A DNA stretch of 64,000 nt. Source: Candidatus Binatia bacterium (lineage in GTDB: Bacteria; Desulfobacterota; Binatia; HRBIN30; BPIQ01). The position numbers and the translations under genes are program-made. The stretch's first letter is position 1, and each line of letters starts with the position of its first letter. Below the pieces are notes generated by a model that had not been told where the DNA came from, ran no database searches, and saw nothing but the letters and a program-made list of their open reading frames with translations. The stretch spans positions 186,001 to 250,000 of the forward strand of contig BPIQ01000002.1 in assembly GCA_026004195.1 (NCBI GenBank), in the 5' to 3' direction. This document shows positions 1 through 64,000 of the stretch, in pieces.

Positions 1-466
1 GGTGGTAGAGAACGATCATCCTGTAGAGAAGTGCGGGCTTTTCGTCGTTGCCGACGACGTGCACGGCGATTTCCTGCGTGACCTGCGTGCCCTTCGGGTG
101 CGGCTCCACGGCCACGAGCCGCGACCGCGCGCGGATCTTGCTACCGGCGGGCACCGGCGAAATGAAACGCAACTTGTCGGCTCCGTAGTTCGTCGCGTTT
201 CCGTACCCGACGATGCGGAAGTCCGAACGGCTGCGCAGCGTGGGAAGGAGACTGAGCGTGAGGAAACCGTGGGCGATCGTGGTCCCGAAAGGGCTTTCCC
301 GCTTCGCCCTCTCGACGTCCACGTGGATCCACTGGTGATCGCCGGTCAGCTCCGCGAACTTGTCGATCATCTCCTGCGTCACCTCCACCTCCGGCCCCCA
401 GTCGCTCCACTCTTCGCCGATCTTCTTGCGCAGGCCCTCGATGTCGTCGAAACGAATTTCCTCCAT
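1..466 (-). CDS. MaoC-like (R)-hydratase, 3' end cut by the window edge
   Basis: The protein begins MEEIRFDDIEGLRKK and carries the hot-dog hydratase signature: a D-x(4)-H stretch (TGDHQWIHVD, about residues 42-51) followed by GTTIAHGFLTLSLLP. Members hydrate trans-2-enoyl-CoA to (R)-3-hydroxyacyl-CoA in fatty-acid or polyhydroxyalkanoate metabolism. The ATG at 466 is preceded by a good GGAGGA ribosome site. About 155 residues are visible and the reading frame runs off the left edge, so the C-terminus is missing. The specific substrate cannot be read from the sequence. It lies downstream of the outer-membrane barrel gene on the same strand. Confidence 0.85.
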   Translation of the reverse strand, partial: MEEIRFDDIEGLRKKIGEEWSDWGPEVEVTQEMIDKFAELTGDHQWIHVDVERAKRESPFGTTIAHGFLTLSLLPTLRSRSDFRIVGYGNATNYGADKLRFISPVPAGSKIRARSRLVAVEPHPKGTQVTQEIAVHVVGNDEKPALLYRMIVLYH

Positions 467-538
467 CGGATTCCTCCACGGGTAGCGGAACGTTCCGACG
501 TTTTCTGTCACGCGCCCGCGCGGGGCGCAAGCTCGCCC

Positions 539-1394
539 TCAGGACTCGCGCCCGAAGCGAAGGGCCACGCCGCCCCCGAGTCCCCAGTCGGCGGCGTCGT
601 CCGTCGCCCCTTTGAAGCCCGGCCACGCGCAACGTGATGTAGTCGAGGACCCAGTCGATCCCCGGGGCCACGGAAAAGATGTGCCGCTCGTCCCCGTCGA
701 ACTGGTGGAGCCCCACGAGCTCGAGCCGCAAGAAAATGTCGGGAGCCAGAGCCACCATGGGGCTCACGTCCCAGTTGAACACTTCGCCGACGGGCGACTC
801 GAAAAATTCGTAGCCCACGTGCCCGGCGAGCGCCACGTTGCCCGTGGCATACCGGAAGGAGGCAAAGGGGTTGTAGCCGTGTTCGGGAATTCCCATCCCG
901 CAGGTCGCGCCCACGCCGTCGCAGGGGACCCGCTGGCTGTCGTCCGCCGTCTCGGCCTGGAACTCGAAACCCACGGTGAGCGCGAGAAAATCGTCGGGAG
1001 CCGCGAGCCCTTCGAGCGTAGCTACGTTGTACTTTCCCCAGATACTGATGTCCCCGACGCCGAGCTCCTGTCCCACGTCACCGCGCGGGTCCAGGTTCAC
1101 GATCGGCACGTCCACGCCCAACTCCGCCCGGGGCCAGACGCCTACCGTGACGAGGAAGTCGTAGTTGTGGATGTCGATGCGCTCGAACTTCCGGAACACC
1201 TGTCCGGAGAACTCGCCCCGCAGCTGCCGGTGTCCGATCACCAGGGCGTCCTTCAGGTAGTTGCCCGAAAAAGCCGGCTCGACGCGAAGGGGAGAAAGTC
1301 GGGCCGACCGGCCGAGAAGCGGCTCGGCGGCCCAAGAGGCCGCCGCCCAAAACACCACCACGAGAACCCAGACCACTCGTTCGCGCGTTTTCAT
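539..1394 (-). CDS. Outer-membrane beta-barrel protein, frameshifted near its end
   Basis: Starts MKTRERVVWVLVVVFWAAASWA, a clear signal peptide, followed by alternating amphipathic strands typical of porin-like transporter proteins (phenol-degradation MetA-like family, inferred from style). The frame breaks near 616-622: removing one base lets the protein end with FKGATDD and then GLGGGVALRFGRES, a normal closing strand with a terminal-region aromatic pattern, and a TGA at 539. Without the correction the protein acquires a long Arg-rich nonsense tail. A one-base insertion, probably a sequencing error, is the likely cause. Cargo is unknown. It is divergent from the large secreted gene at 1618. 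Confidence 0.7.
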
Positions 1395-1527
1395 CTTCCC
1401 CTCCCTTCCCGGGCAAGTACGCCGCCCGCACGCCACTAGCACGAGGCACGGTCACTTTGTCAAGCACAACGGGCCATTTTCGGCGGCCCCGGGGAGCCGG
1501 AAGGCCGTCGTGCCTGCGAAATCCCGA

Positions 1528-1557
1528 TTGACATACGCCTGCGGGGGAGAGTATTCG
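1528..1557 (+). promoter_or_regulatory. Candidate sigma-70 promoter for the large PHP gene
   Basis: A perfect -35 TTGACA (1528-1533) is followed after 18 bases by TATTCG (1552-1557), a partial -10. A start near 1564 would give a leader of about 54 bases that includes the hairpin at 1574-1594. Call is by eye only. Confidence 0.4.
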
Positions 1558-1573
1558 CGAAGCTAGGGCCGCT

Positions 1574-1594
1574 CCCGCCTCTCGGCGGGTTTTT
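1574..1594 (+). terminator. Intrinsic-terminator-like hairpin in the leader of the PHP gene
   Basis: CCCGCC, loop TCTC, GGCGGG, then five Ts. This has the form of a rho-independent terminator, yet it sits between the candidate promoter and the ATG at 1618, and the upstream gene points the other way. It could attenuate expression of the downstream gene or simply insulate it. Confidence 0.45.
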
Positions 1595-1617
1595 CGGCCC
1601 CAAGGGGGGAACGGACG

Positions 1618-4600
1618 ATGCGCAAAACGGCTCTGGTCATCTCGCTCGTGGCTCTGGTGTGGCCCGCCCCGGGTCACGCCGTGTGCAACCACTGCACGGC
1701 GGAGCAAGTGACGCTCGACACGGCGAAAAAGCTCCTCCCCGGCGGAAGCGACGCCATCGGTGGAGTCGGCGACTGGTACCTGAGCAACGACCGCGTCGAA
1801 GCCGTCATCGACGACATCGCGACGGTGGACATCGACGTCGCGGGCGGCGGGACCGTCTCCGTGGACCGTACGTCGTCCAACGCCGTGGCGACGGGCGGCA
1901 CGCTCATCGATCTCGGGCTCCGCAAGAAGAGAAACGACCAGCTCCCGCAGAGCTTCAACGTCGGAGGGCTGAGCATCGACAACGTATTCTTGTTCCGGCA
2001 AGGGGACGAAGTGCCGTGGGGAGCGTCGACGAACCCCTGCGCGAGCGTGGGAACGGCGAACCCGGAGTGTCCCGCCGACAACGACGACTGTGCAGCCATC
2101 ACGGTCTACGGCATCATGCTCATGCCGCAGGTCTCGAGCCGCACCGATCCCAAGCTTCGCGTCCGCACGCGTTATCAGGCCTGCGACGACGACTTCCATC
2201 TCACCGTCACCTCGGAAGTGTGGAACCAGAGCGGCGCGACGCAGTCGCTGCCCATCATCGACGTCTTCCTCTGGGGGGGCCGCGGTCTCGAGCCCTTCGT
2301 GCCGGGGAAAGGGCGAGGCTTTTCCCATCCCCAGCTCGACCTGACGAACCCCCTCGCGCTCGGGGCCAATCTCGCCTCCACGCGCGGCCTCTACTTCGCC
2401 GCACCGGGCAACTCCGACAACAAAGACGGGAAGTACACGCGGGGCAAGACGGGCAACTCCGTCTCCTACGGCTACCGCTCGCTCGGCGCCAAGAAGGACT
2501 CGAACGGCGGTAACCCCGGCGGCACGCTCACGCAGATCGTCGCTCCGGACCAGGTCGTGGCGCTGCACTCGGACTTCCTCTCGGCTGTGAGCATCGGAAC
2601 GCTGCTTTCCGGGACCGACATTCCGAACGGCCAGTCCATCGTCTTCACGCGTGAATTCGTGGTCGGCAAGAAGAACGACGTCCACTCGGTCGTGAGCGAC
2701 CGGCGGAATCCGAGCAATCTCATCACGAAAATCTACGGGGACGGGGTCGGCCGCGTCTCCGGGCGTTTCCGGCCGGGCTCGAAGAACTTCGGTACCGTCA
2801 CCTTCATCCGGATCGGCGACCGTCCCGGAGACCCGCCGCTCAGTCCTCCCATCGGCGGGCAGACGGACCCCGCCAAGCAGGGCAACGAACCCGTCACTTC
2901 CGTGCGAACCAAGGCCGGGTGGAGCAACGTGCTCCTGCCCCCGGGACTTTACGCGCTCCACATCGTGGTCCCCGGGCGTGACGAAGTCATCGTGAAGGAG
3001 TGCACGGGAGGCGACAACGACGGCGGGCTCTGCCAGGACGACTCCGAGTGTCCCGGTGGCGGCGTCTGTGGCTTCAGCGTCGGGCCCTTCGAGAAGGTTT
3101 CTTTCGGCACGATCGACGTGCCCGAAAAAGAGGGACTCCTCAAGGTGGAAATCACCGACGCCGACACGGGCGAGCGGATTCCCGCGAAGCTCTCGCTCGA
3201 TCCTTCGCCGAACATGCGACGGGAGCTTGCGGCTTACAGCTTCGCCCAGCGGTTCAACTTTTCGCTCAACCTCTTCCGCGGGATGTGCGCGAACGATTTC
3301 ACCGTAGGCTGTAACAGCAGTGCGGACTGCGGCGGAAACACCTGTTTCAGCACCTGCTCGAACCAGGAGCCGAAAAAGTGCACGGACAACTCCGACTGCA
3401 ACACGGGTGCGGGCGAAGTCTGTGCCAGCGACAAGCGGTGCCGCAGCGAGGCCTGCACGTCGGATTCGGATTGCGACCCCGGAGCCATCTGTGTTCCCGA
3501 CACGGCGGAGACGGACGTCGCGAGCTTCGCGGGCGGCCCCGGGCAGAAAAACGTCATCTACACCCACAACGGAAAGGTGAAAGAGCGAATCCGGCCCGGG
3601 ACCTACACGATCTACGTCTCCCGCGGCATCGAGTACACGATCCAGAAACTCGAAAACGTGGTCGTGCCGTCGGGCGGAACGGTCGAGCTTGCCGCGAGTC
3701 TCCGGCGGGTCGTGGACACGACGGGCTACATGTCGGCGGATTTCCACATCCACTCGGGACGGAGCCTCGACTCCTCGGCTCCGTTCGAGGACCGGGTGCG
3801 GAGCTTCGCCGGCGAAGGTCTCGAAGTCATGGTCTCGACGGACCACGACATCACGACGGACTACGAGCCCGTCATCAAAAAGCTCGGGCTCAGGGATTTC
3901 ATCGCGGCGATTCCCGGCACCGAAATTACCACTTCGGTCAGCCAGCCACCTTACGCTTCCAACGCCTGGGGGCACATCAACGCGTGGCCGCAGGTCTTCG
4001 GGCTTTTCGCCCCTCGGAACGGGTCGATCGAGGACGAGGGGGTGAGCCCCAACGTGATTTTCGACCGTGCCCGCGGGTCGGTGTGCTCGGGCGGGGACAA
4101 CGACGGGCTCCGGTGCAACGTCGACGCCGACTGCCCGGGAGGGGACTGCGTGGTGCACGGGAAGATGTGCGCGGGCGGCAAGGACGCGGGCAACCCCTGC
4201 ACGGACGATTCGGAATGTCGCAAGGGAACCTGTGCCGACGTGGTCGTGCAGCTCAACCACCCTCGTGCGGGGGTTTCCGGGGTGGTCGGCATCGGCCAGT
4301 TCAACAACATCGGCTTCGATCCCTCGGCTCCCCTCACCGACTGCCAGAAATACCCGGTCGTCTGTCCTTCGAACCGATGCGTCGGGGGCACGAACGACGG
4401 CGGGAGCTGCACCGATCCAGGCCGACTGTCCCGGCGGGGTCTGCGGCTGCGTGGGCGGTTCGCTTCCGGCGAGCCCGGCCGACGGCTGCAACAAAATACT
4501 GCTCGACCGCAACGTGCAGAGCCAGGCCACGATCTGCGACACGCCCGGTTGCGGGAGCGGCTTCGAGAACCCGAACGGGACCCGCAACATCGACTTCGAC

Positions 4601-5374
4601 GTGATGGAAGTCGACAACGGCGGCCAGGGCCTTTTCACGACTCTCGTCGAGGAGCGACGGGACTGGATCAGCCTTCTCAACCAGGGCGTTCTCGCCGGGC
4701 GGCAGGGGAACCAGCACCCGATCTGGGGCACGGGCGTCTCCGATTCCCACCGGATCGTCGTCGAGCTGCCCGGTTACTCGCGGACCTTCGTGGGTGCGGG
4801 CGACCTGCCGACAGCGCCCGACACGCTGAACGTCCGCGCTTTCAACGAGGCCGTCCTCGCCGGGAACATGGTCGGGAGCTCGGGACCCTTCGTGCGGTTC
4901 ACCGTGGACGACGGTACGACGACGGCAGGAATCGGCGAGACCCTCGCCGCGACCGGGACCGTGAACCTCGACATCGAGGTCCAGGCTCCGCCCTGGATGC
5001 CCGTCGACGAGGTGCGGATCATCAAGAACGGGTGCGTCATCCAGTGCTTCGACACGGGAACGACGCCGGCCGTGGACCCGCGTCCTGCGGATCCTTTCGA
5101 GCAGAACCCGGCGGACGTCGTGCGGTTTTCGGCGACGATTTCCGACACCGTGACCTCCGACTCCTACTACATCGTGGAAGCGAGCCAGGACCCCGACTCC
5201 ACCTCGCTCGACGCCACGGTGAGCCTCGTCGCCAAGGACGCCTTCCCCTACGCGTTCACGAACCCGATCTTCGTGGATGCGGACGGAGGAGGCTACGGCG
5301 GTCTCGGGGTGCCCGAACCCACCTGCCCGCCGCACCCGCCCGAGTGTTCGACGAACTCCGTAGTCCAGCAGTGA
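1618..5374 (+). CDS. Very large secreted PHP-type metal-dependent hydrolase with inserted Cys-rich modules; frameshifted at about 4420
   Basis: About 1,250 residues after correction. A signal peptide (MRKTALVISLVALVWPAPGHA) is followed by a beta-rich N-terminal half, a carboxypeptidase-regulatory-like stretch (KVEITDADTGERIPAKL, about 505), and a PHP domain: DFHIHS (about 708), STDHD (about 740), GTEIT, LNHPR (about 879) and finally SDSH (near 4740). These match the metal ligands of PHP phosphoesterases. Several Cys-rich modules interrupt the protein, some inside the PHP domain. The frame shifts by one base near 4420; the last PHP motif lies in the new frame, which shows that the downstream frame is the native one. 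Stop at 5374 overlaps the GTG of the next gene. Substrate unknown; it should act outside the cytoplasm. Ribosome site AAGGGGGGA. Confidence 0.75.
3001..4444 (+). repeat. Dispersed Cys-rich module, three best copies
   Basis: Three units of about 66-69 bases at 3001-3069, 4084-4149 and 4378-4444 share the pattern C-x-GG-x-NDG-x2-C, then C-PGG-x-C. Looser Cys-rich units lie at about 3280-3500 and 4165-4240. They are spread through one protein rather than in tandem, and each sits in what looks like a loop of the host domain. Confidence 0.7.
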
Positions 5375-5799
5375 GCGAGAAAGGCCCGCCCCGCCCGGTC
5401 TCGAGTCGGCGGGGCGGGCCCCCTTTTTCCCTTCTTGCCCTCGCCGTGCTCTGCGCCGGTGGGGCGGCGAGCGCGCACTGGCTCACGCCGGACGAAATTC
5501 TCGCCGGGCTCCGGCAGAACCCTGTCCTGCGCGACCGCTACGGCGTCGTGCGCGTCGAGGTGGACCCGAAGCTCGAGCGCCTGCTCGTCCTCCGCGTGGA
5601 CGTGGAGAAGTGGACTTCGGTCCCGCGCGAGGAGCGACTTCGGGTCGCTTCGGAGTGGTGGGACACCTGGCGCCACAACGTCCCGAGCGGAATCGTGGCC
5701 GTCGTGGACGCCCGGACCGAGCAGGTGCTCGTCAACTACGACGCCTCGGGGAGGCCACGACTCCGGGACCCCACGCCGCGTCCCACCCCCTCGCCTTGA
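5371..5799 (+). CDS. Small secreted hypothetical protein
   Basis: 142 residues. The GTG start overlaps the stop of the PHP gene (GTGA), so the two are probably translationally coupled. Basic N-terminus, hydrophobic stretch LLALAVLCAGGAASA that looks like a signal peptide, then a soluble domain with WTSVPREERL and WWDTWRHNVPSG, and a Pro/Thr-rich end (PTPRPTPSP). I do not recognise the family. The charged, Trp-rich body might be periplasmic. Context suggests co-expression with the large secreted hydrolase. Confidence 0.65.
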   Translation: MSEKGPPRPVSSRRGGPPFSLLALAVLCAGGAASAHWLTPDEILAGLRQNPVLRDRYGVVRVEVDPKLERLLVLRVDVEKWTSVPREERLRVASEWWDTWRHNVPSGIVAVVDARTEQVLVNYDASGRPRLRDPTPRPTPSP

Positions 5800-5830
5800 C
5801 CCTGCCTCGCGGCCCGGCTTCTCTTCCGGC

Positions 5831-6664
5831 ATGACACGGGCCGTCCTCGGAGGCGTGGAGATCGGAGCCGACCGTCCCGTGCGGCTCGTGGGTGTCCTCA
5901 ACGTGAGCCCCGAATCTTTCTACGCCGGCTCGGTGGTGACGGAGCCCGAGGCTCTCCTCTCGCTCGCCCGCACGATGGCATCCGAAGGGGCCGAAATCCT
6001 CGACGTCGGGGCCCGCTCCACGGCCCCCTACCGGCCCACGGCCCTGTCTCTCGAAGAGGAACTCGAGCGGACGAGGAAAGCCCTGGACCTGCTCGTCCGC
6101 GAGGTGCCCGTGCCGATTTCCGTCGACACGCGGAGCGCGAAGGTAGCCCGAGAAGCACTCCGGCTCGGAGCGCGGATCCTGAACGACACGAGCGGGCTCC
6201 GGGAAGACCCGGAAATGCCGCACGTGGCCGCCGACGCCGAGGGCGTCGTTCTCATGGCTCTCGAGAAGGGCCCCTGGTCGGGGGACCCCGTCGAGGAGTG
6301 CGAGCGCCTTCTGGAGGAAGCCCTCGAACGCGCTCTGCGAGCCGGGATTCCCGGCCACCGGATCGTGCTCGACCCCGGGATCGGTTTTTTCCGGCAAGGT
6401 CCGGTCTCGTGGGACGAAGTCGACCGGCGCCTCTTGCGGGGTCTCCCGAGGCTTTCCCGCCTGGGCCATCCGCTTCTCGTCGGGGTCTCCCGGAAATCCT
6501 TTCTCGGCCGCTGGACGGGCCGCACCCGCCCCGAAGACCGCCTCTGGGCGTCGCTCGCGGCCACGACGGCCGCCGTTCTCTCCGGGGCGGCGGCGGTGCG
6601 GACCCACGACGTGGGACCGACGCGGGACGCGGTGCGGGTGGCCGAAAGGCTCCGGGCTCCTTAG
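5831..6664 (+). CDS. folP: Dihydropteroate synthase
   Basis: 277 residues of the pterin-binding TIM barrel. It joins 6-hydroxymethyl-dihydropterin pyrophosphate to p-aminobenzoate in folate synthesis. Motifs in order: VLNVSPESFY (usual GILNVTPDSF), LDVGARSTAPY (usual DIGGESTRPG), ISVDTRSA, ILNDTSGL, IVLDPGIGF, VGVSRKSFLG and VRTHDV. The first two motifs deviate from the most common form but keep the Asn, Asp and Ser/Thr positions. Its partner folK is 11 kb away on the other strand. The stop overlaps the convergent radical SAM gene by 4 bases. Confidence 0.9.
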   Translation: MTRAVLGGVEIGADRPVRLVGVLNVSPESFYAGSVVTEPEALLSLARTMASEGAEILDVGARSTAPYRPTALSLEEELERTRKALDLLVREVPVPISVDTRSAKVAREALRLGARILNDTSGLREDPEMPHVAADAEGVVLMALEKGPWSGDPVEECERLLEEALERALRAGIPGHRIVLDPGIGFFRQGPVSWDEVDRRLLRGLPRLSRLGHPLLVGVSRKSFLGRWTGRTRPEDRLWASLAATTAAVLSGAAAVRTHDVGPTRDAVRVAERLRAP

Positions 6665-8209
6665 GGATCGCCCGTCGCCGACGCCTCCCGAAGAGCCGGC
6701 GGGAGAGTGGGCAGCAGTGCGTCGATTTCGCGCGAGACGACCTCCACGTACTCGTAGAAGTGCTTGTGCAGCAGGGCGAACGTCACGGCGTCGCGCAGGG
6801 CGCGAGGCCGGCGCAGCGCGGTCTCGAAAAGGAGGGAAAGCGTGAGCCAGGCCCGCTGCGGGGAAGCTCGTAGGACGCAGTTCCAGAGCATGCGGAAGAA
6901 GACGCCGAGTTCGCCGCGGTTCGAGAGCACGCGGGTCCGGAGCGCCTCGCCCCTGCCGGAGGATGAAGGACATGGCACGCCGACGATAGTTCCGGTAGGC
7001 GTAGAGCCTCCGCAGGAGCTCGCGGTATCCTTCGTAGAGCTCGGCGAGCGACATCCGGAGCGGCAGGATGTTCGTGAAGACGAACTGGTCGCCCACGTGC
7101 TCCGCGAGAAGGCGGCCCGCCTTTTTCAGCCGGTGGTAGAGGGGGGTTTTCGGCACCGCGTTGAGCATGCCCGTCATGGAGACGGGAATCCGCGCGTCCT
7201 CGATGAAGCGGAACTGCTCCTCGAAGATCCCCGGGTCGTCGTGGTCGAAGCCCACGATCATACCCGCCATGACCTCGATCCCGGCCTCCTGGATCCGGTG
7301 GACGGAAGCGAGGATGTCGCGGCGGAGATTCTGCGTCTTTTTCGTTTCCGCGAGGCTCGCCGCTCGCGGCGATTCGATCCCGACGAAGACGCTCGTGAAG
7401 CGCGCGCGGCGCAGGAGGTCGAGAAGCTCCTCGTCCTGAGCCACGTTGAGCGTCACTTCCGTCATGAACTCGATCGGGTAACCGCGCTCCTCCTGCCAGC
7501 CGGCGAGCGCGCGCAGCAACGCCTTCGCTTCCTTCTTGTTCCCGATGAAGTTGTCGTCGACGACGAAGACGTTCCGCACCCCGAGGCGGTGGATTTCCTC
7601 GACCTCCGCCAGGATGCGGTCGACCGGCTTCGTCCTCGGCCGCCGGCCGTACATGACGATGATGTCGCAGAACTCGCACTGGTAAGGGCATCCGCGGCCG
7701 AACTGGATCGTCATCGTACGGTAGCGGTCGACCTTCAGGAGATCGAAACGGGGGACGGGAGCGTCGCGGAGGTCGGGTTTCTCCCGGGGCACGTACTCCG
7801 ACTGCCAGGTTCCGTTCTCGAAGTCCCGGAGGAACCGGGGCCACGTCTCCTCCGCCTCGTCGACGAAGACGACGTCGACCTTCCCGCGAAGCTCTTCCGG
7901 GCAAAGAGAGGCGAAAGGACCGCCGACCACGACGAACCTACCGCGCTCGCGGAACTCCCGGGCGAGTTCCAGGATGCGCCGGCGGTGGATCACGTAGCCC
8001 GTGATTCCGACGATGTCCGCGTCCGTCTCGAGGTCCACCTCCTCCACGTTCTCGTCGCAGAGGACCACCTCGTGTTCGGGCGGTGTCAAGGCAGCGACGG
8101 TAGGAAGGGCGAGGTTCGGGAAGACACATCTTCTGCCGAGGCTCGGGAGGATGCGGTCGAAGGTCCAGAACGATTCCGGGTTCTTCGGGGCGACGAGATA
8201 GATCTTCAC
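6661..8209 (-). CDS. B12-binding radical SAM enzyme, HpnP-like; frameshifted at about 6950
   Basis: The N-terminal half resembles a cobalamin-binding Rossmann domain (DADIVGITGYV, VVVGGPFASL), followed by a radical SAM core with GRGCPYQCEFCDII, that is CxxxCxxC, and a C-terminal DUF4070-like region. The family includes HpnP, the hopanoid C-2 methylase, and other lipid or cofactor methylases; the exact product is not decided here. The frame breaks in a run of four Cs at 6950-6953: dropping one base continues the protein from MSFILRQG into RGEALRTRVLSNRGELG and ends at 6661. The GTG start at 8209 overlaps the stop of the EVE gene (GTGA). Confidence 0.8.
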
Positions 8210-8637
8210 GCCTTTTTCGTCCTTTCTCCCGCGAGTCGTTCGACCACACGCCACTCGTCGGGCCCGACCGGCAAGACCGAGAGCCTGGGCAGGCGTAGAA
8301 GTGCCCAGTCCCGGAGAGCCGGCTCCTTGCGAAGCGCGGCCAGCGGAACCGGGCGCGCGAGGCGGCGGACGAAACCCACGTCCACGACGAGGAGCTTCTC
8401 GTCCTCGCCTTCCGGGTCCGGGTACGGATCGCTCTCCGCGCGGGCCACGCCGACCACGGCTTTCTCTTCACCTGTATGATAGACGAGCACGAGGTCTCCC
8501 TTCCGGATGCGCCGGAGGTACGAGAGCGCGAGCGCGTTCCGGACGCCGTCCCACACGGTCTTGCGGTCCCGCTCGAGATCGGCGAGCGAGTACGACGAAG
8601 GTTCGGTTTTCAGGAGCCAGCGTGGGACCGAGGCCAT
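8206..8637 (-). CDS. EVE-domain protein
   Basis: 143 residues. WLLKTEPSSYSLADLERD at the N-terminus, then TVWDGVRN, YLRRIRKGDLVLVYHT and AVVGVARA are the hallmark motifs of the EVE domain, a PUA/YTH-like fold that reads modified bases in nucleic acid (known for the family; target here unknown). The length is normal. It is translationally coupled to the radical SAM gene downstream, but a functional link is not evident. Confidence 0.9.
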   Translation of the reverse strand: MASVPRWLLKTEPSSYSLADLERDRKTVWDGVRNALALSYLRRIRKGDLVLVYHTGEEKAVVGVARAESDPYPDPEGEDEKLLVVDVGFVRRLARPVPLAALRKEPALRDWALLRLPRLSVLPVGPDEWRVVERLAGERTKKA

Positions 8638-8646
8638 CCGCTCCTT

Positions 8647-9294
8647 TCAGCCGGACGGAAAAACGAAGCGCACTCCGAAGGCCGTCGACCCGAAGCGGAA
8701 ATCGACGAGGTCCTCGGTCGGGAGGTGGTAGACGTACTCGCCGAAGAGCGCGATCCGGTCCGTCATGTAAACGTCCGCGCCCGCGCCGAAACGCCCCACG
8801 AACTCGAGCTCGTCGCGGGCGATCCCGACACCACCCCGAAACCCGTCGACTTCCGCCCACACGAGCCCACCGCCCACGACTCCGTACACCTGCAAGCGGC
8901 CCGAAAGAGGTTCGGCGTCGGGCACGAAATAGGGCTTCAGGTTGGCGGTGAGCGTCCAGATGTTGGCCTCGGCGGCCTTCCCCCCTCCGTCGAAGTCGAT
9001 CCCGAACTCGTCGTGGTACTGGAAGTTGGCCTCCACCGCGAGGCTTCTCGCGAGCCGGTAGCCGGCCCGCACGTCGAAGCCGAAAGATTCGTTCTGCTCC
9101 ATGCCTTCTCCGGCGCGCGCTTCGAAAGAATCGAGGTCGAAGTCGGGAAGCCCCACGGTGGCCCCGAGCCCCACCGAAAAGCCGGGTCGATCGAGGCCGT
9201 GCCGCGCCTGGGCCGAACTTTCCGGCGTGCCTGCGAACAGGGCGAGAGCCCCGCCGACGGCCGCCAAAAACCACGTCACTCTTGCCTTCTCCAT
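8647..9294 (-). CDS. Small outer-membrane beta-barrel protein
   Basis: 215 residues with a signal peptide (FLAAVGGALALFAGTPESSA) and eight or so amphipathic beta strands ending ...TAFGVRFVFPSG. The final residues fit a barrel-closing strand. Resembles OmpA/OmpW-type eight-stranded barrels (outer membrane protein beta-barrel domain). Nothing identifies a ligand. It lies 10 bases upstream of the EVE gene on the same strand and may be co-transcribed. Confidence 0.75.
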   Translation of the reverse strand: MEKARVTWFLAAVGGALALFAGTPESSAQARHGLDRPGFSVGLGATVGLPDFDLDSFEARAGEGMEQNESFGFDVRAGYRLARSLAVEANFQYHDEFGIDFDGGGKAAEANIWTLTANLKPYFVPDAEPLSGRLQVYGVVGGGLVWAEVDGFRGGVGIARDELEFVGRFGAGADVYMTDRIALFGEYVYHLPTEDLVDFRFGSTAFGVRFVFPSG

Positions 9295-9434
9295 CTCCGT
9301 GCCCTCCCTTGTCTGCCTCCCGGGCCCCCGAAAGTCCGCGGAAATCTACCAGAGTTGGAAAGCTCGGGTCAACGAAACAACGGGGGTCCTCCCGGGCTTG
9401 CAACCCGGGCCGCCGGTGGTATGGGTGCCCGACC

Positions 9435-9566
9435 ATGCGAACGCTTCTGCTCGTCGCGATGCTTTGCGCGCTCGCCTGCTGTCGGAACAGCATCGCGCGG
9501 AACGCCGCGGAAAGCCTCCTGGGGGCCGAGCCCACGCCCGCAGCCGAAGACGAAAAAACTCCCTGA
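9435..9566 (+). CDS. Tiny putative lipoprotein
   Basis: 43 residues: MRTLLLVAMLCALACCRNS then a short charged tail. LACC is a plausible lipobox with the lipidated Cys at position 15 or 16. No family recognised. It precedes another lipoprotein gene on the same strand by 32 bases. Small size and lack of a strong ribosome site keep confidence low. Confidence 0.4.
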   Translation: MRTLLLVAMLCALACCRNSIARNAAESLLGAEPTPAAEDEKTP

Positions 9567-9598
9567 CAAAAGGGAAAGCCCTCTGGTATGGGAAGGCG

Positions 9599-10396
9599 AT
9601 GCCCGCGCGAAGCTCGTTGCTCGTGTGCACTCTCCTCGGAATCCTGGTCCTTGCCGCGTGCGACCGGCGTCCTCCCGCCCCGCGACGCCCCCGCGCGATC
9701 GTGGATCTTTCGCCCCTTCTGGACGAGAGGACGCTCGAACTCCAGTACGGCCGGAAGGCGGCCACGTTCTTCGGCCTCGACCTGAGACTCGAGGCCGAGC
9801 CCGTCGTTCCGGAAGACCCGCTGCGGACCTACGGCTTCGCGTACTACCGACTCCTGAGCCACGCGGGCGCGCATCTCGACGCGCCCTCGCGGCTTCTCAA
9901 GAACGGGGCGCGCCCCGCGGAGGTCCCCCTCGAGAGACTCTTCGGCTGGACGCGGGTGCTCGACCTCCGATGGCACGACCGGAACAGTCCCATCACCGTG
10001 ACCGATCTCGAGAACTACCGGGTCCGGGAAAACGAGATCATCGTGCTCCACGTGGGATACGAGCCGCCGGCCGACGACGAGTGGCCGCGCTATGCGTATC
10101 TTTCGGAGCCCGCGGCACACTGGCTGGCCGAAAAGAACATCCGCGCGCTCGCGACCGACATGCCCAGCATCAGCGACCTTCGCACCTCGGCCGAGGAAAT
10201 GGAAAAAGGGAGCCCTCCGCAGAAAATCTGGCCGGCACACCTCCCCTTTTTCGAGCGCGGCATCCCGGTCCTCGAGGGGCTCGTCCACCTCGAGCAGCTC
10301 ATCGGCGAGCGCCGGATTTACCTGGCTGCTTTCCCCCTGGCGGTCCTCGATCGAAGCGGGGCGCCCGTACGTGCCGTAGCGCTGCTCTACGACTGA
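9599..10396 (+). CDS. Cyclase-family lipoprotein (kynurenine formamidase-like)
   Basis: 265 residues. Signal peptide with lipobox LAAC (Cys about 20), then a cyclase/arylformamidase fold containing the metal motif HAGAHLDAPSRL (the family pattern HxGTHxDxP) and later ALATDMPSISD, where the usual second signature lies. Members hydrolyse amide or ester bonds in small molecules with a divalent metal. Being anchored as a lipoprotein is unusual for the family, which is mostly cytoplasmic. Substrate unknown. Confidence 0.8.
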   Translation: MPARSSLLVCTLLGILVLAACDRRPPAPRRPRAIVDLSPLLDERTLELQYGRKAATFFGLDLRLEAEPVVPEDPLRTYGFAYYRLLSHAGAHLDAPSRLLKNGARPAEVPLERLFGWTRVLDLRWHDRNSPITVTDLENYRVRENEIIVLHVGYEPPADDEWPRYAYLSEPAAHWLAEKNIRALATDMPSISDLRTSAEEMEKGSPPQKIWPAHLPFFERGIPVLEGLVHLEQLIGERRIYLAAFPLAVLDRSGAPVRAVALLYD

Positions 10397-10430
10397 AGTC
10401 TTCCCGTCGCCATCCGGCCTCGGGCTGGTC

Positions 10431-10436
10431 TATAAT
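10431..10436 (+). promoter_or_regulatory. Perfect -10 box next to a start codon
   Basis: TATAAT lies 9 bases upstream of the ATG at 10446 and there is no good -35. If used, the transcript would begin about 3 bases before the ATG and be close to leaderless. Confidence 0.3.
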
Positions 10437-10445
10437 GCGCGCCGC

Positions 10446-11294
10446 ATGAAGAGGCTTCTGGCCTTCGGGGTGGTCGCCTTTCTCGGGGCCTTCGCGGGAG
10501 ACGCGGTCTTCCGAACCAGTCTCTGGAGAACCCTTCGCCCCGTGGTCGTCGAACCTCCGGAAGGAGCCGAAGCGAAGCTGCCGGTGCGCGTCGCCTGGGA
10601 AGGGCCACGGCGGATGCGGGTCGTCCTGAGGTACGGCGGCAGAAAAACCTGGGACCTCGGAGTTCGCCGCTCACCGTTCCGCATACCCGATTCGTACCTC
10701 GAAGAGCGGGGCATCTACCATCTCGAACTCCGCTCGCCCGACTGGCCCCGGTGGATCCGGGCGGAACGGACCTTTTTCTTCGTGCCGGACGTCCGTCGGA
10801 GCCGCGAGACGCGAGGCGGCGAAGTGGGGAAGCAACTGGCGGCTCTGGAGCGATCCCTCGTCCAGCTCCGCGAGGTGCAGGAGAAGCTGCGCGACGAGAA
10901 CACGGGCCTTTACGAGGAGAACGCCGCCATCCGCGAAGAGAACGCGATTCTCACCGAAGAGCTCCACCGCCTGGCCGAAGCCGAGCGCCGTGCGACCGGG
11001 CGGCTCGAAGCCTTGGAGCAGGAACACCGGGAGCTCCTGCAAGCCCACCGGAGCCTTCTCGACGAGGTGGAGCGACTTCGGCTCCGCCTCGCCTCGGTCG
11101 TCCCGTGCAGCGTCTGGGGGTATCTGGCCTTTCCCAGGCCCGGCACGATACCGCCGACGCGCCAACGAGTCACGGTGAGCAACGACCGGGCCGAGGTCTT
11201 CCGGACGCAAGAAGACTGCGAGCGGCACCGCCGGGGCGACCCGGGCAGCGCCTCGCCCTGCTTTTGCGTGGGGAACTCGTGGGCAGGCCCCTGA
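10446..11294 (+). CDS. Membrane-anchored coiled-coil protein of unknown function
   Basis: 282 residues. An N-terminal hydrophobic segment (LLAFGVVAFLGAFAG) acts as anchor or signal; a beta-rich domain follows (about 30-120), then a long Glu/Leu-rich coiled coil (about 125-225, with LRDENTGLYEEN and AIREENAILTEE), and a short Cys-containing C-terminal region (VVPCSVWGYLAF, CFCVGNSWAGP). No family recognised. It could be an envelope spacer or scaffold facing the periplasm. It is convergent with the L,D-transpeptidase gene, 13 bases away. Confidence 0.7.
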   Translation: MKRLLAFGVVAFLGAFAGDAVFRTSLWRTLRPVVVEPPEGAEAKLPVRVAWEGPRRMRVVLRYGGRKTWDLGVRRSPFRIPDSYLEERGIYHLELRSPDWPRWIRAERTFFFVPDVRRSRETRGGEVGKQLAALERSLVQLREVQEKLRDENTGLYEENAAIREENAILTEELHRLAEAERRATGRLEALEQEHRELLQAHRSLLDEVERLRLRLASVVPCSVWGYLAFPRPGTIPPTRQRVTVSNDRAEVFRTQEDCERHRRGDPGSASPCFCVGNSWAGP

Positions 11295-11307
11295 CGGCCG
11301 CCCCGCT

Positions 11308-12354
11308 TCAACCACCGCCGAGGGCGGCACTCGGACGCGGCAGCTCGAGGACCTCTTCTTCCACCAGTTCGGTCTCGGGGGAACGGGAGATCACCATCGG
11401 TACGCCCGTCCGTTCCTCGACGGCCCGTGCGAGCCGGCGCCGGTCGATCTTCTCGGCCCACCCGCGCTTTTCGAGAAGCCGCATCGCCTCCCGGTAGAGC
11501 CCCGGCGTGTACTGGTAGATGTCGCGGTGGACCTCGACGTAAATCTCCCCGTCTCGCGCCCCCACCTTGACGGGCTGGTAGACGAACTCGCCCGGAGTCC
11601 CGATCTTGACCTGGGGAAAGAGGTGCTCGATGTCTTCCGGGTACATCCGGATGCAGCCGTGGCTCACCTGCATACCCACGCCCCAGGGAATGTTCGTCCC
11701 GTGGATGGCGTACATCGGGAGCGTGAGCTCGAACCGGTGTTTGCCGAGCGGATTGTCGGGCGAACCGCCTGGAATCGAAACTTCGCTCCAGCCCCGCTCC
11801 TGGATCCGCTCCCGGCGAATGGACTCCGGGATGACCCAGGTCGGGTTCACCGTCTTGCCCCGAATTCGAAAGCGCCCCCGGGGCGTCTTCCATTCGGTCC
11901 GCCCGAGTCCCACCGGAAACGTGCTCACGCGAACGCCCTCGTCCTGCTTCGCGCGCGGATGGAAGTAGTAAAGCCTCATTTCCGGGATGTTCACCACGAT
12001 GCCTTCCCACTTCGTGTCCGGCAGGACCCACTCCGTGGGCAGGAGAACGATCTGCCCCTCCGGCGGTACCCAGGGGTCGACGCCGGGGTTGGCGTCCTTC
12101 ATTTCCTCGAAGCCGAGGCCGTAATAGCGAGCGAGGTCGAGAAACGTATCTCCCTTGCGGACTTGCCGGAAAAGCCTACGCCCGACCACGGTCCGCTCGT
12201 GCTCGAGATCGGAGCTCGGCACGGCCACGAGAGGCCTCCGGAGATAGGGCTTTCGCTGGAAATCCTCCTCCGTCCAGCCCCCCGCGCTCCGCGGCAGGAG
12301 TGCGAAAGCGAGCAGGAAGAAGACCGCGCAGAGTGCCTTTTGCGTCCGCAACAT
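11308..12354 (-). CDS. L,D-transpeptidase with LysM domain
   Basis: 348 residues. A signal peptide (ALCAVFFLLAFALLPRSAGG) is followed by a LysM peptidoglycan-binding repeat (VRKGDTFLDLARYYGL, about 70-115) and a YkuD catalytic domain with YAIHGTN and VSHGCIRMYPED, giving the His and the catalytic Cys. The enzyme makes 3-3 cross-links or attaches proteins to peptidoglycan in the periplasm. The LysM-YkuD order matches ErfK/YbiS-type enzymes. It is on the strand opposite to the alcohol dehydrogenase that begins 93 bases away, so the two are divergent. Confidence 0.92.
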   Translation of the reverse strand: MLRTQKALCAVFFLLAFALLPRSAGGWTEEDFQRKPYLRRPLVAVPSSDLEHERTVVGRRLFRQVRKGDTFLDLARYYGLGFEEMKDANPGVDPWVPPEGQIVLLPTEWVLPDTKWEGIVVNIPEMRLYYFHPRAKQDEGVRVSTFPVGLGRTEWKTPRGRFRIRGKTVNPTWVIPESIRRERIQERGWSEVSIPGGSPDNPLGKHRFELTLPMYAIHGTNIPWGVGMQVSHGCIRMYPEDIEHLFPQVKIGTPGEFVYQPVKVGARDGEIYVEVHRDIYQYTPGLYREAMRLLEKRGWAEKIDRRRLARAVEERTGVPMVISRSPETELVEEEVLELPRPSAALGGG

Positions 12355-12447
12355 TCTTCTATCTCGCCACAAACGGCGTAGCCGGGGCCAAGCCGGGCGT
12401 TTGACTCGATCCGGCTCGTCGACCATACGGGGCCTGCGAGGACGCGA

Positions 12448-13470
12448 ATGCTCGCCGCTTTCTGCCCCTCCCCCGGACGGATCGAACTCCGGGAAGTTCC
12501 CCGCCCCGAACCGGGTCCGACCGACGTCCTCGTGCGAGTCCGGAGCTGCGGGATCTGCGGCAGCGACCTCCACTACTACCACGGGGCGCTCCCCTGCCCG
12601 CCGGTCTGCCCGGGCCACGAGATCGCGGGGGAAATCGCCGAACTCGGAAAGGACGTCCGCGGCCCCGCTCCCGGCGACCGCGTCGCCGTCGAGCCCGTAC
12701 GGATCTGCGGGGCTTGCCCGTACTGCCTCGTGGGCGACTACCAGCTCTGCCGAAACCTGCGCCTTCTGGGAATCCAGGAAGACGGCGGGTTCGCCGAATT
12801 CGTGCGGGTTCCCGCACGCTCGGTCTTCCGGCTCCCCTCCGGGTGCGACTGGTTCGTGGGGGCGCTCGCCGAGCCGGCTTCGGTCGCCCTTCACGGAGTC
12901 CGGCTCGCGGGAGTCCGGCTCGGGCAGCGTGTTCTCGTCCTCGGGGGAGGGACCATCGGCCTTCTGGCTGCGCTCGCGGCCCGCTCGGCCGGCGCGTCGG
13001 AAGTCCTCGTGACGGTGCGCTACCCCCAGCAAGCCGAAGCTGCCCGCTCGCTCGGTGCCGTACCCTTCACCGACGAGCAGGAAGGGGAGCTCCTGGCCTA
13101 CGCGGCGGACAACCCCGTAGACGCGGTCATCGAAACGGTCGGAGGCAAGGCGAACACCCTTTCCCAGGCACTGTTCGCAGTTCGCCCCGGCGGGTGCGTG
13201 AGCGTGCTCGGGGTTTTTCCCGAGCCCGTAGCGATCCAGGCCCTCGTCCTGATGGCCAAAGAGGTCCGTGTGGTCGGCTCGATGATCTACGGACGGACGG
13301 GGCCCCGTGCCGACTTCGAAATCGCTCTCGAGCTCCTCGATCGCCACCGCGACACGGTACGGGCGTGGGTCACGCACCGCTTTCCGCTCGACCGCATCGC
13401 CGAAGGCTTCGCCACGGCCTCCGACAAGAAAGCCGGAAGCATCAAGGTGGCGATCCATCCCCCGGACTGA
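12448..13470 (+). CDS. Zinc-dependent alcohol/polyol dehydrogenase (MDR family)
   Basis: 340 residues of the medium-chain dehydrogenase family. The catalytic zinc site begins with SCGICGSDLHYYHG and GHEIAGEI; structural-zinc cysteines cluster in CGACPYCLVGDYQLC; the NAD(P) site is VLVLGGGTIGLLAAL. The pattern resembles sorbitol or threonine dehydrogenases; substrate not assignable. The 3' end overlaps the convergent helicase gene by 29 bases. Confidence 0.88.
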   Translation: MLAAFCPSPGRIELREVPRPEPGPTDVLVRVRSCGICGSDLHYYHGALPCPPVCPGHEIAGEIAELGKDVRGPAPGDRVAVEPVRICGACPYCLVGDYQLCRNLRLLGIQEDGGFAEFVRVPARSVFRLPSGCDWFVGALAEPASVALHGVRLAGVRLGQRVLVLGGGTIGLLAALAARSAGASEVLVTVRYPQQAEAARSLGAVPFTDEQEGELLAYAADNPVDAVIETVGGKANTLSQALFAVRPGGCVSVLGVFPEPVAIQALVLMAKEVRVVGSMIYGRTGPRADFEIALELLDRHRDTVRAWVTHRFPLDRIAEGFATASDKKAGSIKVAIHPPD

Positions 13471-15448
13471 CGTCCTCCTCGACGACGACGGCCCGGCGCA
13501 GGACGTCTTCGGGGATGTCCGCGAGAAAGCGCGAGACGCTCCCCCAGTAGACGTTCCCTCCTCGCTCGAAGAGTTCGGTGGGGTAGACGAAGTAGAGACG
13601 CTCTTTGGCTCTCGTGGCCGCGACGTAGAGCAAGCGCCGCTCCTCTTCCACTTCGCCCGGGTCGTCGAAGCCGTAAAGCGAAGGAAACCGGCCCTCCGCG
13701 ACCCAGATGACGAAGACCGTGTCCCACTCGAGCCCCTTCGCCGAGTGGACGGTCGAGAGCGTGAGAACCCCCTCCTCGGCGCTTTCTTCGGTGATCCACC
13801 GCCCGTCTTTCACGTCGACCGGCGGTTCGAGGGCCAGGTCGGCGAGCAGAGCGTCGAGCGACCTGTAGCGAGCCGCGAGTACGGCGAACTGCTCGAGATC
13901 CCGCTCTCTTTTCGGGTAATCGTCCCGGTACCGACGACGCAGGATCTCCTCGTAGTAGCGGAGGACCTCCTCCACGAGCGCCCCGGGCGAGGAAAGCCCG
14001 CCGAGCCGCTCGTAGAGGGACGCCAGATTCTCGAGCTCCGCGGGGTCGCCTCGCAACCCCGGTTCTCGGAGCACCTCGGCGGGCGGCCTTCCGCCCCGGA
14101 TCGAGCGCAGAACGACCTCGGCCGTGCGCGGCCCCACGCCCTCGAGCAAGAGGAGGACCCGATGCCACGACACCGCGTCCGTCGGGTTGGCGACGATGCG
14201 AAGGTGGGCGAGAACGTCCTTGATGTGGGCACTCTCGGCGAAGCGAAAGCCGCCCCGCTTGACGAACGGGATCCCCGCACGGGCGAGCTCGAGCTCGAGG
14301 TCGAAGGAATGGTAAGCCGCGCGAAACAGCACGGCCATCTCGGAAAGCGGCACGCCTTCTTCCCGGAGCTCGAGGATCTTCTGGCACACGAGCCTGCTCT
14401 GGATGCGCTCGGTCCCGGTGGCGAACAGCACCGGACGCTCGCCGCCCTGCCGGCGCGTGTAGAGCACCTTGCGGTACCCTTCCCTGGCCCGCGCCAGGAT
14501 GGCGTTCGCGACGTCGAGGATGGGCTGCGTGCTCCGGTAGTTTTCCTCGAGCCGGATCACTCTCGTGCCCGGAAAGCGGTTCGGAAACTCGACGATGTTG
14601 CGGAAGTTCGCGCCGCGGAAGGAGTAGATGCTCTGGGCGTCGTCGCCCACGACCGTCACGTTGCGGTGGGCGCAAGCGAGAAGCTCGACGATTTCGGCCT
14701 GCAGCAGGTTCGTATCCTGGTACTCGTCGACCAGAACGTAGCGGTAGTGGTCGCCGAGCCGAAAACGGACCCCTTCGTCGGCCAGAAGAAGCTCCCGCAA
14801 CCGCAGCAGCAGGTCGTCGTAGTCGAGAAGCTGCTGTTCGGCTTTGTACTCGCGGTAACGCCGCTCGAGCCGCTCGAGGTCCGGAAGTTCTTCGAGAAGA
14901 TGGGGGTACTCGGCCTCGAGGAGCTCGGGCAAGGAAAGGCACTTGTTCACGCTCGCGCTCAGGATCGACGCGACCGTCTGCTTGCGCGGAAAGCGACGCG
15001 AAGCCCTGTCGAGCCCGAGTTCGGCCCGCAAAAGACCCACCACGTCCTCGGCGTCCCCCCGGTCCAGGATCGTGAAGTTGGGACGAATGCCGATCCGGCT
15101 TCCGTACCGCCGTAACACGACGTTGGCGAACGAGTGGAACGTACCGCCCGTCACGTGCTCGCACCGGCCGTCGAGGAGCGCCGAGGCACGCCGGAGCATT
15201 TCCCCGGCCGCGCGGCGCGTGAAGGTGAGAAGGAGGATCCGGCCGGGGTCCACGCCCGACTCGACGAGTCTCGCCACACGGTAGACGAGCGTTCTCGTCT
15301 TGCCCGTTCCGGCCCCCGCGACGACGAGAAGCGGCCCTTCCCCGGCCATCACGGCTTCGTACTGCCTCGGATTGAGCTCTTTTTCGTAGGCGATCCGGAA
15401 AGAGTCGCGCCGCCCCCCCACCGGCACGCGCAAGGTGTACCGCTCCAT
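13442..15448 (-). CDS. UvrD/PcrA/Rep-type superfamily 1 helicase
   Basis: 668 residues. Walker A VVAGAGTGKTRTL near residue 45, motif II VDEYQDTN, motif III region DDAQSIYSFRGA, motif V TVHSAKGLEWD and motif VI AATRAKERLYF are all present in order. A 3'-5' DNA helicase that unwinds DNA in repair or restart. The ATG at 15448 gives MERYTLRVPVGG; the frame is open further upstream but that extension is Arg-rich and implausible. Length fits UvrD/PcrA. Which paralogue it is cannot be told from the sequence alone. Confidence 0.92.
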   Translation of the reverse strand: MERYTLRVPVGGRRDSFRIAYEKELNPRQYEAVMAGEGPLLVVAGAGTGKTRTLVYRVARLVESGVDPGRILLLTFTRRAAGEMLRRASALLDGRCEHVTGGTFHSFANVVLRRYGSRIGIRPNFTILDRGDAEDVVGLLRAELGLDRASRRFPRKQTVASILSASVNKCLSLPELLEAEYPHLLEELPDLERLERRYREYKAEQQLLDYDDLLLRLRELLLADEGVRFRLGDHYRYVLVDEYQDTNLLQAEIVELLACAHRNVTVVGDDAQSIYSFRGANFRNIVEFPNRFPGTRVIRLEENYRSTQPILDVANAILARAREGYRKVLYTRRQGGERPVLFATGTERIQSRLVCQKILELREEGVPLSEMAVLFRAAYHSFDLELELARAGIPFVKRGGFRFAESAHIKDVLAHLRIVANPTDAVSWHRVLLLLEGVGPRTAEVVLRSIRGGRPPAEVLREPGLRGDPAELENLASLYERLGGLSSPGALVEEVLRYYEEILRRRYRDDYPKRERDLEQFAVLAARYRSLDALLADLALEPPVDVKDGRWITEESAEEGVLTLSTVHSAKGLEWDTVFVIWVAEGRFPSLYGFDDPGEVEEERRLLYVAATRAKERLYFVYPTELFERGGNVYWGSVSRFLADIPEDVLRRAVVVEEDVSPGDGSPP

Positions 15449-15558
15449 CAGCGCCCCCTCCGAGGAGCCGGGACTTTTCCCGGATTGCGTCCGGGCCAGG
15501 CTGGGATTAGGCTCGACCGCACCGCAGCCGGAGTATAGCAGTTCCCGAGGACCGCACC

Positions 15559-15807
15559 ATGATCCGTCACCGCTCGCCGACCGTCGTCGCCCGGGTGGAC
15601 CTCCGCGGCGTTCCTTGCCCCCTGAACTGGGCCAGAGCGAAGGTCCGCCTCGAATCCCTTCCCGACGGGGAAGCCCTCGAATTCCTCCTGGACGACCCCC
15701 GAGCCGTACGGGACCTGCCGCGAGCCGCCGAAGCGGCCGGCTACTACGTCCTCGAAAGCGAGCCGGCGGACGAGGGAAGCTGGCGCGTGGTGATTTCGAA
15801 GTCCTAG
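15559..15807 (+). CDS. TusA/SirA-family sulfur carrier-like protein
   Basis: 82 residues. VDLRGVPCPLNWARAKVRLE is the TusA signature, with the sulfur-carrying Cys, but the usual second Pro of CPxP is Asn (CPLN), a variant seen in some TusA paralogues. TusA passes persulfide sulfur to DsrE-type proteins; a DsrE/DsrH trio lies 42 kb away at 58 kb. Next gene starts 7 bases downstream but looks unrelated. Confidence 0.85.
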   Translation: MIRHRSPTVVARVDLRGVPCPLNWARAKVRLESLPDGEALEFLLDDPRAVRDLPRAAEAAGYYVLESEPADEGSWRVVISKS

Positions 15808-15813
15808 GGAACT

Positions 15814-17484
15814 GTGCTAAAGCCTCGCGGCGTGCTGCGTCAACGGAAAGAAAAGGTTTTCTCTTTCCGCGCCCCCGCATTCGGCTTTCTCGTCCTGGCC
15901 TTGCTTTCGGGGCGCGCCCCGGCCACGACCCCGACCGAGCCCCCGCCGACGCCGACCCCCACCGCGACGCCCTCGGGCGTCTGCGGGAACGGAACGGTCG
16001 ACGACACCGAGGAGTGCGACGACGGTAACGTCTTCGGGGGGGACGGCTGCGCGGCGAACTGCACGCTCGAGACTCCGGTGGTGATCGAGCTCGACCCGGG
16101 GCGGAGCCGTTTCGTGCTCCAGACCCGTTTTGCGCGGATTTTCGCGGACGAAACCCCGGGGCTCGCGGGCCGGATCGTGCTCCGGGTCGGAAAGCCGGGC
16201 CCGGACGGACGAATTCCCGTGACGCTGCGACCCGAAGACTGGGAGATCCCACCCGTCCAGACCCTGTCCGCGTGCACCTGCCTCCGGCCGATGCCCCTTC
16301 CCGAGCGCTTCGGACCCGGGAACGCCGGAGCGGGATGGATCGACTGCGGGGCGAGCACCCTCGACGCTTTCGTGCTCGCTCAGGACCACGTGACCCAGGG
16401 CACGTGCGACGAAGAGGACCCGGAGACACTCGACCGAGCATGCCAGGAAAGCTCGGAGTCCCCACCCGCCTGCAACCCCCTCTCGCCGCATCCCGGCGTG
16501 TGCAACGGGCCGCTTCGCACCGCCTCCGCCTCGACCGCCAGCATCGGCTCGGGCGTACTCGAGGCCTATCTCTCGGCCACGGTGCTCCTCGACCGCGAAG
16601 GTCGGCCGGGTTGCGAGCCCGATCCCGAGTCCTTCGCCTACGGACCCGACGGCCTTCCCTGCACGGACGACGACGGCTGGATCCGCCCTCCCCGTCTCGT
16701 TCCCCTGACCACCGGGTCGGCTTCGGCGCGCATCGACGACGCGGACACGCAGCCCGGGTCGGCAATCGGCCCGGGACTCCGTTGTCCGGAGCCCGACGGT
16801 CCCGCCTGTCTCGTCACGGCGAGCGGCGCCACCTTCGACTGCGGTGCCTCCCCGTCCGACCCGGGACTTTTCGCTCGCGGCGTGGCCTTCGGTCTCGCCC
16901 TTCCGATCCTCGACGCGCTCGACATCCCGGCAGAAGAGCGCCGCGACGTCTCGATCGCCTTCGTTCTCGCCACCGAAGACGCCCCCGGCCCCACGCCCCT
17001 TCCGACGTTCACGCCCTCCCTCACCAGGACACCGAGCCTCACACCCACACCCAGCCGGACCCCGACTCCGCGTCCGACCGGCACACCGACCGCGAGCGCC
17101 ACGCCCACCCGGACACCCATCCCTCCGCCGAGCCCCACTCCGACGAGAACGCCGACGGCGCGGCCCTCGCCCACCCCTTCGGAAGCCCCCACGGCCTCCC
17201 CCACGCCGCCCGTCTCGCCCACGCCGAGCCCTACCCCGACCGTGACCTCCACCCCGACGGTGACCCCGAGCCCGACCCCGCTCGCGGGGGACGCGAACGG
17301 GGACGGGCAGATCGACGAGCTCGACCTCGCGCTGCTGATCGTCGAGATTTTCGACGGAGACGGGGACACGGTCGCACGCGTCCGCCAGAGGGAGCCGCGC
17401 CCGCTCCCCGGGGTCGACGCGAACGGGGACGGCCTCGTCAACGCAGCGGACGCACCCGCCATGATCGAGGCAAGTTCCACCTGA
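15814..17484 (+). CDS. Secreted protein with Cys-rich repeat, Thr/Pro linker and dockerin-like C-terminus
   Basis: 556 residues from a GTG start. The hydrophobic N-terminal segment [11 protein letters not shown] serves for export. A DUF4215/Myxococcus-type Cys-rich unit follows ([16 protein letters not shown]...GDGC, about 50-85), then a globular region with several disulfide-prone Cys (about 90-390), a Thr/Pro-rich low-complexity linker (about 392-488) and a C-terminal pair of calcium-loop repeats, [20 protein letters not shown] and [16 protein letters not shown], as in dockerins. No cohesin is seen in the window. Function unknown; a surface or secreted protein. Confidence 0.75.
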
Positions 17485-17518
17485 TCGCTCGGGGCGCCCG
17501 GCCGGCGCGAAAAACGCA

Positions 17519-18082
17519 CTAGGCCCACCCCCGCCGAGGCGGGGGCTCGATGCGTAGAAGGTGGACTTTCTTCGAGTCCTTCAGTGCGGCCAAAAGCTCC
17601 GTGACGGTCATGTTGAGGGTCGGGTGGACGAGCATGGGCGCGAGCTCGCTCAGCGGCAGGAGCACGAATCGGCGGTTCTGTAGCTCCTTGTGGGGGATCT
17701 TCAGGTTCCGCTGCTCGACCACCTCGCGGTCGTAAAAGAGAATGTCGAGGTCGATGATCCGCGAGCCCCACCGCTTTCCGCGCACCTTCTTTCGCCCCAT
17801 GGCTTTTTCGATGGCCTTGAGCTTGGAGAGAAGCTGCTGCGGAGAGAGCGCGGTTTCGATCTCGATCACGCCGTTGACGAACCAGGTTTTCGCATCCCCG
17901 AGCGGCTCGCTCTCGTAGAGCGACGATTCCTTGACGATGCGCGTGTGGGGGAGTTCGGCTATCCGCCGGCAGGCTTCGCGGTAATTCTCGACCCGGTCGC
18001 CCAGGTTCGAACCGATGCCGATGAACGCACGGTGGAAAATCTCGGGTGTTTCCGTGGGACCCGAAGCCTTGCGCCTAGGCAC
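17519..18082 (-). CDS. folK: 2-amino-4-hydroxy-6-hydroxymethyl-dihydropteridine pyrophosphokinase
   Basis: 187 residues. FIGIGSNLGDRVENYREA opens the HPPK fold; SSLYESEPLG, then RWGSRIIDLDILFYD and IPHKELQNRRFVLLPLSEL are the conserved substrate and ATP sites. It pyrophosphorylates hydroxymethyl-dihydropterin, the step before folP. Starts with a short basic N-terminal extension (MPRRKASGPTE). The final codons carry a GC palindrome near 17526-17545. It lies 89 bases beyond the stop of dapB on the same strand. Confidence 0.95.
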   Translation of the reverse strand: MPRRKASGPTETPEIFHRAFIGIGSNLGDRVENYREACRRIAELPHTRIVKESSLYESEPLGDAKTWFVNGVIEIETALSPQQLLSKLKAIEKAMGRKKVRGKRWGSRIIDLDILFYDREVVEQRNLKIPHKELQNRRFVLLPLSELAPMLVHPTLNMTVTELLAALKDSKKVHLLRIEPPPRRGWA

Positions 18083-18170
18083 TTCCGCCGCCTCTTTCGC
18101 CCGATCTCCCGCTACCCTCCCCCCGAGCTGCGGCCGTTACCGCTGCGCGGACTTCCATAACGGGTTTTTG

Positions 18171-18995
18171 TCATTTTGACAAACCCGAGCCGAGGCCCAG
18201 GACGTCCCGCATGGTAAAGAGCCCCGCTCGCCGCTGCTCCCAGAGCCACGAGGCAGCCCGCAGCGCACCCCGGGCCAGGCATTCTCGGCTTTGCGCCCTG
18301 TGCGTGAGCTCGAGCCGTTCGCCCGGCCCGAGGAAATAGACCGTGTGGTCTCCCACGGCATCTCCCCCGCGTAGAGCCAGGACCCCGATCTCGCTGTCTT
18401 TTCTTCGGCCCACCCTACCCTGCCGGCCGTAGACCCCGATCTCCTCGAGAGCACGCCCCCTCGCGGACGCAGCGACCCGCCCGAGCGCCAGGGCGGTGCC
18501 ACTCGGCGCGTCTTCCTTCATGCGGTGATGCAGCTCGAGCACCTCGATGTCGAAGTCGTGCCCCAGAGATCGAGCGGCGAGCTCGACGAGGCCGAGAAGG
18601 ACGTTGACGCCCACGCTCATGTTGGGAGCCACGACGGAGCGGGTCCGCGAAGCCAGTGCCTCGAGCTCCTGCCTCTCGAGGTCGTCGAACCCCGTGGTTC
18701 CGACGACGATCGGGGCTTGCCGGGCCGCCGCGACCCGGAGGTGTTCGAGCGTGACCTGCGGGTTCGTGAACTCGAGCGTGACCCCCTTTTCGACGGGAAG
18801 GGCCGTGTAGTCGTCCCCGATCGGAACGCCGCGGCGTCCTGCCCCCACGAGCTCTCCCGCGTCGGTCCCGAGCAAAGGGTGGCCGGGGGCTTCGACGGCA
18901 CCGAGGACGGGATATCCCTCTCCGAAAGCGAGAGAGAGGAGCTGTCTTCCCATCCGGCCGGCAGCGCCGGAGACGACGAGCGGAGGCCGGCTCAT
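18171..18995 (-). CDS. dapB: 4-hydroxy-tetrahydrodipicolinate reductase
   Basis: 274 residues. NAD(P) loop SGAAGRMGRQLL (residues 9-20), then LEFTNPQ, VVGTTGF, and the active-site block ELHHRMKEDAPSGTALALG with its His/Lys. Reduces the DapA product in the diaminopimelate pathway for lysine and peptidoglycan. The ATG at 18995 overlaps the dapA stop (ATGA). Last gene of the argH-lipoprotein-dapF-dapA-dapB run. Confidence 0.95.
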   Translation of the reverse strand: MSRPPLVVSGAAGRMGRQLLSLAFGEGYPVLGAVEAPGHPLLGTDAGELVGAGRRGVPIGDDYTALPVEKGVTLEFTNPQVTLEHLRVAAARQAPIVVGTTGFDDLERQELEALASRTRSVVAPNMSVGVNVLLGLVELAARSLGHDFDIEVLELHHRMKEDAPSGTALALGRVAASARGRALEEIGVYGRQGRVGRRKDSEIGVLALRGGDAVGDHTVYFLGPGERLELTHRAQSRECLARGALRAASWLWEQRRAGLFTMRDVLGLGSGLSK

Positions 18996-19879
18996 GGCAA
19001 GGCAACGCCCACGGATCGCGCGACCTCGAGGAGCTTTTTCCTCGGGCCGTCGCTCATGGGAACGAGGGGAAGTCGCAACTCGTCCCGGCAGATCCCCATC
19101 GCCGAGAGCAAAGCCTTCACGGGTATGGGGTTCGTTTCGAGGAAGAGGGCGTGCATCAACGGCAGGAGTCGGAAATGCTCGGCTCGCGCCTCCTCCCACG
19201 CTCCCCGGAGCGCGGAGCGCACGGCCCGCCCGAACTCCGCCGGGAGAACGTTCGAGATCACCGAGATGACCCCGCGTCCTCCCACGGCCAGGATCGGGAG
19301 CGCGAGGGCGTCGTCGCCCGCGTAGACGGCGAGTCGGTCCCCGCACAGCGAGAGTACCCGCTGCACCTCGTCGAGAGAACCCGTCGCTTCCTTCAGCCCC
19401 ACCACCTCGTCGAGCTCCGCGAGACGCGCGATCGTTTCCGCTTCGATCTTCGAGCCCGTGCGGCCCGGAATGTTGTAGAGGATCAGCGGAAAGCGCGTCT
19501 GCTCGGCAATCGTCCGGTAGTGACGGTAAATCCCCTCCTGCGTGGGCTTGTTGTAGTAGGGCGAGATGAGGAGCGCCGCGTCCGCCCCGGCCTCTTTGGC
19601 CGCCCGCGTCAGTGCCACGGCTTCCGCCGTGGAGTTGGAGCCCGTGCCCGCGATGACGGGGACGCGCCCGCGGACCCGCTCGACGACGAAGCGGACGACG
19701 GCCACGTGCTCTTCGTGCGTCAGCGTGGCCGACTCGCCCGTGCTCCCGCAGGGTGCCACACCGTCCACTCCTGCCGCCAACTGCAGCTCGAGGAGCCGAC
19801 CGAGCGCGTCGTAGTCGACCCTGTCGTCGCGAAACGGCGTGACCAGCGCGGTGACGACGCCTTCGAAAACGGGCTTCAT
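18992..19879 (-). CDS. dapA: 4-hydroxy-tetrahydrodipicolinate synthase
   Basis: 295 residues, a full-length TIM barrel. CGSTGES at 44-50, the catalytic Tyr135 in LILYNIPGRTG and the Schiff-base Lys163 in VVGLKEATG are all present. Condenses pyruvate with aspartate semialdehyde. Both ends overlap neighbours by ATGA junctions (dapF upstream, dapB downstream), which indicates translational coupling. Confidence 0.96.
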   Translation of the reverse strand: MKPVFEGVVTALVTPFRDDRVDYDALGRLLELQLAAGVDGVAPCGSTGESATLTHEEHVAVVRFVVERVRGRVPVIAGTGSNSTAEAVALTRAAKEAGADAALLISPYYNKPTQEGIYRHYRTIAEQTRFPLILYNIPGRTGSKIEAETIARLAELDEVVGLKEATGSLDEVQRVLSLCGDRLAVYAGDDALALPILAVGGRGVISVISNVLPAEFGRAVRSALRGAWEEARAEHFRLLPLMHALFLETNPIPVKALLSAMGICRDELRLPLVPMSDGPRKKLLEVARSVGVALP

Positions 19880-20733
19880 CCATCCACCTCGATTTCTCCG
19901 CGAAAGACTTCCGTGGCCGGCCCGGTCATGTACACGTGGCCGTCGCCTTCGCGCCAGTCGATCTCGAGCTCTCCGCCCCGAAGGGCCACGGTCGCCTTTC
20001 TCGCACCCCGCCCCTCGAGCGCCGCCGCGACGGCCGCCGCACAGGCGCCGGTACCGCACGCCATCGTCTCGCCGCTACCCCTCTCCCAGACGCGGGCCAC
20101 GAGTCGTCCCGGACCTTCGACGTGGACGAACTCCGTGTTCACCCTGTTCGGGAAAAACGGGTGGTGCTCGAAACGGGGGCCCACGGTGGCGAGGTCGAGA
20201 CTTTCGAGCCGCTCCGGGCTCTCGACGAAAACGACACAGTGCGGGTTGCCCATGGAAACGCAGGTGACGCGAACGCGCTCCCCGTCGACCTCCAGCGGAT
20301 AGCCGACGACCCGTCCCTCGGCCCGGACCGGGATCCTCGGCCCTTCGAGGATCGGGGAGCCCATGTCGACGGTCGCCCGTCGCACGCGGCCTGCCTCGTC
20401 CACCTCGAGCCAGACGATTTTCTCGCCCGCGTCCGTTTCGACCCGGAGCGGGTTTTTCTTCGCGATGCCGGACTCGTAGACGTACTTTGCGACGCACCGG
20501 ATGCCGTTCCCGCACATCTCGGCGCGGCTTCCGTCCGCGTTGTAGATTTCCATCCGGCAGTCCGCCTCCCGGGAAGGGAGGATCAGGATCAGGCCGTCGG
20601 ACCCGATGCCGGTGCGGCGGGGGCTCCATCGCCGTGCGAGCTCGCCCGGGTTTTCGAGTACCTGGGAGAACCCGTCCACGTACACGTAGTCGTTCCCGAG
20701 GCCGTGCATCTTCACGAACCGAACCCGCTTCAT
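19876..20733 (-). CDS. dapF: Diaminopimelate epimerase
   Basis: 285 residues. The two catalytic cysteines lie in MCGNGIRCVAKY (Cys74) and MACGTGACAAAVAAAL. Converts LL- to meso-diaminopimelate. N-terminus KMHGLGNDYVYVD is typical. Coupled by ATGA overlaps to the lipoprotein gene upstream and dapA downstream. Many bacteria have lysA just upstream of dapF; here it is not present. Confidence 0.96.
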   Translation of the reverse strand: MKRVRFVKMHGLGNDYVYVDGFSQVLENPGELARRWSPRRTGIGSDGLILILPSREADCRMEIYNADGSRAEMCGNGIRCVAKYVYESGIAKKNPLRVETDAGEKIVWLEVDEAGRVRRATVDMGSPILEGPRIPVRAEGRVVGYPLEVDGERVRVTCVSMGNPHCVVFVESPERLESLDLATVGPRFEHHPFFPNRVNTEFVHVEGPGRLVARVWERGSGETMACGTGACAAAVAAALEGRGARKATVALRGGELEIDWREGDGHVYMTGPATEVFRGEIEVDG

Positions 20734-21191
20734 GGTGGTCCCTTTCCCGGCTCGCGGCCCGACACCCCGTCGACCCGGATTTCCACCGGAACCGAGGCCG
20801 GACTAACGTAGCCCTCGAGCGTCCGCGACACAACCCGGTAGCGGTATCTCGCGCCGGACTCCACCGTCTCGTCGCGGAAAGCGAACCGCCGCACTTCGAG
20901 CGCGCGGTCTTCCTCGTCGAGGACGACGACTCCCACGACCCGGAAAGGCCCCTCGTTCTCCGCCCTCTCCACGAGGAAGGACGAGAGGTCCTCGAGCCGG
21001 CTTCCGTCGAGCCGGCGGTTCGGGGCCCGCCATCGGAGGACGACGGCCCCGCCCTCCACGCTCGCCCGGAGCTCCGAGACGGGCTCCGGAAGCAGCAGCT
21101 CCAGCGGGCGCACGGGTCCCTTGCGCCCGCAGGCGAGCACCGCCAGGGCCAGAAGGACCACCCACCTCGTTCCGGAGGAGAGCAGCCTCAC
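20730..21191 (-). CDS. Small lipoprotein with fibronectin III-like domain
   Basis: 153 residues. Signal peptide with lipobox LACGRKGPVRPLEL (Cys about 21), the style of the small lipoprotein often found between argH and dap genes. The rest (LRASVEGGAVVLRWRAP, YRYRVVSRTLEGYVS) has the strand pattern of a fibronectin type III fold. Function unknown. It ends in an ATGA overlap with dapF and starts just after argH. Confidence 0.75.
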   Translation of the reverse strand: MRLLSSGTRWVVLLALAVLACGRKGPVRPLELLLPEPVSELRASVEGGAVVLRWRAPNRRLDGSRLEDLSSFLVERAENEGPFRVVGVVVLDEEDRALEVRRFAFRDETVESGARYRYRVVSRTLEGYVSPASVPVEIRVDGVSGREPGKGPP

Positions 21192-21197
21192 GGCCCC

Positions 21198-22568
21198 TCA
21201 CAGCCCGAGTCGGGCGAGCCGGCGGAGCACGTTTCTCTTCGCCGTGCCTCCCGGGGCTTTCCGGCGTCCGACCGCGTGCTCGAGCGTGAGCCACGCCTGC
21301 ACGTCGCGGTCGAACTTCGGCGAGAAGCGCCGCAGCTCCTCGAGCTCGAGCGTCTCGAGTCCCCGACCGTGCTCGAGACAGTAACGCACGAGCCTTCCGA
21401 CGACGGCGTGGGCTTCCCGGAAGGGCACCCCTTTGAGGACGAGATAATCCGCGAGCTCGGTCGCCAGCGTGAAGCCCTCGAGCGCGGCCTCGCGCATCCT
21501 CTCCGGACGGAACTTCAGGTGGGGAACCATCGCGGCGAGAATCCCGAGAGAAGCCCGCAGCGTGTCGGCACTCGAGAAGAGGGGCTCTTTGTCTTCCTGG
21601 AGGTCGCGGTTGTAGGCGAGCGGAAGACCTTTGAGCACCGTGAGAAGTGCGAGGAGGTTGCCGTAGAGCCGCCCGGTTCGGCCTCGGACGAGCTCGGCCA
21701 CGTCGGGGTTTTTCTTTTGCGGCATCATCGAGCTGCCCGTCGCGAACGCATCGGGTAGCTCGACGAACCCGAACTCCGGAGAAGCCCAGAGGACGAGCTC
21801 CTCGGCGAGCCGGCTCAGGTGCATCCCGGCGATGGCAGCGGCCGAGAGAAACTCCACCGGCACGTCGCGGCTCGCCACGGCGTCGATGCTGTTCGCCGTC
21901 ACCCTGCGGAAGCCCAGAAGCCGCCCCAAAAACCGCAGGTCGAGGCCGAACCCCGTCCCCGCACCGGCTCCTGCGCCGAGAGGGAGAACGTCGAGCCTGC
22001 GGCGGCAGTCCGCGAAGCGCAGCCGGTCCCGCTCGAGCATCTCCACGTAGGCGAGGAGGTGGTGCGCGAGGAGCACGGGTTGGGCGGGCTGCAGGTGCGT
22101 GTAAAGGGGGAGAACCGTGTCGACGTGGGCGCGTGCCTGGCGGGCCAGCGCCGCCTCGAGCGCCCGCAACTCGGCGCCGATCGCTTCCGTTTCGTCCCGA
22201 AGGTAGAGAAAGAGATCGAGCACGACCTGGTCGTTCCGGCTGCGGCCCGTGTGCAGTTTGCCGCCGAGGGGACCCAGCTTCTCGATCAGGCGGCGCTCCA
22301 CGGCCATGTGGATATCTTCGTCTTCGGGCCGCCAGGCGAATCGGCCGGAGTCGATTTCCGCCTCGATTTCTCGCAGGGCCCCGAGAATCCGGGCCTCTTC
22401 CCCTTTGCGGAGAATTCCGGCCCGGGCGAGCGCGCGGCAGTGCGCCTCGCTGCCCCGGATGTCGTACCGGTAGAGGCGGCGGTCGACGGCCAGCGAAGAG
22501 GTGAAGAGCTCCACCTCGGGCCGCGTGCGTTCCGCGAAGCGACCGGACCAGGCCTTGCCGGAAGGCAT
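21198..22568 (-). CDS. argH: Argininosuccinate lyase
   Basis: 456 residues of the fumarase/aspartase superfamily. Motifs: LWSGRF-like KAWSGRF start, KLHTGRSRNDQ, THLQPAQPVL and the mobile catalytic loop GSSMMPQKKNPD (about residue 276). Cleaves argininosuccinate to arginine and fumarate. The ATG at 22568 gives MPSGKAWSGRF; the open frame upstream is not protein-like. First gene of the run leading to dapB. Confidence 0.95.
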   Translation of the reverse strand: MPSGKAWSGRFAERTRPEVELFTSSLAVDRRLYRYDIRGSEAHCRALARAGILRKGEEARILGALREIEAEIDSGRFAWRPEDEDIHMAVERRLIEKLGPLGGKLHTGRSRNDQVVLDLFLYLRDETEAIGAELRALEAALARQARAHVDTVLPLYTHLQPAQPVLLAHHLLAYVEMLERDRLRFADCRRRLDVLPLGAGAGAGTGFGLDLRFLGRLLGFRRVTANSIDAVASRDVPVEFLSAAAIAGMHLSRLAEELVLWASPEFGFVELPDAFATGSSMMPQKKNPDVAELVRGRTGRLYGNLLALLTVLKGLPLAYNRDLQEDKEPLFSSADTLRASLGILAAMVPHLKFRPERMREAALEGFTLATELADYLVLKGVPFREAHAVVGRLVRYCLEHGRGLETLELEELRRFSPKFDRDVQAWLTLEHAVGRRKAPGGTAKRNVLRRLARLGL

Positions 22569-22723
22569 GGCGCCGAAGCTTAACGAAAAGCTCCGTGCGT
22601 TGGAATGCGCTTTGCCAACCGAAGGAAAGGCCGCGGTAAAGGAAAAGCCAAAAAAGCGGACTTTTTGGCGCCCATCGCGCGCCGGGGGTCCCGCCGGGAA
22701 TCGGCGCACGAGGAGCCCCGAAC

Positions 22724-22738
22724 TGGCACGTTCCTTGA
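22724..22738 (+). promoter_or_regulatory. Sigma-54-like -24/-12 element
   Basis: TGGCACG, four bases, TTGA. The -24 half is perfect; the -12 half has GA where GC is expected. A start near 22748 would leave only about 6 bases before the ATG at 22754. By-eye match, weak. Confidence 0.25.
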
Positions 22739-22753
22739 TGGAGGAGCCGGGCA

Positions 22754-23794
22754 ATGCTTCGGCCTTGCCTCGCACTCGAACGCCTTCGCACGAAGGTCCC
22801 CGAACAGACCGAACCCTTTCTTCTCGCCAGGGCCGCCTCTTCGCTGGCCAGGAGGCTCGGGGTCGACACGAAAGTGCTCCTGAGTGCTCTTCTCCGGGCT
22901 CCGCTCCACGGCCCCCTCTGGAGCGCACTCCGTGCGACCCTCTTCGAACCCGGAGAGCTCCGCTCCCCGGACTGGAGCGAGGCTCGTGCGGCAAGCCGCT
23001 TCGTCCTCGCAGAAAGGAGCCCCGCGGAAGGTCGCTTTCTCTGCTGGCTCGTCCAGCCCGGTAGTCCCTCGGACGCCTTCCTTCTGGCTGCCTGGCTTCT
23101 CACCGTGCACCCGCGTGCCCGGGTCGTCGCCACGCACTCGGACCCCGTGGTGGTGGAGACCGGGCGGTACGGGCTCGTGCCGGCCGCGGTCCTTGCCGGG
23201 TCGGAAAACGAACCCATCCGGACCTGCTTCCGCAGGATCGGCGGCTCCTGGAGAGCGAAGAGGTATCTGCGCGACGCCGTGCGGTTCGTCACCCTGGACG
23301 TCCTGGACACGCCGCTGCGCGAGGTGCGCCGCCGAGTCCCGAACCCGCGCCTTACGGTCTGTCGCGGGCTTTTCTCCCGTCTCGGCCCGCAAGCGCAGGA
23401 GCGGCTCGCGGCTCGTCTCGCGGGGACTCTCCGGAAGGGAAGCTACCTCCTTCTGGGAGCGGGGGAGTACGACTCGGCTTCCCTCGGAGAATCGTTCGAG
23501 CGCTGCATCGCACCCGGAGCCCTCCTCTACCGGAAGACGAGCACTCGCAAGCGTCGGAAAAGCCCGGACCCGCAGCGCCTTTTGGCGAAGCTCTGCGCCG
23601 CCGTGGAAAAAGACCCCCTGGACGGGAAAACGCGTCTGCGCCTCGCGCGGTGGCTCGTCGAACGGGGGTACGCGGAATTCGCGATCGTCCACCTCGAGGA
23701 GATCCTCCGGCGCGAACCCGGAGACCGGACGGCGCTCCGCCTTCTCGGCGAAGCCCGAACCCTCACCGGCCGGCCGTCCTGCTGCGAGGCGTGA
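22754..23794 (+). CDS. CheR-like methyltransferase fold with degenerate SAM site and TPR-like tail
   Basis: 346 residues. The layout follows CheR: an N-terminal helical part, a Rossmann-like region (ARVVATHSDPVVVETGRYGL matches the ATDIS...A..G.Y pattern), VRFVTLDVLD, and a CRGLFSRLGPQAQERLAARL stretch matching the CRNVLIYF helix, then LRKGSYLLLGAGE. Where CheR has the SAM loop GCSTGEE, this protein has VQPGSPSDAF, so methyl transfer is doubtful. A short tetratricopeptide-like C-terminus (about 285-340) would suit protein binding. No other chemotaxis genes are near. The 3' end overlaps the convergent gene by 32 bases. Confidence 0.6.
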   Translation: MLRPCLALERLRTKVPEQTEPFLLARAASSLARRLGVDTKVLLSALLRAPLHGPLWSALRATLFEPGELRSPDWSEARAASRFVLAERSPAEGRFLCWLVQPGSPSDAFLLAAWLLTVHPRARVVATHSDPVVVETGRYGLVPAAVLAGSENEPIRTCFRRIGGSWRAKRYLRDAVRFVTLDVLDTPLREVRRRVPNPRLTVCRGLFSRLGPQAQERLAARLAGTLRKGSYLLLGAGEYDSASLGESFERCIAPGALLYRKTSTRKRRKSPDPQRLLAKLCAAVEKDPLDGKTRLRLARWLVERGYAEFAIVHLEEILRREPGDRTALRLLGEARTLTGRPSCCEA

Positions 23795-24860
23795 CGTCGA
23801 GGCGAGCCAGCTCGTCCCGCTCGGAGTACCGGAACGGCACGACTTTTCCGGCCCTCGTAGCCCGAACTCCCCTTCCCTTCTCGGCGGAGCCCAGCCGTCC
23901 GACCCGATACCCCCGCCGTTCGAGCACCCCGGCTACCTTTTCGCACCGCTCCGCGGGCACGGCGACCAGGAGAGCGCCCGAGGACAGAAGCCGCAGCGGG
24001 TCGAGTCCGTAGTGACCGCAGAGCACCCGCGTCTCTTCGCGTACCGGGATCCGGTCGAGGTCGACGACGAAACGGACGCCCGATGCCTCCGCGAACTCGT
24101 AGAGCGCCATCGCGACGCCTCCTTCGGTCGCGTCGTGCATCCCGCTCGCGCCTGCCCGGGCACAGAGCAGAGCAGGAGCCACGACGGAGATTCCCGGGAC
24201 CCGGTGGAACCTTGCCGCCCGGCGTGCACCCCTCGCGCCCAGAAGGCGCGTGGTGCGGGCGAAGTCCCGCCGTGCGAGGATCGAAGTTCCTTCGAGCGCC
24301 GCGCTTCCCACGAGAAGCAGCGCGTCTCCGGGACGTACCCGAGCCGGGGTCACGAGCTCGCGCCGGAGAGCCGTACCCTGCATGTCCCCCGCGACGACGA
24401 TCTGCCGCACGGCCGGTGTCACTTCGGTGTGCCCGCCTGTCACCGCAATGCCGAGACTCTTCGCGGCCCGGTGGATTTCCCGGGCGACCGAGCGCACCGC
24501 CTCTCGTGTCGTCCCGGGCGGTAACAGGATGGTGGGCTGGAACCAGCGGGGTCTCGCCCCCATCACGGCGATGTCGTTGGCATTGACGTGGACCGCATAC
24601 CACCCGGCTTCCTCCTCGGTGAACGTGACGGGATCGCTCTTGAGGACGAGCACCCGACCGTTTCCGACTCCTACCACCGCGGCGTCGACTCCGAAGCCCG
24701 CACCGACGAGAACCCGAGGGTCGCGCTCCCCCGAGAGCCGGAAAAGTTCCTCGAGAACCGACCTCGGAACCTTGCCGGGGGCCAGCTTTCCGGCGGATTT
24801 CCGCAGGGTGCCGCGAGTCGGTTTCATGCCGAATCGAGACTTCATGGTACGGAATGTCAT
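23763..24860 (-). CDS. AIR synthase-related (HypE/SelD-like) protein
   Basis: Up to 365 residues; ATG codons at 24860, 24845 and 24827 are possible starts. ATP-grasp-like PurM fold: GFGVDAAVVGVG, LVLKSDPVTFTEEEAGWYAVHVNANDIAVMGA, TGGHTEVTP and MHDATEGGVAMAL are typical of the AIR synthase/HypE group. HypE itself ends in a Cys; this protein ends SRTAGR, so it is not a canonical HypE. No hyp or hydrogenase genes are in the window. Probably binds a nucleotide and processes a small acyl phosphate or cofactor precursor. Confidence 0.8.
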   Translation of the reverse strand: MTFRTMKSRFGMKPTRGTLRKSAGKLAPGKVPRSVLEELFRLSGERDPRVLVGAGFGVDAAVVGVGNGRVLVLKSDPVTFTEEEAGWYAVHVNANDIAVMGARPRWFQPTILLPPGTTREAVRSVAREIHRAAKSLGIAVTGGHTEVTPAVRQIVVAGDMQGTALRRELVTPARVRPGDALLLVGSAALEGTSILARRDFARTTRLLGARGARRAARFHRVPGISVVAPALLCARAGASGMHDATEGGVAMALYEFAEASGVRFVVDLDRIPVREETRVLCGHYGLDPLRLLSSGALLVAVPAERCEKVAGVLERRGYRVGRLGSAEKGRGVRATRAGKVVPFRYSERDELARLDVTPRSRTAGR

Positions 24861-24901
24861 GCTTCGTTGCCATGGAACTCTCGAGGAGGACGGGGGTTTT
24901 C

Positions 24902-25179
24902 ATGACGACGGAGCGAACTCTTCGGTGGCACGGATTCTGCAGCAGCCCCACGAGCAGGACCGACGGAAAATGCCGCACCCTCTGTCACGGCCAGTTCCCA
25001 CGACGCTGCTCAAAGTCGGGATCGAGGTTCTCCCCGTCTACGGCGACGAAGAATCGGGCTGGAGCATGGAAGCCGAAGACCTGGCCCCCCACACGCCGAG
25101 GGCCTTCCGTTACGGAACTCTCGACGAGCTTTTCTTCGCACTCGTCAACCTGAACGTCACCGAGGAAGGCGAGGCGTAG
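24902..25179 (+). CDS. Short hypothetical protein, start and frame uncertain
   Basis: A good AGGAGG site lies 12 bases before the ATG at 24902 (MTTERTLRWHGF), but this frame degrades downstream. The C-terminal part that looks coding (LKVGIEVLPVYGDE, APHTPRAFRYGTLDEL, NVTEEGEA) is in the other frame, reachable through a missing base near 24988 or by using the ATG at 24970 (69 residues). I cannot choose between a frameshift and a shorter gene. No family recognised. Confidence 0.4.
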
Positions 25180-25226
25180 GTCGCGCCGCTTGAATTTCCC
25201 CGCACCGTGTACTAGCCGGCCGCAGG

Positions 25227-26141
25227 ATGGTCGGGGTCGTGCGGCGGCGCAAGATCCTCTTCTGCGTGTCTTTCGTCCTTTTCGCCGCGGCTTGCGGGGG
25301 TTCGGGCGGCGGTAGCGGCGAACGCACGCCCACGGCCGCCCCCCCGAGCGCGACGCCCACGGCGAGTCCCCCACCTTCGCAAACGCCGACGCCGACTTTC
25401 GTCCCCCCGACCGCGACACCCTCACCGCTGCCGCCCACGCCAACCCCGATGCCGACACCGCCCGTGCCCACCTTCACGCCCACAGCGGAACCCACGACAC
25501 CCGCTCCTCTTCCGCCCACGGAAACACCCGTCGTCCCCTCGCCCACCCCGATCGGTCCCGTCGTCACGGCGTTCGGCGTCGCCGATCCGAGCGGGCGGGT
25601 GCTGCTCCCCTCGTCCGCGACGGAAGGCCCACCCCTCTACGAGACGGCTTTTCCCCAGGGCTTTCTGCTCTTCGTGGAAGGAAGGCCCGGTCCGAGCGGT
25701 CTCGACGTAGGAACCCGCACGTTCCACTGGAGTCCTTTCGATCCTGCGGTGCGGCCCGACCTGGAAATCCTCTCGAGCCGAAGCCTGGGGAACGGGAGCC
25801 CCGCCCCCTGCGACAACTCCGCCCCGGAGCTGGGCGGCGTGCCCGCCGTGGACCCGCCGACGTTCGCGCTCGAGCGTACGGTCAGCGACGCCGTGAACGA
25901 CTTCGCGTGTCGCTTCCGTGCCTTCGACCGCTCGCAGTTCCCCTGCACGCAGGACGCCGCGAGCCATTTCGCGTTCGCCTCCCCGCTTTCCACCGTACAG
26001 TTCTGCACGCTCGTCTCGGAAGCGTTCTCTTTTCCCCTTGGCGAGACCCTTCTCACCGTGAGGCTCCGCGACTCGGGGGGGAACCCGGGTCCGCCCGCGC
26101 AAATCCGAATTCGTGTGGCTCGAAGCTCGTCCTCGCGCTAA
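25227..26141 (+). CDS. Lipoprotein with long Thr/Pro-rich linker
   Basis: 304 residues. Signal peptide with lipobox FAAACGG (Cys about 23), Gly/Ser-rich spacer, about 80 residues of Thr/Pro-rich low-complexity sequence (about 32-112), then a globular domain with four or more Cys (ALERTVSDAVNDFACRFRAF, QFPCTQDAASHF, TVQFCTLV). Domain family not recognised. The linker resembles those in the proteins at 15.8 kb and 53.6 kb. First gene of a three-gene run that ends in alkaline phosphatase. Confidence 0.75.
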   Translation: MVGVVRRRKILFCVSFVLFAAACGGSGGGSGERTPTAAPPSATPTASPPPSQTPTPTFVPPTATPSPLPPTPTPMPTPPVPTFTPTAEPTTPAPLPPTETPVVPSPTPIGPVVTAFGVADPSGRVLLPSSATEGPPLYETAFPQGFLLFVEGRPGPSGLDVGTRTFHWSPFDPAVRPDLEILSSRSLGNGSPAPCDNSAPELGGVPAVDPPTFALERTVSDAVNDFACRFRAFDRSQFPCTQDAASHFAFASPLSTVQFCTLVSEAFSFPLGETLLTVRLRDSGGNPGPPAQIRIRVARSSSSR

Positions 26142-26150
26142 TGTCGGGGT

Positions 26151-26411
26151 ATGCCCCGGTACCACGCCACCGTGCGGCTACTCGAGGTCGACGCGGCCGA
26201 CCCGGCGACGGCACGCCGAGAGCTCGAAGAGAAGCTCTCGCAGTCGCAGCTCGGCCGCTGGCAACTCCTCCGACTCGAACCCGAAGCCTCGCCGCTCCCC
26301 CTGCGCCACGCCCGGGGCCGTCTCTCCCGCCGCGCGAGCAACCTGGGGCCCTTGCTCGTGATCGGGGCCCTGGTCTGGGCGCTCTGGTTCTACTGGCTCC
26401 TTCTGGGTTGA
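26151..26411 (+). CDS. Small protein with C-terminal membrane segment
   Basis: 86 residues. A soluble N-terminus (MPRYHATVRLLEVDAADPAT) with basic and Arg-rich middle, ending in one transmembrane helix (LLVIGALVWALWFYWLLLG). A single C-tail anchor suggests inner-membrane placement with the N-terminus in the cytoplasm. No family recognised. The stop overlaps the TTG start of the phosphatase gene (TTGA), so the two are coupled. Confidence 0.7.
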   Translation: MPRYHATVRLLEVDAADPATARRELEEKLSQSQLGRWQLLRLEPEASPLPLRHARGRLSRRASNLGPLLVIGALVWALWFYWLLLG

Positions 26412-27730
26412 GAACGCTCCTCTTCCACCTTCTGCTCGCGGGCCTTTCGGGGGTCGCGGCCTGCGGTTTCCCGCTGGTTCGCGGGCCGGACGCGCGGGCG
26501 CGAAACCTCGTCGTCTTTCTCGGCGACGGTCTGGGCGTCTCGGCCTACACGCTCGCGCGGCTCGAGGCCCTCGGGGAAGGGCGCGGACTGGTCGTCGACA
26601 CGTTTCCCCACACGGCGCTCGTCTCCACGCGCAGCCGGAACGGTGTCGTGACGGATTCGGCGGCCGCGGCGACGGCGCTTTTCGCGGGAGAGGCGACGGA
26701 CAACGAACGGCTCGGGATGTCGCCCTGCCCGGACGGAAGCTTTCGCTCCCCGCCGAGCATCGCGGAAATCGCCGCACGGCACGGCATGGCCACCGGAGTG
26801 GTCACGAACACCCGCGTCACGCACGCCACCCCTGCGGCGCTCTACGCCCACGTGCCGCACCGGGATCGGGAGCTCGACATCGCGGCGCAGCTCGCCGACC
26901 ACTTCGCCCCGGACGTCGTCCTGGGCGGAGGGCGAGCCCTTTTCCTTCCTTCGACGACCGCCGCCCCCGAGGACCCGGAACTTCGAGGGGCGAGGGAGGA
27001 CGGGCGCGATCTCGCCGCGGAGCTCGTTCGAAGGGGCTACCGCTTCGTCCGCGACCGAGACGAGCTTCGCGAGCTCGAGGTCTCGCCGCCTCCGAAGATT
27101 CTCGGTCTCTTCGCTCCTTCCCACCTCGAGCCCGAGCTCACGAGAAAACGAAGCCCTTCGCTCGTGGAGATGGCGGAAGTAGCGCTCGAGGCTCTCGAGA
27201 GGTCGGGGAAGCCGTATTTCCTGCTGGTCGAAGGGGGGCAGATCGACTTCGCGCTCCACGCCAACCATCCCGAGGCCGCCGTCGCGGAAATCCTCGCTTT
27301 CGATCGGGCCGTAGGGCGGGCCCTCGAGCTCGTCGACCTCGAGGACACGCTCGTCGTCGTCACCGCCGACCACTCCCACGGGCTTGCGATCAACGGCTAT
27401 CCGCTCGTGGCTTCCGATTCGGAGCTGCGGCAAGCACTCTCGGGCAGCGCGGGCGTGGACGCCTTCGGAAAACCCTACCCCGTCGTGACATTTTCCACGG
27501 GTCCCGGAGGCTTCGAATCCCGCCCCCCGGGGACGGCACCGGCCTTCGTTCCCCTCGAGTGGGGTGCGCATTCGGGAGAAGACGTCTTCCTCGCGGCCCG
27601 CGGTGCACGCTCGGAACTCTTCGGTGGCTTTCTTCCGAACCGGGCGGTCTTCTCCCTTTTCCTCGAAGCGCTGGGGTTACCCTCGGGGCTGCCCGAACAC
27701 GAGGGAACTACGTGCCCCGGAAGCCCGTGA
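26408..27730 (+). CDS. Alkaline phosphatase, lipoprotein form
   Basis: About 440 residues from a TTG start that overlaps the previous stop. N-terminal signal and lipobox (LSGVAACGF). LVVFLGDGLG carries the first metal Asp, VVTDSAAAATAL carries the nucleophilic Ser, then VEGGQIDFALHANHP and VTADHSHG supply the other metal ligands: the PhoA-type EC 3.1.3.1 set. The enzyme hydrolyses phosphomonoesters outside the cytoplasm. The final GTTCPGSP tail overlaps leuD by 23 bases on the other strand. A lipid-anchored form differs from soluble PhoA. Confidence 0.9.
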   Translation: MRTLLFHLLLAGLSGVAACGFPLVRGPDARARNLVVFLGDGLGVSAYTLARLEALGEGRGLVVDTFPHTALVSTRSRNGVVTDSAAAATALFAGEATDNERLGMSPCPDGSFRSPPSIAEIAARHGMATGVVTNTRVTHATPAALYAHVPHRDRELDIAAQLADHFAPDVVLGGGRALFLPSTTAAPEDPELRGAREDGRDLAAELVRRGYRFVRDRDELRELEVSPPPKILGLFAPSHLEPELTRKRSPSLVEMAEVALEALERSGKPYFLLVEGGQIDFALHANHPEAAVAEILAFDRAVGRALELVDLEDTLVVVTADHSHGLAINGYPLVASDSELRQALSGSAGVDAFGKPYPVVTFSTGPGGFESRPPGTAPAFVPLEWGAHSGEDVFLAARGARSELFGGFLPNRAVFSLFLEALGLPSGLPEHEGTTCPGSP

Positions 27731-28327
27731 CGTAAGGAAGCCTCGCCGCGGTCTCGCGGATCGCGGGCTCGGCCTCGAGCAGCATCCCCGTCGTGTTCCA
27801 CGTCCCTTCGAGAAAAAGGGCGCGGGCGTCCGACGGGAGAGAAACGGGATAGGTCTTGCCCCCGAAGGAAACCTCGCGCTTCTCGAGATCGAGCAGGACT
27901 TCTCCTTCGGGGTCCCTCTCGGCTTCCTCCATCAGAGCCGCCACGTGAGCCGGGTCGGCAACGGCGCAAGGGAGACCGATCGCGACGCAGTTCGCGAAGA
28001 AAATGTCGGCGAACGATTCCCCGACCATGGCCCGGATCCCGCAGCGCCAGAGCGCCTGCGGGGCGTGCTCGCGCGAGGAGCCGCATCCGAAGTTTTTGTT
28101 GACCAACGCTATGCGAGCGCCCGTCGTCGCGAAGCGCGGGTCGTCGAGCACGTGACCGCGGGGGCGGCCCTCGGCGTCGAACCGCAGGTCGTGGAAGGCG
28201 TAGCGCCCCAGGCCGTCGAACGTCACCACCTTCATGAAACGCGCCGGCAGGATCTGATCCGTGTCGATGTCGTTGCCCCGAATCGGCAGCGGGCGGCCCC
28301 GCACCGTCCGGATCGGCGTGCGCTCTT

Positions 28328-28331
<4 letters not shown>
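27708..28331 (-). CDS. leuD: 3-isopropylmalate dehydratase small subunit
   Basis: 207 residues. Starts [26 protein letters not shown], the LeuD signature, and contains [18 protein letters not shown] and a C-terminal hinge. Partner of LeuC in the isomerisation of 2- to 3-isopropylmalate for leucine synthesis. Coupled to leuC by an ATGA overlap. Overlaps the alkaline phosphatase gene 3' end. Confidence 0.95.
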
Positions 28332-29746
<1,415 letters not shown>

Positions 29747-30062
29747 GGGACGCCCCCAAGGTCGCACGGGGATTCGGGCGACGCAAGCCGATGCACGGAA
29801 GGCAGGGCCGCGGGGCGAGCGGGCGCACCCGTGCAAGTCCGGGCGCCCCCCGGCGACAGGACGACTTTTCCACCGGACTCGTTTTTCCCGCCTTTGCTTT
29901 TCCCGCCTTCGGTCCGTCCCGTCGAAGAGGTCCGCGCCGCGCCGCAGGGGCGGAGACGCCGGTCTCCCCTTCCCTCGTCCTCGAAGCCGGATGGGCGCGG
30001 CTTGAACGGTTTTTCCGAGCGACGTACGCTTGGGCCAGTTCGCTCCCAAGGCGGTGGTCTCC
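29747..30062. other. Intergenic region between divergent leuC and thiC
   Basis: 316 bases without a gene. Contains a short direct repeat (two near-copies of TTTTTCCCGCCTT at about 29880-29910) and a candidate promoter for thiC at 30002-30030. No THI-box (TPP) consensus could be seen. Confidence 0.5.
30002..30030 (+). promoter_or_regulatory. Candidate promoter for thiC
   Basis: TTGAAC at 30002-30007, 17 bases, TACGCT at 30025-30030. A start near 30037 leaves a short leader before the ATG at 30063. By-eye call. Confidence 0.35.
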
Positions 30063-31694
30063 ATGACGCAGCTCGAAGCAGCACGGAAAGGTATCGTCAC
30101 TCCGGAAATGCGCCGGGTGGCGCAGCGGGAGAACGTGAGTCCCGAATTCGTCCGCGAAGAGGTGGCGCGAGGCCGCCTCGTGATCCCCGCCAACAAGCGG
30201 CATCTCGCGGGAAGCAGCGGGCAGAAGCCTTCGGGGCCTCCGCCGGAAGAAGAATCGGCGTGGAGGCCGGTGGGACACCCGGGCGCGCGGGGTGACGCGC
30301 TTCTCTGGGTCAACCAGACCGTGGCGCAGCGCTGGGCCTGGATCTCGCGCCCCGACGTGCTGCGCGGCGAGCGGGCACCCAAACGGCTCGATCCCACCGG
30401 GATCGGGCGGAAGATCACGACCAAGATCAACGCGAACATCGGCGCCTCGCCCGTGAGCAGCGGGACCGCGGAGGAAGTGGAAAAGCTCCAGTGGGCGCAG
30501 AAGTACGGCGCCGACACGCTCATGGATCTTTCCACGGGCGGAAACCTCGACGAGTGCCGGCAGGCCATCATCGACCACGCCACGATCCCGATCGGGACGG
30601 TGCCCATCTACAGCATGATCGTGGGGAAAAGGGTCGAGGAGCTCACGTACGACGACATCCTGCGCGAGATCGAACGCCAGGCGCAGCAGGGGGTCGACTA
30701 CTTCACGATCCACGCCGGGATCTTGCGCGAGCACCTCCCGCTGGTCCGCGGGCGGGTCACGGGCATCGTCTCCCGCGGCGGTTCGCTGCTCGCCAAGTGG
30801 ATGCTCTACCACAACCGGCAGAACCCGATGTACGAGCTCTTCGACGAAATCAGCGCCATCATGCGCGAGTACGACGTGACCTACTCGCTCGGCGATGGCC
30901 TCCGGCCGGGGTGTCTCGCCGACGCGACCGACGCGGCACAGCTCGCCGAGCTCCAGACCCTGGGCGAGCTCGTCCACCGGGCGCGGGAAGCCGGCGTGCA
31001 GGTCATGGTGGAAGGTCCGGGCCACGTCCCCCTCGACCAGATCGCCGTGAACATGCAGCTCGAGCAGAGGATCTGCGACGACGCGCCGTTCTACGTGCTG
31101 GGGCCGCTCGTCACCGACGTCTTCCCGGGCTACGACCACATCACGAGTGCCATCGGAGCCGCCGAGGCGGCGCGGGCCGGGGCGGCCATGCTCTGCTACG
31201 TGACCCCGAAGGAACACGTCGGCCTCCCGAAGGCTCTCGACGTGAAGGCCGGATGCATCGCGTACAAGATCGCGGCGCACGCGGGCGACATCGCGCGGGG
31301 CATCCCGGGCGCACGGCAGTGGGACGACGACCTCTCGCGGGCGCGGGCCGCGCTCAACTGGCCCAAGCAGTTCGAGCTCGCTTTCGACGGCGAGACGGCG
31401 CGGGCGCTCCACGACGAGGACCTCGAGGTCGACACGGATTTCTGCGCGATGTGCGGCCACGACTGGTGCAGCATGCGCATCTCGAAAGAAATCGCCGAGT
31501 TCGCGAGCGGCAAGGACCCCGCCTTCCAGCCCGCGCGCAAAGCGGCGCGGAGCCCCGGAGTGGGTCCCGAGGGACGGGAGTTTCTCGCCCAGCGCAAGGC
31601 GGTCCTGCCCGTCGTCGGGGGGAAACACGTCTGCCACTCGGACCTCACCCCCGAGGAAGAAAAAGCGCGGCGGCTCCAGCGCGAGCTCCTCTGA
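30063..31694 (+). CDS. thiC: Phosphomethylpyrimidine synthase
   Basis: 543 residues. Converts AIR to HMP-phosphate by radical SAM chemistry in thiamine synthesis. Motifs: [54 protein letters not shown] and the cluster-binding [12 protein letters not shown] near the end (CX2CX4C). Between the N-terminal IPAN motif and [15 protein letters not shown] lies an extra segment of about 50 residues not found in common ThiC. ATG at 30063 is chosen because the upstream part of the frame is short and unlike ThiC. Confidence 0.95.
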
Positions 31695-31729
31695 AGGCGG
31701 CCTTCCGGGCCACGATCGTCTCCGAGACC

Positions 31730-33413
31730 ATGGAAAAACCTCGTTCCGCACCCGGCACGGATTTCATCCGCGCCACGATCCGAGAGGACCTCGCGGACGG
31801 GAAAGTACGGCGGGCGCGTCGCCACGCGCTTTCCGCCCGAGCCGAACGGCTACCTCCACATCGGGCACGCGAAGTCCATCTGCCTGAACTTCGGCGTGGC
31901 CCGGGAGTTCGGCGGGACGTGCAACCTCCGGATGGACGACACGAATCCCACGACCGAGGACATGAAGTACGTCGAAGCCATCCAGGAGGACGTCCGCTGG
32001 CTCGGCTTCGAATGGGACCGCCTCACGTTCGCCTCGGACTACTTCGAGCAGCTCTACGAGTACGCCGAGGAGCTCATCCGGCGCGGCAAGGCGTACGTCG
32101 ACAGCCTCTCCGCCGACGAGATCCGGGAATATCGCGGGACGCTCACCGAACCGGGGCGCGAGAGCCCCTACCGCTCGCGTTCGGTGGAAGAAAACCTCGA
32201 CCTCTTCCGGCGGATGCGCGCCGGAGAATTCCCCGACGGGAGCCACGTGCTCCGGGCGAAGATCGACATGGCGTCGCCCAACCTCAACATGCGCGACCCC
32301 ACGATCTACCGCATCCGGCGCCACCACCACTACCGCACGGGCGACCGGTGGTGCATCTACCCCATGTACGACTTCGCCCACTGCATCTCGGATTCCATCG
32401 AGGGGATCACCCACTCCCTCTGCACGCTCGAGTTCGAAGACCACCGGCCGCTCTACGACTGGTTCCTCGAGGAGCTCGGCCTCTACCACCCGCAGCAGAT
32501 CGAGTTCGCGCGCCTCAATTTGAGCCACACGGTGCTGAGCAAGCGGAAGCTCCTCCGGCTCGTCCGAGAGGGGCACGTGCGCGGCTGGGACGACCCGAGG
32601 ATGCCGACGATCTCGGGGCTCCGGCGGCGGGGGTACACGCCCGAAGCCATCCGCGAGTTCTGCGAGCGGATCGGGGTGGCGAAAAAGAACAGCGTCGTCG
32701 ACATCGCGATGCTCGAGCACTGCGTGCGCGAGGACCTGAACCGGCGGGCGCCCAGGGTGCTCGCGGTCCTGCGCCCCCTGCGCGTCGTCGTCACGAACTG
32801 GCCCGAAGGCCAGGTCGAAGAGTTCGAGGCGGTCAACAACCCCGAGGACCCTTCCATGGGGACCCGCAAGGTGCCCTTCTCGCGGGTCCTCTACATCGAG
32901 CGCGACGACTTCCGCGAACACCCGCCGAAAAAGTTCTACCGGCTCGCCCCGGGCCGGGAAGTACGGCTCCGCTACGCCTGCTACGTCACGTGCCGGGAAG
33001 TGGTGAAAGACGAGCGCGGCGAGGTCGTGGAGCTTCGCTGCACCTACGACCCCGAATCACGGGGTGGCTGGACTCCGGACGGCCGCAAAGTCCAGGCCAC
33101 GATCCACTGGGTTTCCGCCGCGCACGCGCTCGACGCCGAGGTGCGGCTCTACGACCACCTTTTCCTCAAGCCCGACCCCGACGAGGACGAGGACTTTCTT
33201 TCTTCTCTCAACCCGAACTCCCTCGAGGTCGTCTCCGCGAAAATCGAGCCCAGCGTCGCCGGCGCCCCGCCCGGAACCCGCTACCAGTTCGAAAGGCTCG
33301 GCTACTTCTGCGTCGATCCCGACTCGACCCCCGAGCGCCTCGTCTTCAACCGGACCGTGACGCTCAAGGACACCTGGGCCAGGATCGAGAAGAGCGGCAA
33401 GGCGGACGAGTGA
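31730..33413 (+). CDS. glnS: Glutaminyl-tRNA synthetase, frameshifted near the start
   Basis: About 560 residues after correction. The first 24 codons ([20 protein letters not shown]) are in one frame and the rest in another. Removing the G at 31805 yields [19 protein letters not shown], then [13 protein letters not shown], the class I HIGH signature, and [18 protein letters not shown] replaces KMSKS, as in GlnRS. The GlnRS-specific C-terminal beta-barrels follow. Charges tRNA-Gln. tRNA-Glu, tRNA-Gln and gltX follow within 1 kb. The break is very likely a base-calling error in a housekeeping gene. Confidence 0.9.
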
Positions 33414-33576
33414 GGGGGGACCGGGTAGCGAAACGCGCGGCGACGAGGCCCCGCGCTCCGACGGACGCGGCGGCGAAAACGAACCGGCTCCCGGAGCTGC
33501 GGGGCGGCAGTCATGTCCGTTTGAAACTCCGAGTTCTCCCGCGCTAGAGTCGCAGGCTGGCGCTTCGCCGCCGGGG

Positions 33577-33934
33577 ATGCCATCTCGACCCCGCGGGAAG
33601 AGCCGCGAGCAAACGGGACGTAGCTATGCCTTCCGCGAGACCCCCAAGCAAAGCGGGCGACCCCGCCGCGACACCAAGAAGAAGCTCGCGCATCGCATCG
33701 AGATCAACCCCCCGGATCATGCTCGGGAAACCGGTGATTCGGGGCACGCGGCTCACGGTCGAGCTGATCCTGCGAAAACTCGCAGAGGGCGCCACGGAAG
33801 CCGAACTTCTCGACGCCTATCCGAACCTGAGAGCCGAGGACATCCGCGCAGCCATGGCCTACGCGGCGGACACCCTGGCACACGAGGAGACGCTCGTTCT
33901 GGATTCCCGCCGGGATAAGCCTGCCCGCCGCTGA
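33577..33934 (+). CDS. DUF433 antitoxin-like protein, frameshifted in a C run
   Basis: The frame begins at 33577 and reads KKKLAHRIEINP; six Cs at 33708-33713 shift it. Dropping one C gives RIEINPRIMLGKPVIRGTRLTVELILRKLAEG, the classic DUF433 signature, followed by AELLDAYPNL and DIRAAMAYA. DUF433 proteins are antitoxins of DUF5615 toxins, with a winged-helix DNA-binding body, and usually autoregulate. The start is uncertain, as the first 35 residues look non-conserved. The partner follows after 3 bases. Confidence 0.8.
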
Positions 33935-33937
33935 GGA

Positions 33938-34291
33938 ATGCGCTTTTTGGCGGACGAGAGCTGCGACTTCGCCGTCGTGCGTGCGCTGCGGAACGACGGC
34001 CACGACGTCGCGGCCGTCGCCGAAGACCAGCCGGGCGCGACGGACGATGTCGTCGTGTCCCGCACGCTCCACGAAAACCTCACCGAAGACAAAGATTTTG
34101 GACGGCTCGTCTTTGCCAGCGGGAAAACCATCCCTGGCGTTCTACTGCTTCGCTTCCCGGCCAGTTCCCGGATGGCCATGGTGGACACGGTGCTGAAAGT
34201 CGTGCGCAGCGAGGCGGCAAAAATTGCAGGCCGATTCGTCGTGGTCCAACCGGGCCGTGTGCGGGTATCCCTTCGCAGACGAGGCAGCTGA
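33938..34291 (+). CDS. DUF5615 PIN-like toxin, possibly with a short internal deletion
   Basis: 117 residues. MRFLADESCDFAVVRALRNDGHDV and TEDKDFGRLVFA carry the acidic residues of the PIN-like nuclease site; LLRFPASSRM follows. The stretch between DDVVVSRTLHEN and LTEDKDFG lacks a few residues where family members usually read ...RVLLTEDKDFG, so a short in-frame loss is possible. Partner of the DUF433 antitoxin 3 bases upstream, forming a type II toxin-antitoxin module. Confidence 0.8.
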   Translation: MRFLADESCDFAVVRALRNDGHDVAAVAEDQPGATDDVVVSRTLHENLTEDKDFGRLVFASGKTIPGVLLLRFPASSRMAMVDTVLKVVRSEAAKIAGRFVVVQPGRVRVSLRRRGS

Positions 34292-34312
34292 CCCTGCCCC
34301 CGCGGACAAAAG

Positions 34313-34384
34313 TGGTCCCAAGGGGAATCGAACCCCTGTTACCGACGTGAGAGGCCGGTGTCCTAGCCGCTAGACGATGGGACC
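34313..34384 (-). tRNA. tRNA-Glu (anticodon CTC)
   Basis: Perfect 7-bp acceptor (GGTCCCA with TGGGACC), anticodon arm with loop CTCTCAC, giving CTC, and a T arm with loop TTCGATT. CCA not encoded. 72 bases. Confidence 0.93.
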
Positions 34385-34423
34385 ACACGCGGCGGGCGCC
34401 GGCCGGAGCCAACGCCCGCCCAC

Positions 34424-34499
34424 TGGCTGAGGCGGAAGGACTCGAACCTTCATTCGCCTGATCCAGAGTCAGGTGGCTTGCCAATTAGCCCACGCCTCA
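34424..34499 (-). tRNA. tRNA-Gln (anticodon CTG)
   Basis: Acceptor TGAGGCG pairs with CGCCTCA; loop CTCTGGA gives the anticodon CTG; T loop TTCGAGT. The 3' GCCA is encoded. Sits 39 bases from tRNA-Glu and 61 from gltX. Confidence 0.94.
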
Positions 34500-34560
34500 T
34501 TGCCAAGCGCTAGGTTATGTAACGCACCCCGACCAAGTCAAGGCGCACTCCCGCCTCGTT

Positions 34561-35985
34561 TCACTCCGTGCTCCCTGCGGGTCCACTCCCACTTTGCGCG
34601 AGCACCCGGTCGATCCGGGCAAGCGTGCGTTCGCGACCCAGAAGGAACAGCACCTCGTAGATCCCCGGACTCGACGTCCCTCCGGTGACGGCGACACGCA
34701 CGGGCTGCGCGATCTTCCCGAGACCCACGCCGAGACGCTCCCGGAGTGCCTCGAAGCACCGCCGGAGCGACTCCTCGCTCCACTCCGCGAGCCGCTCGAG
34801 CTCGCCTCGGACCTCCCGGAGGACCGCCCTGCCCTCGGGGCCGAGGTGCCGGGTGGCAGCTTCCGGGTCCGGGGAAACGTCTTCCGAGAAGAAGTAGTGC
34901 ACCATGTCCGCGAGCTCGACGAGCGTCCTCGCCCGCTCGCGAAACGCCTCGACGAGCCGCACGAGCCAGGCGGGGTCCGGGGGAATCGCGTAGCCCCTGG
35001 CCTCGAGGAAAGGACGCGCGAGCTCGGCCAGACGCTCGGGCGGGGTCCGTTTCATGTGCTGGGCGTTCACCCAGAGGAGCTTCTCGGGGTTGAACACCCC
35101 CGCGGACTTGCCCACCGCCTCGAGCGTGAACTTCTCGATCAGCTCCTCGCGCGTGAAGATTTCCTGATCGCCGTGGGACCAGCCGAGCCGCACGAGGTAG
35201 TTGACGACGGCGTCCGGGAGGTAGCCCTCCTCCCGGTAAGCCCCGACGGAAGTCGCTCCGTGGCGTTTGCTCAGGCGGGCCCGGTCGAGCCCGAGAATCA
35301 GGGGAACGTGGGCGAATTCCGGCAGCGGAAAGCCGAGCGCCCGGTAGACGAGAATTTGCTTCGGAGTGTTCGCGATGTGGTCCTCGCCCCGGATCACGTG
35401 GGTGATCCTCATCTCCGCGTCGTCCACGACCACCGCGAAGTTGTAGGTCGGCGAGCCGTCCGAGCGCAGCACGATCCAGTCGTCGAGATCGGAGTTCTGG
35501 AAGGCGATGGCTCCCCGGATCCGGTCGACGAAGCCCGTCGTTCCCTCGAGGGGCGAGCGAAAGCGGAGTACCCGGTTCTCGCCCGGGCCGAGCCCCAGGT
35601 TCCGGCAGGTCCGGTCGTAGAGGGGGTTGCGTCCCTCGGCGAGAGCCGCCTTTCGCTTCTCCTCGAGTGCCTCCGGCGGGCAGCCGCACCAGTAGGCGGC
35701 TCCGGAGCGCCAGAGACGCTCCGCTTCCTTCCGGTAGAGTTCCGCCCGCTCGCTCTGGAAAAAAGGCCCTTCGTCCCACCGGAGCTCGAGCCACTCGAGA
35801 GAATCCAGGATGGCGCGCACGGCCTCGGGCGTCGAGCGCTCGCGGTCCGTGTCCTCGATGCGCAGGACGAACCGGCCGCCGTGGTGGCGGGCGAAAAGGT
35901 AGTTGAAGAGCGCCGTACGGGCCCCGCCGACGTGGAGAAAGCCCGTGGGGCTCGGCGCAAACCGCGTCCGGACCTCCATCGTCAA
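34561..35985 (-). CDS. gltX: Glutamyl-tRNA synthetase
   Basis: 474 residues, class I. RTRFAPSPTGFLHVGGARTA carries the HIGH-like motif; LSKRHGATSV is the KMSKS-like loop; IRGEDHIANTPKQ is conserved. The C-terminal helical anticodon-binding domain is complete. Charges tRNA-Glu, and tRNA-Gln in organisms without GlnRS; here glnS is nearby, so direct glutaminylation is likely. Starts at 35985 (MTMEVRTR) or at the second Met at 35979. The tRNA genes follow on the same strand. Confidence 0.95.
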   Translation of the reverse strand: MTMEVRTRFAPSPTGFLHVGGARTALFNYLFARHHGGRFVLRIEDTDRERSTPEAVRAILDSLEWLELRWDEGPFFQSERAELYRKEAERLWRSGAAYWCGCPPEALEEKRKAALAEGRNPLYDRTCRNLGLGPGENRVLRFRSPLEGTTGFVDRIRGAIAFQNSDLDDWIVLRSDGSPTYNFAVVVDDAEMRITHVIRGEDHIANTPKQILVYRALGFPLPEFAHVPLILGLDRARLSKRHGATSVGAYREEGYLPDAVVNYLVRLGWSHGDQEIFTREELIEKFTLEAVGKSAGVFNPEKLLWVNAQHMKRTPPERLAELARPFLEARGYAIPPDPAWLVRLVEAFRERARTLVELADMVHYFFSEDVSPDPEAATRHLGPEGRAVLREVRGELERLAEWSEESLRRCFEALRERLGVGLGKIAQPVRVAVTGGTSSPGIYEVLFLLGRERTLARIDRVLAQSGSGPAGSTE

Positions 35986-36082
35986 GGCGGCTAACAGCGG
36001 GGACCGGGCGTGTCAACGAGCCGCTCTCGCTTGACGCACCCGGAAGCGCGGTTACGATGCGCGCGCGGCGCGGGCTACGAGC

Positions 36083-36650
36083 ATGGAACCGACGCAACTT
36101 CGTTCCGCCGGGAGTCGCGAGGGCATCCTCGGGATCCTCGCCCACTGGGCTTTTCTCTACGCGTTCTGGGTCGTTCTCTCGGGGATGTTCGACCCCTTCC
36201 ACCTCGGAGCCGGTCTCCTTGCGACGGGGCTCGTCGCCGTCCTCACGCACGAGCTCCAGTACTTCGAGCACGGCTCGGGCGGCCGGCTCAACCTGGCCCT
36301 CGCTCTGGCTCCCTGGCACCGGCACCTGCGTTACGCTCTCTGGCTCTGGTGGGAAATCGTGAAAGCGAACGTGCAGGTCGCCAGGATCGTGCTCCACCCG
36401 AAGTTGCCGATTCGCCCCGCCATGATCCCCTACCGAACGCTTCTCCGGAGCGATCTCGGGAAGACCCTTCTCGCCAACTCCATCACGCTCACGCCGGGCA
36501 CCGTCACGGTGCTCGTCGAAGAGCGACGAACTCTGGATCCACGCGCTCGCGCAAGACGAGAGCACGCTCGCGACGATCGCGGCCATGGAAGAGGGGATCG
36601 CCCGGGCTCTCCCGGGGATCGAACCCGTAGGGAAGGAATCGGCGGCATGA
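36083..36650 (+). CDS. mnhE: MnhE/MrpE (MbhA) subunit, frameshifted near 36524
   Basis: About 188 residues after correction. Two or more hydrophobic segments near the N-terminus (ILAHWAFLYAFWVVLSGMF, LLATGLVAVLTHEL), then LANSITLTPGTVTV, the diagnostic MrpE motif. Dropping the C at 36524 gives DELWIHALAQDE and an end at a TGA that overlaps the next ATG (ATGA). Without it the frame runs into mnhF and makes a false fusion. First gene of a Mrp/Mbh-type cation/proton antiporter cluster in the inner membrane. Confidence 0.85.
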
Positions 36651-36916
36651 ACGCTCTGCTCGTCGCGTTTTCCGCCGGCACGCTCGCCATGGTCCTCGTC
36701 ACCGGAACGGTGGCTATCGTGCGCCCCGGTGTTCTCGACCGGATCATCGCCGTCGGGGTTCTGGGAACGAAAACGACCGTGCTCCTCGCCGCCGTCGGCC
36801 TCGGCTTCGGGCGGGTCGAGATGTTCGTCGACATCGCGCTCACCTACGCCCTCCTCAACTTCCTTCTCGTCCTGGCGGTGGCGAAGTACTTCGCACGGGG
36901 AGGGGAAGTACCGTGA
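36647..36916 (+). CDS. mnhF: MnhF/MrpF (MbhB) subunit
   Basis: 89 residues, three transmembrane helices: LLVAFSAGTLAMVLVTG, then the VRPGVLDRIIAVGVLGTKTT stretch typical of MrpF, and a last helix LLNFLLVLAVAKYF. Overlaps mnhE and mnhG by 4 bases each, so coupled. Small membrane subunit of the antiporter complex. Confidence 0.9.
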   Translation: MNALLVAFSAGTLAMVLVTGTVAIVRPGVLDRIIAVGVLGTKTTVLLAAVGLGFGRVEMFVDIALTYALLNFLLVLAVAKYFARGGEVP

Positions 36917-37209
36917 ACGTCCTCGGCAGCGTCCTTCTCGCGGTCGGCGGTTTTTTCCTTTTCGCGGGAACGGTCGGTCTCCTGCGACTTCCCGACTTCT
37001 ACACGCGGCTCCACGCGACCGGGAAAACCGACACGCTCGGCGCTTCGCTTTCGCTCCTGGGTCTCGCGTGTTTCGCGGGGTGGTCGCTCGTCGCACTCAA
37101 GCTCGTCGCCGTCGCCGTCTTCCTTCTCGTCGCGAACCCCACGGCCACGCACGCGCTCGCCCGCGCGGCCTACCTCCGGGGCATCGTGCCCTGGGGAACG
37201 CGACCCTAG
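36913..37209 (+). CDS. mnhG: MnhG/MrpG (MbhC) subunit
   Basis: 98 residues from a GTG that overlaps the mnhF stop. GSVLLAVGGFFLFAGTVGLL and RLPDFYTRLHATGKTDTLG are the MrpG signature, followed by a third helix ending in NPTATHALARAA. A small membrane subunit. 21 bases separate it from the MbhD-like gene. Confidence 0.92.
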   Translation: MNVLGSVLLAVGGFFLFAGTVGLLRLPDFYTRLHATGKTDTLGASLSLLGLACFAGWSLVALKLVAVAVFLLVANPTATHALARAAYLRGIVPWGTRP

Positions 37210-37230
37210 GGCACCCGAGGGGGCTCTCGC

Positions 37231-37464
37231 GTGGTCTCCGTCCTGCTCGTTTTCCTCTTCGTGGTCGGGCTCGCGGCCCTCGAGGTGCGGGACCTTCTCG
37301 CCTCGATCTTTCTCCTGGGCGCTTACAGCTTCCTGGCCGCGCTCACGATGGCACGCATGGGGGCGGTGGACGTGGGGTTCACGGAAGCCGCGGTGGGAGC
37401 GGGTCTCACCGGCATCTTCTTCCTCATGGCCGTCGTGCGCACGGCGAGGAGGACACGGGATTGA
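37231..37464 (+). CDS. MbhD-like subunit (DUF4040)
   Basis: 77 residues, GTG start after a GAGGGGGC site. LAALEVRDLLASIFLLGAYS and MARMGAVDVGFTEAAVGAGL are typical of MbhD, which corresponds to part of the C-terminal domain of MrpA. Here it is a free protein. The TGA overlaps the TTG of the next gene. Confidence 0.85.
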   Translation: MVSVLLVFLFVVGLAALEVRDLLASIFLLGAYSFLAALTMARMGAVDVGFTEAAVGAGLTGIFFLMAVVRTARRTRD

Positions 37465-37733
37465 ACGCTCTCCGGTTCCTTTTTCTCGCCGTCGCGGCGG
37501 GGGTGCTCTTCCTCGGGGCCAGGGCCCTCCCGCCCGTTCGGGCCCTCGACGCACCCATCCGGCTCCACGTGGAGTCCTACTACGTGCGGCACGCGCTCGA
37601 GCAGACGCGGACGCCGAATCTCGTGACGGCCATCCTCGCGGATTACCGGGGCTACGACACCTTCGGGGAGACGACCGTCATCTTCGCCGCGGGCCTGGCC
37701 TGCTACTTTCTGCTTCGAGGTACGAAACCATGA
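37461..37733 (+). CDS. MbhE-like subunit (C-terminal MrpA portion)
   Basis: 90 residues, TTG start overlapping the previous stop (TTGA). One N-terminal helix, then a periplasmic part, and NLVTAILADYRGYDTFGETTVIFAAG, a motif of MbhE and the MrpA C-terminus. Stop overlaps the next ATG. With the preceding gene it provides the tail of MrpA as two free proteins. Confidence 0.82.
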   Translation: MNALRFLFLAVAAGVLFLGARALPPVRALDAPIRLHVESYYVRHALEQTRTPNLVTAILADYRGYDTFGETTVIFAAGLACYFLLRGTKP

Positions 37734-38164
37734 TCCACGCCGACGAGAGCGTCGTCGTTCGCACGACCGCGAGGTTCCTCGTGCCCTTTCTGCAGGTCTT
37801 CGCGCTCTACGTGATCGTCCACGGGCACGAAAGCCCCGGCGGCGGCTTCCAGGGAGGAGCCATCCTCGGGGCGAGCCTCATCCTGACGCGCCTGAGCCAG
37901 GGCCGGGGCATCCGGCGTCCGTTCCCCTCGGGCGACGGCCCCATCCGACTCGGAGCGTTCGGGGTTCTCCTCTACGGTTCGATCGGCCTTCTCCCCGTGC
38001 TCCGCGGTGCCCCCTTCCTCGACTACGCACGCCTTCCCTGGTTCGCCGCGCACGAACCCGAACTCCGCGCGCTCGGGATCCTCGGAGTCGAGATCGGGGT
38101 GGCCGCGGCCGTGTGCGGGGTCATGGTGTCGATTTTCGAAGACCTGGCACCCAAGGAGACCTGA
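37730..38164 (+). CDS. mnhB: MnhB/MrpB (MbhF) subunit
   Basis: 144 residues, four transmembrane helices. VVVRTTARFLVPFLQVFALYV and HGHESPGGGFQGGAILGASL are the MrpB signature. Starts with an ATG overlapping the previous stop. Part of the coupled run from mnhE. Confidence 0.92.
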   Translation: MIHADESVVVRTTARFLVPFLQVFALYVIVHGHESPGGGFQGGAILGASLILTRLSQGRGIRRPFPSGDGPIRLGAFGVLLYGSIGLLPVLRGAPFLDYARLPWFAAHEPELRALGILGVEIGVAAAVCGVMVSIFEDLAPKET

Positions 38165-38183
38165 GCGGCGGGAGCGGGGGGCG

Positions 38184-38537
38184 GTGTTCGAGCACTTCGA
38201 ATACTGGGCGACTCTCGCCCTTTTCCTGCTGGGCCTCTACGGCGTGCTCGCGAAGCGGAATCTCGCGAAGAAGCTCGTCGGACTCGGCATCGTGCAGAGT
38301 GCGACGATTCTCTTTTTCATCGTTCTGGGTCTCCGGGAGGGGGGGACCATCCCCATCGTGCCCCACCACGCGGGACACGAACCGCTCGTCTACATGAGTC
38401 CCCTCCCTCAGGTCCTGATGCTGACCGCCATCGTGGTCGCGGTGAGCACGAGCGGGGTGGCGTTCGCCCTTCTCATCCGAATCTACCGCACCTCGGGAAC
38501 GCTCGACGAACGCGAGGTGCTCGAGCGACTCCCTTGA
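38184..38537 (+). CDS. mnhC: MnhC/MrpC (MbhG) subunit
   Basis: 117 residues, GTG start after GGAGCGGGGGG. NuoK-like fold: LYGVLAKRNLAKKLVGLGIV, SATILFFIVLG, then PLPQVLMLTAIVVAVSTSGV with the conserved TAIVV...ST. Stop overlaps the TTG of mnhD. Confidence 0.92.
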   Translation: MFEHFEYWATLALFLLGLYGVLAKRNLAKKLVGLGIVQSATILFFIVLGLREGGTIPIVPHHAGHEPLVYMSPLPQVLMLTAIVVAVSTSGVAFALLIRIYRTSGTLDEREVLERLP

Positions 38538-40033
38538 CCACCTCGCAGCTCCCCGCCCTTCTCGTCCTCTCGCCGCTGCTCGGGTCGTTTTTCGTCGTCC
38601 TCCTCGCGCTGCGTTCCCCCGGGCGCGCGAGAACGATCTCTCTGGTCTCCGTGGGTCTCGGCCTTCTCGCCTGTCTCGGGACGCTCGCTCGGACGCGCGA
38701 CGGAAACGTGCTCCTCTACGCCTTCGGGAGCTGGGCCGCGCCCTACGGAATCGAGTACCGGGTGGACGGCCTCGCGGCGTGCGTGGCGACGCTCGTCGGG
38801 GGAACGGCTTTCGTTTCCCTTTTTTTCGCGGCCCCCACGGCCGCCCGGGAACTCCGCGGGCGCGAAGCCCCCTTTTTCGCCTTCCTCTGCCTCTTCGTCG
38901 CCGCGCTCGAAGGCATGATCGTCACCGGGGACCTTTTCAACCTCTACGTCTTCCTCGAGATCACGGCTCTTTCCGCCTACACCCTGGTCGCCGCCGGCGG
39001 CCCGCGCTCGGTGGTCGCGAGCTTTCGCTACCTGGTCCTCGGGACGCTCGGCGCGACCTTCTACCTTCTCGGGCTCGCGTTTCTCCTCGCCACCACGGGC
39101 ACGCTCAACATGGCGGACATGGCGGAGCTTTTGCGCCAGAGGGCTCCCGACCCCGCGCTCGCCGTGGCGGTGACCTTCGTCGTGGCGGGCCTGGGCCTCA
39201 AGATGGCTCTTTTCCCCCTCCACGGATGGCTTCCCGACGCGTACACGTACGCGCCGTCGGCTTCGGCGCCTTTTCTCGCCGCGCTCACGACCAAAGTGGC
39301 CGCCTTCGCGCTTTTTCGCGTCCTTTTCGGCGTCCTCTGGCCGGCAATCGAGCCTTACAGGGGCACACTCACCTTCGCACTGGGTTGGCTCGCCGTGGCC
39401 GGCGTCCTCGGCGGCTCGGTCATGGCTCTCGTGCAGCACAAGACGAGGCGGCTTCTCGCTTATTCGAGCGTGAGCCACCTCGGAATGATCGCCATGGGCC
39501 TCGCGCTGGCGAACCCCCTGGGTCTCGCGGGCGCGCTCCTCCACATCCTCGCACACGGCCTCGGCAAAGGGGGGCTCTTCCTCGCGACGGGTGCGGTGGA
39601 ATTCCGGAGAGAGGGAGGCCGGGTGGAAGACTTCCGCTCGGCCTCGCACGACCTTCCCCTCACGACGACATCGTTCACGCTGTGTGCGCTCTCGCTCGTG
39701 GGTCTCCCTCCCACGCTGGGCTTCTTCAGCAAGTGGTACCTCCTCCTCGGGGCGCTCGAGGCACGCCGGTATTCGTTCGCCGTGGCCCTTCTCGCGGGGA
39801 GCTTGCTCGGAATCTGGTACTTCTTCCGCGTGCTGGAGGGAGCTTACTTCGGCAAACCGACCCCGGAGGTCGCGAAGCTCCGCCCCGAAGTTCCGCTCTC
39901 GATCCTGCTTCCCACCCTCCTTCTGGCCGCGTCGGTTCTGGTCCTGGGGTTCCTGGTTCGGCCCTTGATGGACCACTGGATCGTGCCGAGTCTCGGGGCT
40001 CTCCGCCTCGGTACCGCCGCGGGCGCGCCATGA
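38534..40033 (+). CDS. mnhD: MnhD/MrpD (MbhH) antiporter-like subunit
   Basis: 499 residues, about 14 transmembrane helices, TTG start overlapping mnhC. LYVFLEITALSAYTLVA holds the conserved Glu, GLKMALFPLHGWLPDAYTYA the Lys/His motif, and AALTTKVAAFALFR the second Lys of the NuoM/N fold. Proton or sodium channel subunit. Stop overlaps the next ATG. Confidence 0.92.
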   Translation: MTTSQLPALLVLSPLLGSFFVVLLALRSPGRARTISLVSVGLGLLACLGTLARTRDGNVLLYAFGSWAAPYGIEYRVDGLAACVATLVGGTAFVSLFFAAPTAARELRGREAPFFAFLCLFVAALEGMIVTGDLFNLYVFLEITALSAYTLVAAGGPRSVVASFRYLVLGTLGATFYLLGLAFLLATTGTLNMADMAELLRQRAPDPALAVAVTFVVAGLGLKMALFPLHGWLPDAYTYAPSASAPFLAALTTKVAAFALFRVLFGVLWPAIEPYRGTLTFALGWLAVAGVLGGSVMALVQHKTRRLLAYSSVSHLGMIAMGLALANPLGLAGALLHILAHGLGKGGLFLATGAVEFRREGGRVEDFRSASHDLPLTTTSFTLCALSLVGLPPTLGFFSKWYLLLGALEARRYSFAVALLAGSLLGIWYFFRVLEGAYFGKPTPEVAKLRPEVPLSILLPTLLLAASVLVLGFLVRPLMDHWIVPSLGALRLGTAAGAP

Positions 40034-41508
40034 TTCCCGCACTCGACGCCGGGGCTCTCGTCTTCCCCCCGTTCGCGGCGTACGCGACCGCCGCGGCCGT
40101 CCTCGCCTGGGGCCGAAAGCCGCGCGCCCGCGAGGCGGCGAGCCTGGCCGGCGCCGCGCTGGCCGTCGCTTCCCTCGCGCCGTGGGTTCCACGAGTCGCC
40201 GCGGGCGAGCGACCCGAGGTCGTTCTCCTCCGGGTTTTTTCGGGTGCGAGCTTCGCCTTGCGGGCGGACCCCTACGGGCTCGTGTTCGCGCTCGTCGCCT
40301 CCTCGCTCTGGTTCGCGACGACGGTCTACTCCATCGGCTACATGCGCGGCCTCCGGGAACACGCGCAAACCCGCTACTACGCGAGCTTCGCGGCTGCGGT
40401 GGGATCCGCCCTCGGCGTGGCACTCGCCGCGAACCTGCTCACCCTCTACGTGTTCTACGAAGCCCTCACGCTCGCCACCTACCCGCTCGTCGTCCACAAG
40501 GAATCCGCCGAGGCTCTCCGCGCGGGCCGCAAGTACCTCGCCTATACGCTCACGGCAGGGCTCCTCCTCCTCGCCGGAACGGTGGCCCTTTACTGGACCA
40601 CGGGCACGCTCGAGTTCCGGCCGGGCGGAATCGGCGCACTCGAGTCGGCTCCGAGAACCGGGGTGCGAGTGCTCTTCTGGCTGCTCGTCGCGGGCTTCGG
40701 CGTGAAAGCGGCTCTCGTGCCGCTCCACGGATGGCTCCCCACCGCCATGATCGCGCCGACCCCGGTGAGCGCCCTCCTCCACGCCGTGGCGGTCGTGAAG
40801 GCCGGCGTTTTCGGTTGCGTCCGGATGGTGGCCTTCGTCTTCGGGCCCTCGCTTCTTTCGGAAAGCGGCGACGCGGCCGTCTTGTGCGGGATCGCGTCGG
40901 TGACGATCCTCGCCGGCTCGCTTCTCGCCCTCGTGCAGGACAACCTCAAGCGGCGGCTCGCGTTCTCGACGGTAAGCCAGCTTTCCTACATCGTTCTCGG
41001 GGCGGCGCTGCTGACTCCGTCGGGCTGGCTCGGCTCCGGATTCCATCTCGTGAACCACGCCTTTCTCAAGATCACGCTCTTTTTCTGTGCGGGCGCCATT
41101 TACGTGGAGACGGGATACGAGCGCGTGAGCGAGCTCGGGGGGATCGGCCGGCGGATGCCCCTCACCATGCTGGCCTTCGCCCTGGCGTCGCTCGGGCTCG
41201 CGGGAATCCCACCCATGGGTGCTTTCTGGAGCAAGTGGTATCTCTGCCTCGGGTCCCTCGAAGCCCACGAGATCGTCTTCGCGCTCGTGCTCGTGGCGAG
41301 CGGACTCCTGAACCTCGCTTACTTCGTGCCGATCGTCTACGTGGCGTTTTTCGGCCGGCGCGGAACCGCCGCCACCCCGACCGAGGCCCGACCGAGCCTT
41401 CTCTTCCCGTTGCTCGCGACGGCCGTCGTCTCCGTGCTCCTGGGGCTCTGGCCGGGGCTGGGATTCGGGCTTTTCGAACTCGTTCGCGCGGCTCTTCCGG
41501 TCCGATGA
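40030..41508 (+). CDS. Second NuoM/NuoN/MrpD-like antiporter subunit
   Basis: 492 residues. FYEALTLATYPLVVHK (Glu), FGVKAALVPLHGWLPTAMIA and HAVAVVKAGVF (Lys) keep the proton-channel residues. Closer in feel to MrpD/NuoM than to NuoL. Overlaps neighbours by 4 bases on each side. In Mbh clusters hydrogenase genes follow MbhH; here this subunit does. Confidence 0.88.
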   Translation: MIPALDAGALVFPPFAAYATAAAVLAWGRKPRAREAASLAGAALAVASLAPWVPRVAAGERPEVVLLRVFSGASFALRADPYGLVFALVASSLWFATTVYSIGYMRGLREHAQTRYYASFAAAVGSALGVALAANLLTLYVFYEALTLATYPLVVHKESAEALRAGRKYLAYTLTAGLLLLAGTVALYWTTGTLEFRPGGIGALESAPRTGVRVLFWLLVAGFGVKAALVPLHGWLPTAMIAPTPVSALLHAVAVVKAGVFGCVRMVAFVFGPSLLSESGDAAVLCGIASVTILAGSLLALVQDNLKRRLAFSTVSQLSYIVLGAALLTPSGWLGSGFHLVNHAFLKITLFFCAGAIYVETGYERVSELGGIGRRMPLTMLAFALASLGLAGIPPMGAFWSKWYLCLGSLEAHEIVFALVLVASGLLNLAYFVPIVYVAFFGRRGTAATPTEARPSLLFPLLATAVVSVLLGLWPGLGFGLFELVRAALPVR

Positions 41509-41723
41509 CGAGGAAAGCGGTACTCCTCTTTTTTCTCGTAGCGCTCGTGGCCGCGAGCACCGTCTGGCCGGGGAACGAAACAGCCCACTTCGCCTGGGAG
41601 TCTCTGCCGGGATTCTACGCTTTCTACGGTTTTCTCGTCGCCTGGCTTCTCGGCGGAGTCGCCAAGGCTTTTCTGGCCCGGTGGCTCCAGCGGCCTCGCG
41701 AGGAGGGCGAGAGCCATGCCTGA
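41505..41723 (+). CDS. Small two-helix membrane protein of the antiporter cluster
   Basis: 72 residues with two hydrophobic segments (AVLLFFLVALVAASTVW and FYAFYGFLVAWLLGGVAKAF). ATG overlaps the previous stop, and the 3' end overlaps the next gene by 8 bases, so it is part of the run. Family not recognised; may be a stabilising subunit. Confidence 0.75.
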   Translation: MTRKAVLLFFLVALVAASTVWPGNETAHFAWESLPGFYAFYGFLVAWLLGGVAKAFLARWLQRPREEGESHA

Positions 41724-43455
41724 AACTTTTCCACCCGGACTCGTTCTCGCCGCGGGCGCGGCGTTCTTGCCCTTTTTTCCGCGCCCGGTCCGGCGGTGGG
41801 TCGCCGTTCTGGCCCCGGCCCTGGCCTGGGTCGCCCTCTCGCGCCTGCCTTCGGGAGAAGCCTGGACGGCCGACTTCCTCGGCTACCGGATCGTCTGGCT
41901 CGACGTCGATAGGCTCGGCTGGCTTTTCGCCCTCGTTTTTCTCTGGATCGCGCTTCTCGGGGGCCTCTACGGCTGGCACCGCGAGAGGCTCGGCGAAGTG
42001 TTCTTCTCCCTCCTCTACGCTGCCGGCGGCGTCTCCGCGGTTCTTTGCGGGGATCTCCTGAGCCTTCTCGTCTCGTGGGAAGTGATGGCGGTCTCGTCCG
42101 CCTTTCTCGTTTTCTCTCGCGCTCGGCCGTCGGCCTGGGCCGCCGGTTTTCGGTATCTTCTCGTGCACGCGGCCGCCGGGGGATTCCTCCTCGTCGGCGT
42201 TCTCGCGCACGTGCTCGAGACAGGCTCGACCGAACTCGCCGTCTTTTCTCCGGCGAGCACGGGCGGCGCCTTTCTCCTCCTTTCGTTCTGCATCAACGCC
42301 GCCGTGCCCCCGCTCCACGCGTGGCTCCCGGATGCTTATCCCGAAGGCACGGTGTCGGGGAGCGTGTTCCTGAGCGCGCTCACGACGAAGACCGCGGTCT
42401 ACTGTCTGCTGCGGTGCTTTCCGGGGTCGGAGCTTCTCGTCTGGGCGGGCGCCGTGATGGCGCTCTACGGGGTCGTCTTCGCCGTGCTCGAGAACGATAC
42501 CCGGAGGCTCCTCTCCTACCACATCGTGAGCCAGGTGGGGTACATGGTCTGCGGGGTGGGACTCGGGACCCCGCTCGGCCTCAACGGGGCCGCGGCTCAC
42601 GCGTTCTGCCACATTCTCTACAAGGGGCTGCTCTTCATGGGTGCCGGCGCCCTCCTCTACCGGACGGGACGCGAGCGGCTCACGGAGCTCGGCGGTCTCT
42701 TCGGCGCCATGCCGCTCACGTTCCTGCTTTACATGGTCGGTGCGTTCTCGATCTCGGGCGTGCCGCTTTTCAACGGTTTCGTCTCGAAGTCGATGGTCGT
42801 GGCCGCAGCCGCGGAGGAACACCGGGCCGCGATCGTCCTCCTCCTCCAGGCCGCGTCGGTCGGAACCTTCCTTTCGGTCGGTCTCAAGCTTCCCTACTTC
42901 GCGTGGTTCGGCCCGCGGAGGCTCGAAACGCCGCCGCGAGAAGCACCCCGGTCGATGCTTCTGGCCATGGGAGTGGCGGCCGGACTTTGCATCGGTCTCG
43001 GGCTCGACCCCGAGTGGCTCTACGAAAGGCTCCCCTTCCCGCCGGTCCACTACCACCCGTACACGGCCCCCCACGTCTTCGAGGCTCTCCTCCTGCTCGG
43101 CGCCACGGCGCTCGCCTTCGAGTCCTTGCGGGGGCGTCTCGCCCCGAAGGACACGGTGACCCTCGACACGGACGTCTTCTACCGCATCCCCGCACGCTGG
43201 CTCGCGGAGCGGGTCTCGCCCGCTCTCGAAGCCGCGAGCCGCGCGGTCGGGGAGATCCTCGCCCGGCTGGGCTCCGCGGTCTCGGAAGCCGTGAGGAACC
43301 CCGCTCTCTCCGCAGCTCGAATCGCCGGGATCGACCCCGGGCGACTTCCCGCGTTCGACCCGGAACGGCCCCGGATGCCGCTCGGAGTGTCGGCGGCTTG
43401 GCTGCTCGTGCTCTTCGGGATCCTCGGAGCCTGGCTCCTCGGTCTTTCCCTCTAG
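41716..43455 (+). CDS. Third antiporter-like subunit (NuoL/MrpD-like) with C-terminal extension
   Basis: 579 residues. VSWEVMAVSSAFLVFSR (Glu), NAAVPPLHAWLPDAYPEGTV and FLSALTTKTAVYCLLR (Lys) give the channel set; HAFCHILYKGLLFMGAG follows. After about residue 460 there is an amphipathic stretch and a last helix (AAWLLVLFGILGAWLLGLSL), reminiscent of the NuoL-type C-terminal lateral helix, but shorter. Last gene of the cluster; 1 base from the convergent exporter gene. Confidence 0.85.
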   Translation: MPETFPPGLVLAAGAAFLPFFPRPVRRWVAVLAPALAWVALSRLPSGEAWTADFLGYRIVWLDVDRLGWLFALVFLWIALLGGLYGWHRERLGEVFFSLLYAAGGVSAVLCGDLLSLLVSWEVMAVSSAFLVFSRARPSAWAAGFRYLLVHAAAGGFLLVGVLAHVLETGSTELAVFSPASTGGAFLLLSFCINAAVPPLHAWLPDAYPEGTVSGSVFLSALTTKTAVYCLLRCFPGSELLVWAGAVMALYGVVFAVLENDTRRLLSYHIVSQVGYMVCGVGLGTPLGLNGAAAHAFCHILYKGLLFMGAGALLYRTGRERLTELGGLFGAMPLTFLLYMVGAFSISGVPLFNGFVSKSMVVAAAAEEHRAAIVLLLQAASVGTFLSVGLKLPYFAWFGPRRLETPPREAPRSMLLAMGVAAGLCIGLGLDPEWLYERLPFPPVHYHPYTAPHVFEALLLLGATALAFESLRGRLAPKDTVTLDTDVFYRIPARWLAERVSPALEAASRAVGEILARLGSAVSEAVRNPALSAARIAGIDPGRLPAFDPERPRMPLGVSAAWLLVLFGILGAWLLGLSL

Positions 43456-43456
43456 G

Positions 43457-46252
43457 TCAGCCGACCGAGGAACGCGCGCGCACGGGCTCGGCCACCCCGC
43501 GCGCCGCGGGGGCCGGGAGGAGTCGTAGGAGCGCGGGCAGCACGGTGATGGAAGCGAGGAGGTTGCAGCCGATCCCGATCGTCAGCAGGAGCCCCAGACT
43601 GAAAATCCCCCGGTGCTGCGCCACCATGAGGCTCCCGAACCCCACCATGGTGGTGAGCGAACTCAGAACCACCGCCTTGCCCGTGCTGAGCGCGATGACG
43701 GAAACCGCCGTCGAACCCTCCTCGAGGTGCCGGTGCACGATGTGGATTCCGTTGGAGATGCCGATCCCCACGATCAAGGGCAGGAGGATCAGGTTGGCGA
43801 GGTTGAAAGAAAGCCCGCTCGCGCGCATGAGTCCGAGGGTCCAGAGCCCCCCGATTCCCAGGGGAAGAAGCGCAAGGAGCGCGTAGCGAACGTCCCGGAA
43901 ATCCAGGAGCACGAGGACGAGCGTCGCGACCAGGGCGTAGAGGCCGGCCTGCAGGTAGCCGTCCCGCATGCGCCTGGCACTCTCGTAGAAGGAAACGGCG
44001 CCGCCCGTGACTTTCGGGTCCACCGTTCTCAGTGCCGCGACGAACTCGGTGAGGCGGTCGTACTCCCAGATGTCTTCCGAGGGGAAGATCTGCACGAGAA
44101 ATTTTCCCGTGCGGCCCACGAACCTCCGCCGGAGAAGCGGCGGCAGCGTCTCGAGGGTCACGGGTTCGGTCGAGGTGTTCTCGCGGAGGAACCGGACCTG
44201 ATCGGCGAGCTCCGAGAAAAGCTCCCTCTCGAAGGACGCAAGTCGCGACGCCAGGACGGGCTCCGCGACCGTGTCCCAGGAACCCAGGACCCGTGCGAGC
44301 TCCGCCCGCACGGCGTCGAGTTCTTCTTCCGGCGGCTTGCGCGCCGGGTCCCAGCGGTCTTCCCTGTCCTCGCGGAGTTTGAACCGGACGGACTCGAGAA
44401 GCTTGCGCACGCGCCCGGGGTCGGGCCGCGAGCGGGGCTCCGGAGAGAACACCGGAAGGCGGGCGACCAGAGGACGCAACCGCTCGACCTCGCGGATGCG
44501 CGCCTCCTGGTCCGGAGGAATCAGGGAGGCGATGCTTTCGACCCGCGAGACCTCGGGAAGCCTCTCGTAGCGCTCTTCGAGCCGGCGCGCCTCTTCGATC
44601 GTCGACACGACGCTCACGGCGTACTGACTCGAGCGACCGGCTCGCTCGAGAATCTTGCGCTCCCACTCGACCGACTCCGTGCCGGGTGCCTGGAGCCGGA
44701 GAAGGTTGAAGTCCATCCGCACACCGGGAGCGCCCAGCGCCGAAAGCGCGCTCAGGGCGAGACCGGCCCAGAGAACCGTCCTCGGACGCCGGTAGAGTCG
44801 CTCGAGAACCGCGGGCCGCCAGGCGGCGAGTCGGGCGGGGAGGCGCAAGCGGCGGTCGAGCCAGCGGACGAGCCAGGCGGCTTTCCAGCGTTCGTAGAGG
44901 ACGAGCAGGGCGGGGAAGACGGTCAGCATGGCGACCAGACACAGAAGAATCCCCCCGCCGCCGATGACACCGAGCTCCGCGATGCCCGGAAAATCCGTGA
45001 GCGCCATGGCGAAAAACGCGATGGCGAAGGTCAGCGCCCCGGAGACGATGCCCCCGCCCGAATGGACGAAGGTCCGGCGCAAGGCGTCGGCCAGCGACGC
45101 CCCTCGTTCCAGTTCTTCCTCGAAACGCGAGATCAGGTGCACGCCGAAATCGTCGCTCATTCCGATCAGGAACGTGGCGAAGACCACGGTGAGGATCGTG
45201 AGGTGCCCGATCGCCACGGTCGCGAAACCGAACGACCACGCGAGCCCGATCGTGAGAGTCGCGACGGCCAGGAGCGGCCGCGCCACGTCCCGGTAGAAAA
45301 GCACGAAGCAGAGCGCCACACCCGAGAGCGCGATCACCGAGGCGAGGGTCGTGTCGCGGATCGAGACCAGAATCTCCTCGGTGGCGAGCGCCGGCCCCCC
45401 GGTGATGCCGACCTCGACGGTCGGGTGGCGAGAGCGCACGGCTTCGATGTGCTTTCGCACCCGAGCGATGGCTTCCGCCGCCCCGGTCATCACGCTCGTG
45501 TCGTCCGGAACCAGGACCAGGACGAAGACGAGCCTCCTGTCGTCCGAGACGAGAAAGCCGTCCTCGTCGAGGTTGCTGCCCGGGCGCAAGGACTCCCGCC
45601 ACACGGACGTGTACGGCCGCCCCTCGAGCGCGTCCCCGAGCCCCCGGAGAAAGTTGCGCAAAACGGACACGTCGAGGGGGCGGGTGGCCTCGTCCCGGTC
45701 GTCCGCCCCGAGAAAGCTCGAGACGAGATGGCCGACCAGGGCCGAGCTGATCTCGCGGTTGAGGACCCCGAGCAGCGTCTCGAGTCTGGGATCCTCTCCG
45801 ATCGAGCGTACGATGTCTTCGTGCTCTTCGAGCTTTTCTCGGATTTCCTCGAGCTCCCGGGGAGAGAGATAGAGAAGTCCGCGGCCCTGAAGCTCTTCGG
45901 GGCGGATCCGGTAGAGCACCTCGCGAGCCGCCCTGGGATCCGCCTGGAGTCTCGAGGCGAGTTCTTCCGCGAAAGCCTTGGCGGCCCGCAGCCTCGGCGC
46001 CTCGACGACCACGACGAGATCGTCCTTGTCCCCGAACTCCTCCTGGTAGGCGCGGTAGATGCGGACGTATTCCTCGTCGGGAGAGATCAGGTCGTCCCGG
46101 GAAGTCCTGAACGAAAGAAATTCGCGCGTGGCGAACGTGGACACCAGGGCCAGAAGCGCACCGGCCAGGACGACCCACCAGGGAAACCTGTAGGCCAGCG
46201 AGGCGAGCGCCCCGAGAATTTTTTTGCGGAACTCCCGCCGCGCGTCGGTCAT
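43457..46252 (-). CDS. RND/MMPL-family exporter, HpnN-like
   Basis: 931 residues, twelve predicted helices in two halves, each with a large periplasmic loop. TFLIGMSDDFGVHLISRFEEE in the first half and LPLIVGIGISNGIHIVHRHLEE in the second are the MMPL/SSD motifs with Asp or charged residues in helix 4. Hopanoid transporters (HpnN) share this layout; lipid export to the outer membrane is inferred. Start MTDARREFRKK at 46252. Convergent with the antiporter cluster. Confidence 0.82.
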   Translation of the reverse strand: MTDARREFRKKILGALASLAYRFPWWVVLAGALLALVSTFATREFLSFRTSRDDLISPDEEYVRIYRAYQEEFGDKDDLVVVVEAPRLRAAKAFAEELASRLQADPRAAREVLYRIRPEELQGRGLLYLSPRELEEIREKLEEHEDIVRSIGEDPRLETLLGVLNREISSALVGHLVSSFLGADDRDEATRPLDVSVLRNFLRGLGDALEGRPYTSVWRESLRPGSNLDEDGFLVSDDRRLVFVLVLVPDDTSVMTGAAEAIARVRKHIEAVRSRHPTVEVGITGGPALATEEILVSIRDTTLASVIALSGVALCFVLFYRDVARPLLAVATLTIGLAWSFGFATVAIGHLTILTVVFATFLIGMSDDFGVHLISRFEEELERGASLADALRRTFVHSGGGIVSGALTFAIAFFAMALTDFPGIAELGVIGGGGILLCLVAMLTVFPALLVLYERWKAAWLVRWLDRRLRLPARLAAWRPAVLERLYRRPRTVLWAGLALSALSALGAPGVRMDFNLLRLQAPGTESVEWERKILERAGRSSQYAVSVVSTIEEARRLEERYERLPEVSRVESIASLIPPDQEARIREVERLRPLVARLPVFSPEPRSRPDPGRVRKLLESVRFKLREDREDRWDPARKPPEEELDAVRAELARVLGSWDTVAEPVLASRLASFERELFSELADQVRFLRENTSTEPVTLETLPPLLRRRFVGRTGKFLVQIFPSEDIWEYDRLTEFVAALRTVDPKVTGGAVSFYESARRMRDGYLQAGLYALVATLVLVLLDFRDVRYALLALLPLGIGGLWTLGLMRASGLSFNLANLILLPLIVGIGISNGIHIVHRHLEEGSTAVSVIALSTGKAVVLSSLTTMVGFGSLMVAQHRGIFSLGLLLTIGIGCNLLASITVLPALLRLLPAPAARGVAEPVRARSSVG

Positions 46253-46345
46253 CTCCGTGCGCCCCTCCGTTCACCCCGTCCGGGCCGTCGGACCCGGAAA
46301 CCGCGCCTGCTTGGCTCGTGCGCCGATTCGTGGCTCAATGGGCGC

Positions 46346-46672
46346 ATGCGTGTCGTCATGGTGAAAAAACGCATGGCCGACGGCTCGGAGTGCCGCAAAT
46401 GTCGCGAAACGACGGAGTTCCTCCGGCAAAAAGGCCTCTGGGACCGGATCGACGAGGTGGTCTGGGCTCTCGAAGGAGATCCCTCGAGCCCCGGAATGGC
46501 ACTCGGAGCCCGCCTCGGGGTCGAGCGCGCCCCCTTCTTCGTCGTGACGGACGAACGAGGCGAGACGGTCTACCGGAGCGTTCTCCAGTTGATCCGCGAG
46601 CGGCTGGGCGGCATGCCCTCGTCCGACGACGTGGCACGGCAGACGGACCCGGACGAAATCGGCGGAATCTGA
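46346..46672 (+). CDS. Small thioredoxin/glutaredoxin-like CxxC protein
   Basis: 108 residues. MRVVMVKKRMADGSECRKC places a CxxC at residues 16-19 soon after a beta strand, and GVERAPFFVVTDERGE has a Pro-turn as in thioredoxin folds, though not the usual cis-Pro TPT. Probably a thiol-disulfide protein. Convergent with cysH, 34 bases away, which uses a thiol donor; link is inference. Confidence 0.65.
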   Translation: MRVVMVKKRMADGSECRKCRETTEFLRQKGLWDRIDEVVWALEGDPSSPGMALGARLGVERAPFFVVTDERGETVYRSVLQLIRERLGGMPSSDDVARQTDPDEIGGI

Positions 46673-46706
46673 CTGCCTCTCCCTCGGAGCGCACGCACGC
46701 GCCGGC

Positions 46707-47447
46707 TCAGGAGGCGAGCTTCTGCACGTTTCCCTGGTGCAGGCCGCATTCCTTCAGCGTTTCCTCTTCCCACCACCAGCGGCCCTCGCGCTCGTGCTGG
46801 CCGGGGTGTACGGGCCGCGTGCACGGTTCGCAGCCGATCGAAACGAAACCCCGCTCGTGGAGGGGATTGTAGGGAACGTCGTGTTCCCGGATGTAGGCCC
46901 ACACCTGCTTCGAGGTCCAGCGGGCGAGGGGATTGAACTTCACGAGCGGCCAATCCGGCCGCGCGAACGTGGGGTCGATCTGGACGACCGGAAGCTGGGC
47001 CCGGGTTCCCGGGCTCTGGTCCTGCCTCTGGCCGGTGACCCAAGCCTGCAACCCTTCGAGGGCCCGGACGAGAGGCTCGACCTTCCGGATCGAGCAGCAT
47101 TCCCGGTGCCCGTCCCGGTAGAACGAAAAGAGGCCCTTCTCCCGCACGAGTTTTTCGACGGCCTCGGCCCGGGGGAAGTACACCTCGATCGGGATCTCGT
47201 AGTGCTCTCGCACCCGCTCGATGAACTGGTAGGTCTCCGGATGAAGACGGCCGGTGTCGAGGGTGAACACGCGAAACGCCCCGCCGAGCTTCTTCGCCAT
47301 GTCGATCAGGACCACGTCCTCGGCTCCGCTGAAAGAAATGGCGAGGTCACTCCCGAACTCCCCGAGCGCGAGGGCGAGGATGTCCCGGGGATGCCTTTCC
47401 GCATATTGCTTCTCGATCCTGGCGATTTCCTCCGCGGTCACACGCAT
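46707..47447 (-). CDS. cysH: Adenylyl-sulfate (APS) reductase
   Basis: 246 residues. PP-loop SFSGAEDVV (38-46), RLHPETYQF, Cys117-Cys118 in [11 protein letters not shown] and Cys206/Cys209 in GCEPCT form the [4Fe-4S] site found in APS-type enzymes, and Cys234 in KECGLH is the catalytic Cys. Reduces APS to sulfite in assimilatory sulfate reduction. Start ATG at 47447; a candidate promoter lies at 47497-47525. Confidence 0.94.
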
Positions 47448-47775
47448 AGGTTCTCTCCCTTTCGAGGGGACGGGCTTCTCCCCGGGGAACGCTTTCTCTC
47501 TACCCGCAGGTTCCGACTGCCGCAACCCCCCGGGTTTCCTCGATCGGGAAAACGAACTTGGGGGTGGAATTCTTGCGGGATTCGGGTTAAGAGAGTTAGC
47601 AGGCCGCTGACAAAGGGAGGATGGAACGCCTGCGGCGGGAGCGGCCCCGGGCGGTGACACCGCAGGGGTAGGGTGGCCGGGCTTCGGTCCCCTGACCCGC
47701 TTCCTTGTCGATTCCGGGAAACACGATTTTCCTGCCGTCGGTTCTCGCACTCCATACCGCTGAAGGGGAAATCAA
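47448..47775. other. Intergenic region between divergent cysH and recQ
   Basis: 328 bases with no gene. Contains the candidate cysH promoter. GC-rich short inverted repeats are present; I see no SAM-box, cobalamin or other known riboswitch consensus. Confidence 0.4.
47497..47525 (-). promoter_or_regulatory. Candidate cysH promoter
   Basis: On the minus strand TTGCGG (47525-47520), 17 bases, TAGAGA (47502-47497). A start near 47490 leaves a leader of about 40 bases. By-eye call. Confidence 0.35.
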
Positions 47776-49575
47776 GTGGCAGATGAAAACCTGATTCCCG
47801 CGCCCGTGCCCGAAAACTCGGCGGCTCGGCCGGACGGCCTCCCGGCCGACACGAACCGGACGGAACACGATCGGGAAACCGAAGAGCTCCTGCAAAAAGC
47901 CAGACGAGCCGCTCAACGGCTCGGGATCCGCCAACTTTACCCGGAACAGGAACGAGCCGTCGCCGCGGTGCTCCGGGGGCACGACGTTCTCGTCGTCCTG
48001 CCGACCGGGTTCGGGAAATCCGTCTGCTACCAGATCCCTTCCATGATTCTCCCGAAGCCCGTGGTTCTCGTCTCCCCCCTTCTCGCGCTGCTCCGCGACC
48101 AGCACGAAAAGCTCCTGGTTCGACGGATTCCCGTGGAGCGGATCGACGGCACCGTCCGCGGCGTGGCCCGGCGGGAAGCGCTCGAGAGAATCGCCCGCGG
48201 CGGTTCGCTGCTCGTGATGACGACGCCCGAAACGCTCGGGAACGAGGAAATGCAAGCGGCGCTGCGACAGTCCGGAGTCTCGCTCGCGGCCGTCGACGAG
48301 GCACACTGCATCTCCGAGTGGGGGCACGACTTCCGGCCCGCGTACCTGAGTCTCGGCGACCGCCTGAAAGACCTGGGCGCCCCTCCTGTGCTGGCGCTCA
48401 CGGCCACGGCTACGAAGCCCGTACGCGAGGACATCATCCGCTACCTCGGGATGAGAAATCCGGAAGTCGTGGCTTCCTCGCCACACCGTGCCAACCTGGC
48501 CTTCGAGGTCCTGGAAATCTCGGGCAACGACCGGCTGCGCGCGCTGAGCCGCTTCGCGAGCCGCCTGCGCCGTCCCGGCATCATCTACTGCGCCACGACC
48601 AAAGCCGTCGACGACCTCTACATGGCGCTCCGGATGCTGCGGATGCCCGTCCACCGGTACCACGGACGCATGCCCGCGAGCGAGCGCAATCGGGAGCAGG
48701 AGCTCTACATGCGGCCCGGACGGCGCACGATCATGATCGCGACCAGCGCTTTCGGTCTGGGCATCGACAAGCCCAATATTCGCTACATCCTGCACTACCA
48801 GGCTCCCGCCTCGCTCGAGCAGTACGTCCAGGAAGCCGGCCGAGCGGGCCGTGACGGCCGCAAGGCCCACTGCGTGCTCCTTTTCGACCCCAAGGATCGC
48901 GAGACCCACGAGGCGCTCCTGCAGACGAGCCGGGTGCGGCCCGACCAGCTCTACCGCATCATCGCGGCCCTTTCCGCCTGGGCCGCGGAAAAGCGCGTGC
49001 CGAGCATCGAGGCGCTGACACTCTCCGCGCAGTTGAGCGACCGGCAGACGAAGGCGCTTCTTGCCGTGCTCGAGGAAGCTTCCCTCGTGCGGGTCGACCG
49101 TGACGGCGTCCACGTCACCCTGCCGGTCGAGGAGTTCGAGGAGCAGGCCAAGAGTCTCGCGGGCCGCTTCGTCACGCTGCGGACGCAGGACGCGCGGCGC
49201 CTCGACACGGTCGCGGAGTACGCGCGCACGCAGGAATGCCGTGCGGTCTTCCTGCGTCGCTATTTCGGCGAGGAAGAGGGAGACCCCTGCGGCCTCTGCG
49301 ATATCTGCCGGGGTGCCCCGCAGCGGCCCGCGACGTTCTGGCAACCGATCGCGCGACCGCAGAAAGGCAAGCGGCGGCGGGGCAAACGGCGACGGAGTCG
49401 TCGCGGTCGTCGAGTCCGGCTCCGCATGCACATCGGGCGGGTCCGCGGTTCCGAGGAAGGCCGGCAGGCTCCCGCAGCCGAGCCGCCCGCGGCGGCGGCG
49501 CCACCCGACACGGTCCCCGAGGCACCCGAACCGGCGCCGGTCTTCGATCCGGTGCCGGACGAAAACCCGGACTGA
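47776..49575 (+). CDS. recQ: RecQ-family ATP-dependent DNA helicase with basic C-terminal tail
   Basis: 599 residues from a GTG with GAAGGGGA upstream. Walker A LPTGFGKSVCYQ, DEAHCISEWGHDFRP, TATATKPVREDI, RYHGRMPASER, ATSAFGLGIDKPNIR and QEAGRAGRDG are the helicase motifs in order. Zinc-site cysteines appear in ECRAVFLRRYFGEEEGD and PCGLCDICRG. No HRDC domain is present; instead there is a very basic stretch (KGKRRRGKRRRSRRGRR) and a Pro/Ala/Glu-rich tail. Unwinds recombination and repair intermediates. Confidence 0.9.
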   Translation: MADENLIPAPVPENSAARPDGLPADTNRTEHDRETEELLQKARRAAQRLGIRQLYPEQERAVAAVLRGHDVLVVLPTGFGKSVCYQIPSMILPKPVVLVSPLLALLRDQHEKLLVRRIPVERIDGTVRGVARREALERIARGGSLLVMTTPETLGNEEMQAALRQSGVSLAAVDEAHCISEWGHDFRPAYLSLGDRLKDLGAPPVLALTATATKPVREDIIRYLGMRNPEVVASSPHRANLAFEVLEISGNDRLRALSRFASRLRRPGIIYCATTKAVDDLYMALRMLRMPVHRYHGRMPASERNREQELYMRPGRRTIMIATSAFGLGIDKPNIRYILHYQAPASLEQYVQEAGRAGRDGRKAHCVLLFDPKDRETHEALLQTSRVRPDQLYRIIAALSAWAAEKRVPSIEALTLSAQLSDRQTKALLAVLEEASLVRVDRDGVHVTLPVEEFEEQAKSLAGRFVTLRTQDARRLDTVAEYARTQECRAVFLRRYFGEEEGDPCGLCDICRGAPQRPATFWQPIARPQKGKRRRGKRRRSRRGRRVRLRMHIGRVRGSEEGRQAPAAEPPAAAAPPDTVPEAPEPAPVFDPVPDENPD

Positions 49576-50256
49576 TCAGACGTGCCAGCCGAGCTTCCCG
49601 AGAACGGCACGCGTCTCCGGCAGCTCGAACCGCCCCTCTCGAATCCCCCGGGCCAGCTCCTCGAGGTCCCGCGCTTCGTCGACGTCGAAGGTCTCGGGCA
49701 GAAGGCGAACACGAAGCCCGAGTTCTTTTGCTTTGCCGAAGGTCTTTTCGAACACGTCCGGCCTGCCCATTTCGATTTCCGAAAAGAGGTCACGGTGGTA
49801 CCCCAGACCCACCGAGCAGTAACCTCCGTCCCGTGTAGGCACGAGCACCAGGTCGCAAGTGTCGAGGCAGTCGAACGCCTCGCGGAGCGTCTCGAGCCCG
49901 AGGTGGGGCGCGTCCGCCCCGAGGAGCAGGACCCGGGCGGCCCCTCGGTCGAAAAGCTCCCGAACGCAGCGGTCCATTCTCTCGCCGAGCGTCGAGCCCG
50001 TTTGCTCGACACGGCAGAGCCCCGGTCCGACGACCCGCTCGAGGGGGCTCCCGGGCGGGTGGACGGCCCAGACGAGTTGCCAGTCCGGCACCGCCGCGAG
50101 ACGCGCGCGAAGGTCGCGGAGAAACGCCGCGTAAACGAGACAGGACGCGAGCGAGCCCACCGTCGCGGCGAGGCGGGTTTTGACGCTTCCCGGCTCCGGA
50201 TACCTGGCGAACACGGCCACGACCCGGCGTCCGCGTACGGGGTCCGAGGCAGCCAC
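49576..50256 (-). CDS. DUF2064 / TIGR04282-type glycosyltransferase-like protein
   Basis: 226 residues if the GTG at 50256 is used; no ATG is available. VVAVFARYPEPGSVKTRLA is the start motif of the family, and VLLLGADAPHLGLETLREAF and VLVPTRDGGYCSVGL are its conserved Asp motifs. Members are GT-A-fold nucleotidyl or glycosyl transferases; some act in arsenosugar synthesis. Substrate unknown here. Divergent from hemD by 15 bases. Confidence 0.85.
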   Translation of the reverse strand: MAASDPVRGRRVVAVFARYPEPGSVKTRLAATVGSLASCLVYAAFLRDLRARLAAVPDWQLVWAVHPPGSPLERVVGPGLCRVEQTGSTLGERMDRCVRELFDRGAARVLLLGADAPHLGLETLREAFDCLDTCDLVLVPTRDGGYCSVGLGYHRDLFSEIEMGRPDVFEKTFGKAKELGLRVRLLPETFDVDEARDLEELARGIREGRFELPETRAVLGKLGWHV

Positions 50257-50271
50257 GAAGGAGAAGGCTAG

Positions 50272-51137
50272 GTGCCGGAAGTCTCCGCTGCAAGGCCGGC
50301 CCGGCCGCTGGTCGCGCTTTCTTTCGAAAGTCGCCGAGCCGCCGAGATGGAAAAGCTCCTGCGGCAGGCGGGCTTCGAGCCCGTGGTCGCCCCGTCCCTG
50401 CGCGAAGTTCCGGTGGAAAGCGACCCCGGTGCACTCGAGCTCCTGCGCAGGTTGCGCGAAGGGAAGGTCGACCTCCTGATCTTGCTGACGGGCGTGGGAA
50501 CACGCAGCCTCGTCCGGCTTCTCTCGCGCCACGCGACCCCGGACGAGATTCGGCTCCTTTTCGGCCGAACTCTCCGGGTGGCCCGAGGGCCGAAGCCGAC
50601 AAAGGCTCTCGGGGAGCTCGGCACGCCGCCCGATCTCGTCGTTCCCGAGCCGAACACGTGGAGGGAACTTCTCGCCCTTCTCGACCGCTCCGTACCGCTT
50701 CGCGGCAAGGTCGTGGCCGTCCAGGAATACGGTCGCCCGAACCAGGAACTCCTGCGCGCGCTCGAGGAGCGGGGAGCCGAGGTGTTGCCCGTGCGGCCCT
50801 ACCGGTGGAGCCTCCCCGAAGACCTGGCGCCGCTCCGGGAAGCAGTCCTGCGTGCCACCGGGGGCGGGGTCGACGTAGCCCTTTTCACGAGCGCGCAGCA
50901 GGTGGAAAACGTCCTCCACGTGGCGAGCGAGCTCGAGCTGGAGGAGCCTTTTCGTCGAGCCATGGCCTCGTGCTGTGTCGGATCGGTGGGCCCCGTCTGC
51001 AGCGAGGCACTCCGGGAGCACGGCCTCCCGGTCGACCTCGAGCCCCCCACCCCAGGATGGGGGTGCTCGTTCGGCTCGTCGGCGAGAAGGCTCGGGAGAT
51101 CGTCGAGAAAAAGCGAGACCGTGCCGCCCCTGGATAA
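50272..51137 (+). CDS. hemD: Uroporphyrinogen-III synthase, frameshifted at about 51045
   Basis: About 288 residues after correction, GTG start after an AAGGAG site. Two Rossmann-like halves: LVALSFESRRAAEMEKLL and VALFTSAQQVENVLHVA carry the HemD signature, ending VGPVCSEALREHGLPVDLEPP. In a run of six Cs at 51043-51048 one base seems missing; restoring it gives HPRMGVLVRLVGEKAREI and a TAA at 51137, the normal HemD C-terminus. Uncorrected, the frame runs into the next gene and makes a false 754-residue fusion. Cyclises hydroxymethylbilane in tetrapyrrole synthesis. Confidence 0.82.
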
Positions 51138-52536
51138 AACTTTCCGGTCGGCCGAAGAAGCCGTCCGAGACGTGTTCGACGGAGCCGTCGTCGCCATCGG
51201 GGGCTTCGGCGTCCTGCAAGGCTGGCCCGCGAGCCTCGTCCGCGCGCTCGCCCGACAGGGTGCTCGTGCCCTCACGCTGGTCTGCAACACCCCGGGCTTC
51301 GGTCCCTTCTCTCCTCAGATCCTCGCGGAACGGGGCCAGCTCCGCCGGCTCGTGGCGAGCTTCGCGGCATACCCGACCCGTCCGACGCCGATCGAGAAGC
51401 AGATCGGCGAGGGGAAGATCGAGCTCGAACTCGTACCGCAGGGCACGCTCGTCGAACGGCTCCGCGCGGCCGGAGCGGGACTGGCCGCGTTCTACACGCC
51501 GGCGGGGGCCGACACCGAAGTCGCCCACGGCAAGGAGCGGAGGCGGTTCGGAGAGCGCGAGTACGTCCTGGAGAAGGCCCTGCCGTGCGACTTCGGATTC
51601 GTCCGCGCCGCGCGCGCCGACCGCCACGGAAACCTCGTCTACCGACGAGGGGCGCGGAACTTCAACCCGGCCGTCGCCATGGCCTCCCGCGTCACGATCG
51701 CCGAGGTCGACGAGATCGTCGAGCCGGGCGAGCTCGACCCGGAAGCGGTCGTCACACCCGGAATCTACGTCGACCGCGTCGTTCGTGCCGAGACGAAACT
51801 CGACCGGAAGACGGTTCTCGACCTCTCCGCGCGCCTGGGAAAACACCAGGATCTCGGCGAGAGGTCCGTTCCGGGTGTACCGCCGGGTGTCGTGCCGGAA
51901 CTGATGGCCCACAAGGTAGCGACGCTCCTTCGTCCGGGAGAATACGTGAACCTGGGACTCGGCTTACCGACTCTCGTTTCGAACTTCGTCGACCCCGAAT
52001 CGGGCGTGACGCTGCACGCGGAGAACGGGATTCTCGGCTACGGCGGGGTGGCGCCTCCGGGCGAGGAAGACCCGGATCTCTACAACGCGAGCGGCCAGCT
52101 CGTGCAGCTTCGGCCCGGAGCCTCGTTTTTCGACAGCGTGGCCGCTTTCGCCATGGCCCGGAGCGGGCGCGTGACCACCGTGGTTCTCGGAGGCTTCCAG
52201 GTCGACGAGCAGGGAAACCTCGCGAACTGGCACGTCCCGGGAAGGGGCGTCGGGGGCATCGGCGGCGCGATGGACCTCGTGGCGGGCAGAGCGCGCGTGA
52301 TCGCGCTCCTCTATCATACCGACCGCGCGGGCCAGCCGAAGCTCGTGCGTCGGTGCAGCTATCCCGTCACCGCCCACGCCTGCGTCCGAACCGTCGTGAC
52401 GAACCTCGGTGTTTTCTCGGTAACGGAGTCGGGCTTTCTGCTCGAGGAAATCGCGCCGGGAGTCACGGTCGAAGAAGTGCGCCGTTTCACGGGAGCGCCG
52501 ATCGGGGTTTCGGCGACTCTCCGGGAAATGTTCTAG
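51121..52536 (+). CDS. 3-oxoacid CoA-transferase, A and B subunits fused
   Basis: 471 residues from a GTG at 51121 that overlaps the hemD end by 17 bases. The A half ([48 protein letters not shown]) is joined to a B half ([33 protein letters not shown]) that holds the catalytic Glu, and ends with [17 protein letters not shown]-like enzymes exchange CoA between acyl-CoA and acetoacetate or related acids. Bacterial forms are often two subunits. Confidence 0.9.
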
Positions 52537-52631
52537 GGGGCGCGAGGCCGTCCAGGCGAGTGGGAAAACCATCCCACGAGCGTAGCCGTGGAGTTCCGGA
52601 GGGACTCCGGAGTAGAGTTTTTCTCTTGCGT

Positions 52632-53585
52632 ATGCTGCTGCAACGTGGGCACCGATTCGCGGAAGGGTGCCTCGTTTTCCTCCTGCTCGTGAGTTTCCTC
52701 TCCACGGCGCCCGCGCACGGTAAGCTCTGCGGGGACGACGTCGGCGGGAGGGACATCGCCTGTGGATGCGGAGACGTCGTCGTGAGCGACGTCGTGCTCG
52801 GGGACGAGGATCCGGTCACCCGCGAGACCTGCACGACCCACGGCCTCGTGGTGCGCGCGGCCGAAACGGCGGGGGGCCTCACGGTGGACCTCGCGGGTCG
52901 TACGCTCCGGGGTGAAGGCAGGGGAGCCGGAGTGTGGGTCGAAAGGGGCGGGGCCGGCGGCGTTCGGGTCGTCAGCAGCGGGCAAAGAGCCACGATCGAG
53001 CGATTCCGCGACGGTGTGTTCTCGACGCGCGGCATTCGGGAGATCTCGGACCTCCTCGTTCGCGACGTGCAAAGGGACGGGATCCACGTGACGGCGACGG
53101 GCTACCGGCTCGAAGGGATCGAAGTGGAACAGGCGGGACGCGACGGGCTCTGGCTCCGCGGCAGCGGCGTGGAGCTCCGGCGCGTCAGCGTCCGGGGGGC
53201 GGGCCGGTACGGGATTTTCGCTTACGGTCGCGAGATGACGCTCGGAGATCGGGAAAACCCGGCGGGCGTCTGGGTCGAGCGAACGGGCAGCGCCGGCATC
53301 AAGCTTGCCGGAGAAGGCCAGCAGGCGCGAAACTGCGTCGTCGTCGGGTCGAGAAAAGAAGGTGTCGCGCTCCGAGGAGCCGACTTCGAGGTGGTAGGCT
53401 GCGAGGTCTGGGGAAGCCGTAAAGAAGGCATCGCGGGACTCCTCGACAGCGGCTGGTTCGTCGGCAACCGGGCTTCGGGCAACGGAGAAGACGGAATTCG
53501 CGTCAGGGGCCCGGGGGTCGTCGACGGCGGGGGAAACTCGGCGGACCGCGGCTGCTTTCTCGGGGGAAAGCCGTGCGCGGAGTAG
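52632..53585 (+). CDS. Secreted right-handed beta-helix protein
   Basis: 317 residues. Signal peptide (LVFLLLVSFLSTAPAHG), a Cys-rich N-terminal bit (KLCGDDVGGRDIACGCGD), then repeated short strands (GIHVTATGYRLEGIEVE, GLWLRGSGVELRRVSVRG, GVALRGADFEVVGCEVW) of the parallel beta-helix or pectate-lyase-like NosD type. The catalytic residues of a lyase are not obvious. Likely a surface or polysaccharide-binding protein. The 3' end overlaps the next gene's start. Confidence 0.8.
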   Translation: MLLQRGHRFAEGCLVFLLLVSFLSTAPAHGKLCGDDVGGRDIACGCGDVVVSDVVLGDEDPVTRETCTTHGLVVRAAETAGGLTVDLAGRTLRGEGRGAGVWVERGGAGGVRVVSSGQRATIERFRDGVFSTRGIREISDLLVRDVQRDGIHVTATGYRLEGIEVEQAGRDGLWLRGSGVELRRVSVRGAGRYGIFAYGREMTLGDRENPAGVWVERTGSAGIKLAGEGQQARNCVVVGSRKEGVALRGADFEVVGCEVWGSRKEGIAGLLDSGWFVGNRASGNGEDGIRVRGPGVVDGGGNSADRGCFLGGKPCAE

Positions 53586-55683
53586 GCTGGCTCGGGGCCT
53601 TTGCACTCGGGGTCTTCCTGCTCGGGCTGACTCCGGCGCAGGCCGACGCGCTCACGGCCTGCACGGCTCAGGACATCGTGAACCAGGATCCCGGCTGCCC
53701 GGCCGGGGGAACCTGCACGATCACCGGCACCTTCGAGGTACCGAACGGATGTGTCCTCGACTTCGGCTCGCGAGCGGTCGTCTTGCAGGGCACGCTCCGG
53801 GTGGGATCGGGGATGATGACGGTCCGTTCGGGGCCTTTTCGGATCGAGCAGTCCGGTTTCGTCGACGCGCGAGGAAACACGAGCGCTCAGCCGAACGGAG
53901 GTACCGTTTCCTTCCTGGTGCTGGGCAACTTCGGGACGACGAGCAGCCACTCAAACGGTCGATTCCGATCGACGCCCGAGGGCGAGCAGGAGCCGGGGGC
54001 AGCGTGGAGATCGACGCCTCGGGATCGGTGGAAATCGGGAGGATGGTGGACGCCGAGCAACCTTTCGTCCTCGGCCGACGGCGGGACGGTGTCGATCAGG
54101 TCAGGTGAAAACCTGATCGTCGCTGCCGGTGCATCGCTCAGGGCTCGGGGCGGGAGCAACTCGGGGGGCGGCGGCGAAATCGATCTTATTGCCGGTGGAG
54201 ACGTCCTTCTCGCCGGTAGCCTCGACGCATCGGGACCCGAAGGTGGAACCGTTTCGATCGAGGCCGGCGGACGGGTGGAGGCAAGCACCGTTGCCGTGGG
54301 AAGCACGGGCGGTGGCGGGGCAGGAGGAACCGTGGACATCTCCTCCGGAGAAGAGCTCGTGCTCGACGGAGAGGTGGCCGCGAGCGGGTCCGGGACTTCC
54401 GAGTTCGGCGGATGCGGGGGCGAAATCTCGCTGGAGGCCGGGTTCGGAGATCTGACCGCCAGGGGCCCCCTGATCGCCAACGGGGGAGGCCCCGACGGCG
54501 AGGGCGGAGCCGTCTCCGCGGCGAGTGCCGGCGACCTTCGGTTAGAGGCCACGGTGTCGGCGTCGGGCACGGGCGGAGATAGTTGCGGGGGGACCGTCGA
54601 AATCGACTGCGGTCGTAGTCTCGCAGCGACGGGTACGATCGACGTGAGTGGCGGGTTCGCAGGAGGCGAGGTCAGTATCGCCGCCGAGTTAGCGGCGTCG
54701 CTCGGACCGCTGGCAGCGCAAGGCCGGGCGGGCGGTAGCGAAGGCGGGGCCGTGGACATTGCGGCGGCGGCCCTCTTTCTCCCGAAGAAGATCGACGTCT
54801 CGGGGGGCGGATGCAGCTACGAGTACGGATGCGGCACCGCCGGATCCCTCGATGTTTCGGTATGCGATCTGTCTCTCGCGAGTACCGGGAAACTCGACGC
54901 GAGCGCGCCAAAGACAGGAGAGGGGGGTACGGGCGGTACGATCAGCATCACGGCCCGGCGATCCGTCGTCGTGGCCGGAACGATCGACGCGACGGCAGCG
55001 GAAGAAGGCACGTAGAAATCTTTCATCCGGAGAATTCCCCGCCCACGATCTCGGGCACGATCGCGCCGCCGCCCCTTCTCGTCCCGACCACGCTTTGCAG
55101 CGAAGGCGAAACCTCGGGCTGCACCATTCCCTGCCCTACCTGCGGAAACGGCGTCGTCGAGTTCCCCGAAGAATGCGACAACGACACGGGCGATCCGCCC
55201 CTGAGCTGCGACGGCTGCTCGTACCTTTGCCGCCTCGAGAACTGCGACGACGGGAACCCGAACACGTTGGACTCCTGCGACCCGAGACTGGGCTGCCGTC
55301 ACGTCCTGCTGCCGACGCTCACGCCTACGGCCAGTTCCGCACCGAGCTCGACGGCTACCGGAACACCGACCGCCACCGGAACACCGACACCAACCGCGAC
55401 CCCGAGTGCGACCGCCGAAAACACGGCAACGCCGACACAGACCGCTACACCCAGCCCCACACCGACCACCGTCGCCGGCACGCTGGTGGGAGACTGCAAC
55501 CGGGACGAGAGGGTAGATGCCACCGAGCTGATGCGGTGCGTCCGGATCCTGCTGAAGCGGGACCCGGTAGAGACCTGCCCCCCGTGTGACCGAAATCGGA
55601 ACGGGAGCGTGGACGTGACGGAACTCCAGAGCGCTGTCCTCTGTGTCCTGCGGCGTCCGACCTGCCCTCGTGTCCTCGAGTAG
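53573..55683 (+). CDS. Secreted Gly-rich repeat protein with Cys-rich unit, Thr/Pro linker and dockerin-like end; three frameshifts
   Basis: Signal peptide (LGAFALGVFLLGLTPAQADA), then Gly/Ala-rich strand repeats of the beta-solenoid type (GGTVSIRSGENLIVAAGA, GGEIDLIAGGDVLLAGS, GGTVDISSGEELVL). A segment around 53958-54055 is in another frame (GGSVEIDASGSVEIG is the native reading), flanked by a lost base and an extra base. A third break just before the TAG at 55013 hides the C-terminal part: IFHPENSPPTISGTI, a Cys-rich CGNGVVEFPEECDND unit, a Thr/Pro linker (about 55309-55480), and dockerin-like repeats ending 55683 (GDCNRDERVDATELMRCVRI). Function unknown; surface or secreted. Confidence 0.7.
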
Positions 55684-55787
55684 ACGTTTCTTTACCGGTC
55701 ACCCGACCGGGACGGCCCTCGCCCGAACTCTAGCCTCCGAGGAGGAGGTACCCGCGAAAGCCTCCGAGATTCTACCTTGACGGCTAG

Positions 55788-56720
55788 GTGACCCGCCCCT
55801 TACCATTGCGGCCGGTGGAAAAGCGCCAGATACTTTCGCGCTTCGCGACTGTCCTGTCCCTGGGCATCCTTTTTTCTCTTGGCCTTGCCCTCGCCACCGA
55901 ACCCTCCCTCTTGAGCGTCGAGGACGCGCGCTGCCGGGCGAACCTGGGAAAGGGCGTGCAGAGGCAAATGGCCGTCACGGCTGCGCAAAAAGCCCGGTGT
56001 TTCAAGCTTGCCATGCGCGGGAAGCTCGAGTCGACCGCCGACTGCCACGATCCCGGCACCTGGGTCGGGACCCGAATGGAAGCCGGCGCCATCGCGATCG
56101 ACCGTTCTCTTTCCTTGTCCCGCAAGCTCGCCGAGAAGGGCTGTAGCGACGCTTCTTCACCCGATCTGCTCGGATACAGCCTCTGTCCCGCCCCCTGCGA
56201 GGCTCCGATCGGCGAGAGCTACGACGACGTCGTGGGTTGTCTCGGCTGCGTGACTGCAAGCTGCCTGGGAGACGTGGTTCGCAGTGCCTACGGTTCTCCT
56301 CGCACGTTGAGCTTCCCGGAGGAAAAGCCCGTTTTCCGCTGCCAGAACGTTCTCGGGGTCGCAATCCGCGTCTACTTGCGCCTCGTGGTCCGAGCCCAAC
56401 AGCGCTGCCAGCTCATGCAGGACCGGGAAAAAGAGGCCTTTCTCGGCGCCGACTGCGGCAACCTCGCGGACCCGGCCCACCCGTTCGCCTCGACGTTCCA
56501 GAAAGCCCGCGAGCGCCTCTTCAAGCTCGTCGACAAGTGCGTTTCTCGTTACGGCGTCGACATCGGCTCCCAGCTCGACACCTGCGGTACCGACCCCGAG
56601 ACGCTCGCGGCTTGCCTCGAGACCGTATCCGACGCCTGCGCGCAGGCGATGTTCGCCGCCAACTACCCCACGCCCGCGATCGGAGCCGAATCGGTCGGAG
56701 CAGCGGCCCCGGCGAGGTAG
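55788..56720 (+). CDS. Secreted Cys-rich protein of unknown function
   Basis: 310 residues from a GTG, or from the GTG at 55813 (VEKRQILSR). Hydrophobic export segment (LSLGILFSLGLALAT), then many regularly spaced Cys (ARCRANLGKGVQ, ARCFKLAMRGK, CPAPCEAPIG, CLGCVTASCLGD, DACAQAMFAAN), likely disulfides. No haem CxxCH motif was found. I do not know the family. The 3' end overlaps the convergent broken hydroxylase gene by 58 bases. Confidence 0.75.
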   Translation: MTRPLPLRPVEKRQILSRFATVLSLGILFSLGLALATEPSLLSVEDARCRANLGKGVQRQMAVTAAQKARCFKLAMRGKLESTADCHDPGTWVGTRMEAGAIAIDRSLSLSRKLAEKGCSDASSPDLLGYSLCPAPCEAPIGESYDDVVGCLGCVTASCLGDVVRSAYGSPRTLSFPEEKPVFRCQNVLGVAIRVYLRLVVRAQQRCQLMQDREKEAFLGADCGNLADPAHPFASTFQKARERLFKLVDKCVSRYGVDIGSQLDTCGTDPETLAACLETVSDACAQAMFAANYPTPAIGAESVGAAAPAR

Positions 56721-57571
56721 CGGAGAAACTCCCGCTCCCACGCAACCTGGTTCCGGTAGGGGTCGCGAACGTAAGCGCTCTTTCTGAGAGCCCAGAGAAG
56801 AAACCGAGCCACGAGGCGGCCGGCCGGCCGCATGGGTCGCTCGAAATCGATGAAGAGCACGACCCGGTCCTCGTCGGTGTCGTTGTGAACCTCGTGGGGG
56901 CAGGTGTCGTCGAAAAAAAGGGTCTTCCCCTCCTCCCACGTGCACACCTGCCCTCCCACCCGAATCCGGCAACGTTCGCGCGACTTCGGGACCTTGAGCG
57001 CCAGGTGGCAGCGGACGAGGGCTTTCGTCACCCCGCGGTGCGAGGGCACGTACTTTCCGGGAGCGAGGATCGAAAAGAACGCCGTCTGTAGCCCCGGGAT
57101 CGAGAGCAACGCCCTGCTCGTCTCCGGGCAGAGGCGCGCGGCCATCTCGGATCGCTAGCCGAATCCCCAGAGCACGAAGGTCTTCCACTTGTCGTCGGGA
57201 GAAATCCTCTTCTGGTCCGGCGAGAGCTCCTGGAAGGCGAGAAAGCGATCCCGGTGGACGAGAAGCCGGTCGAGCTCGTCGCGGATCGCGAGCCAGTGCG
57301 ATTCCAGCTCCTCGGCCCAGGGAAAGAGGGCCCGGTCGAGGACGGGATCGGTCGGGATCAGGGACTGCGCCGCGAAAAAGGCGTCGATCCGGCGGAAAAG
57401 CCTCTTCCCCAGATCCTTGACGACGCGCCTTCGAACCGCCCGAAACTTTCCGCGGAACTCTACGTCCGACTTCTCTACGGGACCGCCCCTCCGGTTACCG
57501 CCTCCACCTTTCTCGGACAAGACCCCGAGGAAGAAGGCGGCGAGCCGGCCGAAGGACAGCCCGCAGCCCAC
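56663..57571 (-). pseudogene. Aspartyl/asparaginyl beta-hydroxylase, interrupted by an in-frame TAG
   Basis: About 300 residues. N-terminal part (KRLFRRIDAFFAAQ, FPWAEELESHWLAIRDELD, ISPDDKWKTFVLWGFG) ends at a TAG at 57157-57155; the same frame continues RSEMAARLCPETSRALL, KYVPSHRGVTKALVRCHLAL, EGKTLFFDDTCPHEVHND and DRVVLFIDFERPMRP. These hold the His...His and Arg residues of the Fe(II)/2-oxoglutarate dioxygenase fold. Relatives read GYGYRSE or similar, so a TAC or TAT has become TAG. LpxO-like lipid A hydroxylases belong here. Real nonsense mutation or a single base error; TAG ends other genes in the window, so recoding is unlikely. Confidence 0.8.
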
Positions 57572-57583
57572 TTCCCGGAAGAG

Positions 57584-57658
57584 CGTCCCCGACGGGATTT
57601 GAACCCGTGTTACCGGCGTGAAAGGCCGGTGTCCTGGGCCTGGCTAGACGACGGGGAC
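57584..57658 (-). tRNA. tRNA-Glu (anticodon TTC)
   Basis: Acceptor GTCCCCG pairs with CGGGGAC; loop CTTTCAC gives anticodon TTC; T loop TTCAAAT. CCA not encoded. 75 bases. The UUC wobble base is a usual target of 2-thiolation. Confidence 0.93.
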
Positions 57659-57838
57659 GGGGCGACCCGACGTTGACTACGGGAAAAGCCGCAGCGATTC
57701 AAGCCCGTGGAGCCGGGTCCGTCACCGGCTGCTTCGCCGAGGAGGCTCTCCGCGACCCGAGAAAAGGGCGGGAAAAGCCCCGACGGAGGGATGCACGGAG
57801 AGGCCGAAACGGCCGTGAAGACGGCCGTGGAAGCGGCT

Positions 57839-57867
57839 TTGACTCGTCTCGTCACCCTTGATAGGAG
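57839..57867 (+). promoter_or_regulatory. Candidate promoter for tRNA-Lys
   Basis: TTGACT at 57839-57844, 17 bases, TAGGAG at 57862-57867; start near 57874, just before the tRNA. By-eye call. Confidence 0.45.
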
Positions 57868-57877
57868 CGAAACGTCC

Positions 57878-57950
57878 GAGCCGTTAGCTCAGGTGGTAGA
57901 GCACCTGCCTTTTAAGCAGGGGGTCGCTGGTTCGAATCCAGCACGGCTCA
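57878..57950 (+). tRNA. tRNA-Lys (anticodon TTT)
   Basis: Acceptor GAGCCGT pairs with ACGGCTC; anticodon stem CCTGC/GCAGG with loop CTTTTAA gives TTT; T loop TTCGAAT. CCA not encoded. 73 bases. The first DsrE-like gene begins 80 bases downstream on the same strand. Confidence 0.95.
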
Positions 57951-58030
57951 CTTCTTCCTGCCGCTCCTGAAAAAACCCCGAAACTCTCGAGGAGACGCGG
58001 AACCGAAAGCCGCAAGGGGAGGACGGAGCC

Positions 58031-58357
58031 ATGAGCCAATACCTTCTCATCGAATCGCGGGACCCTTTCGAGTGGAACGACGTGCGGTATTTCTACGCCC
58101 TGGCCCGAGACCTCGCCGCTGCGGGTCACGCGGTGACACTCTATCTCGTCCAGAACGGGGTGCTCCCCGCCCGTCGGGAGGCGAAATGCGACGAACTTCG
58201 CCGGGTCGTGGAGGCAGGTGTCGAAGTCCTGGCCGAAGAGTTTTCCCTGCGGGAAAGAGGCATCCCCGCGGACTGCCTCCTCCCGGGCGTCCGAACGGCC
58301 CCGCTCGAGGTCGTGATCGATCGACTCGCCGAGGGCCACAAAGCACTGTGGCATTGA
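58031..58357 (+). CDS. DsrE-like protein lacking the active Cys
   Basis: 108 residues, with AGGGGAGGA upstream. Layout of the DsrE/TusD fold: YLLIESRDPFEWNDVRYFY, AVTLYLVQNGVLPARR, then EEFSLRERGIPADCLLPGVR where TusD has its Cys-bearing ICVAAALRRG. Here Glu/Ala stands at that Cys position, so it probably cannot carry persulfide itself. First of a three-gene DsrE/E/H-like run. Confidence 0.8.
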   Translation: MSQYLLIESRDPFEWNDVRYFYALARDLAAAGHAVTLYLVQNGVLPARREAKCDELRRVVEAGVEVLAEEFSLRERGIPADCLLPGVRTAPLEVVIDRLAEGHKALWH

Positions 58358-58391
58358 GTCCCCTCGTGGAAACGATCCCGGAGGTGAAACG

Positions 58392-58805
58392 ATGGCGGAA
58401 AGAAAAGCCCTCACGTTCGCTCTCATGGACCCACCCTACGAGAACGAAAGGACGACCACGGCTCTGCGCCTCATCGAAGCGGCCATCCGGAAGGGTTACG
58501 ACGTGAACGTGTTCGCCTACGAGGGTGCCGTGGCCGTTCCGTTCACCAAACAGGCTCGCCACCCCAACCCGGTCCACGGCCGCGACCTCGAACAGGAAGA
58601 CCATCCCCTCCCCCACCGGTGGGTCGCGGCGCTCATGGAAGAAGCCCGGCGGAGAGGCGTCAAGCTCGACTGGGTGAACTGCGGGCTCTGCGTGGACGAG
58701 CGGGGCGTTTTCGAAGCCATCGAGGGGGTACGCCGGGGAGGTCCCGCGGAGTTCTGGAAGTTCGCGGAGTCGTCGGCCAACACGCTCGTCATCCCCACCA
58801 AGTGA
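58392..58805 (+). CDS. DsrE/TusD-like sulfur relay protein with active Cys
   Basis: 137 residues. TFALMDPPYENERTTTALRLIE, GYDVNVFAYEGAVAVPF, and VNCGLCVDERGVFEAI; aligned by eye on the conserved RG, the first Cys of NCGLC falls on the TusD Cys78 position. Likely the persulfide carrier of the trio. Spaced 34 bases after the first gene, with GGAGG before the ATG. Confidence 0.82.
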   Translation: MAERKALTFALMDPPYENERTTTALRLIEAAIRKGYDVNVFAYEGAVAVPFTKQARHPNPVHGRDLEQEDHPLPHRWVAALMEEARRRGVKLDWVNCGLCVDERGVFEAIEGVRRGGPAEFWKFAESSANTLVIPTK

Positions 58806-58860
58806 GCTGTCTCGCGGACCGTTTCGGCAGCACGGCGCGAACTCGGGAAAGGAGCCAACG

Positions 58861-59241
58861 ATGAAAGCTCTCCAGATCGTCGAGACCGCCTACCGGGCCA
58901 CCCTCGAAGAGCAGGACGACACCGTTCTCTGGCTCACGCACTCCATGAAGGGGGCGGGAGCCGACCTCGCGGTCCTGCTCCGGGGCAACGCCGTCAACTA
59001 CGTCGTCCGGGGACAGGACGCCTCGGGACTTCGCTTCGGCCAGGAGGCACAGACCAGGCCTCCGCGAATTCCCGACGACGTGGCGTCCCTTCTCGCAAAA
59101 GGCGTTCCTGTTTTCGTCGTGCGGGAGGATTTCGAGGAGCGGGGACTCGACGAGAAAGACGCCATCGAGGGGGTGCAGTTCGTCGCCCGCCGCGAGCTCC
59201 CCGAGCTGTTCGAACGCTTCGACCGCGTCTGGCACTGGTGA
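58861..59241 (+). CDS. DsrH/TusB-like protein
   Basis: 126 residues. [25 protein letters not shown] start, [37 protein letters not shown] and [19 protein letters not shown] fit TusB/DsrH. No Cys at the usual sites. With the two DsrE-like genes it could form a DsrEFH or TusBCD-type hexamer. The start has GGAGCC upstream. Confidence 0.75.
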
Positions 59242-59311
59242 CCGGTGCTTGAAAGCGCCGGAAAACCGGGGGCATACTAGGGACGCGAATCCGTCGAAGG
59301 GGGGTACGGCC

Positions 59312-60397
59312 ATGAGCACGGCAAGTCTCAAGGTAGCGAGCAAGGCTCCGTCCACGGTCGAAGAAGCACTCGGCCCGAGAGCCGAGGATCTCCTCACACA
59401 CGAGTGCAAAACGATCGACAAGTCGCTCCTCCATCTGCCGGGGCCCGACTTCGTCGACCGCGTTTTCGCCGTTTCCGACCGGCCTATCCCGGTCCTGCGG
59501 AACCTGCAGGCCATCTTCGGCCACGGTCGTCTGGGAGGGACGGGCTACCTTTCCATTCTCCCCGTCGACCAGGGAATCGAACACAGTGCCGGGGCGTCCT
59601 TCGCCCCGAACCCCCTCTACTTCGACCCCGAAAACATCGTCAGGCTCGCCATCGAAGGTGGCTGTAACGCCGTCGCGACGACACTCGGCGTGCTGGGCGC
59701 CGTGGCGAGAAAATACGCCCACAAGATTCCTTTCATCCTGAAGCTCAACCACAACGAGCTTCTCACCTACCCGAACAAGTACGACCAGGTCATGTTCGCC
59801 CGCGTCAAGCAGGCGGCCGACATGGGTTGCGCGGCCGTCGGGGCCACCATCTACTTCGGCTCGCAGGAGTCCGGGCGCCAGATCCAGGAAGTGGGGGAGG
59901 CTTTCCAGATGGCGCACGAGATGGGGATGGCCACGGTCCTGTGGTGCTATCTCCGGAACTCCGCCTTCAAAAAAGACGGCGTCGACTACCACGTGGCTGC
60001 GGACCTGACCAACCAGGCCAACCATCTCGGCGTGACGCTCGAGGCCGACATCGTCAAGCAGAAGCAGCCCGAGAACAACGGCGGCTTCGTCGCCCTCGAC
60101 TTCGGCAAGACGAGCAAGCTCGTGTACGAGAAGCTCACGACGAACCACCCGATCGACCTGACCCGCTACCAGGTCGCCGGCTGTTACATGGGACGGATCG
60201 GGCTCATCAACTCCGGCGGAGCTTCCGGCGAGAACGACTTCCAGGAAGCGGCCGCCACGGCCGTGATCAACAAGCGGGCGGGCGGCATGGGTCTCATCTC
60301 CGGCCGCAAAGCCTTCCAGAGGCCCATGGAAGAAGGGATCCGGCTCTTGCACCTGATCCAGGACGTCTACCTGGATCCGTCCATCACCGTGGCTTGA
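59312..60397 (+). CDS. fbaB: Class I fructose-bisphosphate aldolase (FbaB/DhnA type)
   Basis: 361 residues, ATG after [19 protein letters not shown] is the FbaB/DhnA signature; [26 protein letters not shown] and [15 protein letters not shown] follow. The Schiff-base Lys is one of the conserved Lys in these stretches. Cleaves fructose-1,6-bisphosphate. The 3' end overlaps convergent rfbC by 14 bases. Confidence 0.9.
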
Positions 60398-60962
60398 GTT
60401 CCGCCCCCGGGCCGGGCCACGAAGGCAACCACGGCTCGACCTCCCTGAGAGGCGGCGCCGCGGCGTCCTTGGGCGAAAGAATCGGAGAATCCACGGGCCA
60501 GCCGATCCCGAGCTCCGGGTCGTCCCAGCGAATCCGGAGCTCGTCCCCCGGGTCGTAGAAGTCGGTGCACTTGTACTCGACGTCGGCGACGTCGCTGAGC
60601 ACGCAGAACCCGTGGGCGAATCCCACCGGCACGTAACACTGCAAAAAGTTCGACTCGCTCAGCCGGAAGGCCGCCCAGCGGCGGTAGGTCGGCGACCCGC
60701 GGCGGATGTCCACGACGACGTCGTAGATTTCACCCCGAACGACACGGACGAGCTTGGCCTGCGGCTTCGTCCTCTGGGCGTGGAGCCCCCGCAACGTGCG
60801 GGCCACCGACCGGGAGAAGTTGTCCTGCACGAACACGTCCGCAATACCGAGCTCCCGGTATCGATCGGCCCGGTAGGTTTCCAGAAAAAGGCCGCGACCG
60901 TCCCGGTGGACGTCGGGCTCGATCAGGACGACCCCCTCGAGCGCCGTCGGAAGGACTCGCAC
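60384..60962 (-). CDS. rfbC: dTDP-4-dehydrorhamnose 3,5-epimerase
   Basis: 192 residues from a [24 protein letters not shown] start, [20 protein letters not shown] holds the catalytic His, [20 protein letters not shown] and [18 protein letters not shown] are RmlC signatures. One base separates it from the rfbA stop, so co-transcribed. Works on dTDP-4-keto-6-deoxyglucose in dTDP-rhamnose synthesis. Confidence 0.95.
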
Positions 60963-60963
60963 C

Positions 60964-61836
60964 TCAAGTCTCCTGCTCGACGATCCTCAGAAGGTAACGC
61001 CCGTAGTCCGTCTCCCCGTTCCTGGAGGCGAGCCGCCGGAGGTCTTCCCGTCCGATGAAGCCCATGCGGTAGGCGATCTCCTCGAGGCACGCGACTTTCA
61101 GGCCCTGCCTTTCCTCGATCGCGTGGATGAAGTTGGCGGCCTGCAAAAGAGCCTCGGGCGTCCCGGTGTCGAGCCACGCGATTCCCCGCCCCAGCTTTTC
61201 GACGTGCAGCTCCCCGGCACGGAGATAGGCCAGATTCACGTCCGTGATCTCGAGTTCCCCCCGGGCCGAAGGACGCAGCTCGGCGGCGATTTCCGTGACC
61301 CGATTGTCGTAGAAGTAGAGCCCCGTCACCGCGTAAGAGGATTTCGGCCGGCGCGGCTTTTCTTCGAGGGAGACGGCGCGGCCCAGCGAGTCGAATTCCA
61401 CCACGCCGTAGCGTTCGGGGTCCTTCACCCAGTAACCGAAGACGGTGGCCCCGCGCTCCCTCGCCGCTGCCCGCCGCAGCGTGTCCACGAGCCCGTGACC
61501 GTAAAAGACGTTGTCCCCGAGGGCCAGCACGATGCGATCGTCGCCGACGAAGTCGCGCCCGATCAGAAAAGCCTGTGCGATCCCTTCCGGACGAGGCTGC
61601 TCCGCGTAGGAAAGCCGGATGCCGAGCTCCGAGCCGTCTCCGAGGAGCGCCTCGAAAAGACCCCGGTCACGCGGCGTGGTGATGACGAGAATATCCCGGA
61701 CGCCGGCCAGCATGACGGTCGAGAGCGGGTAGTACACCATGGGTTTGTCGTAGATGGGGAGCAACTGCTTGCTCACGGCGCGTGTGAGGGGATAGAGCCG
61801 GCTCCCCGAGCCCCCCGCGAGCACGATCCCTTTCAC
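60964..61836 (-). CDS. rfbA: Glucose-1-phosphate thymidylyltransferase
   Basis: 290 residues from a [21 protein letters not shown] is the nucleotidyltransferase loop; [46 protein letters not shown] and [14 protein letters not shown] are RmlA motifs. Makes dTDP-glucose, the first step. rfbB and rfbD are not in the window. Confidence 0.95.
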
Positions 61837-62064
61837 CGGAGCCGCTCCTGCCGGGTCCGGAAGGCGGGAAAGCCGAAATTCGGCGGCACGCGCGCCACGC
61901 TCGCCTAGTAGCGGAGTGCGGCGCGGAGAGTCAACTCGATTCCGCCGGCGGGCCGGCGGGCTTCGGGGGCGCGGTCGGCCGCGCCGGCACTCCGGTCTTC
62001 GGTACCGAAAAAAATCGGCGGCGGCCGCGCGCAAGCAGCGACGGAAGGGAGGACCCTCCCGCGT

Positions 62065-63177
62065 TCACTCCCGTGCCAGGACGTACCGCAGGAGTTCGTA
62101 GAGATAGCGCTGGTCCTCTTCGCCAAGGGCGGCTCCGAACGAAACGATCTCCCGGTCCGTGAAGAGCGTGATCCCGCCGGTGTCGACGAGTCCCAACCGG
62201 GAGGGACCCCAGGCGAAGTAGGTGATCTCCTCGATGGCCTCGGTCGGAAGCACGACCGTGCGGTGGCGCCAGGGATACGACGTGTGGATACGGAAAACCT
62301 CCGGCGAGAGCTCGAGCCGCGCTCGTTTTCGTCCCCGAACCCAGGAGTAGAGCGCCACGAGAGCGGCGAATCCCCCCGCCGCGATCCCGAGCCATCGGAC
62401 GAAGGGGCCCGAAGCGTCCGCGCCCGCGAAGGCTGCCGCGAGCCACATCGGCCCGAAAACGAACGGGCCCACGATCGGTGCCCACAGGATTCCGCCACGC
62501 AAGAAACCCGGCGGCGGGACCTCGACGGTATATCCCTCTCCCACGGGCTCGACGTGCAGGACACTCCCGAGAGGTCTTGCCGGATGGACCGGCCGCTCCC
62601 CGGATGCTCGGATCACCCGAGCGAGTGGCCAGTCGAGCTCCTCCGGGCGTCGGACGACGTCCATGTGGGTAGCGGAGTTACGCAGAGGCAAGCCCAGAAA
62701 CCGTGCGATTTTCTCCGCGAACATGCGCGCCGGCACCGGCTGCCGGAAACGGCGTAGCATCGGCGGTTCGAGCCCCTCCCCTTCGAGCGTGACGCCGTAG
62801 TAGGTCGTTCCCCCGCCTCGACCGGCCGTGTCCCGGCTTCCGTACCTCCCGAGGCGAACCTCGCGGAACCGATCGAAAGACCGAGCTTCCGCGAGCGCGG
62901 TGCGGAAAAAGCCGGAGTGTCGCTCCACGACGCGCGCTCGCCGGTCGAGGACGAGCTTCGAGCGACTTCCCACGAGGAGGGGCCCGGCAAACGCCGCGAA
63001 AGCTCCCATTCCGAGAAGAGGCACGAACTCACCCCGGAACCCTCGGCCTGATACGAGGTAGAAGGCCGCACCGAGCAAGGCGACGCCCACGACGCCGAAC
63101 ACGACCCCCAAGACCACCTGCACCCTCTCCGTCAGCGGGATCTCGAGTCGGTCCGATCCTTCCCCGGAGCCCGGCAT
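62065..63177 (-). CDS. Multi-pass membrane protein of unknown function
   Basis: 370 residues. Two hydrophobic segments near the N-terminus (VQVVLGVVFGVVGVALLGAAF and PLLGMGAFAAFAGPLLV), a soluble domain with SKLVLDRRARVVERHSGFF, then two more segments (about 225-275) and a C-terminal PH-like strand region (FRIHTSYPWRHRTVVLPTE). No family recognised. 228 bases lie between it and rfbA. Confidence 0.7.
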   Translation of the reverse strand: MPGSGEGSDRLEIPLTERVQVVLGVVFGVVGVALLGAAFYLVSGRGFRGEFVPLLGMGAFAAFAGPLLVGSRSKLVLDRRARVVERHSGFFRTALAEARSFDRFREVRLGRYGSRDTAGRGGGTTYYGVTLEGEGLEPPMLRRFRQPVPARMFAEKIARFLGLPLRNSATHMDVVRRPEELDWPLARVIRASGERPVHPARPLGSVLHVEPVGEGYTVEVPPPGFLRGGILWAPIVGPFVFGPMWLAAAFAGADASGPFVRWLGIAAGGFAALVALYSWVRGRKRARLELSPEVFRIHTSYPWRHRTVVLPTEAIEEITYFAWGPSRLGLVDTGGITLFTDREIVSFGAALGEEDQRYLYELLRYVLARE

Positions 63178-63279
63178 CGTATCCCCAAGCTCCCGGATGC
63201 AGTCCCGAAGGTCAAGGGGAACAGACCGCCGGACTCCGATGACGCCGCGAGCCCGGATGGCGCGGAGTCGGCGCAGCGA

Positions 63280-63900
63280 TCAGGATGCGTGGTGCCGGGA
63301 CGATCCGGGGGCGGCTTCGGGGTCGGACCCTCGCTCGAACAGACCGAGCCGGACGAGTTCGGCGACGGACGAAGCGCCGAGTTTGCGCATGAGCCGAGCC
63401 CGGTGGACTTCCACGGTTTTGGGGCTCAGTCGGAGCTCGTAGGCAATGAGCTTGTTCGTCTTGCCCGAAACGACCCCTTCGAGAACCTGCCTTTCGCGCG
63501 GGCTCAGCATACGACGGGTACGACTCCGGCCCGGGGAGAGCCCCCGGAAAAGCGCCGCGATGCGGCGCAAGAACTCGGCTTCCGGGAAGGGCTTCAGAAA
63601 AAAGTCGGCGGCGCCATTCCGAAACGCTTCGACGACCACCGCTGCGTCGGGATCAGCCGACGCAAGAACGACCGCTAGACTCCATCCCCGCGCACGGACC
63701 CGACGCAACAGCTCGAGCCCCCCGCAATCGCGAACGCCTACGTCCGCGAGGACACAGGCCGGTCCGTCGGCGGTATAGGTCCGCAGGAACATCTCCGCTC
63801 TCGCGAACGTGCGGACCGCATAACCTCCCCGCTCCAGGACCGCCGCAACCGACTTCCGGTCCTCTTCGCTGTCGTCCAGGACATACACCACACGATCCAT
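63280..63900 (-). CDS. FixJ-like response regulator
   Basis: 206 residues, ATG at 63900 after AAAGGGGGG. Receiver domain with acidic pair Asp9-Asp10, phospho-acceptor Asp53 (LADVGVRD), a Ser switch (ASADPD) and Lys in FLKPF; then a LuxR-type HTH (LSPRERQVLEGVVSG, NKLIAYELRLSPKTVEVH). A DNA-binding response regulator. No cognate kinase in the window; the window ends 100 bases upstream. Confidence 0.9.
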   Translation of the reverse strand: MDRVVYVLDDSEEDRKSVAAVLERGGYAVRTFARAEMFLRTYTADGPACVLADVGVRDCGGLELLRRVRARGWSLAVVLASADPDAAVVVEAFRNGAADFFLKPFPEAEFLRRIAALFRGLSPGRSRTRRMLSPRERQVLEGVVSGKTNKLIAYELRLSPKTVEVHRARLMRKLGASSVAELVRLGLFERGSDPEAAPGSSRHHAS

Positions 63901-64000
63901 TGTGGGCCCCCCTTTCGCCGTGGATTCCCTTGGCTCCCTGCGTAGCCGACGTACTCGCAAAGCCTTTCTTTTTCAAGTGTTTCGACGCTTGCGATGCCAT

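Follow-up and report, generated by a model that had tools for sequence, protein, structure and literature searches.

The gene cluster described here, part of the window (the whole stretch of 64,000 nucleotides that was analysed), very probably encodes a stand-alone group 3 Mrp-type antiporter that would exchange Na+ (or a different monovalent cation) for protons, the cation most likely being exported against incoming protons, with the work divided among its modules as proposed below. It belongs to a known type, of which it is an ordinary member, and is not a new kind of system. Its third antiporter-like subunit, D3, has lost the TM7 lysine, a residue regarded as essential to proton movement, and D3 is accompanied by a conserved small membrane protein, S.

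Composition and conservation of the cluster

All named subunits scored above their Pfam cut-offs (Table 1), and the order E-F-G-MbhD-MbhE-B-C-D is the one read in the first-pass annotation of this DNA. As also stated there, a single large MrpA is absent and its tail is present as two free ORFs, no protein of the cluster fusing a channel with DUF4040, and two further antiporter-like subunits follow, recognized by their Proton_antipo_M matches, together with a 72-residue protein encoded by an ORF of its own. The cluster thus holds three Proton_antipo_M proteins. Among the NCBIfam models, D3 exceeded the cut-off of PRK12668 (669 bits, cut-off 564), while D2 stayed below that of PRK07234.1-1 (555 bits, cut-off 718). 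In the PDB, MbhE has MbhE and MbsE as relatives, and it also matches three MrpA chains in their C-terminal part.

Table 1. Genes of the antiporter cluster, with the evidence for each assignment
Feature	Positions	Strand	Evidence
mrpE, N-terminal and membrane part	36083..36523	+	147 codons; Pfam MNHE, 108 bits
mrpE, C-terminal part, next frame	36525..36650	+	41 codons and stop; from translation
mrpF	36647..36916	+	Pfam MrpF_PhaF, 48 bits; PDB relatives are subunit F of MBH, MBS and Mrp
mrpG	36913..37209	+	Pfam PhaG_MnhG_YufB, 98 bits; NCBIfam TIGR01300 above cut-off
MbhD / DUF4040 protein (MrpA tail, first part)	37231..37464	+	Pfam MbhD, 55 bits; PDB MbsD, MbhD
MbhE protein (MrpA tail, second part)	37461..37733	+	Pfam MbhE, 49 bits
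mrpB	37730..38164	+	Pfam MnhB, 95 bits
mrpC, NuoK-like	38184..38537	+	Pfam Oxidored_q2, 75 bits
D1, MrpD-like antiporter subunit, Glu/Lys pair complete	38534..40033	+	Proton_antipo_M, 198 bits; tree; residues
D2, antiporter subunit closest to MrpA/NuoL; no lateral-helix extension	40030..41508	+	Proton_antipo_M, 211 bits; tree
S, membrane protein of 72 aa with two helices; conserved, no name	41505..41723	+	Between D2 and D3
D3, lateral-helix antiporter subunit; TM7 Lys site occupied by Asn194	41716..43455	+	Proton_antipo_M, 148 bits

Several residues are kept throughout the alignments: Glu52 of MbhD (13/13), which matches a Glu of the solved MbhD and MbsD, Arg32 of MrpF (13/13) and the TPGT motif of MrpE (13/13). 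The reading frame of mrpE itself shifts near 36524, so that the gene spans two frames; the first reading overlooked this, and mrpE is uninterrupted across this point in all four same-order relatives examined. This offset could be decay or a sequence error. That the whole cluster has decayed and is non-functional, as the split might hint, is highly improbable, since its remaining ten genes are open and a NuoL gene of the same assembly (at C1:110 kb) is likewise split over two frames, suggesting that sequence errors account for the offset in mrpE.

This gene order is also present in Chloroflexota, Clostridia, ANME archaea, Entotheonella and further groups. Among the 80 loci of a genome scan, 14 from several phyla had it unchanged (one of the 14, L042, lies on the same contig as the same-order relative L038), and five more had it nearly so, with mrpB moved. 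It was also identical in 4/4 same-order neighbourhoods, all chosen for carrying D3; in one of them (L038) the small gene was identified by eye. Because of the identical order in the 14 scan loci and these four D3-selected neighbourhoods, the arrangement is judged to be beyond chance.

Relation to known Mrp and MBH systems and genome context

Group 3 Mrp systems are described as having no mrpA gene (PMC8415708), and the window shows features of this group: mrpA is missing, MrpE, F, G, B and C are present, and the MrpD type occurs in several copies. Multi-D members of the group have been reported in the candidate phylum NPL-UPA2, written as “MrpEFGBBBCD, MrpDD” (PMC6305446), in Ca. Nitrospira alkalitolerans, whose group 3 Mrp with several MrpD is written mrpA-G (PMC7784846), and in Verruconatronum, written as “MrpEFGBCD1D2D3” (PMC13274419), although a table in the same paper gives MrpABCD1D2D3EFG. 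As described, these systems share with the window E, F, G, B-type, C and D subunits plus two more D-like ones, and the strings given for NPL-UPA2 and Verruconatronum contain no MrpA, as here. The first-pass annotation had named an identical, already described family as something that would refute its reading, and these three reports largely provide one; they differ from the window in that the passages presenting the systems mention neither a missing Lys nor a small protein separating the last two D subunits.

The order E-F-G-MbhD-MbhE-B-C-D is shared with the antiporter half (MbhA-H) of the Pyrococcus MBH/MBS complexes and with the stand-alone Mrp of Pyrococcus, and MbhD and MbhE are separate proteins in the Pyrococcus MBH too. 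In contrast to MBH/MBS, the window is without a hydrogenase or sulfur-reductase part and adds two antiporter subunits and S. Group 1 Mrp complexes (B. pseudofirmus, Anoxybacillus) have homologous parts, and the D3 model matches their MrpA; however, MrpA is there one protein, whereas the window spreads its parts over D2, D3, MbhD and MbhE.

Genome-wide, the only MNHE match is the mrpE of this cluster, which is therefore the single Mrp cluster of the genome. All ten PF00361 matches fall in the cluster or in two separate NuoLMN sets, and the genome also carries a complex I operon of its own, with NuoD, E, H, K and L. No canonical MrpA was seen elsewhere in the genome in the PF00361, MNHE and TIGR00940 searches, the last of which returned, at E<=1e-80 and with 4 of 11 candidates scored, only the NuoL at C1:1.44 Mb. 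The absence of hydrogenase and DabA genes noted from the window extends to the genome, where neither NiFe hydrogenase (PF00374, NiFeSe_Hases; control positive in 5/14) nor DabA (PF10070; control positive in 2/14) had a match at E<=0.001.

The cluster has a GluRS-like gene on one side and a gene for an MMPL transporter on the other, with a GlnRS-like gene further out, and no Nuo subunits were found among the flanking genes. When the ORFs flanking the window cluster and 26 related Mrp-type loci were compared among themselves, the 40 that were shared most widely included no gene recognized as redox-related; the flanks covered are partial, since many contigs stop near the cluster. The most widely shared of these ORFs resemble, as read from their letters, response regulators and other signalling proteins.

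These neighbourhoods speak against the suggestion, made in the first-pass annotation, that the cluster might be the membrane arm of a redox complex. Such an arm, with its soluble part encoded elsewhere in the genome, would fit the gene order, which equals MbhA-H (PMC8415708), and the relatives of D2, S and D3 that are complex I parts in Rhizobium and others. Nevertheless, the D2 and D3 copies from complex I lie in clades of their own, at loci where no mrpE, F, G or MbhD was seen, and with no redox gene seen beside the compared Mrp-type loci and a genome search that gave no match to NiFe hydrogenase, we consider it scarcely credible.

D3, its missing TM7 lysine and the protein S

The Lys/Glu pair is strictly conserved in channel subunits (PMC9568556), and it is complete in D1 (24/24) and D2 (24/24). 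In D3, however, the TM7 Lys site is Asn in 89/90 copies and Ser in one, across both Mrp and complex I (the 90 copies represent 89 different sequences from 85 sources, many of them close rhizobial relatives that are not independent). The lysine is present in all 101 D1, D2, MrpA, MrpD and Nuo sequences compared, a count that keeps two rows labelled NuoM (L056, L108) that are NuoN by the tree. D3 otherwise retains the TM5 Glu and the TM8, TM10 and TM12 Lys in 90/90. The Asn at this site was not found in print. The AlphaFold2 model of D3 (pLDDT 90.6) contains a helix at 487-527 and an end helix, and its best Foldseek match is MrpA 7qru_A (E 1.3e-22).

In consequence, the three-channel sodium/proton antiporter proposed in the first-pass annotation is right in class, but the Glu/Lys pair is complete in D1 and D2 only, and the “three channels” are probably two canonical proton paths and one altered subunit. 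Since D3 keeps the other channel residues checked (Glu122, Lys225, Lys303 and Lys358 in 90/90, His299 in 89/90), it may still conduct by another path. It is conceivable, if rather doubtful, that all three antiporter-like subunits move protons at a higher proton-to-cation ratio, with other residues of D3 standing in for the TM7 Lys; the conserved residues just named and the D3-specific His151 and Lys391 (each 90/90) favour this, whereas the presence of the lysine in all 101 compared sequences of other subunits and the abolished activity of the Bacillus mutants MrpA-K223A and MrpD-K219A (PMC5703873) argue against it. We find it an evenly balanced proposition that D3 and S form a distinct accessory module within the Mrp/complex I superfamily in which the TM7 lysine is permanently lost, so that D3 would not be a standard proton pump; its lateral helix might instead serve to hold the complex together, or D3 might carry a cation at its unpaired Glu.

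S adjoins nearly every D3, an association not found in print. Its frames were picked by a hand-made motif score, with tblastn matches accepted up to E = 1. It has no relatives in Pfam, NCBIfam or PDB, where the best match reached E 0.29. Assignment to Pfam DUF3681 was rejected, the match being below cut-off, as was assignment to any known family, the scans of 51 members giving matches in only one or two members each.

Proposed function and the link to complex I

In the proposed antiporter, MrpE, F, G, B and C with the free MbhD and MbhE would form the cation module, D1 (MrpD-like) and D2 (an MrpA/NuoL-like channel) would provide the proton paths, D3, which carries the lateral helix and the anchoring helix, would take the structural role of MrpA/NuoL, and S would be its partner. 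The stand-alone group 3 Mrp of P. furiosus, which is without MrpA, is reported to couple Na+ and H+, and it has been proposed to run in reverse at low pH, with Na+ in and H+ out (PMC8415708); the direction suggested for the window cluster is therefore a guess. We found no activity measurement for a three-D Mrp in the literature consulted. The length of the lateral helix was discarded as a ruler for the subunits spanned, as the medians of this region (71.5 and 85.5 residues in two Mrp orders, 78 in complex I; masked bases inflate the length in L067, one of eight type-b rows) do not rise with subunit number. Without such a simple step in length, a position of D3 at the far end of the row can only be presumed.

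D2, S and D3 also occur in complex I operons, as in the “green complex I” of rhizobia, where two MrpD-like subunits replace NuoL (cited in PMC9040806). The D2, S and D3 homologues of this complex are arranged as in the window, and the D2 and D3 of the window fall in the clades of its two MrpD-like subunits; in contrast, Nuo subunits are found there instead of E, F, G, MbhD, MbhE, B, C and D1. The D3 of green complex I also bears the extension, and its TM7 site is Asn in 13/13. In our tree, which took 93 of the 138 aligned sequences, D2 from Mrp and complex I formed one clade and D3 likewise. Within the D3 clade, the copies from complex I are nested among those from Mrp. The D2 copies from complex I form one clade, and the Mrp copies of D2 may form one too (47/84), so D2 alone is silent on which system lent it and was discarded as evidence for the direction of transfer.

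The D3 family bears on the number of ions moved by such complexes. In unusual complex I, each extra antiporter-like subunit has been counted as a further pumped ion (PMC9040806), and with the TM7 Lys missing from D3, the argument that green complex I pumps extra protons becomes weaker. If the reading of D3 and S is true, green complex I and three-D Mrp would gain no extra pumped proton, contrary to the 5 to 6 ions currently proposed. S, with no name and no family model found, is conserved in antiporter and respiratory operons that are widespread, and the D3 family, without the TM7 Lys in every copy examined, offers a natural test of the need for this lysine in pumping.

Organization of the cluster and its relatives

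The eleven genes of the cluster are close-set, several of them overlapping by a few bases. Every encoded protein except the 72-residue membrane protein S meets its Pfam cut-offs, and these matches bear out the order MrpE-F-G-MbhD-MbhE-B-C-D proposed in the first-pass annotation. Among the matches listed (the 25 best for each antiporter-like subunit, D1 to D3), only D3 and MrpG pass curated NCBIfam cut-offs, the former with PRK12668 "Na(+)/H(+) antiporter subunit D" (669 bits, cut-off 564) and the latter with TIGR01300. MbhD (DUF4040) and MbhE are free proteins matching two parts of the MrpA tail; no protein of the cluster fuses a channel with such a tail and, therefore, a single large MrpA is absent, as first claimed.

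Features discussed in the text (window positions unless a contig is named)
Feature	Position	Strand
Cluster: mrpE, mrpF, mrpG, MbhD, MbhE, mrpB, mrpC, D1, D2, S, D3	36083-43455	+
mrpE	36083-36650	+
Frame change in mrpE	near 36524	+
GlnRS-like gene and GluRS-like gene	31896-35985	+ and -, respectively
DUF433 and DUF5615 gene pair	33626-34291	
tRNA-Glu (ctc) and tRNA-Gln (ctg)	34312-34499	
MMPL-family transporter	43457-46252	-
NuoL of the second NuoLMN set (loci L033, L004)	G000:C1:110336-111233	

The mrpE gene changes frame, the stop of its second frame lying just inside the mrpF start, while it is uninterrupted at this point in all four same-order relatives examined. This offset is probably a sequence error, since the NuoL at 110 kb on contig C1 of the same genome (G000) is likewise in two frames, pointing to indel errors in the assembly.

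The genome (3.63 Mb, 6 contigs) contains ten Proton_antipo_M matches: three in the cluster and seven in two NuoLMN sets, both located on another contig, with one NuoL in two pieces and one set in an operon with NuoD, NuoE, NuoH, NuoK, and NuoL. The only MrpE match genome-wide is that of the cluster. Searches across the genome for the NiFe hydrogenase family and for DabA gave no match, in agreement with the reported lack of these genes. The neighbors examined were a GlnRS-like gene, a GluRS-like gene near it with two tRNA genes in between, and an MMPL transporter convergent with D3. The window also carries a DUF433/DUF5615 pair, a layout frequent among toxin-antitoxin pairs.

Scanning the species-genome collection with a D3 alignment retrieved at least 572 stretches with a relative, the best 80 of which were sorted by gene order. 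The exact order of the window was found in 14 (among them L042, the same contig as the same-order relative L038), and its gene set with mrpB shifted to second place in five. A third arrangement, D2-S-D3 followed by two more antiporter subunits and lacking MbhD, accounted for 35, and the remaining 26 were incomplete or otherwise arranged. According to the record labels, the exact order occurs in Chloroflexota, Clostridia, another Bacillota, Methanosarcinales/ANME archaea, Entotheonella, Eisenbacteria, and Melioribacter. The D3 family passes the cut-off in 5/15 genomes of the window's taxonomic order, its own included, and in 87/198 sampled genomes of its phylum, pooling Mrp and complex I contexts.

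Divergence of D3 and its association with S

Across 138 aligned antiporter-like sequences, the TM7 lysine is present in all D1 (24/24), Mrp D2 (24/24), complex I D2 (13/13), MrpA (5/5), MrpD (5/5), and NuoL/M/N (30/30), and is replaced by asparagine in the 37 D3 sequences. The site lies five residues N-terminal of the common proline in a P-[LFI]-x-x-W motif (ten rows aligned, with a single gap ahead of the lysine in Rhizobium D2). Widening the set to 90 D3 copies (85 sources) gives 89 with Asn and one with Ser at this site; many copies are close relatives, so these counts are not independent events, but the D3 clade covers several phyla. All 90 retain the TM5 Glu and the TM8, TM10, and TM12 lysines, and 89 retain His299; His151 and Lys391 are invariant in, and particular to, D3. 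MrpA and MrpD are described as having a Lys-His-Lys triad and a strictly conserved Lys/Glu pair (PMC9568556), and alanine at the TM7 lysine position eliminates activity in Bacillus MrpA and MrpD (PMC5703873). D3 thus retains a counterpart of the triad, as matched by residue spacing, but lacks the Lys/Glu pair. The initial proposal of a "three-channel" antiporter would then apply to D1 and D2, where the pair is complete, but probably not to D3.

The suggested phylogeny of these subunits (maximum likelihood, 93 sequences, 442 columns) recovered each as its own clade: D1 (100/99), and D2 and D3 (100/100 each), both uniting Mrp and complex I sequences. D2 branches near MrpA plus NuoL, with weak support (87/76), and D3 beside D2, MrpA, and NuoL, with incomplete support (94/89).

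The AlphaFold2 model of D3 (40 aligned sequences; mean pLDDT 90.6, pTM 0.85) displays the antiporter fold; residues 487-527 form a long helix and 556-578 an end helix, with confidence dropping to 57-82 by block from residue 481 onward. The top Foldseek match was B. pseudofirmus MrpA (query TM-score 0.74, E 1.3e-22), and NuoL chains topped the VIA-align ranking (Z 45.2, 526 residues, rmsd 6.2 A), ahead of MrpD (43.9) and MrpA (42.5). D3 is thus built as NuoL and MrpA are, extension included. D2 (492 aa) lacks that extension, although it is closer than D3 to MrpA/NuoL by sequence. We infer that one MrpA-type subunit has been split in two, with the complete channel in D2 and the lateral helix in D3.

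Frames for S, picked by motif score, lie immediately upstream of 86 of the 90 D3 genes; the other four, two of them at contig edges, show weak tblastn matches to S. Using tblastn alone (E up to 1 accepted), S was just upstream in 84/86 D3 matches, the exceptions being L043, whose S frame was found otherwise, and a partial D3 at the end of L048. S is 65-96 residues long in 82 of the 86 frames. The consensus (51 members) ends in a C-terminal EDYYD, absent from the window's copy, which is predicted to form two helices (pLDDT 81.7, pTM 0.48). Pfam, NCBIfam, and PDB searches yielded no family covering S. Three loci labelled Deltaproteobacteria (L043, L049, L101) carry the S-D3 pair twice in tandem, again tying S to D3 and possibly providing a fourth antiporter-like subunit.

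D2-S-D3 in complex I

In loci L109 and L055 and in S. meliloti pSymA, the third arrangement belongs to complex I. The sequence around D2-S-D3 in L109 and L055 reads as all or some of NuoD, E, F, G, H, I, J, K, M, and N. The annotated pSymA record reads J, K, D2, S, D3, M, N, A, B, C, D, E, F, G, with I and H close by; it labels D2 "monovalent cation/H+ antiporter subunit D family protein," S "hypothetical protein," and D3 "Na(+)/H(+) antiporter subunit D." A Rhizobium S matched 99 records of the plasmid collection, all Sinorhizobium, Rhizobium, Ensifer, Phyllobacterium, or Pararhizobium by first title word. The pSymA enzyme corresponds to the green complex I of PMC9040806, which credits it to Degli Esposti and Martinez Romero 2016 and describes NuoL as replaced by two MrpD-like subunits, consistent with our tree.

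Complex I D3 sequences form one clade (99/98) nested within Mrp D3, their sisters (98/99) being three Mrp loci labelled Syntrophobacterales, Deltaproteobacteria, and Desulfaltia. The simplest reading of the tree is that the D2-S-D3 triplet was transferred from an Mrp operon to complex I; D2 is neutral on the direction, since Mrp D2 may also be one clade (47/84). Two Methanosarcinales MAGs match neither layout found elsewhere, showing S-D3-D1-S-D3-D1-D2 (L051) and S-D3-D1-D2-S-D3 (L053) with other sequence between.

Known counterparts and putative mechanism

Group 3 Mrp antiporters are defined by the absence of mrpA and by one or more copies of mrpD (PMC8415708). The first-pass annotation had allowed that an identical family might already be described, and this is largely the case: matching layouts have been published for candidate phylum NPL-UPA2 ("MrpEFGBBBCD, MrpDD"; PMC6305446) and Verruconatronum ("MrpEFGBCD1D2D3"; PMC13274419), as has, for Ca. 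Nitrospira alkalitolerans, a group 3 Mrp whose mrpD is followed by two NuoM/NuoL-like genes (PMC7784846). The cluster itself is ordinary for its known type. The open-access literature, as far as available, yielded no mention of the D3 TM7 lysine loss or of S, although other papers may well report them; these two features are the parts worth specialist attention.

No sign of loss of cation transport was found among the MbhD, MrpF, and MrpE residues checked, each conserved in 13/13 aligned sequences: MbhD Glu52, for which the solved MbhD and MbsD structures have an aligned Glu; Arg32 and Asp62 of MrpF, which aligns with solved MrpF chains; and the MrpE TPGT, which lines up with two functionally important residues of the B. 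pseudofirmus protein, Thr113 and Pro114 (PMC5703873). We consider it likely that the cluster is a stand-alone group 3 Mrp exchanging a cation for protons, perhaps exporting the cation; our confidence in this reading is slightly lowered because the P. furiosus stand-alone group 3 Mrp is proposed to run the opposite way, with Na+ in and H+ pumped out at low pH (PMC8415708). In the published Mrp model, a sodium ion is driven outward by protons passing the MrpA and MrpD Lys/Glu pairs, with MrpC, the MrpA tail, MrpF, and MrpB as its exit region (PMC9568556). Here, D1 and D2 would supply two complete pairs, and D3 most likely adds no standard proton path; it could bind a cation at its unpaired Glu or serve a mainly structural role.
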